The notes below the pieces were generated by a model. The model saw only the letters and a list, made by a program, of their open reading frames with translations, was not told the origin of the DNA and searched no databases. 39,087 nucleotides of DNA. Source: Nitratiruptor sp. Lineage in GTDB: Bacteria; Campylobacterota; Campylobacteria; Campylobacterales; Nitratiruptoraceae. Below are positions 1 to 39,087 of this stretch, in pieces; position 1 is the first letter of the stretch; every line of letters begins with the position of its first letter. The DNA lies in assembly GCA_015494535.1 (NCBI GenBank), contig WGBC01000093.1:1-39087 (forward strand). The letters run 5' to 3'. The translations under genes were made by a program, and so were the position numbers.

Positions 1-572
1 AGCTCTTTTGGAGCTGGGAGATTTTCGTCTTTGAGACCGGCGGAGGTGGTGTTGATGATGAGATCATATTTTTTTGTTTGGAAATCTTGCCAAGTATAAG
101 TTTGAAACCCTCTTTTTTCAAAATAGGCCAAGCGTGGTTTGGAGCGATTGAGGATTTCTGGCTCATACCCTTTTTCTCTCAGATACAAAGCGATGGCTTT
201 GGCCGTGCCACCAGCGCCAAGAATGAGTATTTTTTCAAACTCAAACTCTTTTACACTCTCATAAAAACCCGGTGCGTCGGTGTTATAGCCATATATTTTG
301 CCGTTTTTTTCATACCAGGTATTGACTGCTTCTATCTCTTTGGCAATCCCTATCACTACGTCGCTTAGCTTATATGCCCACTCTTTGTGGGGTACCGTGA
401 TATTGACGCCTTTGAGTTTGTAGTGGAAAAAAACGTCTCTTAGCTTCGCTCCATCTTCCACCAAGATTTTGGTATAGCAGCCTTTGAAACCCAGTTTTCC
501 AAAGGCATAGTTATGGATGGTGGGAGAGATGGAGTGGGCTACCGGATTGCCAAAAATTGCGTAGAGTTTCAT
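1..572 (-). CDS. aroE: Shikimate dehydrogenase (NADP+), 3' end outside the window
   Basis: Reduces 3-dehydroshikimate to shikimate in the cytoplasmic pathway to chorismate. Reading the minus strand from the ATG at 572 gives about 190 residues before the window edge. The shikimate-binding SISP lies at residues 14-17, the ITVPHK segment holds the catalytic Lys63, NTD ends at Asp99, and the nucleotide-binding LGAGGTAKA starts near residue 118. The C-terminal third is cut off by the window. The start overlaps the trpE stop (ATGA), so the two are probably translationally coupled and belong to the SPOR-trpE-aroE unit. This is coherent, since both enzymes serve aromatic amino acid synthesis. Identification is firm; only the missing end is unknown. 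Confidence 0.93.
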   Translation of the reverse strand, partial: MKLYAIFGNPVAHSISPTIHNYAFGKLGFKGCYTKILVEDGAKLRDVFFHYKLKGVNITVPHKEWAYKLSDVVIGIAKEIEAVNTWYEKNGKIYGYNTDAPGFYESVKEFEFEKILILGAGGTAKAIALYLREKGYEPEILNRSKPRLAYFEKRGFQTYTWQDFQTKKYDLIINTTSAGLKDENLPAPKE

Positions 573-1978
573 TGGCTCAGCTCCTCGAGGGCTTTTTTGA
601 GTGCGCCGAGTTTGTTGTTGACTTCCAAGTATTCAAGCTCTGGCTTGCTATCTGCCACTATGCCTGCTCCTGCTTGAAATATTACCTTATCTTTTGTAAG
701 CAGAGCGGTTCTAATAGTAATGGCGCTATCCATATCGCCGTTGAAGCCAAAGTAACCGATGCTTCCGCTGTAATACCCTCTCTTAAGCCCCTCAAATTCA
801 GCAATCAGCTCCATTGCCCGAATCTTTGGTGCTCCTGTCATGGTACCGGCTGTGAATGTGGCCATGAAGAGATCGAACATGTCGTATTTGCTATCGAGCA
901 CACCCACCACGTCGCTTACCATGTGCATGACATGGCTATAGCGCTCCACTCGCATGATTTGCGGCACTTTCACAGTGCCAGCCTTCGCCACTCTTCCCAC
1001 ATCGTTGCGCCCAAGATCTATGAGCATTACGTGTTCTGCTACCTCTTTTGGATCATTGAGCATCTCTTTTTCAAGCTCTAAATCTCTTTTTGGGGTATTG
1101 CCTCTTTTTCTAGTCCCTGCGATTGGGCGTAGCAAGATTTCGTTGTCGGTTAGTCGCACCATCACCTCCGGGCTGCTACCTGCAATTGCAAAATCTTCGA
1201 ATTCCAGCAAAAAGAGATAGGGAGATGGATTAAGCGATCGCAGTTTGCGATAGAAGCTGAAACGATCCACTATTGCTTTTTGAATGAGGCGGTTGGATAT
1301 GACGATTTGAAAAACGTCTCCGCTTCGTATCATTCTCTTGCTTTTTTGTACCATCTCAAAAAACTCCTCTTTGGAGTGGGCGAACTGAGGCTCTCCTAAG
1401 AGTTTTGCTCTTTTTAAAGGAGTGTAGCGGTAGCCATCTTTGATGGAGGCTTCTATTTGTTCAAATGTATCGGCTATTTTTTTGTCTGAGCTAATGAGCG
1501 TAAGTGAAGAGTTTTTGTGTGAAAAGGCTAATATGAGTTTTGGGCGCAGCATGTAGAAATCTGGGGTGTGCAGCTCGTCTTTTAGGTTTTGCATGTACCT
1601 TTGCAGGACTGGCTCGAACTGCTGCACCATATCGTAGCCAATGTAGCCTATAAATCCATCTACGAAGCCAACTTGCAGTTTCTTGGAGATCTCTTTGTAA
1701 TAGGAAAAATCGATATTTTTGTAGTAGCGCTTCAAAAAGAGTAGTGGATTGGCATTCACTTTTTGGACCTTGCCTTTTTCATTTTTATAGTAGCTTTTGC
1801 CATTTTCATGCCAAAGTGCCTCTTTTTCTCCGCAAACGATGTAGCTAAAGTTGCCTTCACTCGTATTGAGCACGCTTTCAAAGAGATAGCTTTTTTCGTT
1901 TTTGAAAAACTCTTTGAGCTTTTCATAGAGTGCAATAGGAGTAAATTCGTCAAGCATAAACTGCTTATGGTATATCAT
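569..1978 (-). CDS. trpE: Anthranilate synthase component I (chorismate-binding)
   Basis: A 469-residue member of the anthranilate synthase I / aminodeoxychorismate synthase I family, which converts chorismate to anthranilate with ammonia supplied by a TrpG glutaminase. The C-terminal chorismate-binding domain is complete: PIAGTRKRG, LIDLGRNDVGRV and TMTGAPKIRAME are all present. The N-terminal YLFES (residues 31-35) resembles the LLES element that binds tryptophan in feedback-inhibited TrpE, which favours TrpE over PabB. No trpG is adjacent, so PabB cannot be fully excluded from sequence alone. The start lies directly after the stop of the SPOR gene. The stop overlaps the aroE ATG, indicating one transcript. 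Confidence 0.85.
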   Translation of the reverse strand: MIYHKQFMLDEFTPIALYEKLKEFFKNEKSYLFESVLNTSEGNFSYIVCGEKEALWHENGKSYYKNEKGKVQKVNANPLLFLKRYYKNIDFSYYKEISKKLQVGFVDGFIGYIGYDMVQQFEPVLQRYMQNLKDELHTPDFYMLRPKLILAFSHKNSSLTLISSDKKIADTFEQIEASIKDGYRYTPLKRAKLLGEPQFAHSKEEFFEMVQKSKRMIRSGDVFQIVISNRLIQKAIVDRFSFYRKLRSLNPSPYLFLLEFEDFAIAGSSPEVMVRLTDNEILLRPIAGTRKRGNTPKRDLELEKEMLNDPKEVAEHVMLIDLGRNDVGRVAKAGTVKVPQIMRVERYSHVMHMVSDVVGVLDSKYDMFDLFMATFTAGTMTGAPKIRAMELIAEFEGLKRGYYSGSIGYFGFNGDMDSAITIRTALLTKDKVIFQAGAGIVADSKPELEYLEVNNKLGALKKALEELSQ

Positions 1979-2734
1979 CTATTTAACCTTTGTGATAAAT
2001 GCGTTTTTACTAATTTTTGCTCTAATTTTTGGCAAATTACGGCTTGCCTCTTTGCGAGAAGAGAATGGTCCAACATAGACTCTGCGCACTTTTTTGCCGT
2101 TGATATTGAACTCTTTGATAATGTAAGAAAATCCCGCTTTTTTGATGGAGGCAAGAAACTTTTTGTCGGGAGCGTATTTCAAAAATGCGCCAACTTGGAT
2201 GTAATACGATCCTTTTTTTGCAACTTTCGCAGGTGCAGGCTTTTTCGTTGTCTTTTTTTCTTTGGAGGGTTTTGATGCTTTTGGGGTTGTGGATTTAGCT
2301 TTGGTTGCAGCAGCAGGTTTGGCGGGTTGCGGTTTTGGTAAGGCTTTTTGCTGGAGTGGCTTCGTCGCTTTTTCTTGGTGGGCCAGCTTTTTCTCTTGGC
2401 TCATTACTTCGTTGATGACCTGTTGCACCTCTTCATCTTTCGTCTCCGGTTCGCTGACAATTGGCACCTCTTGGAACTCGTCGCTTTTCGTGGCAGCTTC
2501 GCTTTGGGCGATGAGCTCGTTCGTATCTATGAGGCTCTCTTGCGGCGTCGAAGATGAGTCGGAGACCATTTTGACGATGCTGATAACGATAATGAAGATG
2601 AGAGCTAATGAGCCTCCAATGAGAAGATAGCGCTTTATTCTGTCTTTTTTTTCAAATTTTTCTAGGACGATATCATCAAGTTCGTTGGTATGAAGCTCTT
2701 CAAGGTTTTCAAAATCCAGTTTTTCGTTTTCCAT
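1979..2734 (-). CDS. SPOR-domain membrane protein
   Basis: About 251 residues in single-pass topology. There is an acidic cytoplasmic N-terminus, one membrane segment (YLLIGGSLALIFIIVISIV, about residues 35-53) and a long Lys/Pro/Ala-rich linker. The C-terminal SPOR domain starts at GSYYIQVGAF and runs to the end. SPOR domains bind glycan strands lacking stem peptides and target proteins to the division septum, so a role in cell-wall remodelling or division is expected; the exact function is not readable. The start is set at the Met preceded by AAAGGA. An in-frame Met 20 codons upstream has no ribosome site and lies over the promoter. First gene of the SPOR-trpE-aroE unit. Confidence 0.85.
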   Translation of the reverse strand: MENEKLDFENLEELHTNELDDIVLEKFEKKDRIKRYLLIGGSLALIFIIVISIVKMVSDSSSTPQESLIDTNELIAQSEAATKSDEFQEVPIVSEPETKDEEVQQVINEVMSQEKKLAHQEKATKPLQQKALPKPQPAKPAAATKAKSTTPKASKPSKEKKTTKKPAPAKVAKKGSYYIQVGAFLKYAPDKKFLASIKKAGFSYIIKEFNINGKKVRRVYVGPFSSRKEASRNLPKIRAKISKNAFITKVK

Positions 2735-2761
2735 GGAAAATCCTTTGAGATAGATGCAATA

Positions 2762-2767
2762 ATTATA
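2762..2767 (-). promoter_or_regulatory. Putative -10 box for the SPOR-trpE-aroE transcript
   Basis: The minus strand reads TATAAT here, about 28 nt upstream of the chosen start. It lies in an AT-rich stretch between the glyA terminator hairpin and the gene. No convincing -35 hexamer is visible, which is common in Campylobacterota promoters. Confidence 0.5.
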
Positions 2768-2794
2768 ATATATTTTACTAAAAGAGAGCTTCAA

Positions 2795-2821
2795 AACGAG
2801 GAAGCAGAGCGCCTCCTCGTT
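2795..2821 (-). terminator. Hairpin downstream of glyA
   Basis: An 8-bp perfect stem (AACGAGGA with TCCTCGTT) closes an 11-nt loop directly after the glyA stop. On the minus strand it is followed by a short run of four T. It marks a plausible end of the gatC-pilT-cvpA-lysS-glyA transcript, although the T-tract is short. Confidence 0.55.
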
Positions 2822-4067
2822 AGAAAGTAGGCTGATCGTAGATGACGAATTTGCGAGCTAGGGCTTGCATCTCCTCTTTGATTTTTTCTTGGAGGTTGAT
2901 ATCTTCTATGTTGTCTAAGACATCGGCTATGCGATTGGCTATAAGCTCGAACTCGGCCTCTTTCATGCCCCTTGCTGTCAGAGCAGGGCTACCGATACGA
3001 ATACCGCTTGTGACGAAGGGGCTTCTTGTCTCGCCAGGGACGGTATTTTTGTTGACGGTGATGCCAGCTCTTCCAAGGGCTTCATCTGCATCTTTGCCAC
3101 TAAAATTTTTATCCAAAAAGCTCACAAGCACCAAGTGGTTGTCAGTGCCACCACTAACGACATTGTAGCCTCTATTCATCAAGACTGTTGCAAGTGTTTC
3201 TGCGTTGCGGCGCACCTGCTTGGCATACTCTTTCCACTCTGGCTTGAGATTTTCACCAAAGCCTACGGCTTTAGCGGCGATTACATGTACAAGAGGACCA
3301 CCTTGAAGACCTGGGAAGATGGCGGAGTTGACCTTTTTAGCAATCTCTTCGTCGTTTGTCATGATCATGCCGCCTCTTGGGCCACGCAAGGTTTTATGAG
3401 TAGTGGTGGTGACCACGTCGCAGTAAGGAAATGGGCTTGGATGCTCGCCTGCTGCCACAAGCCCGGCGATATGGGCGATGTCCGCCATGAGTATCGCACC
3501 AACTTCATCCGCGATTTCACGAAATTTCTTAAAATCTATCACCCTTGGATAGGCGCTTGCCCCACATACGATCATTTTTGGCTTCACAATTTTCGCAATA
3601 TCTAAAACCCTGTCGTAATCGATCCAGCCTTCGTCGTTGACACCATAGAAAAAGCTTTGGTAGATCTTGCCGCTGGCGTTGACTTTGGCGCCATGCGTGA
3701 GGTGCCCGCCATGGCTTAGATCCATTCCCAAAATCTTGTCATAAGGTTTTAGCAACGCCAAATAGACGCCTTGGTTCGCTTGGCTGCCAGAGTGGGGCTG
3801 GACATTGACATATTCGCAGCCAAAGAGCTTCTTGGCTCTCTCGATTGCAAGCTCCTCAATTGCGTCAGCATACTCGCACCCACCATAGTAGCGCTTACCT
3901 GGATAGCCTTCTGCGTATTTATTGGTAAAGACGCTGCCCATAGCCTCCATCACTGCTGGGGAGGTGAAATTCTCGCTGGCGATCATCTCTAGATGATCCG
4001 TTTGGCGCTGTAGTTCCTTTTCTAAAATCTCATACACTTTCGGATCGGCGTTTTTCAAAAAATCCAT
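2820..4067 (-). CDS. glyA: Serine hydroxymethyltransferase
   Basis: PLP enzyme that interconverts serine and glycine while charging tetrahydrofolate with a one-carbon unit. The 415 residues match the usual bacterial length. The substrate-binding start ([21 protein letters not shown]), the [18 protein letters not shown] segment and the PLP-lysine motif [14 protein letters not shown] are all intact. It starts 1 nt after the lysS stop in a gene row with lysS, cvpA, pilT and gatC. A hairpin follows its stop. No anomaly seen. Confidence 0.97.
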
Positions 4068-4068
4068 A

Positions 4069-5574
4069 TTACTCCTTTTCTTCTTTTGGTAGTGGTCTCA
4101 TAGCAGGAAAGAGGATGACGTCACGAATGGAGTGCTGGTTGGTCAGCAGCATTACGAGCCTATCGATCCCGATTCCCTCTCCAGCGGTTGGCGGCATGCC
4201 ATAGCCTAGAGCTCGTACGAAATCCTCATCCATATGCATGGCCTCGTCATCCACCTCTTTGGCGGCCACTTGCGCTTTGAAACGCTCGTACTGATCGAGT
4301 GGATCGTTGAGCTCGTTGAAGCCGTTTGCGATCTCTTTGCCGGCGATAAAGAGTTCGAAACGCTCGGCAATGTTCGGATCCTCGTCACTTCTTCTTGCAA
4401 GTGGGCTGATCTCTATCGGAAAATGGGTGATGAAAGTGGGGTTGATAAGTTTCTCTTCCACGAAATTATCGAAAAGCTCCGCTTGCAATGCTCCAAGTGG
4501 GAGTTTGTGGGCAAACTCCAATTCGATACCTCTCTCTTTGAGATATGTGATAATCTTCTCTTTGTCTTCCACTACATCTTCCGGCACATTCCCGATTTCG
4601 ATAATCGCATCTTTGTATTTGATTTTATCGAACGGGGTGCTAAAGTCGATAGTATGCTCGCCATAAGGCAGCTTCTTGGGAAGTCCCAGCTTTTCGAAAA
4701 GGTAGTCGAAGAGATCTTCTGTCAGCTTCATCAAATCTTCGTAGGTATGGTATGCCCAGTAGAATTCGATCATAGTAAATTCTGGGTTATGGGTGGCATC
4801 CATCCCTTCGTTTCTAAAGTTTCTGTTGATCTCAAATACCGCTTCAAAACCGCCTACTATGAGGCGTTTGAGGTAAAGTTCTGGCGCGATTCTTAGATAC
4901 CTGTCCACGCCAAGAGCGTTGTGGTGCGTGACGAACGGTCTGGCGTTCGCTCCACCAGGGATCGGGTGCATCATAGGAGTCTCTACCTCCAAGAACCCAT
5001 GCTCTTCGAAAAAGGATCGAATGAGGCTTACGATGCGGCTTCTAAGCATAAAAACCTTTTTTACTTCCGGATTCATGATGAGATCCAGATATCTTTGCCT
5101 ATAGCGAAGCTCTTTGTCCTGTAAGCCGTGATACTTCTCAGGAAGTGGGACAATTGCTTTGGTGACAAGGTTGAGTTCATTGGCATGAAGAGTCAATTCA
5201 CCCGTTTTCGTAACAAACGGATGGCCAATCGCTTCGATGATGTCGCCAACTTCTATGAGCTTTTTGACTCTTTTGAACCACTCTTTGCCAAGGCTGTCTT
5301 GGTTGAAGTAGATCTGCACGATGCCGCTCTCATCCTCGATTTTGGCAAAAGCGGCTTTACCCATATGGCGCAAGAATTTGATACGCCCGTTGAGCTTGAC
5401 GCAGACCTTTTCGTCCTTTTTTTCTTCGAGCTCTTTGACGTAGGCATATTTTTCCAAAAATTCGCTATTTTTTATCTCTTTGCAAAACCCGTGCCCGTAA
5501 GGGTTGACGCCAAGTTCTTTGAGCTCCTTGGCTTTTTGGATTCGTTGCTGTTCATATTGATTGTCAAATATCAA
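4069..5574 (-). CDS. lysS: Lysyl-tRNA synthetase, class II
   Basis: Charges tRNA-Lys. The 501 residues carry an N-terminal OB-fold anticodon-binding domain (about residues 55-165, including [21 protein letters not shown]). A class II catalytic core follows, with the [10 protein letters not shown] region, motif 2 ([20 protein letters not shown]) and motif 3 ([13 protein letters not shown]). The start overlaps the cvpA stop by ATGA. The stop is 1 nt before glyA. Sequence and length are typical of housekeeping LysS. Confidence 0.97.
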
Positions 5575-6206
5575 TGCTGCTCCTTGCTAGAATTGTTTTC
5601 TATACTTTTTTTGATGTTTTCCAGTGCGCTTTGGGTGGCACTCTCTTTAGCGTCACTGGATAGCTGCTTGCCAAAGGCACTGCCTTGCTTTTTGACTTCA
5701 GGTGCGATGAAATCTTCAGGCTTGAGCTTGATAATGTAGCCTCCCGTTTGGACAAGTAGCGGGTAGAGAATGGAGTTTTTGGTGTATTTCATCACCATCT
5801 TCTTTGTCAGTTCTATACTAGAAAGAGCGTAGACGATGACGGAAAAAATCAAGAATATCTTTGCCCATCCAAACAGAAGCCCGAAAAGTTTGTTGAAAAA
5901 CCCCATACCGCTTGCGTGGGTGAGTTTTGTGACGAGGTTGGCAAGAATCACCATGGCTATCCAAATGCCAAAGAGTCCGGCCAAAAACCCAACGAACGTA
6001 AGGGCTGCCTCGTTTTTGATGTGAAAAATATTATCGCTTATCCATCTGCCCACCTCTTCGGCGTAGCGCGAGCCATAGTAGATACCTCCGATGATACCAG
6101 CTAGGCCGAAAAACTCTTTGATAAATCCATCGATAATGCCCTTGAGTCCCAAAAAGAGGATAAGTGCACCAATTATAAGATCGAAATAACTCAACTCTGC
6201 CGCCAT
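5571..6206 (-). CDS. cvpA: CvpA-family membrane protein
   Basis: A 211-residue protein with four predicted membrane segments in the first 135 residues (starting [19 protein letters not shown]), as in the colicin V production family. A charged tail of about 75 residues follows. The family is linked to envelope homeostasis and bile or stress tolerance in other bacteria, but its molecular activity is unsettled. AAGGAC precedes the ATG. It sits between pilT and lysS and overlaps lysS by 4 nt, so it is co-transcribed. The family call is good; the function is open. Confidence 0.82.
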
Positions 6207-6215
6207 AAATGTCCT

Positions 6216-7280
6216 TTAAAGATTTCTTACAAAATTGATAAGCTCTTCTGGGCGATTGGAATATTTGAGTGCGGTATCTTTGTCGATAACCTTTTGCAAA
6301 AGAAGCTTTTGCAACACTTTCGTCTGTGTTTGCATGCCGGTCTGCTGCTGGTTGAGCTGCATTTGCGAATAGATCTGATGGATCTTGTTCTCTCTGATGA
6401 GGTTAGCGATAGCCGGGTTGTTGATGAGAATCTCGTGCACCGCGATCCTGCCCCCACCAATTTTTGGCAAAAGTGCTTGGGAGATGACGGCTACGAGGCT
6501 GGTAGAAAGCTGGGCTCTGATTTGTGGCTGTTCGTCGCCGCTAAAGACGTCTATGATCCTGTTGATGGTTTGGGGAGCTGAATTAGTATGCAGCGTCCCA
6601 AATACAAGGTGCCCTGTTTCGGCTGCGGTGAGGGCTGCTTTGATGGTCTCTTGATCGCGCATCTCGCCGATGAGAATGACGTCTGGATCTTCACGCAGGG
6701 CGTATTTGAGCGCGGTGGCGTAGCTTTTGGTATCGAGTCCAATTTCTCTGTGGGAGAAGAGCGATTTTTTATTTTTATGTACGAATTCCACAGGATCCTC
6801 GATGGTGATGATGTGCTTGTTTTCATTTTCGTTTATTTCGTTGAGCATTGCGGCAAGGGTGGTTGATTTACCGCTGCCCGTAGGTCCCGTGACGAGGATG
6901 AGTCCTTTTTCTCTTTTGATGATCTCCTTGAAAATGGGAGGTTGTCCCAATTCATCGATACTGGGGATATCTTCTGGGATGATACGAAAGGCGGCCGCGA
7001 TTTGATCCAATGTTTTGTAGTAGTTTGCTCTAAATCTTCCTACGTTTGGAACGCTAAAAGCGAAATCGAGCTCGAAATTCTCTTCGAACTCCTTTTTCTG
7101 CTTGTCGGTAAGTAAGGTATAGCAGAGATTTTGGATCTCGTCACCTGTGAGCATAGGGAGGTTGAGGGGCACGAGTTTGCCATCAATCCTCACTTGCGGC
7201 TCACTGCCGGCTACAAGGTGCAGATCCGATGCTTTGTGGGCTACGACAGTTTTAAGCAGTGTAGTAATATCTAGCTGCAT
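6216..7280 (-). CDS. pilT: PilT-type twitching/retraction ATPase
   Basis: Hexameric secretion-type ATPase that drives type IV pilus retraction. The sequence has the N-terminal PAS-like domain (SDLHL near residue 19), Walker A GPTGSGKST at residues 132-140, the acidic TIEDPVEF, Walker B region (LREDPDVILIGEMRD) and the His box GHLVFGTLHTNSA. The AIRE-like retraction element near the C-terminus reads AIANLIRENKIHQI. The ATG at 7280 is preferred to a TTG one codon upstream. It sits 11 nt after gatC. No other pilus genes are in the window, so its partner pilus is encoded elsewhere. Confidence 0.9.
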   Translation of the reverse strand: MQLDITTLLKTVVAHKASDLHLVAGSEPQVRIDGKLVPLNLPMLTGDEIQNLCYTLLTDKQKKEFEENFELDFAFSVPNVGRFRANYYKTLDQIAAAFRIIPEDIPSIDELGQPPIFKEIIKREKGLILVTGPTGSGKSTTLAAMLNEINENENKHIITIEDPVEFVHKNKKSLFSHREIGLDTKSYATALKYALREDPDVILIGEMRDQETIKAALTAAETGHLVFGTLHTNSAPQTINRIIDVFSGDEQPQIRAQLSTSLVAVISQALLPKIGGGRIAVHEILINNPAIANLIRENKIHQIYSQMQLNQQQTGMQTQTKVLQKLLLQKVIDKDTALKYSNRPEELINFVRNL

Positions 7281-7291
7281 CAATAAAGACC

Positions 7292-7585
7292 CTACTCTAT
7301 GATTTTTGGTACTATGAAGAAGTTGTCGCTACTTTTTGGAGCGTTTTGCAAAATCTTTTCGCCTATTTCGCTATTGGAGACTGGTTCGTCCTTACGAAGG
7401 GGAGCGCTTGCTTCCATTGGGCTAAAGGTTGCGCTATAAGCACTTAAGTCCAATTCTTCCAAAACGTCCACAAATTCCAAAAATTTGTTGAGATCTTCCA
7501 AAATGCGTTCCCTGTTTTCTTCTTTTATTTCGATCATACTGAGATTTTGAAGTCTTGTAAGCAGTGCTTGATCGATCTTTTTCAT
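7292..7585 (-). CDS. gatC: Aspartyl/glutamyl-tRNA amidotransferase subunit C
   Basis: A 97-residue small subunit of the GatCAB amidotransferase, which converts misacylated Glu-tRNA-Gln (and Asp-tRNA-Asn) to the amide form. Family hallmarks are the N-terminal helical part, the KFLEFVDVLEELDLS region and the conserved acidic/proline C-terminal stretch (APLRKDEPVSNS). It is first in the minus-strand row leading to glyA. A TAAAAT -10 candidate lies about 28 nt upstream. The gene is consistent with indirect tRNA-Gln charging in this lineage, relevant to the tRNA-Gln at 25655. Confidence 0.88.
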   Translation of the reverse strand: MKKIDQALLTRLQNLSMIEIKEENRERILEDLNKFLEFVDVLEELDLSAYSATFSPMEASAPLRKDEPVSNSEIGEKILQNAPKSSDNFFIVPKIIE

Positions 7586-7612
7586 CCAAAAGCCTTCATG
7601 AAAATTTTTTGT

Positions 7613-7618
7613 ATTTTA
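7613..7618 (-). promoter_or_regulatory. Putative -10 box for the gatC transcript
   Basis: The minus strand reads TAAAAT, about 28 nt before the gatC start in the divergent gatC/yfgM spacer. A plus-strand TAAAAT at 7622-7627 could serve the opposite gene. Both rest on the hexamer alone. Confidence 0.4.
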
Positions 7619-7675
7619 CCATAAAATAATCTTTTGTTTGCTAAGATTAGAGCAAGTAAAATAAAGGAGCAGGGC

Positions 7676-8278
7676 TTGGGCACGAAAGAGAATATCGAAT
7701 ATATCAAAAATGAACTGAGCAACGAAGAGAAGTTTTTAGAATCAGTTATAAAAGCTGAGAAATTTTATAAAAAGCACAAAAAGAAGATAGTCGGCATCTT
7801 CATGGCTCTCGTGATAGCTAGTGCGGGATATGTAGGATATGAGATGAAAGTGGAGCATGATTTACGTGTGAGTAACGAAGCTTATCAGAAACTTTTGCAA
7901 AATCCCGATGACAAAGAGGCGCTACAGACTCTGCAGTCGAAAAACGAAAAGCTCTATCATCTCTTTTTGTATCAACAAGCAGTGAAGAAGAAGGACAAAG
8001 ATGCTTTGCAAAAGATTGCTGCCGGCAGCGATCCAATCCTTGCGGATCTGGCGAAATACCATGTGGCGGCTCTGGATAAAGATAGCGCTGCGCTGGATCA
8101 TTACGCCATCGATTCCAATGCTATTTTGCGAGAACTCGCAATTTTGGATGAGAGCTATTTGATGATGAATCAAAAAAATATAGCAAAAGCGAGAGAAAAG
8201 CTATCTAAAATAGAGAAATCTCCAGCCACTCCATATGCGCTGCTGCTTGGGCACTATGGGGCAAAGGTTGTACGATGA
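7676..8278 (+). CDS. YfgM-like membrane-anchored TPR protein
   Basis: About 200 residues: a charged cytoplasmic N-terminus, one membrane segment near residues 40-58 (IVGIFMALVIASAGYVGYEM) and a helical TPR-like C-terminal half with KIAAGSDPILADLAKYHVAAL. This resembles YfgM, the inner-membrane protein that contacts SecYEG and periplasmic chaperones. The next gene encodes a BamB-like propeller lipoprotein, reproducing the yfgM-bamB order known from Gammaproteobacteria, which supports the call. The TTG start at 7676 is chosen because AAGGAG lies 7 nt before it; an upstream in-frame TTG at 7634 has no ribosome site. Confidence 0.68.
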   Translation: MGTKENIEYIKNELSNEEKFLESVIKAEKFYKKHKKKIVGIFMALVIASAGYVGYEMKVEHDLRVSNEAYQKLLQNPDDKEALQTLQSKNEKLYHLFLYQQAVKKKDKDALQKIAAGSDPILADLAKYHVAALDKDSAALDHYAIDSNAILRELAILDESYLMMNQKNIAKAREKLSKIEKSPATPYALLLGHYGAKVVR

Positions 8279-9270
8279 GATGGCTTGTAGTGGCTGTGGT
8301 TTCGCTATTTATGTTGGCGGGATGTGGCTCCAAACACTATTTTGAGCCCCAAGAGATTGCCGGATATGTGAGCTTCGATGGGGAATTGCCTGCGAGCATA
8401 AAGGATGTGCTAAGGGATGGCGCCACATTGGAGAATGGCAACTTCATCTCCAAAGATGGCTTGGAAAAAGAAAAATTACCTAAAGGGTATCTTTTCATCA
8501 ACAAAAGTGAAGGTTACTACATTGCTGCCAAGCCCTGCGGCGATCTACTCATCATTGATAGCAAAAGCAAAAAAAGCTGGCACAAGAAGTTCGAACAAAA
8601 AGGCGTAATTGCCGCAGCAGTGCATAAAGGCGTGGCTGCGCTCGTGTTTGATGACAACTCGCTGATGCTGTACGATTTTGCAAATGACAAAATAATCTAC
8701 ACTTCCAAGCAATCCAAAGCGATCGCAGTGGATACCAAGATAGCCAATCCCTACTTTTTGGGCGAATTGGCCATTTTCCCTACGCTTGATGGCAAGTTGG
8801 TAGTGGTGGATCCCAAAGGCAAAGAGCTTCGCACGATTATTGTGGGCACCGATACGCACTTTAATAATGTGATCTTTTTGAGCGTCATTGACGAGAAGCT
8901 AATCGCTGCGACGCCAAACAAGATAGTCTCTGTGAGCCCTACATATACCAACACCCTTGATATTGCGCTCAGTGACGTGGTGTACGTTAAGGATAGGGTA
9001 TATCTGCTCAGCAAAGATGGCGAGGTGCTTTTGGCCGATCCTGAGCTCAATATTTTAAAAAGAAGAAAATACCCTTTTGCACACTTTGTAGGGGCGATTT
9101 ATGGCGAATATATCTATGTCATCGAGAAAGAGGGCTATATCGTGGCTTTGGACAGGGATTTGAGAGCTTCGAACATTTTCAAGTTTCCAGAAGCGGTGGA
9201 GGAGTATATATTCGTGGCGGGTGACAAGGTCTTTTACGACGATAAATATTTCACGCTCCAAAAGCCATGA
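8275..9270 (+). CDS. BamB-like beta-propeller lipoprotein
   Basis: A 331-residue outer-membrane lipoprotein candidate. A type II signal peptide ends in LAGC, with the lipidated Cys at residue 17. The rest is a repetitive beta-rich protein with recurring blade-like units such as YLFINKSEGYYIAA, GVAALVFDDNSLMLYDF and RVYLLSKDGEVLLAD, characteristic of PQQ-type propellers. In E. coli, BamB is a scaffold of the BAM complex that inserts outer-membrane proteins. The immediately preceding YfgM-like gene (4-nt overlap) supports orthology. Blade sequences are divergent, so the assignment is to the fold and context rather than proven BamB function. Confidence 0.68.
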   Translation: MRWLVVAVVSLFMLAGCGSKHYFEPQEIAGYVSFDGELPASIKDVLRDGATLENGNFISKDGLEKEKLPKGYLFINKSEGYYIAAKPCGDLLIIDSKSKKSWHKKFEQKGVIAAAVHKGVAALVFDDNSLMLYDFANDKIIYTSKQSKAIAVDTKIANPYFLGELAIFPTLDGKLVVVDPKGKELRTIIVGTDTHFNNVIFLSVIDEKLIAATPNKIVSVSPTYTNTLDIALSDVVYVKDRVYLLSKDGEVLLADPELNILKRRKYPFAHFVGAIYGEYIYVIEKEGYIVALDRDLRASNIFKFPEAVEEYIFVAGDKVFYDDKYFTLQKP

Positions 9271-9590
9271 AAGCGCTGGTGGAGTATTTCAAAGACAAAG
9301 GAATCATCTTTCGAAAGCTTGAAAAGGTAGATCTTAAAAAGCTTGGTGTAAAAAAGCGCATGAGTTTTTTTAAAGGAGTGGATACGAAAGGCAACTATTG
9401 GGCGATATTTCTCATCCAAAGAAAGAGCCGCATTTTACAAAAAGATGCAAAGGATCTCCAAGCCCTGCTGCAAAGCCTTCCGTTTGATCACGCTTTCAAG
9501 AAAAAGGTGCTTTTGCTGCAAGCTCCTATCTGCTCCAAGGCTAAAGCCCTACTGGAAGAAGAGGGTTGGTTGGTCGATGCTTTTGTGTGA
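9267..9590 (+). CDS. Small conserved-looking protein of unknown function
   Basis: 107 residues, basic, with no signal peptide or membrane segment. It overlaps the bamB-like stop by 4 nt (ATGA) and the coaX start by 14 nt, so it is a genuine operon member rather than a chance frame. Secondary structure looks alpha/beta: an N-terminal helix, a strand pair around MSFFKGVDTKGNYWAIFLIQ and a C-terminal Rossmann-like strand VLLLQAP. Asp39 followed by Gln51-x-Lys53 is reminiscent of the D...(E/Q)xK arrangement of restriction-endonuclease-like folds, but this is only a visual hint. I do not recognise the family. Confidence 0.7.
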   Translation: MKALVEYFKDKGIIFRKLEKVDLKKLGVKKRMSFFKGVDTKGNYWAIFLIQRKSRILQKDAKDLQALLQSLPFDHAFKKKVLLLQAPICSKAKALLEEEGWLVDAFV

Positions 9591-10191
9591 CATAGGCAAT
9601 AGTTTTGCCAAATTCTATGACGGCACCTCTTTCCAAAGAGTGCCAATTAATGAAATTGATCGCTACAAAGATTCGAAAGTTTGCTACATCAATGTCAACG
9701 AACGTATTGCAGACAAATTACGCTCCTTTCACAAATGGATAGACCTGGGCGAGTTTATTGAATTTTCTACCCCTTATCAGGGTATGGGGATAGATAGGCA
9801 AATACTCTGCTTGGTGGTAGAAGATGGTGTGGTGGTGGATGCCGGCAGTGCCATAACAGTGGATGTGATGCAAAATGGTAGGCATGAAGGCGGATTCATT
9901 ATGCCTGGTATTAGATTTTTGCTTGAGGATTTTGGTGTCATTTCGCCAAGGCTACAGATACAAAAGTTGCAACCTGTCGATATCCACAAGCTTCCTCTCA
10001 GTACCCAAGATGCGCTAAGCTATGGTATCATTAAGCCTATCGTTTTGGCTATAGGAGAGTTTGCAAAGCCCCTTTTTATAACTGGTGGCGATGGAGAGAT
10101 TTTGGCTAGATATTTTCCAGGTAGCCACTATGACGAGTTAATGATATTCAAAGGGATGATGAAAATAGTAAAAAGGAACGATCTATGCTGA
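9577..10191 (+). CDS. coaX: Type III pantothenate kinase
   Basis: Catalyses the first step of coenzyme A synthesis; the CoaX class needs a monovalent cation and is insensitive to CoA feedback. About 204 residues. The ATPase-fold P-loop-like start MLLCDIGNSFAKFYDG, the second nucleotide element VVDAGSAITVDV and the GGFIMPG substrate loop are all visible. The protein is short for the family. The start is placed at the ATG directly before LLCDIGNS, inside the preceding gene. Its stop overlaps the hisG start (ATGCTGA). Confidence 0.88.
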   Translation: MLLCDIGNSFAKFYDGTSFQRVPINEIDRYKDSKVCYINVNERIADKLRSFHKWIDLGEFIEFSTPYQGMGIDRQILCLVVEDGVVVDAGSAITVDVMQNGRHEGGFIMPGIRFLLEDFGVISPRLQIQKLQPVDIHKLPLSTQDALSYGIIKPIVLAIGEFAKPLFITGGDGEILARYFPGSHYDELMIFKGMMKIVKRNDLC

Positions 10192-10802
10192 CAATTGCGC
10201 TGCCAAAAGGACGAATAGGTGATGACTCATTGGCGCTTTTTGAGAAGATTTTCGCAACAGATTTCAAGTTTGGCGATAGAAAGTTGATTTTGGAAGTGGG
10301 AGATTTCAAATTTTTACGCGTGCGCAACCAGGATGTGCCAACCTATGTCTACCATCAAGCAGCCGATCTGGGCATCGTGGGGCTCGATGTGTTGGAGGAA
10401 AAAGGGCTCGATCTTGTGCGGCTTTTGGATCTTGGTTTTGGCAGATGCAGCGTAAGCATCGGGATTCGAGCAGAGGAGGAGCTTACCTTTGACAAGCCAA
10501 GTTACAAAGTGGCTACGAAAATGGAGAATATTACACGAGAGTTTTTCAGCAAAAAGGCTATTCCTGTGGAGATAATTAAGCTCTATGGCTCCATTGAGCT
10601 TGCTCCTCTCGTGGGCTTGGCCGATATGATTGTAGATATTGTGGAGACTGGGGAGACGATGAAGCAAAATGGGCTTAAGCCTGCACTTTCCATCATGCAA
10701 AGCAGCGCCTATCTCATAGCCAACAAAAACAGTTTCTACGACAAAAAAGACAAAATCTTGCCATTGCGACAGAGGCTTCAAGAGGCGCTTCATGGGGCTT
10801 GA
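10185..10802 (+). CDS. hisG: ATP phosphoribosyltransferase, short form
   Basis: First enzyme of histidine synthesis, joining ATP and PRPP. At 205 residues it is the short HisG, which lacks the C-terminal regulatory ACT-like domain and normally needs the HisZ regulatory subunit; hisZ is not in this window. Diagnostic segments are LPKGRIGDDSLALF near the N-terminus, ADLGIVGLDVLEE, and LADMIVDIVETGETMKQNGL as the PRPP-binding region. It overlaps coaX by 7 nt and the methyltransferase gene by 11 nt, so the operon is tightly packed. Confidence 0.94.
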   Translation: MLTIALPKGRIGDDSLALFEKIFATDFKFGDRKLILEVGDFKFLRVRNQDVPTYVYHQAADLGIVGLDVLEEKGLDLVRLLDLGFGRCSVSIGIRAEEELTFDKPSYKVATKMENITREFFSKKAIPVEIIKLYGSIELAPLVGLADMIVDIVETGETMKQNGLKPALSIMQSSAYLIANKNSFYDKKDKILPLRQRLQEALHGA

Positions 10803-11472
10803 GCTCTACGCTAAAATCGAGCCTCTTTTGGGCTTTGGCGAGCAAAAGCGCTACTTACACGATCTCTTCGTTCAAAAACTTGCCGCTCTTGGTGTCGAAT
10901 CTTGCTTGGATGTAGGGTGTGGAAGTGGAGATTTTATGGCTTTGGCCAAAGAGCGGGGCATTAGGTGCGTTGGAATAGATCTGAGTGAAGAGATGGTGCA
11001 AAGAGCGAGATCGGCTGGGCTTGAGGCGTATCGCAAAGATCTTTGCGAGATGGAGGGCAAGTTCGATGCGGTAACGGCGGTGTTCGATGTGATAAACTAT
11101 ATAGACAAAGAGAGTCTCAAATCCTTCTTCGCATGTGCAAAAAGGGTTTTGCGAGATGGCGGCTATTTTATTTGCGATATGAACAGCTTGTATGGCTTTG
11201 AAGAAGTGGCGCAGGGTGCACTCATTGTGGATAGTGGCGAGGAGTTTGTTACAATAGATGCGGATTTTGACGATAATGTTTTAAAGACAAAAATAAACCA
11301 TTTCGCCATGCAAGAAGATGGGTGCTACATAAGAGAGCAGGACGAGATCGTGCAGTACTACCACGATATCGAGTATCTCAAGAGCCTTGGATTGGAATTG
11401 GTTGATCTCGATTTCGTCTCGCTCTTTGGTGAGGAAGTGGACAAAGTGGTAATGACTTTTAAGAGGAAATAG
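10792..11472 (+). CDS. Class I SAM-dependent methyltransferase
   Basis: 226 residues with a complete Rossmann methyltransferase core: motif I LDVGCGSGDFMALAKE (near residues 39-54), an acidic end of strand 2 (CVGIDLSEEMVQRAR) and the motif IV region FDAVTAVFDVINYI. The C-terminal beta region with ICDMNSLYGFEEV resembles the methyltransferases often placed after hisG in Campylobacterota. The substrate cannot be deduced. It overlaps hisG by 11 nt and ends 1 nt before the PilZ-HDOD gene. Confidence 0.85.
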   Translation: MGLELYAKIEPLLGFGEQKRYLHDLFVQKLAALGVESCLDVGCGSGDFMALAKERGIRCVGIDLSEEMVQRARSAGLEAYRKDLCEMEGKFDAVTAVFDVINYIDKESLKSFFACAKRVLRDGGYFICDMNSLYGFEEVAQGALIVDSGEEFVTIDADFDDNVLKTKINHFAMQEDGCYIREQDEIVQYYHDIEYLKSLGLELVDLDFVSLFGEEVDKVVMTFKRK

Positions 11473-11473
11473 C

Positions 11474-13300
11474 ATGGGACTTTTTGGTTTTGGATCGAAG
11501 AAAAAAGAGCAAGAGCGACCAAGCGCTCCAGAGCAGCGACTGCAACTCAATCGCCGCAAAGAGGATCGCTATTTGGTGAAGGAACTAAACACAAACTATG
11601 GCGAGGTGATAGACGTCGCCAAAACCGGCATTGCGGTAATGGCGAAGAGCGGCAGTTTGGATGTGGGGGATTTTGTGGATCTGAAGTTGCAAGAGATGCA
11701 GCTTGAAGCTAGCGTGAGTGCTGTGCAGACAAAGAGAAGTGCTTTGACTTTACAACAAGCCGTGCCGCAAGAGCTTATTCAAAACCATCTCCTCTTGCCC
11801 CAAGATCTTCCGCTCACACCCAAAGGAAGCTTCAATAAAGATGATATCTTCCATGACAAAGATATAGAGATAAACCGTGCCATTATCAATCTCATGCTAG
11901 AAATCGACGATCCCAACACCACGATAGAGAAGTTCCAAGAGAGTATCGAGAGCCTGCCAAAGCTCAAAGAGATGCTGCTCAAGCGTGCAAACTCCATAGA
12001 AAAAGCAAGAGCCGCAAGGGTAGAGGATGTAAAAAGCGCCATTACGAGGCTTGGTTTTGAAGAGGTGCGAGAGATTGTGTATGAGTACATCAACTACGAT
12101 ATAAATTTGAGCAACACCAGATTATCGAACTTCAAGGATTTCGATCTCTACACCATTTTGCTCAACCATATTTTCAAAAAGTTCGCATCTCTTTTACATT
12201 TTAACGATCTCAAGAGTGAAGGGCGATCGCTGCTGAGTATGTCCTATATAGGTGCAGTGCTCATGAGCAAGGAAAAGGATGAGCTAAGTAGCTACTACAA
12301 GGGTGCGAAAGAGCTTTTTAGTCTTGAGATGCGCCTCAAGGAAAAGATCGAGCTCGATATAGATTTGCTCGATGTATGTAGGCTCTACTTTTTGGAGACT
12401 TTGGGAGTTTTTCGCTACATTTACGACGGTTTTGTCTTGGCGCACCTGCTGCTAACGCCCTCGCTGGAGATACATTTTCCGATTACGCTCAGCGAAAGGA
12501 AGCTCAAGTTCGCCTATGTGTCATATCTAACGATATTGGCGCAAAAATTTATCCTTGCAAAGGATCCTGTCAGTGGCCACATGCTTTTCAATAGGTTGCG
12601 CCGTTATGGATTGAGCTTGCAAGAAGCCAAGGAGTTTTTGGATGGAATTATAGAAAACGTAAATCTGCAGCTAGCTAAAATCGGCACAGAAAAGAGAGTG
12701 GCGCATATTGATTATCCATCCTATTCGTTCACTATCGAAGCTGCTCTTGGCAAAAATATCTATAGCGAATATTTCATCGGCAAAATTGCTGCCGTGAACA
12801 AAGAGGGCAAGAGGGTGGCGCTTCGCTACGAGGATAGTTACTACGCCCATAAAGTTTTGGAAGCTATCGTGCAAAACGACAGCTATGCTTTCAGATCTAT
12901 GCCGTACTGCATCGTTCCTTGCGAAGCGTTGGTGGATGAGGATCTTAGCCTCGACCAATTCAGCTCATTTGATCTGGTTGTCTTTAGGAATATAGACCAA
13001 CTGCCAAAAGTGCTTTTCAATGATTTCAAAAAGGTATGGAACGATTTTGAGGGTAAAATCATACTCACATATGCAAAAGAGAGCATGATAGACTTTAGCG
13101 ATGAGCAACTTTTTGGACTGATTCGTGAAGTTGTGGTGGATGTACCCAGCTACTTCCAGTCTCCATCGATTTATCTGAAAATGGTGCAAAACACGCTATC
13201 AGAGATAAAGCGCTTCAGCGAGAAAGCGTCATGTGATTTGGAGGATTTCAAGGAGGGGATTTTGACGCAAAGGAGTGTCTATCTTCGTTGTTTGGGCTAG
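11474..13300 (+). CDS. PilZ-HDOD domain regulatory protein
   Basis: 608 residues, cytoplasmic. Residues about 26-85 look like a PilZ domain: an RRKEDRYLV opening, then GEVIDVAKTGIAVMAK and LDVGDFVDLKL, i.e. the RxxxR and (D/N)xSxxG-like c-di-GMP signature in imperfect form. Residues about 130-330 form an HDOD domain, with PKLKEMLLKRANS and VKSAITRLGFEEVREIV. The remaining 270 residues are unassigned. HDOD proteins act in signalling without hydrolase activity; a link from c-di-GMP to surface behaviour is plausible but inferred. The gene ends in a strong hairpin. Confidence 0.72.
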   Translation: MGLFGFGSKKKEQERPSAPEQRLQLNRRKEDRYLVKELNTNYGEVIDVAKTGIAVMAKSGSLDVGDFVDLKLQEMQLEASVSAVQTKRSALTLQQAVPQELIQNHLLLPQDLPLTPKGSFNKDDIFHDKDIEINRAIINLMLEIDDPNTTIEKFQESIESLPKLKEMLLKRANSIEKARAARVEDVKSAITRLGFEEVREIVYEYINYDINLSNTRLSNFKDFDLYTILLNHIFKKFASLLHFNDLKSEGRSLLSMSYIGAVLMSKEKDELSSYYKGAKELFSLEMRLKEKIELDIDLLDVCRLYFLETLGVFRYIYDGFVLAHLLLTPSLEIHFPITLSERKLKFAYVSYLTILAQKFILAKDPVSGHMLFNRLRRYGLSLQEAKEFLDGIIENVNLQLAKIGTEKRVAHIDYPSYSFTIEAALGKNIYSEYFIGKIAAVNKEGKRVALRYEDSYYAHKVLEAIVQNDSYAFRSMPYCIVPCEALVDEDLSLDQFSSFDLVVFRNIDQLPKVLFNDFKKVWNDFEGKIILTYAKESMIDFSDEQLFGLIREVVVDVPSYFQSPSIYLKMVQNTLSEIKRFSEKASCDLEDFKEGILTQRSVYLRCLG

Positions 13301-13315
13301 GAGCCCAAACGTTTT
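13290..13315 (+). terminator. Intrinsic terminator after the PilZ-HDOD gene
   Basis: A 9-bp perfect stem (GTTTGGGCT with AGCCCAAAC) with a 3-nt AGG loop is followed by GTTTTATTT on the plus strand. It overlaps the stop codon of the plus-strand gene and separates it from the convergent rpsR. No A-run precedes it on the plus strand, so it should work mainly in the forward direction. Confidence 0.8.
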
Positions 13316-13589
13316 ATTTATATATTGGAATGAGCTCGTCCCAAGGATTTGGGATAACTCTTTTTCTATCAACGATGTATGGTACGAGTGCCGCGTGTCG
13401 CGCTCTCTTGATTGCTTCTTCTACCATCTCTTGGTGTTTTTTGCAGTTTCCAGTAAGGCGTCTTGGCATAATTTTGTAGCGCTCGCTCAATGTATGCTTG
13501 ATAAGTTCGATATCTTTATAGTCTATAAATTCAACTTTTTGTTCGCAATATTTACAAGTTCTTTTTTTGAATCTTCTCTTTTCTGCCAC
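13314..13589 (-). CDS. rpsR: 30S ribosomal protein S18
   Basis: A 91-residue S18, which binds 16S rRNA as a heterodimer with S6 in the platform of the small subunit. It has the [11 protein letters not shown] opening with a Cys pair, then [30 protein letters not shown], the signature of the family. The Cys set (Cys12, Cys15 and the later Cys with His) suggests a zinc-binding C+ form. It is last in the rpsF-ssb-rpsR operon, 12 nt after ssb. Confidence 0.96.
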
Positions 13590-13601
13590 GTTTAGTCCTT
13601 T

Positions 13602-14060
13602 CTAAAATGGAATTTCATCATCATCAATGTCGATTTCTGGGATTTCAGGCTCTTTTGGTTGCTGCTGAGGTGTGGGCTGTGGTGCGTTGCTTGGCGCGCT
13701 GTAGGCTGGCTGTGAAGGCGCCACGCCTCGCTCTTCGCTTCGTCCAAGCATTTGCAGATTGTCTACTGCTACTGAATGTTTGGATCGTTTGTTGCCGCTT
13801 GCATCTACCCACTGCTCATATACGAGCCTACCTTCTACTAATACTTTACTGCCTTTGCCAAGGTATTGGTTGGCGATCTCTGCGGCTCTACCAAAAAGAG
13901 TGATGTCAACAAAGCAGACCTCCTCTTTTTGCTCGCCACTTTGGGTTTTGAATCGTCTGTTTGTGGCGATGGCCGTCTTGGCGATAGCCATACCTGAATT
14001 GGTATACTTGAGTTCGATATCGCGGGTAAGGTTGCCTACTAGGATGATTTTATTGTACAT
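13602..14060 (-). CDS. ssb: Single-stranded DNA-binding protein
   Basis: 152 residues. The N-terminal OB-fold ([19 protein letters not shown] through residue 110) binds ssDNA. A Pro/Gln-rich linker leads to the acidic tip DDDEIPF, which recruits partner proteins. It lies between rpsF and rpsR, the usual bacterial arrangement, and overlaps rpsF by 11 nt. Typical in every respect. Confidence 0.96.
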
Positions 14061-14430
14061 TTGCTTCTGTTTCTTCTTTGGTCGCTTGTCCGCTCAGTTT
14101 TTTGGCTCTCTCTACCATCTTTTCCCAAGCGCGGATATCTTTGTTCGTTTCATATTTGATTGTAAGAAATCTGATTACATCTTCTGTGATGCGATAAATT
14201 CTCTCAAGCTCTCTTACCGTTTGTGATGGTGCTTTGAAGTAAATGATGTAGTAGTGACCTCTCTCGAATTTTTGGATAGGATATGCAAGTTTGCGCACAC
14301 CTACATCTTCTGTAGCTACAATTTCGCCACCGTTGTTGGTGATAACGTCTTTGATGAACTCAAACTTCGCTTTCTTCTCTTCGTCTGTAAGCGTCGGTTT
14401 GAGCACGAACAGTGTCTCGTAATGTCTCAT
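14050..14430 (-). CDS. rpsF: 30S ribosomal protein S6
   Basis: A 126-residue S6, the partner of S18. The family start [18 protein letters not shown], the [21 protein letters not shown] segment and the [14 protein letters not shown]-like core are clear. AAGGAG precedes the ATG. It is first in the operon, with a promoter located in the 3' end of holA and a GC-rich hairpin in the leader, discussed separately as a possible S6:S18 autoregulatory element. Confidence 0.96.
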
Positions 14431-14435
14431 TCTCT

Positions 14436-14472
14436 CTCCTTATGGCTATATATCCGGGATTTCCCGGCAAGG
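14436..14472 (-). promoter_or_regulatory. rpsF leader hairpin, candidate S6:S18 autoregulatory element
   Basis: In the rpsF leader a perfect 6-bp stem (CCGGGA with TCCCGG, 14454-14467) is flanked by CCTT upstream and the AAGG of the Shine-Dalgarno downstream. These flanks could pair and hide the ribosome site. Leaders of rpsF operons in many bacteria carry a CCG-containing structure that binds the S6:S18 dimer. Similarity here is limited to position and the CCG-rich hairpin. Confidence 0.45.
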
Positions 14473-14482
14473 CTTTTTAATG

Positions 14483-14510
14483 TGTATAAAAAGCGAGCTA
14501 ATACTATCAA
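14483..14510 (-). promoter_or_regulatory. Putative sigma-70 promoter of rpsF-ssb-rpsR
   Basis: On the minus strand TTGATA (14505-14510) and TATACA (14483-14488) are separated by 16 nt. They lie at the 3' end of holA, giving a leader of about 45 nt before rpsF. This would let the ribosomal operon be expressed separately from rnr-holA. Confidence 0.5.
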
Positions 14511-15466
14511 AACAATCCTTGAACTTTTATTAAATATGAAAGCAATAGGGCGCTCTTGTCGACGTCTGTTTTGGTTTTGAGGAGATACTCGCATTCTTGC
14601 AAGTTCAAAAATATTTTTGGATAGTTTTTGATTCTGATGGCCAGCTGCATGCGCTCCTCCTCGATGTGGCGGGGCAGTTTATAGCCCAAAATCTTGGAGG
14701 AATCTAGATTACCATGCAAGCGTATGTAGCTATAGAAGAGAAAAAGCTGCTGCAAAAAGTTTTCAAAGCCTAGCAGTATCTTCATCTCGTTAGGTTCCTC
14801 TTCTAGCATTTTTGCAAGCAGCTTTTCGATGGGCTCTTTTTTAATGATAGCGATATAGAGCTTTTCGAGATTGAGGGGGGTGAGGGGAAAAACCAAGCGA
14901 TCTATATCTTTGCTCTCTATCGGTGAAGCCACTATTGCAAGCTTTTGAAGCTCGCTTTTGGCAAGCTGGAGGTCGTTTTGGAGCATGGCAAGCAAATGTT
15001 CGAGCGCGTAGTTGTCGATGGCGATATCTTTTTCTTGGCAATATTGCATGAGCTCTTTCTTCGCTTCATATAGGCTCAATGGGAAAAACCTCACATGCAC
15101 GCTTTGGTGTTTTTTGTCAAAGAGCGAAGATATCTTTTTGCCTTCGTTTGATAAAAGGGCGTAGATGAAGTAGCTGTTTTGGTTTTTTTGGCAGATGTCG
15201 ATGAGTTGCTCAAGCTCTTTTTTGCTCAGCGCCTTGTCGTGCTTGACGATGAGCAGGTTGGTATCTGCAAAAAGCGAGCTTTGGGAGAGGTAGTTTTTGG
15301 CCGTATCGAAATCGTATTCGTCGAAATAGAGGCGCATGGCATTGGCTGTATCTCCTAATTTTTGCGCTATAGAGTCGGCGTATTTTTCGATCAGGTAGTG
15401 TTCCTCTCCCCAAAAGAGGTAGCATTTGAAATCTTTTGGGCTTTTATCGAATTCATTCTTGTACAT
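14507..15466 (-). CDS. holA: DNA polymerase III delta subunit (clamp loader)
   Basis: 319 residues. The delta subunit opens the beta sliding clamp within the clamp-loader complex. Recognisable family features are the N-terminal YLFWGEEHYLIEKYADSI (an inactive nucleotide-fold start), the NLLIVKHDKALSKKELEQLI strand-helix unit and the C-terminal collar helices ending in ALLLSYLIKVQ. Conservation in delta subunits is low, so the match is to overall pattern. Its position behind rnr is typical for Campylobacterota. It overlaps the rnr 3' end by 14 nt. Confidence 0.82.
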   Translation of the reverse strand: MYKNEFDKSPKDFKCYLFWGEEHYLIEKYADSIAQKLGDTANAMRLYFDEYDFDTAKNYLSQSSLFADTNLLIVKHDKALSKKELEQLIDICQKNQNSYFIYALLSNEGKKISSLFDKKHQSVHVRFFPLSLYEAKKELMQYCQEKDIAIDNYALEHLLAMLQNDLQLAKSELQKLAIVASPIESKDIDRLVFPLTPLNLEKLYIAIIKKEPIEKLLAKMLEEEPNEMKILLGFENFLQQLFLFYSYIRLHGNLDSSKILGYKLPRHIEEERMQLAIRIKNYPKIFLNLQECEYLLKTKTDVDKSALLLSYLIKVQGLF

Positions 15467-17384
15467 CGAGCCTCTCTACCACTTTTGCGTAGATTTTTGT
15501 CGTTGCGATATTGACATCAATTATCTCCACTATGACGCGCTCGAAAAGCTCCACTTCTGCCCTTGGCAAGAAGATGCGAGCGCCTACGATTTCATCTTCT
15601 AGCTGAGCAATTGGGGTGGACTCTGGATCGGTAACTATCGCTTTGAAACGCTGGCCAATTCTCTTGGCAGCCCATCTGGCAAATTTTCTGTCCATGAAAT
15701 CCCACTCCACCTTTGCCGCCTCTCTTTCAAGCTCGCTTATCTTCACCGCCAATGCTTCGATATTGCGCAAGATGAAATCGAGCTGCTTTTTGTTTTGGGT
15801 GATGATTGCTTTGAGGAGTCTATGCAGCGTCAGATCGCTATAGCGCCTAATCGGGCTTGTAAAGTGGGTATACTTCTCGAATCCCAAGCCAAAGTGCCCT
15901 ATGTTGTGAGCGGTATAGCCCGCTTGCTTTTGGGTGCGAATGAGGAGCTTGTCTACATGCTCCTTGATGCCAAGTTTGTCCGCCTCTTTTTGGATATAGA
16001 GGAATAGTTCATGAATAGTGTTGAACTCTTTGGTGAAGATCCCTACCTCTGCAAGCTCGCTCAGCAGCTCCTCTATTTTTTCGGCATCTGGCTCTTCGTG
16101 GGTTCGAAAGATGCCATAATCGAACATTTTGGCAGTAGCTTTGTTGGCAAGTAGCATACAATCCTCTATGAGAGCGTGGCTTGGCGTCTCTTTCTCTATT
16201 TCGGTAGCCACAAGCTCGCCGTTTTCATCTAGGATAAGCCTGATTTCTGGATTGGTGAACTCAAAGCCTCTAAGGAGCCTCTTTTGGCGAAGCTTTTTTG
16301 TTACTTCATACAAAGGCAGCATCCACTCTAGCAACTCTTTGTCAATTTCATCGCAGTTACGAAAGTCTCTAGCCAAAAACTCATCGACTCTGTCATAGCT
16401 ATATTTCCTGCGGCTTTTGATGATGGCTTCGAAGAGCTCCTCTTTGATTGGCTCGAGATTCTCATCCAGAGTGATTTTGCTCACAAACGAGAGCCGCAAA
16501 ACGTCAGGTTTTAGCGAACAGATACCCTCGCTCAGCTTTCTTGGCAGCATAGGGATCGATTTGTGGGGTAGATAGATGCTAAAGCCTCGCTCCTTCGCCT
16601 CTTTGTCAATCGCGCCCATTGGCGCGACGTACTCGCTCACATCGGCGATGGCAACGTATAAGGTGTTGGTTTTGGTATCGAAATAGATTGCATCGTCATG
16701 GTCTTTGGCGGTGACGGGATCTATCGTGCAAAATGCAAGATGTGTCAGATCCACTCTATCGGGGTATAGCTCTGGCAGTATAGGGTCACTATATGCGCTG
16801 GCCTCGAGCTCTGCCTCTTTGCTAAATTCCTCTTTTTTGTTGAAAAGCGCTAGCGAAATCTTTTCATCTACCGATGGATCGTCCAAAACGCCTAACACAT
16901 CTGTGATGATGGATGATTCGTTGTCGATTTTCATCACGGTGTTTGGCGGGAGTTTATTTATAGATTTTTTGCTGGCTTTCACACTGATTGGCATTTCGTT
17001 TTTGATGTTGAAAAACATCCCATCTTTGAGATACGCCACGCTATACCTAAAGGCTCGTTCCAAAATATAGACTACTTTCGCTTTTGGGCGCCCGCCCCCG
17101 CCAAATTTTCTTTTAGCTACTACCAGATCGCCCCTGTTTGCATCTGCTAGATCTTCTGGTTCGATAAGCAGATCCTTGGCTTTCATGCCAAGCACTTCCA
17201 AAAAACCCGTGCCGTTTCTGGCTACATCGATTTTTCCTATGCGGTATTTGTTGCTAAGTTTGACGATTTTGCCATCGACTTTGAGAATCTTTTTGCGAAT
17301 GAGATCGTCAACCAAAGGGATATGCTCTCTTGGGATATCCTTTTGGGCGATGCCTCGTATGAGCTTGAGTGCAAACTCTTTCAA
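15453..17384 (-). CDS. rnr: Ribonuclease R family 3'-5' exoribonuclease
   Basis: 643 residues, degrading structured RNA processively. The order is an N-terminal winged-helix/cold-shock OB part, the RNB catalytic domain with the acidic cluster IDPVTAKDHDDAIY (residues 221-234), AIADVSEYV, and GHFGLGFEKYTHFTSPIRRYSDL. A C-terminal S1-like region (about residues 570-640) completes it. It is shorter than E. coli RNase R, as usual in this phylum. The TTG start is chosen because AAGGAAA lies just upstream. It is first in the minus-strand rnr-holA unit. Confidence 0.92.
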   Translation of the reverse strand: MKEFALKLIRGIAQKDIPREHIPLVDDLIRKKILKVDGKIVKLSNKYRIGKIDVARNGTGFLEVLGMKAKDLLIEPEDLADANRGDLVVAKRKFGGGGRPKAKVVYILERAFRYSVAYLKDGMFFNIKNEMPISVKASKKSINKLPPNTVMKIDNESSIITDVLGVLDDPSVDEKISLALFNKKEEFSKEAELEASAYSDPILPELYPDRVDLTHLAFCTIDPVTAKDHDDAIYFDTKTNTLYVAIADVSEYVAPMGAIDKEAKERGFSIYLPHKSIPMLPRKLSEGICSLKPDVLRLSFVSKITLDENLEPIKEELFEAIIKSRRKYSYDRVDEFLARDFRNCDEIDKELLEWMLPLYEVTKKLRQKRLLRGFEFTNPEIRLILDENGELVATEIEKETPSHALIEDCMLLANKATAKMFDYGIFRTHEEPDAEKIEELLSELAEVGIFTKEFNTIHELFLYIQKEADKLGIKEHVDKLLIRTQKQAGYTAHNIGHFGLGFEKYTHFTSPIRRYSDLTLHRLLKAIITQNKKQLDFILRNIEALAVKISELEREAAKVEWDFMDRKFARWAAKRIGQRFKAIVTDPESTPIAQLEDEIVGARIFLPRAEVELFERVIVEIIDVNIATTKIYAKVVERLDVQE

Positions 17385-17421
17385 ATGCTTTCCTTAAATG
17401 ATTTTAAGAATTATATCATAA

Positions 17422-18537
<1,116 letters not shown>

Positions 18538-18540
<3 letters not shown>

Positions 18541-18562
18541 CATAGGCTTTTTGCCTGTGTCA
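18538..18562 (+). other. RNA hairpin at the ilvC stop
   Basis: A 10-bp stem (TGACATAGGC with GCCTGTGTCA, one G-U pair) closes on a 5-T loop and begins in the ilvC stop codon. No T-run follows, so it is not a standard terminator. It may stabilise the ilvC message 3' end or damp read-through into the deacetylase gene, which starts 11 nt later. Confidence 0.5.
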
Positions 18563-18572
18563 TGGCTAATGT

Positions 18573-19559
18573 ATGGCAAGACGCAAGAAAAGATCCAAAA
18601 AGCGATCCCTTTCCAAAAAATATCTTATCCTTTCCGTTTTAATAGCTATACTTCTCATTCTCATATTCATTTTTGGCTTTTTTCTCTACCATCTTGGATA
18701 TGAGACCGGCGTTAAAGAGGCAAAATCGAGTGCATATACGAGCATGCAAGCCTTGAAAAAGAGAGAGCACGAGGCTTTGCAAAGGTATCTAGAATCGAAG
18801 CCCTCAGAAATAGAGGATTATGAGAAAAACGCCGCATCATCCTCCGTGGCTTCGAGCATTTCGCAAGCTTCTAGCAGTAGCGAAAAAAGCATTAAATCCA
18901 AGCTTGCCAAAAGTAAAAAGCCAAAACTTATCATCATCATCGACGATGTGGCTTATGGCTATCAGGTAAAAGCGCTCAAAAATTTAGGATTAAAGCTCAA
19001 TCTCTCTTTTTTTCCATCATCGTCACGCCATAGGGACACGCCCAAATATGCCAAAGCTTTGCGCCACTACATGATCCATCTGCCCCTTGAAGCAAACCAC
19101 TATTTCAATGAAGAAGAGGTGACTTTGAAGGTGCATTCCTCTTCGAAAGAGATGGAAAAATTTATTGCAAAAATTCGCAAAGATTTTCCAAGAGCAAAAT
19201 TTATCAACAACCACACAGGCAGCAAATTCACCGCAAGCTACCCCGCGATGAAGCGGCTTGTGGGGGTGCTGAAAAGATATGGATTCGTTTTTGTGGATAG
19301 CAGGACAACGCCGCATTCGCAAGTTGCACGCGTGATGCGGGAGTTTGGGTATCCCTATATTGCTAGAAATATCTTTTTAGACAATGAAGCAAATGTTTCA
19401 TACATCCAAAACCAGCTCAAAAAGGCAATACGCATTGCGCAAAAAAAAGGGATGGCCATCGCCATTGGCCATCCACGCAAAGCCACCATCAAGGCACTTG
19501 CAAAGTCTAAAGCAATTTTAAAAGAAGTTCAATTAATATATATAGACGAATACTATTAA
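18573..19559 (+). CDS. Divergent polysaccharide deacetylase family membrane protein
   Basis: 328 residues. A very basic N-terminus precedes one membrane anchor (YLILSVLIAILLILIFIFGF, about residues 17-36), then a Ser-rich linker of about 60 residues. The C-terminal 210-residue domain has the family signature: KLIIIIDDVAYG, LSFFPSS, HLPLEANHYF, INNHTGSKFTAS and FVFVDSRTT. This is the divergent polysaccharide deacetylase group, an NodB-like barrel facing the periplasm whose substrate is not established. The start lacks a clear ribosome site and sits just after the ilvC hairpin. Confidence 0.82.
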   Translation: MARRKKRSKKRSLSKKYLILSVLIAILLILIFIFGFFLYHLGYETGVKEAKSSAYTSMQALKKREHEALQRYLESKPSEIEDYEKNAASSSVASSISQASSSSEKSIKSKLAKSKKPKLIIIIDDVAYGYQVKALKNLGLKLNLSFFPSSSRHRDTPKYAKALRHYMIHLPLEANHYFNEEEVTLKVHSSSKEMEKFIAKIRKDFPRAKFINNHTGSKFTASYPAMKRLVGVLKRYGFVFVDSRTTPHSQVARVMREFGYPYIARNIFLDNEANVSYIQNQLKKAIRIAQKKGMAIAIGHPRKATIKALAKSKAILKEVQLIYIDEYY

Positions 19560-19568
19560 GGATGGACT

Positions 19569-20909
19569 TTGCAAAAACTATCTTTCGCAGTTGGCTTTGG
19601 GCTGCTAGCTTTTGGACTGAGTGCCTATTGGCTAGATCTTACTCAAGCAAAGCTTGTAGGGGCTATCGTTTTTTTGATCTATTTGTGGAGTAGCGAGGTA
19701 CTGCCGCTTGGGGTGGTTTCCCTTTTGCCTCTCATTCTCTTTCCAACTCTTGGCATATTGGATCTCAAAAGCGTAGCGCCAAACTATGCAAAAGAGATCA
19801 TTTTTCTCTTTATTGGTGGCTTTTTGCTAGCAATCGGTATGCAAAAAACGAGGCTGCATGAGGTGATAGCCGCCACGCTTATGGCGCTTTTTCCAAAGAG
19901 CGCAAAAGGCATCATCTACGCCTTGGCCATCACTTCTGCTTCGCTGAGCGCCTTTTTGTCCAATACGACAGTGACGATCATGCTCATGCCAATAGCGCTC
20001 TTTCTAACTTCCAATACGCGCTTAAAAGTGCGCTACCTCATAGCTACCGCTTATGGGGCGAGTATTGGAGGGATTTTTACGCCAATTGGCACACCGCCAA
20101 ATCTCATACTTTTGGGCTTTTTGGAAGATAGAGGCATTGCAGCGCCAAGTTTTTTGGAGTGGATGTTTTTGACTGCACCAGTGGTGATGGCGATGATTGT
20201 AATTGTTCCCGCACTTTTAGCAAGAAGCGTCAAGGATGAGCCAATTGCTTGCACCACTCAAGAGATCAGGGTATTAAGCCCCGAACAAAAACTTCTTGGC
20301 AAAATTTTGCTTGCATTGGTGGCACTGCTCTTTCTCAATGCCATCATCAAGCCCTTTTTTCCGCAATTCGTGCTCAATGAAAAGCTTTTGTTGCTTGGCT
20401 TTGGACTTTTGCTATTTTTGCCAAATGTGGCGATTTTGCAGTGGCAAGATACCAAAGAAATGCCTTATGAGATTGTTTTTTTGTTTGGGGCTGGCTTTGC
20501 GATAGCCAGTGCATTTTTGAAAACAGGACTTGCTAAAAGCATCGCTTTGGCTTTGGGAGCGTTCGCTGGTATGCCGCTTGTGGTTTTGCTCTTTATTATA
20601 GCGCTTTTTGTGTCATTCTCTACTGAAGTTACAAGCAACACCGCTCTTACTTCCATTTCTTTGCCGATTTTTTACGAGTTTGCAAATAATGCCAATTTGC
20701 CTATTGAAATAGTCCTCTTTACCGCGACGATCGCTGCAAGCTACGCCTTTATGCTTCCCATCGCCACACCTCCCAATGCGATAGTTATGAGTAGCGGTGT
20801 CATCAAAATCAAAGAGATGGCAAAGATTGGCTTTGTGATCAATCTCTTGGGCGTTGTGATAGTGAGTCTTTGTGCGATTCTCTTTTGGAGAGTTTTTTGG
20901 TCACTATAG
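19569..20909 (+). CDS. SLC13/DASS family anion (dicarboxylate) symporter
   Basis: 446 residues with about 11-12 hydrophobic membrane segments. The two inverted-repeat signature loops are present: the first half has LSNTTVTIMLMPIA and FTPIGTPPNLI, and the second has TSNTALTSISLPI and LPIATPPNAIVMSSG, the SNT and TP motifs that bind Na+ and substrate in DASS transporters. Substrate is probably a C4-dicarboxylate or another divalent anion; it cannot be fixed by eye. TTG start after TAAGGA. It overlaps the dprA 5' end. Confidence 0.87.
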   Translation: MQKLSFAVGFGLLAFGLSAYWLDLTQAKLVGAIVFLIYLWSSEVLPLGVVSLLPLILFPTLGILDLKSVAPNYAKEIIFLFIGGFLLAIGMQKTRLHEVIAATLMALFPKSAKGIIYALAITSASLSAFLSNTTVTIMLMPIALFLTSNTRLKVRYLIATAYGASIGGIFTPIGTPPNLILLGFLEDRGIAAPSFLEWMFLTAPVVMAMIVIVPALLARSVKDEPIACTTQEIRVLSPEQKLLGKILLALVALLFLNAIIKPFFPQFVLNEKLLLLGFGLLLFLPNVAILQWQDTKEMPYEIVFLFGAGFAIASAFLKTGLAKSIALALGAFAGMPLVVLLFIIALFVSFSTEVTSNTALTSISLPIFYEFANNANLPIEIVLFTATIAASYAFMLPIATPPNAIVMSSGVIKIKEMAKIGFVINLLGVVIVSLCAILFWRVFWSL

Positions 20910-21616
20910 AGGGGATTGAGCACTTTTACAAGGGAGATCTTTCCCTTTTACAAAAGCCAAAAATCTCCATTGTGGGCAGCCGCAGGCCAAATAGCTACAC
21001 CAAAACGATGACGCTGCGACTTGCTTCTGCACTAGCGCAAAAGGGATATGTGATCGTAAGCGGCGGGGCAATGGGGGTAGATGCCTTGGCGCATAGAGGC
21101 GCAGGGGCTGCCAATACCATAGCAGTGCTGCCCAGCGGTATAGATATTTTATATCCCTCAATCAATAGCAAGCTTTTAGCAGAGATTGGATCAAAAGGGC
21201 TGCTGCTAAGCCAGTTTGAAAAAGACTTCAAGCCCACAAAGTGGAGTTTTGTTGTGCGCAACGAAATCGTAGTGGCTTTGGGAGAGTATCTCATCATCAC
21301 GCAAGCGGATAAAAATAGTGGCAGTATGAGAAGTGCCGAAATTGCCATGAAAATGGGCAAGAAGATTTATGTGCTGCCCCATAGAATTGGGGAGAGCGAT
21401 GGCACCAACTACCTAGCAAAAGAGGGTTTGGCTGAGATTATTTGGGATATTGATGCTTTTGTGCAAGCAAGCAGCAGCGATCCATTTATAGAATATCTCA
21501 AAAGCGCTCCCACCTATGAAGAGGCGATAGCTTTGTATGGGGAGCGGATATTTGAAGCGGAAGTGGATGGGCTTATTGAAGTGCAAAATATGCGAATAGT
21601 GTATAAAGGAGTCTAA
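20897..21616 (+). CDS. dprA: DNA processing protein DprA (short form)
   Basis: Loads RecA onto incoming single-stranded DNA in natural transformation. About 240 residues, lacking the N-terminal SAM and long C-terminal extensions of larger homologues, as in Helicobacter. The Rossmann-like core is complete: ISIVGSRRPNSYTK, VIVSGGAMGVDALAHRGA, TIAVLPSGIDILYP, WSFVVRNEIVVALGEYLII, and the SGSMRSAEIA segment. The TTG at 20897 (GGAGAG four nt upstream) is preferred; an in-frame TTG at 20870 would add nine residues inside the transporter gene. The stop overlaps the htrA start (TAATG). Confidence 0.88.
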   Translation: MVTIEGIEHFYKGDLSLLQKPKISIVGSRRPNSYTKTMTLRLASALAQKGYVIVSGGAMGVDALAHRGAGAANTIAVLPSGIDILYPSINSKLLAEIGSKGLLLSQFEKDFKPTKWSFVVRNEIVVALGEYLIITQADKNSGSMRSAEIAMKMGKKIYVLPHRIGESDGTNYLAKEGLAEIIWDIDAFVQASSSDPFIEYLKSAPTYEEAIALYGERIFEAEVDGLIEVQNMRIVYKGV

Positions 21617-22710
21617 TGCGACGAGCAAATTTAGTGCAAATCGTAGCTATCGTGATTATCGGATTGCTTCTTTATAGAGCAATTCCTCTGATTGAAGTTT
21701 ATATTGCTGCAAATCCCAAGCCAGTGACTCCACGTGGTAGCCTTATGGAGCTAGAAAAAAGCAATATCGAAATCTTTGAGAGGGCAAAGCCTAGCGTAGT
21801 TTATATCTCTACCTTGCAAAAGGTGGTGGATTATTGGAATATGAGCGTACTTGACGTGCCAAAGGGTACAGGAAGCGGCTTTGTGTGGGATAGGTTTGGA
21901 CATATTGTCACAAACTACCATGTTATAGAGGGGGCAAGCGAAGCGATAGTGACGCTAAGCAATGGACTAGGCTATAGGGCTAGATTGGTGGGAGCCGCGC
22001 CAAAATATGATCTAGCGGTGCTCAAAATCAAGCCAATACCTGGAGTAATGAAGCCTGTAATCATTGGAGATAGCGCAAAGCTAAAAGTGGGGCAAATCGT
22101 TTATGCGATAGGCAATCCCTTTGGGCTTGACTGGACGATGACGATGGGGATCATTTCTGCTCTTGATAGGGTAATTAATGAAGAGAGTGGCGCAAAGATT
22201 AAAGGTGCGATCCAAACCGATGCTGCTATCAATCCTGGCAACTCTGGAGGGCCTCTTTTGGATAGTGCCGGCAGAGTCATAGGCGTCAATACCGCGATAT
22301 ATAGTCCCAATGGAGCAAATGCTGGCATCGGCTTTGCAATTCCAATTAATCTCGTCAATAGGGTAGTTAGCTCACTTATTGCTTATGGCAAATATGTGCC
22401 TCCAACTCTTGGAGTAGTCAGCGATGATAGGATCAATGCACTTTTGCATAAGCGCTTTGGTATTGATGGGGTGGCTGTGCTTAATGTGGTGCCAAACTCG
22501 CCCGCAGAGGCGATCGGGCTTAAACCAACCATCATCTATCCCGATGGTACTATCTATTTTGGCGATATTATTTTGGCAATTGACGGCAAGAGAATAGAGA
22601 GCTTTGAGCAGCTGCAAGATGTGCTGTCCCAATACAATCATGGCGACAGGGTGCAACTAAAGATCTTACGAGAAAATAGGGAGTTGACGATCGCGGCGGA
22701 GTTGATGTGA
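21616..22710 (+). CDS. Membrane-anchored HtrA/DegS-like serine protease
   Basis: 364 residues. One N-terminal membrane segment (residues about 8-30) replaces a cleavable signal, so the protease should face the periplasm while anchored. The trypsin-like domain has an intact triad: His102 (TNYHVIEG), Asp132 (KYDLAVLK) and Ser210 (NPGNSGGPLLD). A single C-terminal PDZ domain starts near residue 255, with DIILAIDGKRIESFEQL. One anchor plus one PDZ matches DegS architecture rather than DegP. Downstream, the cas6 remnant ATG overlaps its TGA by one base. Confidence 0.9.
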   Translation: MRRANLVQIVAIVIIGLLLYRAIPLIEVYIAANPKPVTPRGSLMELEKSNIEIFERAKPSVVYISTLQKVVDYWNMSVLDVPKGTGSGFVWDRFGHIVTNYHVIEGASEAIVTLSNGLGYRARLVGAAPKYDLAVLKIKPIPGVMKPVIIGDSAKLKVGQIVYAIGNPFGLDWTMTMGIISALDRVINEESGAKIKGAIQTDAAINPGNSGGPLLDSAGRVIGVNTAIYSPNGANAGIGFAIPINLVNRVVSSLIAYGKYVPPTLGVVSDDRINALLHKRFGIDGVAVLNVVPNSPAEAIGLKPTIIYPDGTIYFGDIILAIDGKRIESFEQLQDVLSQYNHGDRVQLKILRENRELTIAAELM

Positions 22711-23100
22711 TGGAGTTTTTTGAATTAAAAGTGGACTGGAGTTAAAGGCAAAAATTGGAATTTTTGATGTATATGAGCCTCTAAGCAAATTAATGGCAAC
22801 TGCCTTGACACATGGTGGGATGCCCCAGTGGCATAGCAAAAGAGGGCTGAAGCACTACGGTTGTGAAGGGTTTGGCAAAAATGAGAGTAAGAGCTATGAA
22901 GCGGGAGAGTATAGCTTTCGCATACGTTCATGCAAAAAGGAGATCATAACCGCCACTATGCAAGGGCTTTTGGGGTATGAAGATAAGATCTTTGGTATAA
23001 AAAATTTGCAAATAAAGCCTAAAAAAGTTACTACTATCAATGCACTTCTTACTATCACTCCCTCTGTAATCTCCTTTGTCAAAGAGGGCAAGAGGTTTGA
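22710..23100 (+). pseudogene. cas6: cas6 remnant, N-terminal part (CRISPR RNA endonuclease)
   Basis: Remains of a Cas6 repeat-processing nuclease. The ATG at 22710 overlaps the htrA TGA and reads MEFFELKVDWS before a stop; a frameshift near 22740 restores the frame (LKAKIGIFDVYEPLSKLMA). The open part then shows the Cas6 N-terminal ferredoxin-fold pattern: HSKRGLKHYGCEGFG, YSFRIRSCKKEI and INALLTITPSVIS, the last matching the conserved 'TPV' element. After KRFDWTL at about 23100 the Cas6 sequence stops and Cas4 sequence begins in another frame. The C-terminal half is gone. Family assignment is by motif pattern only, but position at the head of the locus fits type I-B. Confidence 0.72.
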
Positions 23101-23363
23101 TTGGACGCTGCGAAGTGGCAGCTATTGTTTTATCTCTATAAACTCAAGCAAAAGGGGATCGTAAAAAAAGGGCGTTTGGAAGTTTTTGAGAAAAATAGGC
23201 AAAACAAAAAGCGTTTTGATGTGGTATTGGATAGCAAGAGTGAGGATAGATTAGGAAAAGTTTTGCAAGAGTTACAGGGACTCATTGCAGCACCAGCGCC
23301 ACCTGCACCAAAATATGAGAAAAAGTGCAAAAGTGCGCCTATTTTGCATACTGTTTCATTTAG
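23101..23363 (+). pseudogene. cas4: cas4 remnant, C-terminal part (Fe-S nuclease of spacer acquisition)
   Basis: The frame opens at the deletion joint with DAAKWQLLFYLYKLKQKGI, the conserved QxxxY helix of Cas4, then KGRLEVFEKNRQNKK and the KVLQELQGLI helix. The C-terminal iron-sulphur Cys cluster is split by a frameshift: one frame gives EKKCK, and the next frame gives KCAYFAYCFI followed by TAG at 23361. Adding one A to the AAAA at 23329-23332 restores CKKCAYFAYC, the family C-x2-C-x5-C. The N-terminal half, with its nuclease acidic residues and first Cys, is missing. The frame left by this slip runs on into the downstream gene, creating a misleading 275-codon fusion. Confidence 0.8.
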
Positions 23364-23370
23364 TGAGTGG

Positions 23371-23928
23371 ATGATGGAAGAGTTGAGACAATTAGCTGAT
23401 CTGATAGAAAAGTATAGAGTCAAGATAGTAGATAATGAAGAGTATGAGCATTACTACTATGTAGATTATGCGCATCTCAATAGTGATTTAGATAGGGTAT
23501 TGGATGCTATTAAAGAGTTTATCGATACCAAGTTTGCCGCAAAATTTTTGCATACCTACGGCAGCGATGAGCAGATGCTGCAAGAAATCGAAGAGGTGCT
23601 GCAAGAGTTTGCCAAAGAGTGCAATAAATTAAAGGGAATCTATAAAAGCCTTCAAGATTATGAGCTTTTTGATGAGGTGCTTGGCCTTTATAGAAAGATC
23701 ATCGCAAAAGTTTTGAGACAGATAGATCTTTTTTTGACGAAATTAGAAAATCTTGTTTTGCGTGGAGGTGAGGGGAGTTTGGTGTTTGAGCTTGATGTTG
23801 AGGATGAGGTGCAAGCCATAAGAGCAAAGCTGCAAAGAAGCGATAAAGGCTCCTGGCTTTTGAGTCTTTTAGCGGGGTTTGGGCTGGGATGGCTCATATT
23901 TGGAGGAGATGGGGAGTGTGAAAACTAG
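23371..23928 (+). CDS. Unknown helical protein with C-terminal membrane segment, inside the cas operon
   Basis: 185 residues from the ATG at 23371; I do not recognise the family. It begins 7 nt after the original cas4 stop, and its last 11 nt overlap the GTG start of cas1, so it was part of the operon between cas4 and cas1. The protein is charged and almost wholly helical (for example DRVLDAIKEFIDTKF, EIEEVLQEFAKECNKLK, LGLYRKIIAKVLRQIDLFLTKL). It ends in a glycine-rich hydrophobic stretch (SWLLSLLAGFGLGWLIFGG, about residues 161-179) with a short acidic tail, suggesting a tail-anchored membrane protein. No catalytic motif is visible. Unlike its cas4 and cas1 neighbours, the frame is undamaged. 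The start could alternatively be the second ATG at 23374. Confidence 0.7.
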   Translation: MMEELRQLADLIEKYRVKIVDNEEYEHYYYVDYAHLNSDLDRVLDAIKEFIDTKFAAKFLHTYGSDEQMLQEIEEVLQEFAKECNKLKGIYKSLQDYELFDEVLGLYRKIIAKVLRQIDLFLTKLENLVLRGGEGSLVFELDVEDEVQAIRAKLQRSDKGSWLLSLLAGFGLGWLIFGGDGECEN

Positions 23929-24865
23929 ATATATCTTTAGCATGGGAGAGATTAGGCGCAAGGACAATTCTATTGCCTTTAAAAATCAAAAGGAATGGAA
24001 CTATATTCCCATTGAGGGCGTTAGGGAGATTTACTTTTTCAACGAAGTGAGTCTCGATACGAAGTTTTTGGATTTCCTTGCAAAAGCGGGAGTCATAGCA
24101 CACTTTTTCAACTACTATGGCCATTATAGCGGCATTTTTTATCCCAGAGAAAGCCTCATTAGCGGCAGACTCCACATCCTCCAAGCCGACGCTATTTGCA
24201 CAAAAGGCTTATTATCGCAAAGGCAATCGTCAAAGCTAGTGCGCTTAATGTACACGAAGTCCTCTACCACTACTATAGGCATGAGAGAAAAGTGCTCAAA
24301 ACGCTTTTGGATTGGCTAAGAAAAGATGTAACGAAACTTTTGGAGAAAAGTCTTTAGTTAAATCTGCTGCTTTTTATCGAGGGACAGATTTGGAATAGGT
24401 TTTATGATAGCTTCAAGCACTTTTTGCCTCAAGATTTCTTGATGGATAGGCGTGTCAAGCGGCCGCCAGATAATCCTATGAATACATTGATAAGTTTTGG
24501 TAATAACCAAGACAATTACGGCTATCTATCATACGCATCTTAATCAAAGCATTAGCTATCTACACGAGCCAAGCGAGAGCAGATTTAGTTTGAGTTTGGA
24601 TCTGAGCGAGGCTTTCAAGCCAATTATCGTATTTCGCACCATATTTGAGCTTGTCAATCGGCGTAAAATCCAAGTAGCTAAACATTTTGACAAAGAACTC
24701 AATTACGCACTGCTCAACCAAGAGGGTAAGAAGATTTTTATCAGTGCGTTTGAAGAGCGCTTGAATGAGAAGTTTAAGCATCCAAGATTAAAAAGGCTTA
24801 CAAGCTACCAAAGCGCTATCAAATATGATGGGTATAAGCTTATTAAATTTTTATATAGAGGGTAG
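23918..24865 (+). pseudogene. cas1: cas1 pseudogene (CRISPR integrase) with two frameshifts and a stop
   Basis: Reads from GTG 23918 (GGAGGAGA upstream) as a type I-B-like Cas1: MGEIRRKDNS, YIPIEGVREIYFFNEVSLDTKFLDFL and FYPRESLISGRLHILQADA. At the AAAA of 24202-24205 the frame slips; the next frame continues with RLIIAKAIVKASALNVHEVLYHYYRHE. An in-frame TAG at 24355 follows LLEKSL, then LLLFIEGQIWNRFYDSF and RRVKRPPDNPMNTLISFGN. A second shift near 24497-24505 leads to AIYHTHLNQSISYLHEP and SLDLSEAFKPIIVFRTIF. The metal-binding Glu (IEGQ), His (YLHEP) and Asp (LDLSEAF) are all still encoded, so decay looks recent. Confidence 0.9.
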
Positions 24866-24898
24866 GGAGTTTATGCCTTTTTTGCTCAAGGAGAAGAT

Positions 24899-25198
24899 GT
24901 GAAAAAGAGGTATAAGTTCAATTACGTTTTTGTGATGTACGATATAGCAGTTGAGGAGAGCGAAGCTGGTAAGAATAGGGTAGCAAAAGTCTTTAAAGTC
25001 TGCAAAAAATATCTCAACCATCATCAAAAAAGCATTTTTCTCGGTGAGAGCACGCCTTCAAATCTTTTGAAACTGCGTAAAGAGTTATTGGAAGTAATAG
25101 ATCAAGATTTGGATACCATAACTATCGTAAAGCTTCCAAGCGCAAGCAGTTTTGAAGAAGAACAAATCGGGGTTGTGCATAACGAATGGTTTTTATGA
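24899..25198 (+). CDS. cas2: CRISPR-associated endonuclease Cas2
   Basis: 99 residues, normally the structural partner of Cas1 in spacer integration. The ferredoxin fold is readable: strand 1 YVFVMYDIA with the conserved Asp15, the helix with KNRVAKVFKVCKKYLN, strand HHQKSIFLGES, and the C-terminal strands DTITIVKL and EEEQIGVVHNEWFL. The GTG start follows AAGGAGA. The frame is intact, but with cas1 broken and no array in the window it is probably an orphan. Last gene of the decayed locus. Confidence 0.88.
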   Translation: MKKRYKFNYVFVMYDIAVEESEAGKNRVAKVFKVCKKYLNHHQKSIFLGESTPSNLLKLRKELLEVIDQDLDTITIVKLPSASSFEEEQIGVVHNEWFL

Positions 25199-25592
25199 TT
25201 TTTCCAATCGCTTTTTGTGCAAATTTAGGAAGATTATTGTAACATAGGGATGTGTTAAGATGTTTTTTGAAAATTTAGTGTTTGAGTATTTTGATTGGAA
25301 AAAAAGAGCAAAGAGTTGCAATAGTGGGGGATATTTTGTATTTTTGTAAAATTCAAAATGCCCAATTTTTCTTCGATTAACTAGAACATAGGATGTATTG
25401 TCACTTGTAAGTAAAGATATAACAAAACGACTTGAAATGTTGCACAAGAATTTTGCCACGAAATGCGATTCGATTTAAAAGAGGCTTATTACAATACAAT
25501 AATCCCTCACTCTTCCTTGAATTATGAATCTCCTGTAAAATACCTACTTGAAAATCATAATGAGTGCCATATGTATTGAACTTTTCAAACTC
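25199..25592. other. AT-rich non-coding stretch between cas2 and the tRNA promoter
   Basis: No supported gene, CRISPR repeat, leader-like tandem structure or tRNA was found here by eye. The only long frame is an 88-codon minus-strand one (25193-25459) without a ribosome site or recognisable protein features. In many I-B loci the array follows cas2, so the absence of any repeat suggests the array was deleted or lies elsewhere. Confidence 0.6.
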
Positions 25593-25621
25593 TTGACAAA
25601 GAGAAAAAAATCGTTTATAAT
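25593..25621 (+). promoter_or_regulatory. Consensus sigma-70 promoter for the tRNA pair
   Basis: TTGACA (25593-25598) and TATAAT (25616-25621) are separated by exactly 17 nt, a perfect consensus. They lie 33 nt upstream of tRNA-Gln. It is the strongest promoter match noticed in the window. Confidence 0.88.
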
Positions 25622-25654
25622 TTCACCGCAATTAAACGAATATACCTCACAGAT

Positions 25655-25729
25655 TGGGGTGTCGCCAAGCGGTAAGGCAGCGGGTTTTGGTCCCGCCATT
25701 CGGGGGTTCGAATCCTCCCACCCCAGCCA
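25655..25729 (+). tRNA. tRNA-Gln (TTG anticodon)
   Basis: A 75-nt cloverleaf. The acceptor arm TGGGGTG pairs with CACCCCA. The anticodon stem GCGGG/CCCGC encloses the loop TTTTGGT with anticodon TTG. The T-arm loop contains GTTCGAATC. CCA is encoded at the 3' end. Charging probably uses the GatCAB route, since gatC is present at 7292-7585. Confidence 0.96.
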
Positions 25730-25744
25730 CAATCCCTCAAATAA

Positions 25745-25821
<77 letters not shown>

Positions 25822-25905
25822 AAATCTTCAATATAACAAATAGCCATCAACAAAGTATAATTCCTATGCGCTTTTATTATAAATTATTATCAATGTACGT
25901 TATAG

Positions 25906-25911
25906 TATAAT
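25906..25911 (+). promoter_or_regulatory. Putative -10 box for ribBA
   Basis: TATAAT lies 23 nt before the ribBA ATG, leaving only about 17 nt of leader with GTGGAG as ribosome site. This is too short for an FMN riboswitch. A second TATAAT-like box occurs near 25856. Confidence 0.55.
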
Positions 25912-25934
25912 ACTCCCAAAAAAGTGGAGCAAAT

Positions 25935-26954
25935 ATGCCTATTCAAAGAGTAAAAGAGGCTATTGAAGAGATCAAAAAAGGTAATATGGTCGTGATGATT
26001 GACGACGAAGATCGCGAGAACGAGGGTGATCTCGTCTATGCAGCGACCTTTAGTACGCCTGAAAAGGTCAATTTCTTGGCAGCTGAGGCGAGAGGGCTTA
26101 TCTGCGTGGCACTTTCGAAAGATATCGCTAACAGACTCCATCTTGAGCCAATGGTGCAAAAGAACGATTCAGCCCACGAGACAGCCTTTACCGTGAGCGT
26201 GGATGCGAAGGAAACGACTACGGGAATTTCTGCCTATGAGCGAGATCTTACCATCAAACTTTTAGCAAGCCCACTTAGTACGGCCGATGATTTTGTGCGA
26301 CCTGGACATATTTTCCCGCTCGTGGCAAAAGAGGGTGGCGTGCTCGTGCGCACGGGACATACCGAAGGCTCTGTGGATCTTTGCAGGCTTGCTGGATTGC
26401 AGCCGGCTGCTGTGATTTGTGAGATCATGAATCCCGATGGCACGATGGCAAGACGCGATAGCCTCGAAGAGTTTGCCAAAAAGCACAATCTCAAAATAGT
26501 CTATATCTCCGATATCATAGAGTATCGCCTGCAAAACGAACGGCTTATCAAGCAAATCGAGAGCAAAGAAATCGACTTTTTTGGCGTGAAAGTGAAGGAG
26601 CGACGATTTCAAGATCATTTGGGCAACATCCATACCGCTATCATCTTCTATTCAGCAGCGGGTACTAGCAACGTGAAGTTTCACAATGTGATGGACGATA
26701 GGGATCTGTTGTTGGAACAGAAGCGTTTTCACTCGCTCATGAATGCCATCGAGTATCTCAAGAAAAATAGCGGCGTGCTTATATTTTTGGATAGGCAGCG
26801 AAGTGGCGATCAGACCAAAGAGTTCGGTATAGGTGCGCAGATTCTCAAAGAGCTTGGCGTGCACAACATCCGCTTGCTCACTTCCCACAAAGGCAGAGAA
26901 TTCGTGGGGCTTAGCGGTTTTGGGCTCAATATCGTGGAAGAGATCGAGATATGA
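25935..26954 (+). CDS. ribBA: 3,4-dihydroxy-2-butanone-4-phosphate synthase with degenerate GTP cyclohydrolase II domain
   Basis: 339 residues. The N-terminal RibB domain (1 to about 205) forms the four-carbon precursor of riboflavin. Its catalytic DRENEGD (residues 26-32), RPGHIFPL and the TGHTEGSVDL loop are intact. The C-terminal part (from about 210) aligns in outline with GTP cyclohydrolase II: GIGAQILKELGVHNIRLLT is retained. However, the zinc-binding Cys triad and the RQEGRGIGL catalytic element are absent, replaced by sequence such as DRQRSGDQTKEF. So the fusion should supply only the RibB step; a separate RibA is expected elsewhere. Similar hybrids are known in Helicobacter. It overlaps the next gene by ATGA. 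Confidence 0.9.
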   Translation: MPIQRVKEAIEEIKKGNMVVMIDDEDRENEGDLVYAATFSTPEKVNFLAAEARGLICVALSKDIANRLHLEPMVQKNDSAHETAFTVSVDAKETTTGISAYERDLTIKLLASPLSTADDFVRPGHIFPLVAKEGGVLVRTGHTEGSVDLCRLAGLQPAAVICEIMNPDGTMARRDSLEEFAKKHNLKIVYISDIIEYRLQNERLIKQIESKEIDFFGVKVKERRFQDHLGNIHTAIIFYSAAGTSNVKFHNVMDDRDLLLEQKRFHSLMNAIEYLKKNSGVLIFLDRQRSGDQTKEFGIGAQILKELGVHNIRLLTSHKGREFVGLSGFGLNIVEEIEI

Positions 26955-27334
26955 AAATACGCGTCTACTACGAAGATGTGGATATTGGAGGAGTGGTCTA
27001 TCACTCCAAGTATCTTAACTTTTGCGAAAGGGCAAGAAGCGATCTCTTTTTCGTTCATGGCAAAACGCCCGTGTGGCAAGGTTATCACTTCGTGGTAAGA
27101 AGGCTTCAAGCAGACTACATCAAACCCGCATTCTTTGGCGATGAGTTGGAGGTGAAGACTGCGCTAAGAGAGCTGGCAAGGGTGAAAGTCTCACTTACGC
27201 AGTTGATTTATAGAGGCGAAGAGAAGATATTTGCGATGGAAATAGAACTAGTTTGTTTGAAAGGGGAGCGGATCGCTAAAATCCCTCCCTATTTTCAAGA
27301 GCTTTTTGCACAGTTTCAAAGCCAAAAGCTGTAG
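26951..27334 (+). CDS. ybgC: YbgC-type acyl-CoA thioesterase
   Basis: 127 residues, a single hot-dog-fold domain of the YbgC/4-hydroxybenzoyl-CoA thioesterase family. The active-site signature YYEDVDIGGVVYHSKYLNFCERAR at the N-terminus includes the catalytic Asp (DVD) and the His of YHSKY. It overlaps ribBA by 4 nt. YbgC is often associated with the Tol-Pal envelope system or phospholipid turnover; no tol genes are in this window. Its 3' end overlaps the convergent gene by 59 nt. Confidence 0.87.
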   Translation: MKIRVYYEDVDIGGVVYHSKYLNFCERARSDLFFVHGKTPVWQGYHFVVRRLQADYIKPAFFGDELEVKTALRELARVKVSLTQLIYRGEEKIFAMEIELVCLKGERIAKIPPYFQELFAQFQSQKL

Positions 27335-28463
27335 TTTTGGAGATTTGGGTGTCGAAGCGCAGTTGATTGCCTGTGAAATCCTCTCTTAGCTTTTTTGGAG
27401 CATTTTGCGTGATGGCGAAAAAGTTGTCAATCCCCACAATCGTCGTGTAATCCAGCCAACTATAGAAGAGATCCTCATGTAACATAGCCGCATACGCATC
27501 GATGGCTTTCGGATAGGATGGCGCAATATGGGCGATGTAGAGCTCTTTTCTATTTTCTGATTGAATGAGTGAAAAGAGTTTTGGTGTAAAGTTTATCTGC
27601 GTCGAGAGTTTCATGGGTGGCTCTATCGCATAGAGCGGCAGTTGCGAGAGGATCAATGAGGTTTTGATAGGTGGGGTGTTGAGCAAAAGCGCGGAAGCGT
27701 TGAGATCTTCATTATTTTGCAGGTATTGTTTGAGATTGCTATAGGCTTTATCCACTGGATAGAGTTTGATGGCTTTATCGTAATTCTCCTGGGCTATTTT
27801 TGTTAGATAGCTAGAAAGCATGGAGTTTTTGAGATAGAAGATGGCAAGGTTGTATTGGCTCAATTGCAAAAGCTCATCTATCTGCGCTTTGTAGTCTATT
27901 CCTCCAAAGTAGAGGTTGTCGCCGCTTTGAGAAATTGAGGAAGCGTGCAGTGTGGGGATGAAAAAGCGCGCATCTTGAGGCAGATTGGATAGAGAATTGC
28001 TTTCGCTGTAGGTTGCTATGAGGATATTGAGCGCGTCTGTTTCATATGAAATTGAATCAAAGGTTATGTTATTTTCGATGATATGGGTATTGATGGCAAA
28101 AGGGACTTTTCTATGTAGATAGTAGCTAGTGGCCGCTTTTGCGAGATGGTTGCAAATTGAACGCGTTCTTTTGTGGCAGTAGAGATGGATAGCCATATGC
28201 TGGATAGGCAGAATTGGCTTGAGGTGAAAAAGGCTCAAGAAATTTTGGTACTGGGGTTTGAAATCTTCGATATTATCTTTGTCGAGGTGCGCTAAGAAAG
28301 AAAAATACTGCTCATTTTGCAAAAACTCTTCTAAACAGTAATTATCACATTGGTAGGTATCGAGATTGATGATAGTAAGACTTGGCAGCGGCAAAGGAGA
28401 GAGCACTCTCGCCCCTGCCAAAAGCGTGATGGATATGAAAAGCGCTGCTACGAGACTTCGCAT
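27276..28463 (-). CDS. Exported protein of unknown function, possibly periplasmic-binding-protein fold
   Basis: 395 residues with a signal peptide (MRSLVAALFISITLLAGARV); no lipobox Cys. Two Cys pairs (CDNYC near residue 40 and CHKRTRSIC near residue 110) suit an oxidising periplasm. The central part (NILIATYSES, ARFFIPTLHASSISQSGDNLYFGG, NLAIFYLKNSMLSSYLTKIAQENY) alternates strands and helices like a type I periplasmic binding fold, such as LpoA/LppC-like proteins. This is an impression only. It overlaps the UDG gene by 16 nt at its start and ybgC by 59 nt at its end. Confidence 0.65.
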   Translation of the reverse strand: MRSLVAALFISITLLAGARVLSPLPLPSLTIINLDTYQCDNYCLEEFLQNEQYFSFLAHLDKDNIEDFKPQYQNFLSLFHLKPILPIQHMAIHLYCHKRTRSICNHLAKAATSYYLHRKVPFAINTHIIENNITFDSISYETDALNILIATYSESNSLSNLPQDARFFIPTLHASSISQSGDNLYFGGIDYKAQIDELLQLSQYNLAIFYLKNSMLSSYLTKIAQENYDKAIKLYPVDKAYSNLKQYLQNNEDLNASALLLNTPPIKTSLILSQLPLYAIEPPMKLSTQINFTPKLFSLIQSENRKELYIAHIAPSYPKAIDAYAAMLHEDLFYSWLDYTTIVGIDNFFAITQNAPKKLREDFTGNQLRFDTQISKTTAFGFETVQKALENREGF

Positions 28464-29107
28464 AGAAGTTCCTTGATTGTCAGTAGATCTTCGTAGGCTT
28501 CTTTCTTTTTGGATGGATTGCGTAGAAGAAAACTAGGATGGAATGTTGGAATGAGGATTCTGCCTTGGAAATTGAGTTTTTTGCCTCTGATTTTAGAAAT
28601 AGGGGTTTTGTCGTTGGTGAGATGTCTATAACTTGTGCTGCCGAGGGCTACGATGATTTTGGGATTAACTATCTCGATCTGTTTGAAAAGATAAGGAATG
28701 CAGCTAGCTACTTCATCAGGTGTTGGAACGCGGTTGTTTGGGGGGCGGCATTTGACAATATTGGCAATAAATACTTCGCTGCGTCTAATCTCCAAAACGT
28801 TTTCGATCATTTTCGTAAGCAGCTGCCCAGCCCTTCCGACGAAAGGGCGTCCTGTCTCATCCTCGGTAGCTCCTGGTCCCTCTCCCACAAACATCAGCTT
28901 CGCCTCTGGGTTTCCTTCGCCAAAGACTACATTTTTTCTCGTTTTTGCCAAGTTGCATAGATGGCACTGTAACACTATCTTTTTCAAAGCTTCCAAATCG
29001 TCTGGAAGTGTATCTGTAGCGATTTTTTTGCTCTCAATTGGGTTCATGTATGTCGTACCTAACCATTGATATCTATAAAGTACATGGAGTAATTGCGTTT
29101 TGTTCAT
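28448..29107 (-). CDS. Family 4 (iron-sulphur) uracil-DNA glycosylase
   Basis: 219 residues; removes uracil from DNA, a family common in thermophiles and in Campylobacterota. The Fe-S ligands are seen as CHLC near residue 48 and C-x15-C across KCRPPNNRVPTPDEVASC. Catalytic motif 1 is VGEGPGATEDETGRPFVGRAG and motif 2 is PTFHPSFLLRNP. The upstream Met at 29107 is kept because the first 20 residues look like the helical extension seen in epsilonproteobacterial homologues, though its ribosome site is poor; Met21 is an alternative. Confidence 0.88.
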   Translation of the reverse strand: MNKTQLLHVLYRYQWLGTTYMNPIESKKIATDTLPDDLEALKKIVLQCHLCNLAKTRKNVVFGEGNPEAKLMFVGEGPGATEDETGRPFVGRAGQLLTKMIENVLEIRRSEVFIANIVKCRPPNNRVPTPDEVASCIPYLFKQIEIVNPKIIVALGSTSYRHLTNDKTPISKIRGKKLNFQGRILIPTFHPSFLLRNPSKKKEAYEDLLTIKELLCEVS

Positions 29108-29144
29108 AGGAGATATAATACTTAAGAGGGGATTAAAAAGAGGT

Positions 29145-29164
29145 TAAAAGGGGCCAAAGCCCCT
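29145..29164 (-). terminator. Intrinsic terminator after superoxide reductase
   Basis: On the minus strand a 6-bp stem AGGGGC/GCCCCT with a 4-nt loop is followed by TTTTAACC. It starts 5 nt after the superoxide reductase stop. Confidence 0.7.
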
Positions 29165-29168
29165 GGGA

Positions 29169-29552
29169 TTATTCTGTGACTTCCACTACTACTGGATCGC
29201 TCTCCCAAAGTCCGTGTTTAGTACAGTAACTCATAGCTGTGAGTTTGAGCTTTTTGGTTGGGATGATGTAGAAATCTACCTCTACTTGACTCTTTTCATT
29301 ACCAAGTGTTCCTGGCGTGAACGTTGCTTGTCCTAAAAGTCTCTCACCATCCCAGAGCTGAACATACGCGATGTAATGATCGAAATCGTCTGGATGTGAG
29401 TATTCGTTCCCAACTTTTACTTTCACTTTGAACTTCTCACCTTTTTTTGCAGTGCTTTCGCAGTGAATGAAAGGTGAGTGTCTGTCGATATAGTCTTTTT
29501 TAGACTCTCTTTCTACTTCACTGATGTCTACGTATCTGTTGATTGTTGGCAT
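29169..29552 (-). CDS. Superoxide reductase (neelaredoxin-type)
   Basis: 127 residues; reduces superoxide to hydrogen peroxide at a mononuclear non-haem iron without releasing oxygen, typical of microaerophiles and anaerobes. The four His plus one Cys iron site is complete: His25 (RHSPF), His53 and His59 (EYSHPDDFDHY), Cys110 and His113 (SYCTKHGLW). It lacks the extra N-terminal desulforedoxin domain. The usual Glu-Lys before the first His is Asp23-Arg24 here. GGAGG precedes the ATG. It is a single gene with its own terminator and a palindromic operator candidate upstream. Confidence 0.9.
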   Translation of the reverse strand: MPTINRYVDISEVERESKKDYIDRHSPFIHCESTAKKGEKFKVKVKVGNEYSHPDDFDHYIAYVQLWDGERLLGQATFTPGTLGNEKSQVEVDFYIIPTKKLKLTAMSYCTKHGLWESDPVVVEVTE

Positions 29553-29605
29553 GTTTGCCTCCTTTTTTGGTTTTGTTTATCACTATTGTACTTGAAAAAG
29601 ATTAA

Positions 29606-29628
29606 AATAGGATAAAATTTATCCTATT
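29606..29628. promoter_or_regulatory. Perfect 23-nt palindrome, candidate operator
   Basis: Arms AATAGGATAAA and TTTATCCTATT flank a single central A. It lies between the divergent superoxide reductase and LETM1-like genes, 54 nt from the former start and 34 nt from the latter. A TACAAT -10 candidate for the reductase lies about 17 nt away on the minus strand, so a bound protein would cover the -35 region. The regulator is unknown; an oxidative-stress or iron sensor is the natural guess. Confidence 0.6.
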
Positions 29629-29661
29629 TACATAGTTGCAAGTTTTGGATAAAATTCACTT

Positions 29662-29946
29662 ATGTTTAAAAGAGTAGTGAATAGAGCCAAAAGAGAGTGC
29701 AAAAAAGCCTCTATCGTCCTTTTGCGAGAGTTCAAAGAGACGAAGAGAATGCTGCAAGTCTATATACATCAAAGAGACAATCGCGAGTTGATGCGGTTTG
29801 CAAACAGGCAACTTGTAGATATTTTCAAGATCTTATTTCTATTTCCTATTTCACTGCTGCCCGGATCTGTGATCATTGTAACCCTTTTGGAGCTCATTGC
29901 CAAAATCTTCAAAACGACGATTTTTCCTACGAAGACAAAATTCTAA
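29662..29946 (+). CDS. Small LETM1-like membrane-associated protein
   Basis: 94 residues. A basic amphipathic N-terminal two thirds (RAKRECKKASIVLLREFKETKRML) precedes one hydrophobic segment, ILFLFPISLLPGSVIIVTLLELIAKIF, and a short tail IFPTKTKF. The LFPISLLPGS...LLELIAK arrangement ending in a Pro-Thr/Ser-Phe-like tail resembles the short bacterial proteins with a LETM1-like domain. Function is unknown. No ribosome site precedes the ATG. A TAAAAT box at 29650-29655 sits so close that transcription might start at the ATG itself. Confidence 0.62.
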   Translation: MFKRVVNRAKRECKKASIVLLREFKETKRMLQVYIHQRDNRELMRFANRQLVDIFKILFLFPISLLPGSVIIVTLLELIAKIFKTTIFPTKTKF

Positions 29947-29954
29947 GCCCCAGC

Positions 29955-30839
29955 TTACGCTGGAACTTCTGTGACGTGATGTTTAAGACCCAACTCTTCT
30001 GGCGTGCAGCCAAGAGCAAGTCCTATGAGTTGCGGCAGGTGGAGGATTGGCATAGGAGTTGGGAGCTCTCTACCCACTGTCTTGACTGCGCTTTTTTGCT
30101 TCACATCGAGATTGAGGTGACAGAGTGGGCAAGGGGTTACCATCACATCCGCGTTGTTGTCGAGTGCATCGACTATGGCGTTGCCCGTGAGGATATTGGA
30201 AGTTTTTGGCGCTTGCAAGTCCACATGAAATCCACAGCATTTGGTTTTGTGCTCATAGTCGACGCTATTGCCCTCAAGCGCTTCGATGAGCTCATCTAGT
30301 GAAGTTGGGTTGTATGGATTCTCTTTGGTTCTGTTGAAGTGGTGGTGTAGTTCGCTCGGTCTGATGTTGTGGCAGCCGTAGAATGCCGCGATATTGAGCT
30401 GGCTTAGAGGTTTAACCACCTTTTTGCGAAGGTTGTCGAGTCCATAATCCTCAATCAAAGCATAGAGAAAGTGGCGCACGTTGCTTGTGCCTTTATATTC
30501 AAGCCCAACTTCCGCGAGGCTCGCATTGACTTTGGCCTTAAGTTCCTCATCTTCGTCGAGCCTATGCTTTGTCATAGCGGTATTGAGCTGGCAAGTGTTA
30601 CAAATAGTTACCATATCCAGCCCGCGTTTTTCCGCATAGCATATGTTGCGCGCATTGAGTACGAGGCTCAAGAATTCGTCGAAATCTTGCAGATGGCTTG
30701 CCCCACAGCAGCTTGCCTCATCGAGTAGAACAAGTTCGATATCAAGTTTTTTGGCGATCGCCAAAGTCGATTTGAGAAGTTCTGGCGTACTCTCTCTTGC
30801 CGTACAACCTGTATAGAGTGCATATGTTAATTTACTCAT
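29955..30839 (-). CDS. sdhE: Succinate dehydrogenase/fumarate reductase type-E subunit (CCG-domain)
   Basis: 294 residues with two cysteine-rich CCG domains, as in HdrB. The first has TGCTAREST, EASCCGASHL and ICNTCQLN; the second has YGCHNIRPSE, TKCCGFHVDL and TPCPLCHLNLD. In type-E (non-classical) complexes this subunit binds an unusual Fe-S cluster and links the hydrophilic SdhAB to the membrane and quinone without haem b. It follows sdhB by 10 nt. Together with sdhA and sdhB it forms the sdhABE set known in Campylobacter and Wolinella, where it acts as a methylmenaquinol:fumarate reductase. Confidence 0.9.
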   Translation of the reverse strand: MSKLTYALYTGCTARESTPELLKSTLAIAKKLDIELVLLDEASCCGASHLQDFDEFLSLVLNARNICYAEKRGLDMVTICNTCQLNTAMTKHRLDEDEELKAKVNASLAEVGLEYKGTSNVRHFLYALIEDYGLDNLRKKVVKPLSQLNIAAFYGCHNIRPSELHHHFNRTKENPYNPTSLDELIEALEGNSVDYEHKTKCCGFHVDLQAPKTSNILTGNAIVDALDNNADVMVTPCPLCHLNLDVKQKSAVKTVGRELPTPMPILHLPQLIGLALGCTPEELGLKHHVTEVPA

Positions 30840-30849
30840 CGCCTATCCT

Positions 30850-31806
30850 TTAAAATTTTACAGTAGAAGAGATTTTGACAAGTTTTTTGATCTCATCAAG
30901 GTTTTTGGATTTTGGCATATTCCAAGGCATAACGATTTTGCCTTTTTTAAACATCGCCAAAGCTTCAGGTATATGCTTCAATACGCCAAAGCCTTCACTG
31001 TAGGCGACCAAATGCCCCTCATCCAAGATGCCATGTTTTTCGATAGATTTCTTGAATCCCACGGCATGGCGGGTAGCTACATTGCTCTTGGCCACACCCT
31101 CTTCGAAGATTTGATTATGCAGTTTTGTTATTTTGTCGATAGGGCTAATCTCTTTTGGACACGCCTCGGCACACTCATAGCACTTCACGCAATCCCATAC
31201 CCCTTGTCCTAGTTTATCCACAATTTCTAAGCGCTCTTTTTTTGCATGATCTCTTACATCTGCAGTGAAGCGATAAGCCTTTTCAAATGCGGCAGGTCCA
31301 AGGTAGTCTTCATTGACCTCAATGACGGGACAAGCGTAGTAGCAGCAGCCGCACTGGATGCAGTAGTCTGCCTCTTCAAGCTTGTCCGCCTCTTTTGGCG
31401 GGATAAGATTCTCTTGCTGTGGATGCTCATCAATCTCGGCTTCTAGCCAAGGTTTGACTGCTTCGTACTTTTGCCAAAAATCACTCTTATCTACGATCAT
31501 ATCTTTGATGACTCGTTTCTTGCTCACTGGTTCAATTGTGATCTCATTGCCAAATAGCTCTATCATATCTTTCATACGCTCTTTGCATGCGAGGGTGCTG
31601 CGGCCATTTACCTTGACGGCACAGCTTCCACAAATTCCGTGGCGGCAGCTTCTGCGATAGCTAAAACTACCATCGTGCTCCCATTTGATTTTGTTAAGCA
31701 CGTCAAGCACTACATCTTTTTCATCAATCTCCATTTCAATTGTGTCGTAGTGGGGGAGATAGTCGGTTTCAGCATTGAATCGAAATACTTTTAGCGTTAC
31801 TTTCAT
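30850..31806 (-). CDS. sdhB: Succinate dehydrogenase/fumarate reductase iron-sulphur subunit
   Basis: 318 residues. The N-terminal plant-ferredoxin domain holds the [2Fe-2S] ligands in SCRHGICGSCAVKVNG plus LACKER. The C-terminal ferredoxin domain has CIQCGCCYYACP and CVKCYECAEACP for [4Fe-4S] and [3Fe-4S]-type clusters. It passes electrons between the flavin in SdhA and SdhE. The tail of about 70 residues after the last Cys motif is longer than in classical SdhB, as usual for the type-E group. It starts 12 nt after sdhA. Confidence 0.94.
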   Translation of the reverse strand: MKVTLKVFRFNAETDYLPHYDTIEMEIDEKDVVLDVLNKIKWEHDGSFSYRRSCRHGICGSCAVKVNGRSTLACKERMKDMIELFGNEITIEPVSKKRVIKDMIVDKSDFWQKYEAVKPWLEAEIDEHPQQENLIPPKEADKLEEADYCIQCGCCYYACPVIEVNEDYLGPAAFEKAYRFTADVRDHAKKERLEIVDKLGQGVWDCVKCYECAEACPKEISPIDKITKLHNQIFEEGVAKSNVATRHAVGFKKSIEKHGILDEGHLVAYSEGFGVLKHIPEALAMFKKGKIVMPWNMPKSKNLDEIKKLVKISSTVKF

Positions 31807-31818
31807 TATGCGCCCCTC

Positions 31819-33534
31819 TTAATATTTTCTTTCTTGCGGTTCAAATTTTCCAAGGACAACCTCACCATATTCAAGCTTGATATTGCCCTCTTTGTCCATA
31901 TATGCAAAGGTGTGCTTGAGGAAATTCTTGTCGTCTCTGTTTGGATAGTCCTCTCTGTAGTGCGCTCCTCTAGACTCTTTTCTTGCAATCGCGCCTTCTA
32001 CGATAAATGCCGCATAATCTAGCATGTGACCAAGCTCGATAGCTTCTTGCAAGTCTGTGTTGAAAGTTTTGGATTTATCATCTATGCGGATGTTTTTGAA
32101 TCTCTCTCTTAAATTTTTAAGGATCTCTTTTTGCTTTTGCAGCGACTCTTCCGTTCTAAACACCCCACAGTTTTCGAACATCGTATCTTGCAACTCTTGG
32201 CGAAGTTTCGCAGTAGATTCATCGCCGTTGTTTGTCATAATAAACTCTATTTCACTGAGCATGTTTTTGGCTTCTTCTGGATGAGCCTCATGGCAGCTGA
32301 TGCCTTTTTCTAAATCTTTTACGATGTTTTCTCCTACGTGTCGACCAAAGAAAAGTGCTTCAAGAAGCGAGTTTGCACCAAGCCTGTTGGCTCCATGCAC
32401 GCTCACGCACGCGCACTCGCCAGCTGCATAGAGTCCTTCGGTAAGCTCAGTCGGGCTTTTTTTCACATGCCCGTTGATGTCTACCGGGATACCACCCATA
32501 GAGTAGTGTGCGGTGACTGTGATCATGATAGGCTCTTTGACCATATCTTGGCCCAAGAATGTGAGGGCTAGATCTCTAAGTTCAGGCAAACGCTCCATGA
32601 TTTTGGCTTCGCCAAGGTGGGTGAGATCGAGATAGACCGCCATCTTGTCTGGTCCTACGCCTCTGCCTTCCCGAATCTCGTTCATAATCGCTCTTGCCAC
32701 CACATCTCTGGGCGCAAGCTCCATTTTTTCAGGCGCATATTTTTCCATGAATCGCTCGCCTTCGCTGTTGTAGAGCTTGCCGCCTTCGCCTCTTGCCGCT
32801 TCGCTAATGAGAATACCGCTGCCAGCTAAGCCGCTTGGGTGAAACTGCACAAACTCCATATCTTCTAGAGGCAGCCCATGTCTTGCGAAGATACTGAGGC
32901 CATCTCCTGTATTGGCGTGGGCGTTGGAATTGATTTTGAAAGCTCTTGCATATCCACCTGTCGCAAACATTACAGCTTTTGCGTTGAAGATAGCTGGCTC
33001 CATGTTACGCAGATTGAACGCCGCTACGCCATAAGCTTTGCCATCTTTGTAGAGGATGTCGGCCACATACCACTCGTCCAAAAACTCGACGCCTTCTCTG
33101 TGGGCCTGCTCATAGATTGTCTGCAAAAGGGTCAAACCTGTTCTGTCTTTGGCAAAACATGCTCTAGGCTTACTCTGTCCTCCAAATGGGCGCTGGGCGA
33201 TGGTGCCATCTTCGTTTCTGCTGAATGCCGCACCCATATGTTCGATCCAGCGGATAGTCTCTGGGGCTTTGGAACACATGAGCTCAACCGCGTCCTGATC
33301 GGCCAAATAGTCGCTACCTTTGACAGTGTCAAACATATGAAGCTCTACATCGTCCTCTGGACTCAAAGCTGCGTTGACCCCGCCTTGCGCAGCGCCAGAG
33401 TGGCTTCGTAGGGGATGAAGTTTGGTAAGCACTACTACTTTTTTGCCGGCTTTTTTGATCTCTCTTGCAGCCGCACACCCGGCTAGACCGGAGCCGACTA
33501 TGACTACATCGTATGAGTGAATAGGTACTTCCAT
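31819..33534 (-). CDS. sdhA: Succinate dehydrogenase/fumarate reductase flavoprotein subunit
   Basis: 571 residues; interconverts succinate and fumarate. FAD fold VVIVGSGLAGCAAA at residues about 10-23, the covalent-FAD His in LRSHSGAAQGGVNAAL, the substrate loop HYSMGGIPVD and the GANRLGANSLLEALFFG C-terminal FAD segment are all present. Unlike MfrA of Wolinella and Campylobacter, there is no twin-arginine signal: the protein begins MEVPIHSYDVVIVG. The complex should therefore face the cytoplasm and could serve the TCA cycle in either direction. It heads the sdhABE operon; a TATAAT box at 33570-33575 (minus) is a plausible -10. Confidence 0.95.
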   Translation of the reverse strand: MEVPIHSYDVVIVGSGLAGCAAAREIKKAGKKVVVLTKLHPLRSHSGAAQGGVNAALSPEDDVELHMFDTVKGSDYLADQDAVELMCSKAPETIRWIEHMGAAFSRNEDGTIAQRPFGGQSKPRACFAKDRTGLTLLQTIYEQAHREGVEFLDEWYVADILYKDGKAYGVAAFNLRNMEPAIFNAKAVMFATGGYARAFKINSNAHANTGDGLSIFARHGLPLEDMEFVQFHPSGLAGSGILISEAARGEGGKLYNSEGERFMEKYAPEKMELAPRDVVARAIMNEIREGRGVGPDKMAVYLDLTHLGEAKIMERLPELRDLALTFLGQDMVKEPIMITVTAHYSMGGIPVDINGHVKKSPTELTEGLYAAGECACVSVHGANRLGANSLLEALFFGRHVGENIVKDLEKGISCHEAHPEEAKNMLSEIEFIMTNNGDESTAKLRQELQDTMFENCGVFRTEESLQKQKEILKNLRERFKNIRIDDKSKTFNTDLQEAIELGHMLDYAAFIVEGAIARKESRGAHYREDYPNRDDKNFLKHTFAYMDKEGNIKLEYGEVVLGKFEPQERKY

Positions 33535-33569
33535 CCAGGTTGTCCTTTTGTTGAAATAGAATTTTTACG

Positions 33570-33575
33570 ATTATA
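33570..33575 (-). promoter_or_regulatory. Putative -10 box for sdhABE
   Basis: The minus strand reads TATAAT 35 nt before the sdhA start, in the 136-nt divergent spacer with thiL. On the plus strand TACAAT at 33638-33643 lies 27 nt before thiL and may be its -10. Neither has a convincing -35. Confidence 0.45.
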
Positions 33576-33670
33576 TCATTTAGAGCGTCAAAAAATATTA
33601 AAAGAGTGAAAAGCACTTTTTTTAAGGGCGTCTTTGTTACAATATTTATCAAAATATCAAGGAAATACGC

Positions 33671-34489
33671 TTGGATAAAGAGAACTTTTTTATAAGTTTA
33701 TTTAATAGTAAGTATGTTGGCGACGATGGAGCTTTTGTAGATGGGTATGTCTATAGTGCCGACGCTTTCAATGAAGACGTGCATTTCAAAAGATCGTGGA
33801 TGAATTATAAGCAGATCGCAAGAAAGGCAATGCTGGTCAATATCTCCGACGCGATCGCGATGAACGCTAAGCCAAAATATGCACTTGTCACTATCGCTAT
33901 GCCAAAAGATATTGCCAAAGAAGAGATGCGCCAAATCGCCGAGGGGCTGCAAGAGGCGGCCAAGGGGTATGGATGCCAGATTATCGGCGGAGATACGGTG
34001 GCGAGCGATAGGCTCGATATCTCCATCACGCTTGTCTCCATCACCAAGAAGCCGGTAGGCAGGAAGCCTCTTAAAAAGGGGTATCTGCTGGCATATACAG
34101 GTGAGCTTGGCAGTGTGGGCAGGGATCTAAAAAAGCTTATGCGAGGTATGAGTGTATCGAAGTATTCAAAGTTTTTTGAGCCAAAGTTGCGTGCAAGATT
34201 TATGCAAAAAGCCGCACGAAAGATAAAAGCCTGTATGGATATAAGCGATGGGCTTTTTGACGATTTGGGCAAATTAGCAAAGCTCAATAGAGTGGGGTTC
34301 GAGTTTTTTCATGCCATACCGCCACATATTGGATGCAGCGGGGAGGAGTATGAGCTGCTTTTCGCTTTCGATCCAAGAGATAGGAGGGCTTTGGAGATTA
34401 TAGCGCGAAAGACTCGCACGCCAATCACCATCTTTGCCAAAGTAGCCAACAGATCCTACAAAAACCGATGCAAACCAAACCACTTCTAA
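33671..34489 (+). CDS. thiL: Thiamine-monophosphate kinase
   Basis: Phosphorylates thiamine monophosphate to the active diphosphate cofactor. 272 residues, shorter than the enterobacterial enzyme, as usual in this phylum. The PurM-like/AIR-synthase fold is visible: GDDGAFVDG (Mg-ATP acidic loop near residue 17), FNEDVHF, the VNISDAIAMNAKPKYALVTIAMP core, IIGGDTVASDRLDI and the second acidic element ACMDISDGLFDDLGKL. The TTG start follows AAGGAA. truD begins 5 nt after the stop. Confidence 0.9.
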   Translation: MDKENFFISLFNSKYVGDDGAFVDGYVYSADAFNEDVHFKRSWMNYKQIARKAMLVNISDAIAMNAKPKYALVTIAMPKDIAKEEMRQIAEGLQEAAKGYGCQIIGGDTVASDRLDISITLVSITKKPVGRKPLKKGYLLAYTGELGSVGRDLKKLMRGMSVSKYSKFFEPKLRARFMQKAARKIKACMDISDGLFDDLGKLAKLNRVGFEFFHAIPPHIGCSGEEYELLFAFDPRDRRALEIIARKTRTPITIFAKVANRSYKNRCKPNHF

Positions 34490-34494
34490 GGAAT

Positions 34495-35580
34495 ATGATG
34501 GATAGGATATTTTTTCTCTCACATGCGCCAATCGATTTGTATTTCAAGCAATCTCCCGAGACTTTTGTGGTGGAAGAGGTGCCTCTGTATCCATTCAAGG
34601 AAGAGGGCGAGCACTTGGTATTGAAGGTGCGCAAGAAAAATCTCACCACCTGGCAGATGCTGCAAAGCTTAAGCGAGCAGATAGGGGTGAAACTCAGAGA
34701 CATAGGCTACGCGGGACTCAAAGACAAAAACGCCCTTACATACCAATTTATCTCCATGCCCAAAAAGTATGAAAAGAGTTTGGCGAACTTCTCCCATCCA
34801 AACATTAAGATAATTGAATCGCACCTGCATACCAACAAGATTCGTCTCGGCCACCTCAAAGGCAACAAATTTTTTGTCAGGCTCAAAAAGGTGCTGCCCC
34901 ACAACGCCAAAAAGATCGAAAACGTGCTTGCTATCATCCAAAAAGAGGGGATACCAAACTACTTTGGGTATCAACGCTTTGGGATTGAGGGAGACAACTA
35001 TCTTCTTGGCAAAGAGATCGTGGAAAAGAGGCGAAAAGAGCGCAATATCAAGAAAAGAAAACTCTTCATTAACGCTTATCAAAGTCACCTTTTCAATCTT
35101 TGGTTGAGCAAAAGGGTAGAGCGCAGTCGTTTAATTGAGAGTTTTTCAAGCAAAGAGCTAAGAGATATCCTTGACTTGCCAGATGAGATGATAAAAAATC
35201 TCAAAGCCCAAGAGCAGTTTTTTAAGATTTATCCGGGAGACATCGCCAAGCACTATCCAAAAGGCAAGCTCTTCTTCGTGGACGATCCATTGGCCGAAGC
35301 CAAAAGGTTTCAAAGCAGAGATATCTCTCCCACAGGGCTTTTGCCAGGAGCCAAGACGCCTAGAGCTGAAGGTTTGGCTAGGGAGATAGAGAAAGATTTT
35401 GACGAAGAGATTGAGTTAAAGGGCGATAGGCGCTATGCATGGGTGTTCGTGGAGGATATAGAGACAAATTATAAAGAGGATAAAGCTTGGTTTGAGCTTG
35501 GCTTTTTCTTGCCGAAGGGAAGTTATGCTACTATTTTGCTGGAAGAAATAGCCCATAGAAAACTAAAGGAGAGTGAATGA
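34495..35580 (+). CDS. truD: tRNA pseudouridine(13) synthase
   Basis: About 361 residues; isomerises U13 in tRNA-Glu. TruD signatures are the N-terminal VEEVPLYPFKEEGEHLVLKVRKKNLTT segment, the catalytic GYAGLKDKNALTYQFIS (Asp in KDK), RLGHLKGNKFFVRL, NYFGYQRFG and LFINAYQSHLFNLWLSKR. The ATG at 34495 is chosen because TAAGGA lies just upstream; a longer frame from 34468 would overlap thiL. The stop overlaps the next ATG (ATGA). Confidence 0.93.
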   Translation: MMDRIFFLSHAPIDLYFKQSPETFVVEEVPLYPFKEEGEHLVLKVRKKNLTTWQMLQSLSEQIGVKLRDIGYAGLKDKNALTYQFISMPKKYEKSLANFSHPNIKIIESHLHTNKIRLGHLKGNKFFVRLKKVLPHNAKKIENVLAIIQKEGIPNYFGYQRFGIEGDNYLLGKEIVEKRRKERNIKKRKLFINAYQSHLFNLWLSKRVERSRLIESFSSKELRDILDLPDEMIKNLKAQEQFFKIYPGDIAKHYPKGKLFFVDDPLAEAKRFQSRDISPTGLLPGAKTPRAEGLAREIEKDFDEEIELKGDRRYAWVFVEDIETNYKEDKAWFELGFFLPKGSYATILLEEIAHRKLKESE

Positions 35581-35804
35581 AAAGCGAATACAAAGAAGAG
35601 TGCCGCTACGCCGATGAAATAGCGGAAGACACCAAAGAGGTGTTGCAAAAGTGGCTCAAACGTTATGGTTGGGATATTCCAGAGCTTGACGAGGATCTTG
35701 CCGCTAAGCTAATACTTACCCAGATGCGAAAAACGCTGGATGAGTTGGAGGCAAAACATTGCGGCGGCTCCTGCGATACGGAGCCACCGAGTTGTCCTAA
35801 TTAA
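35577..35804 (+). CDS. Small acidic protein with Cys-rich tail, function unknown
   Basis: 75 residues, coupled to truD by an ATGA overlap, so translation is likely. The body is helical and charged (ADEIAEDTKEVLQKWLKRYGW, AAKLILTQMRKTLDELEA). The tail HCGGSCDTEPPSC carries three Cys and a His that could bind a metal. An inverted repeat GGCTCC/GGAGCC (35766-35785) lies in the tail coding region. Its last bases overlap the convergent YggS-family gene. The family is not recognised, although small genes after truD are familiar from this phylum. Confidence 0.68.
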   Translation: MKSEYKEECRYADEIAEDTKEVLQKWLKRYGWDIPELDEDLAAKLILTQMRKTLDELEAKHCGGSCDTEPPSCPN

Positions 35805-36471
35805 AAAAGAGGCTGCCGATTCTTACCATATTGGATCCGCACTCGATTGCTAGTTCAAAGTCGTTGCTCATTCCCATGGAGCAGATCTCGGCTCCGTGAG
35901 GTTTGAGGGCTTCGTATATCTTATAAGTTGTCTCGAAGCTTTTTTTGATCACATCTTTATCCTCGGTGTGAGCGCCAATGGTCATGACGCCTTGGAGGTT
36001 GATATGCTTCGTCTCTTCTATGATTTTAAGATAGGTATCATAAGCCATTTCTGGCTCTATGCCAGCTTTTGTGGGCTCTTTGGCGCTGTTGATTTGCAAG
36101 AGACAGTCCATCTTCTTGCCCTTTTTTTCCAGTCTCTTATCGATTTCCAGTGCCAATTCCAAGCTATCAAGTGAGTGCATGAGCCAAGGTTCAAGATCGA
36201 TGAGGTGGTTGATTTTGTTTTTTTGCAGCCTGCCAATAAAGTGCCACTCTATGGGAAGATCAGATAGCGCTTCAGACTTGGCTTTGAGATCTTGCACACG
36301 GCTCTCACCAAATGCTCTTTGCCCCAATTCATAAAGTTCTTGTATCTCTTTTTCGCTTACATATTTCGTAACTGCTACAATCTGCACGATATGGTGCTCG
36401 CTGCGCCTAATTCTAGCCTTTTCCACTCGTTGAATCACTGCATCAAACTTTTCTCTAAGTTCCAAATTCAT
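35797..36471 (-). CDS. YggS/PLPBP-family pyridoxal-phosphate-binding protein
   Basis: 224 residues, a single alanine-racemase-like barrel that binds PLP and affects vitamin B6 and amino acid homeostasis without known enzyme activity. The PLP lysine is in IVAVTKYVSEKEIQ (near residue 36). Other hallmarks are FGESRVQDLK, WHFIGRLQKNKI, GVMTIGAHTED and the phosphate-binding SMGMSNDFELAI with GSNMVRIGS. Start and rseP stop overlap by one base (TAATG). Last gene of the dapA-to-yggS row. Confidence 0.92.
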   Translation of the reverse strand: MNLELREKFDAVIQRVEKARIRRSEHHIVQIVAVTKYVSEKEIQELYELGQRAFGESRVQDLKAKSEALSDLPIEWHFIGRLQKNKINHLIDLEPWLMHSLDSLELALEIDKRLEKKGKKMDCLLQINSAKEPTKAGIEPEMAYDTYLKIIEETKHINLQGVMTIGAHTEDKDVIKKSFETTYKIYEALKPHGAEICSMGMSNDFELAIECGSNMVRIGSLFFN

Positions 36472-37529
36472 TATCCAGCTCCTAAGAGTCTATTGATATC
36501 GTTATAAAGCCCCAGTCCCATAAGCCCAATCAAAAAGATCCACCCAGCATAAGTAAGGCGCACCAAAACCTCCTCACTTGGCGCTCTTTGGGTGATGAGC
36601 TCATAGAGATTGAACATTATGTGCCCCCCATCAAGGGCAGGGATGGGCAGGAGATTGAGGATGCCAAGGTTGACGGAAATTAGAGCGCAAAAGCTAAGAA
36701 ACGCCACTAAGCCAGCTTGGCTAGCCTTTGCGCTAATATCCATGATGGTGATGACGCCTCCTATCTCTTTTGGAGAGACCACCCCTTCTATCATCTTCTC
36801 GATCCCCAAAACAATAAATTTGCTAGCCTCAACCGTCTTGTCGAAAGCCGCTTTGATGGCTTGAGTAAAGGAGTAGTGCACTTTAATGAACTCTGGTGCT
36901 GGCGCGATGCCAATCATCGCCCTTTGTACCTCTTCACCAAAAACGTTTTTGGTTTTCGTGATTTTTGGCGTGATGATAAGAGTGATGGTTTTGCCATCTC
37001 TTTTGATGGTGAAGTGCAAAGGTTTGGTGTTTTGGGAGATGATTTTGCTTAAATCCTCCCATGTTTTAATTGGCATTCCTTCGATTGCCACGATTGTATC
37101 GCCTTTTTGTAAGCCTGCCGTAAAAGCTGGGGAGTTTGGCAACACTTTGCCAACCTTTGGTGCCAACTCGTTAAAGCCAATAAGCGCCACAATAAAATAG
37201 AGAATGAAAGCCAAGAGAAAGTTGGCAAATGGCCCTGCAAAGAGGATGATGATCCTTTGCCAAGGAGCTTTTGCATTGTAACTATCTGGATCGCTGCTTT
37301 TTTGAGTGGGATCGGTGTCATCTTGACCCTTCATCTTCACATATCCTCCAAGAGGCAAAGCGCTTATCGCCCACTCGGTGCTGCAGCAGTGCTTTTTGGC
37401 AATTACCGGTCCAAAGCCGATGCTAAAGCGCTCCACATAGACGCCAAAGAATCTAGCAGCTAGGAAATGCCCCAGCTCGTGAATAAAAATCATAATGGAT
37501 AGCGCTAAAAGTGCCCACAAAAATCCCAT
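36471..37529 (-). CDS. rseP: RIP-type zinc metalloprotease RseP (site-2 protease)
   Basis: 352 residues; cleaves transmembrane anchors within the inner membrane. HELGH with the two zinc His lies at residues 17-21 in the first membrane segment. A PDZ domain follows a second hydrophobic segment (about residues 115-190, with GDTIVAIEGMPIKTWEDL). The third zinc ligand Asp is in LPIPALDGGHIMF. Only one PDZ domain is evident, unlike the two of E. coli RseP. It lies 9 nt after pgsA. Its substrate is not indicated by neighbours. Confidence 0.93.
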   Translation of the reverse strand: MGFLWALLALSIMIFIHELGHFLAARFFGVYVERFSIGFGPVIAKKHCCSTEWAISALPLGGYVKMKGQDDTDPTQKSSDPDSYNAKAPWQRIIILFAGPFANFLLAFILYFIVALIGFNELAPKVGKVLPNSPAFTAGLQKGDTIVAIEGMPIKTWEDLSKIISQNTKPLHFTIKRDGKTITLIITPKITKTKNVFGEEVQRAMIGIAPAPEFIKVHYSFTQAIKAAFDKTVEASKFIVLGIEKMIEGVVSPKEIGGVITIMDISAKASQAGLVAFLSFCALISVNLGILNLLPIPALDGGHIMFNLYELITQRAPSEEVLVRLTYAGWIFLIGLMGLGLYNDINRLLGAG

Positions 37530-37538
37530 GATATTCCT

Positions 37539-38072
37539 CTATCGTAAATAGTCTTTTATATATTCATACCCGCTATAGAGAGTAATAGCCACGGCCAGCC
37601 ACAACAACGTCTCTCCAAAAGGCCAATCCATGATCAGAAAGCCAATGGCGATCATTTGCACGATGGTCTTGATTTTTCCAAGGAGGCTTGCTGCTATCTC
37701 CTTGCCGCTGCTAACTGCGCTTACTCTAAGGCCGGTGATGAAAAACTCTCTTGTTAAAATCAAATAAACAGCCCAAGGATTGGCGCGTTCTAGCATCATA
37801 AGCCCCAAAAAGCCAGCGAGAGTCAACATCTTATCAGCCAATGGATCCAAGATCTTGCCAAGCTGGGTGATCTGATTGAATTTGCGAGCGATGTATCCAT
37901 CGAAAAAATCGGTAATACTAGCCAACACGAACAAAAATGCCGCAAAGTAGTCTAGCCAAGAGGGATGAATATTAGGAAATAAATCCCTATTGACTAGCAG
38001 CATGAACATAAGAGGGGCGATGAGTAGCCTCAAAAACGCCAAGATGTTTGGGATATTGAGATTGCTTTGCAT
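37539..38072 (-). CDS. pgsA: CDP-diacylglycerol-glycerol-3-phosphate 3-phosphatidyltransferase
   Basis: 177 residues, integral membrane; makes phosphatidylglycerophosphate, precursor of phosphatidylglycerol and cardiolipin. The complete CDP-alcohol phosphotransferase signature is visible: Asp55, Asp58-Gly59, Ala62-Arg63, Gly72, Asp76 and Asp80. Several hydrophobic segments surround it. Its start overlaps the end of the reductase gene by one base, and rseP follows by 9 nt. Confidence 0.94.
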   Translation of the reverse strand: MQSNLNIPNILAFLRLLIAPLMFMLLVNRDLFPNIHPSWLDYFAAFLFVLASITDFFDGYIARKFNQITQLGKILDPLADKMLTLAGFLGLMMLERANPWAVYLILTREFFITGLRVSAVSSGKEIAASLLGKIKTIVQMIAIGFLIMDWPFGETLLWLAVAITLYSGYEYIKDYLR

Positions 38073-38836
38073 TAGCTAAAACTTGTCCCTCCATCTACTA
38101 CCAGGGTTTGTCCAGTGATCCAACTAGCTTCTTCACTGCACAAAAACCAACAAGCCCCTGCGATATCTTCTGGAGTGCCCATGCGCTTCAATGGGCTTCT
38201 TGCGATCGTGGCAGCTTTTACTTCCTCATAATTTGGAAAAGCGCGCAAGGCATCTGTGTCTATGGGACCTCCGCTGACTGCGTTGACGCGGATGTTTTTC
38301 TCTCCAAGTTCATGCGCTGCGTATTTGACCATCGTCTCAACTGCTGCTTTAGAGCTGCCATGTCCTGCGTAGTTTGGGGTATAGACGAGATTGCCTGTGG
38401 AGCTAAGGCTAATGATGCTGCCTCCGCCAATTTTCTCCATCCTTTTTGCAGCTTCTTGCGCTCCAACTACAAAGGCTAGAACCGTGGCTGTATAGATGTT
38501 GTCAAGGCCTTTTGGTTTCAGGCGCATGAAAGGGCCAAAGCCTCCTACTACTGCTCTGCCCGAAATAATGGCATTGGAGATAAAGTAATCGACTCTTTCA
38601 AAATCCTCGTCGATCTGCTTAAAAAGCTCTTTATACTCGTTTGGCTCGAGAACGTTGAGTTTGTAGGCTTTTGCCTTAATGCCATGCATTTGGCTCAACT
38701 CTTGCGCCAACTCATTGGCCAAAGCTTCGTTGCTGTTGTAGGTAAATGCGATATTTACGCCCTCTTTAGCAAAGCGCTCAACGATGGCTCTACCGATCCC
38801 TCTTGTACCGCCACTGATTACGAGACTCTTTTTCAT
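38072..38836 (-). CDS. SDR-family enoyl-ACP reductase, FabL-like
   Basis: 254 residues. The NADP-binding start SGGTRGIGRA and C-terminal TGQTLVVDGG are those of short-chain reductases. The catalytic pair is Tyr156 and Lys163 (YAGHGSSK), i.e. Y-x6-K as in enoyl-ACP reductases FabI/FabL, not the Y-x3-K of ordinary SDR enzymes. The wider pattern (RVDYFISNAIISGRAVVGGFGPFM) resembles FabL, so the last step of fatty-acid elongation is the likely role. Lipid context (pgsA next) agrees. Often misannotated as a hydroxysteroid or generic dehydrogenase. It overlaps dapA by ATGA. Confidence 0.8.
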   Translation of the reverse strand: MKKSLVISGGTRGIGRAIVERFAKEGVNIAFTYNSNEALANELAQELSQMHGIKAKAYKLNVLEPNEYKELFKQIDEDFERVDYFISNAIISGRAVVGGFGPFMRLKPKGLDNIYTATVLAFVVGAQEAAKRMEKIGGGSIISLSSTGNLVYTPNYAGHGSSKAAVETMVKYAAHELGEKNIRVNAVSGGPIDTDALRAFPNYEEVKAATIARSPLKRMGTPEDIAGACWFLCSEEASWITGQTLVVDGGTSFS

Positions 38837-39087
38837 TGTACCACCTCATACTTTTTGAGTGCTTCTTTGATTTTTCCCATACTTTGAGGGCTTGGCGGCA
38901 CAAGTGGTAGGCGGTATTCCAGAGTCTCTAGCAGTCCCGCTTCATACATAGCCGCTTTGATAGGGATGGGGTTGGATTCTACAAAGAGAGCTTTGTTTAT
39001 AGTAAAAAGCTCATCATTTATCATCTTGGCAGTATCGAACTGCCCGGCAAGCCCAGCGTGTACGAGCATCGCGATTTTGTCTGGCAA
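38833..39087 (-). CDS. dapA: 4-hydroxy-tetrahydrodipicolinate synthase, C-terminal part
   Basis: Only the last 84 residues are inside the window; the gene continues past its right edge. The helical C-terminus (DKIAMLVHAGLAGQFDTAKMIN, ALFVESNPIPIKAAMYEAGLL, YRLPLVPPS) is characteristic of DapA, which condenses pyruvate and aspartate semialdehyde for lysine and diaminopimelate synthesis. ESNPIPIKAA is the conserved late motif. It is translationally coupled to the FabL-like gene. Confidence 0.9.
   Translation of the reverse strand: MPDKIAMLVHAGLAGQFDTAKMINDELFTINKALFVESNPIPIKAAMYEAGLLETLEYRLPLVPPSPQSMGKIKEALKKYEVVQ

Follow-up and report, generated by a model that had tools for sequence, protein, structure and literature searches.

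An unnamed protein with a predicted helical bundle, encoded beside cas4 in type I-B cas operons of Campylobacterota

The relic type I-B locus

The window, which is the whole 39,087-nucleotide stretch of Nitratiruptor sp. DNA analyzed here (contig WGBC01000093.1), carries on its plus strand a relic type I-B CRISPR locus positioned between an HtrA-like protease gene and two tRNA genes. Its features are as follows.

21616-22710: HtrA-like protease gene (trypsin-like and PDZ domains)
22793-23164, plus strand: possible cas6 remnant, weak (TIGR01877 E 0.0057, under its cut-off; no Pfam match)
23101-23363, plus strand: cas4 remnant, C-terminal half in two frames, running to the former stop codon (PF01930 E 7.3e-15; tblastn with G016 Cas4)
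23374-23928, plus strand: gene X, helical-bundle protein of an unnamed family, 184 aa (185 aa from ATG 23371) (open frame, homologs, dN/dS, AlphaFold)
23851-23907, plus strand: hydrophobic stretch near the C-terminus of X in which glycines alternate, a borderline membrane segment (alignment, hydropathy, pLDDT)
23918-24896, plus strand: cas1 (type I-B) remnant, four frame pieces with one internal stop (TIGR03641 E 6.2e-30 and 7.8e-47 for two pieces; tblastn)
24899-25198, plus strand: cas2, open frame (PF09827 E 2.5e-18; TIGR01573 above cut-off)
25655-25821: two tRNA genes, the other flank of the relic locus

The cas4 remnant corresponds to residues 76-162 of the 162-residue protein of genome G016. 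When 12 genes of the G016 operon were compared with the window by tblastn (E <= 0.01), only cas4, X, cas1, and cas2 gave matches. The CRISPR repeat core of G132, which matches 18 times in the G132 region (L010), was not found in the window with up to three mismatches allowed, and the sole direct repeat near cas2 is a pair of tRNA ends.

A preliminary description of this DNA reported an intact 185-codon frame at 23371-23928, beginning 7 nt after the original cas4 stop and overlapping the cas1 GTG by 11 nt. We confirm the open frame from the first ATG, its distance from the former cas4 stop (TAG, 23361-23363), and the overlap with the GTG at 23918. The second ATG (23374) coincides with the aligned Met of five cas-associated homologs, 9-12 nt past the cas4 stop, and X is therefore probably 184 residues long. 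The window gene stops three codons past the stop of its relatives in the alignment.

The same description held that X stayed open while both neighbors decayed. X is indeed open, with cas4 and cas1 broken, but it is not the sole survivor, as cas2 is open too. Five lesions fall within the 1,239 nt of cas1 and cas4. At this density an open X is expected by chance with P 0.11-0.13, and X and cas2 are jointly open with P 0.03-0.06; no new role of X in the window follows from these values. The survival of X is compatible with chance. Whether X lacks any selected role in the window, its open frame simply persisting in a dead locus, we consider evenly balanced. The single-gene probability, the displaced stop codon, and the truncation of X in G483 (see below) all point that way, against which stand the lower joint probability with cas2 and a window-G016 dN/dS of 0.10 for X, although dS is saturated in this pair and the ratio mostly reflects time before decay.

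Homologs of X and their distribution

Seven copies of X were found, the window included, and six of these lie directly after cas4. Identity to the window protein is 61% for G016, 40-42% for G132, G425, G435, and the cut-short copy of G483, and 26% for G207. The G016 gene resides in an intact type I-B operon with the order cas4-X-cas1-cas2, where the end of X and the start of cas1 share 4 nt. Because a full-length, 61% identical homolog occupies the same position in an intact operon, X is more than a chance frame; it is a true coding gene, and its family is unnamed. RhuM-Fic separates X from cas1 in G132, and in G425 and G435 X is likewise followed by the beginning of RhuM, on contigs that end before cas1. 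Tight spacing and the same junction in other loci support the proposal that X was a bona fide operon member between cas4 and cas1. The homologs that had been sought at this junction in other campylobacterotal I-B loci do exist, G016 being an example, and they are not confined to sites outside cas loci, where only one of the seven resides. In G483 (L059:1-217), the C-terminus of X is cut short and is followed by an apparent transposase start, recognized by eye, and the contig ends before cas1.

Among G132, G425, G435, and G483, dN/dS ranges from 0.17 to 0.26 for X and from 0.07 to 0.12 for cas4 (six pairs each). These ratios indicate that purifying selection acts on X among close genomes, and the possibility that the frame is under no coding constraint thus finds no support. 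Between G016 and G132, X is 43.5% identical, compared with 74.1% for Cas4, 83.7% for Cas1, and 72.3% for Cas2, showing that X diverges faster than its neighbors. Separately, G132 (L010) and G435 (L058) differ by a synonymous divergence of 0.24 in X versus 0.69 in cas4. Along X this divergence is unevenly spread, a hint that the two genes have recombined.

X is rare. A draw of 397 genomes across the phylum yielded accepted matches in four of them; the searches had listed 5 and 11 matches, and those judged not to be X were removed from the count. Removed were L009 from the shorter list and, from the longer one, seven partial matches of 20-24 bits, five of them within frames of more than 1,200 residues; L003 and L004, matches of a separate genome search, were dropped as well. 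Within the family of G132 the gene is present in 4 of 150 genomes, and the genus of G207 has it in 1 of 14. A scan of GTDB species contigs returned four X loci; G016 and G207 were not among them, so that scan misses copies. Searches of plasmids and phages by tblastn and of viral contigs in two scans found no homologs, which argues against X being a known mobile-element gene.

The most divergent copy, from G207, is found in the order coaE-dapF-X-rarA with no cas genes around. It scores 47.1 bits with a profile built without it, versus 9.6 for the best of 1000 shuffles, and 35.2 bits with the tail removed. The other 13 genomes of its genus show no match to X, and the genes upstream of rarA differ among them. 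The Cas1 search matched 96 genomes, and G207 is absent from that set, assuming that its draw is the same as the phylum draw of the X search. Patchy presence and a relative outside cas loci are features that cargo genes show. In another genome, G329 (L068:378-1504), ORFs that by eye resemble a cas7 end and a cas5 immediately precede rarA, which in G207 comes after X.

Predicted structure, tail, and family searches

AlphaFold models the window protein with a pTM of 0.74 and helices at residues 2-21, 33-60, 66-95, 102-130, and 144-156. The G132 copy yields a pTM of 0.77. Both have a C-terminal end with pLDDT below 50, starting from residue 160 in the window protein. The predicted helical bundle agrees with the description of X as helical and charged.

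The supposed C-terminal membrane segment fares less well. A hydrophobic, glycine-alternating stretch with an acidic end is present, but its strength is marginal in the window protein and lower still in the relatives: the Kyte-Doolittle maximum over a 19-residue window is 1.54 for the window protein and 1.22-1.45 for its intact relatives. An insertion scale gives -0.03 kcal/mol for the window, +0.43 for G016, +3.24 for G132, +2.59 for G425, +3.24 for G435, and +6.74 for G207. Thus, the designation "tail-anchored" is not established.

X has no convincing match to known families, as anticipated by the statement that it is not a standard Cas family. Pfam PF09686 matches the window protein with E 0.00077 (20 bits, below the cut-off of 23.1) and the G016 copy with E 0.012, whereas G132 and G207 give nothing at E <= 0.1. 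NCBIfam ICE_RAQPRD, in a search that covered the window protein, reaches E 0.00071 and 19.7 bits against a cut-off of 50. Both matches are taken as reflecting the helical make-up of X. PADLOC places X in no family (best E 0.016 for the window, with nothing common to the relatives), and the PHROGs family phrog_21576 is matched by the G016 copy only (E 0.00059), the weak PHROGs matches again not being common to the relatives. Foldseek comparisons with the PDB and BFVD return nothing at E <= 0.001, the VIA fold matches are generic, uninformative bundles, and a profile search of PDB sequences (best E 2.2e-05) turns up helical chains for the most part, designed coiled coils among them. Talin-rod, syntaxin-like, and other known helical-bundle families were considered, but no fold match was informative. 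HEPN nucleases, an all-helical toxin family, carry a conserved R-x4-6-H motif; in a six-sequence alignment, X has no Arg or His among its invariant columns and does not fit this family.

The cas4-cas1 junction

We examined 64 loci with a Cas1 match, 30 returned by the search and 34 fetched from its 96 matching genomes. Comparable junctions, those of loci in the order cas4, cas1, cas2, number 33. In 28 of these cas4 adjoins cas1 directly (-5 to 65 nt). X is found in two, those of G016 and of G132, the latter together with RhuM-Fic; the remaining gene-bearing junctions hold RhuM-Fic alone, a Bro-N-like gene, and an 88-aa membrane protein with a 331-aa gene (one each). As for the other 31 loci, 25 have a Cas2-like ORF, recognized by eye, between cas4 and cas1, and six have no cas4 that we could find. 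A core adaptation protein is one found in most modules of its type, and X, present at 2 of 33 junctions, is not of that kind.

The three X-bearing rows of the Cas1 tree (34 rows) form one clade (94/92). The Cas4 tree (35 rows, six with X) requires two changes to account for the X rows, and none of 200 bootstrap trees (0%) unites them in a single group; this tree is poorly resolved, with 10 of 32 inner branches starred. A single origin of X is supported by the Cas1 tree and not by the Cas4 tree.

The effector genes beside X vary. Next to cas4, X is combined with a Cst2/Cas5t effector in G435, where both proteins pass their cut-offs. The effectors of G425 and G016 are Csh2/Cas5h-like, with both scores below the cut-offs in G425, and with Cas5h above and Csh2 below in G016. 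X thus keeps to the adaptation side while the effector modules differ. The exchange of effectors by adaptation modules is known (PMC5704561); X moves with such a Cas4-Cas1-Cas2 module, yet it is missing from most.

The junction filled by two unnamed genes belongs to G083 (L112:7706-8954), where the 88-aa membrane protein ends in GLGIGWIIGSDDE and is accompanied by the orphan 331-aa gene. Neither protein has a Pfam or PADLOC match, and the 331-aa protein has no relative in 394 genomes, plasmids, and viral contigs. The 88-aa protein is unrelated to X, is encoded directly after cas4, and has the same kind of tail. It scores 14.4 bits with the X profile, whereas its own shuffled versions, 2000 in number, reach 7.5 at most; among 2108 ORFs, however, a 322-aa ORF of L009 with no relation to X attains 16.4, so the likeness of the tails is suggestive only.

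Non-cas genes in the operons

For the survey of cargo genes, 34 operon regions were inspected. G425, G435, and G483 were included for having X, so the count rests on the other 31. We read 16 of these as having one or more non-cas genes (minimum length 75 aa) inside the operon, one region (L119) is decayed, and 14 have none, which is an upper bound since some regions end at a contig edge. Cst-type cas8 and cas5 genes that carried no label were recognized by eye and excluded from the cargo count.

The identified cargo comprises the reverse transcriptase UG13a, YhcG, RhuM-Fic, PemK/MazF-like, GNAT, nucleotidyltransferase, Fic, and Bro-N proteins, and a PIN gene behind a PhdYefM-like ORF (29.7 bits vs a cut-off of 29.8). 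SIR2-like, HIRAN, and metallo-beta-lactamase-like proteins are also represented, and G302 has a PD-T4-5-like gene. Pfam gives no match for the small ORFs that accompany the MazF, GNAT, and nucleotidyltransferase genes; for example, the GNAT gene of G419 (L129) and the MazF-like gene of G056 (L124) each reside between cas3 and cas4 behind a small ORF of this kind. Septu PtuA is found between cas8 and cas7 in G087 (L118) and G235 (L127), with PtuB next in G087. The operon of G016 (L011) is a single type I-B operon with YhcG, a defense reverse transcriptase of the UG13a kind, a PhdYefM-PIN-like pair, and X.

Several cargo genes change position. Bro-N was tested in G167, and look-alikes recognized by eye are found at cas3-cas4 in G156, G239, and G266 and at cas4-cas1 in G241. 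YhcG lies between cas7 and cas5 in G016 and between cas3 and cas4 in G435. Because RhuM-Fic, Bro-N, and YhcG appear at more than one junction or without X, position at a junction assigns no adaptation role; the junctions admit genes whether or not these have to do with adaptation.

Earlier work (PMC3936711, available in part) had described toxin-antitoxin and Fic genes within type I cas loci. Our loci resemble those described there in having same-strand foreign genes between cas genes, and PhdYefM-PIN and Fic recur. X differs in belonging to none of the families named in that part of the report and in staying beside cas4 in one module lineage.

Interpretation

With moderate confidence, we regard X as an accessory, probably anti-phage, cargo gene of campylobacterotal type I-B cas operons that sits beside cas4 in one adaptation-module lineage. 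X would have entered the cas4-cas1 junction of this lineage once or twice and remained beside cas4 since. It is presumably translated along with Cas4 and Cas1, its helical bundle may bind or sense a partner, and the short glycine-alternating tail could dock on the inner membrane or on another protein. The defense and toxin-antitoxin-type genes at neighboring junctions suggest, if indirectly, that X may act against phages in the manner of abortive infection, either by itself or coupled to CRISPR. The window operon is a relic with X still open, and chance survival, which concerns the window and not the intact loci, is compatible with this reading. Position, tight spacing, purifying selection, rarity, differing effectors, and the copy away from cas genes count in favor of cargo. 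Counted against it, PADLOC assigns X to no family, the X-bearing loci form one Cas1 clade, which fits an adaptation-linked gene too, and X kept to one junction, unlike Bro-N and YhcG.

The main rival is a lineage-specific adaptation factor that would bind Cas4 or Cas1-Cas2 so as to tether or adjust the processing of prespacers, possibly at the membrane. This we consider unlikely, if still worth weighing. Cas4 directly precedes X in all six cas-associated copies, X stays with the adaptation side under differing effectors, the X rows form one clade in the Cas1 tree, and the spacing is tight, down to the 4-nt overlap with cas1 in G016. However, X is missing from 31 of 33 cas4-cas1 junctions, 28 of them gene-free; its G207 homolog has no cas genes around in a genome outside the Cas1-match set; it diverges faster than Cas4, Cas1, and Cas2; and RhuM-Fic intervenes between X and cas1 in G132. 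The membrane component of spacer acquisition that had been proposed is not borne out, given the empty junctions, the three that hold other cargo, the G207 copy, and the weak tail anchor. Another reading, in which X is a dedicated Cas4-Cas1-Cas2 docking factor of one type I-B lineage and its GxGxGW-acidic tail a docking signal common to the 88-aa protein of G083, is also unlikely. The last alternative, a passenger serving its own persistence (antitoxin-like, addictive, or selfish) with no part in immunity, would suit the toxin-antitoxin-type genes at nearby junctions, the rarity of X, and the outlasting of cas4 and cas1 by X and cas2 in the window, but it is improbable, as the X loci have no partner gene in common (G016 has none between X and cas1; RhuM adjoins X in G132, G425, and G435) and X matches no toxin or antitoxin family.

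Within the part of the open-access literature that was covered, no gene of the X kind was found. CreTA (PMC12737573) is likewise an accessory element within a type I-B locus, but it is an RNA toxin-antitoxin pair controlled by Cascade, whereas X is a protein of 179-184 aa under amino-acid constraint. Like X, the type III effectors Cam1, Csx23, and Cap1 are CRISPR-linked and possibly meet the membrane; they are reported to answer type III nucleotide signals, whereas X resides in type I-B operons and has no recognized sensor domain.

X adds an unnamed protein family to the genes riding in type I-B operons. The junctions between cas genes of Campylobacterota serve as berths for defense and toxin-antitoxin-type genes, which makes X and the 88-aa and 331-aa pair of G083 promising candidates for novel anti-phage functions. 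Should X aid spacer acquisition instead, CRISPR memory formation would gain a new component.

We also note that, between cas5 and cas3, the operon of G053 (L136) contains the genes for a methyltransferase and a specificity subunit of type I restriction-modification, along with an ATPase gene and one more gene, and that cas1 of this genome is broken.
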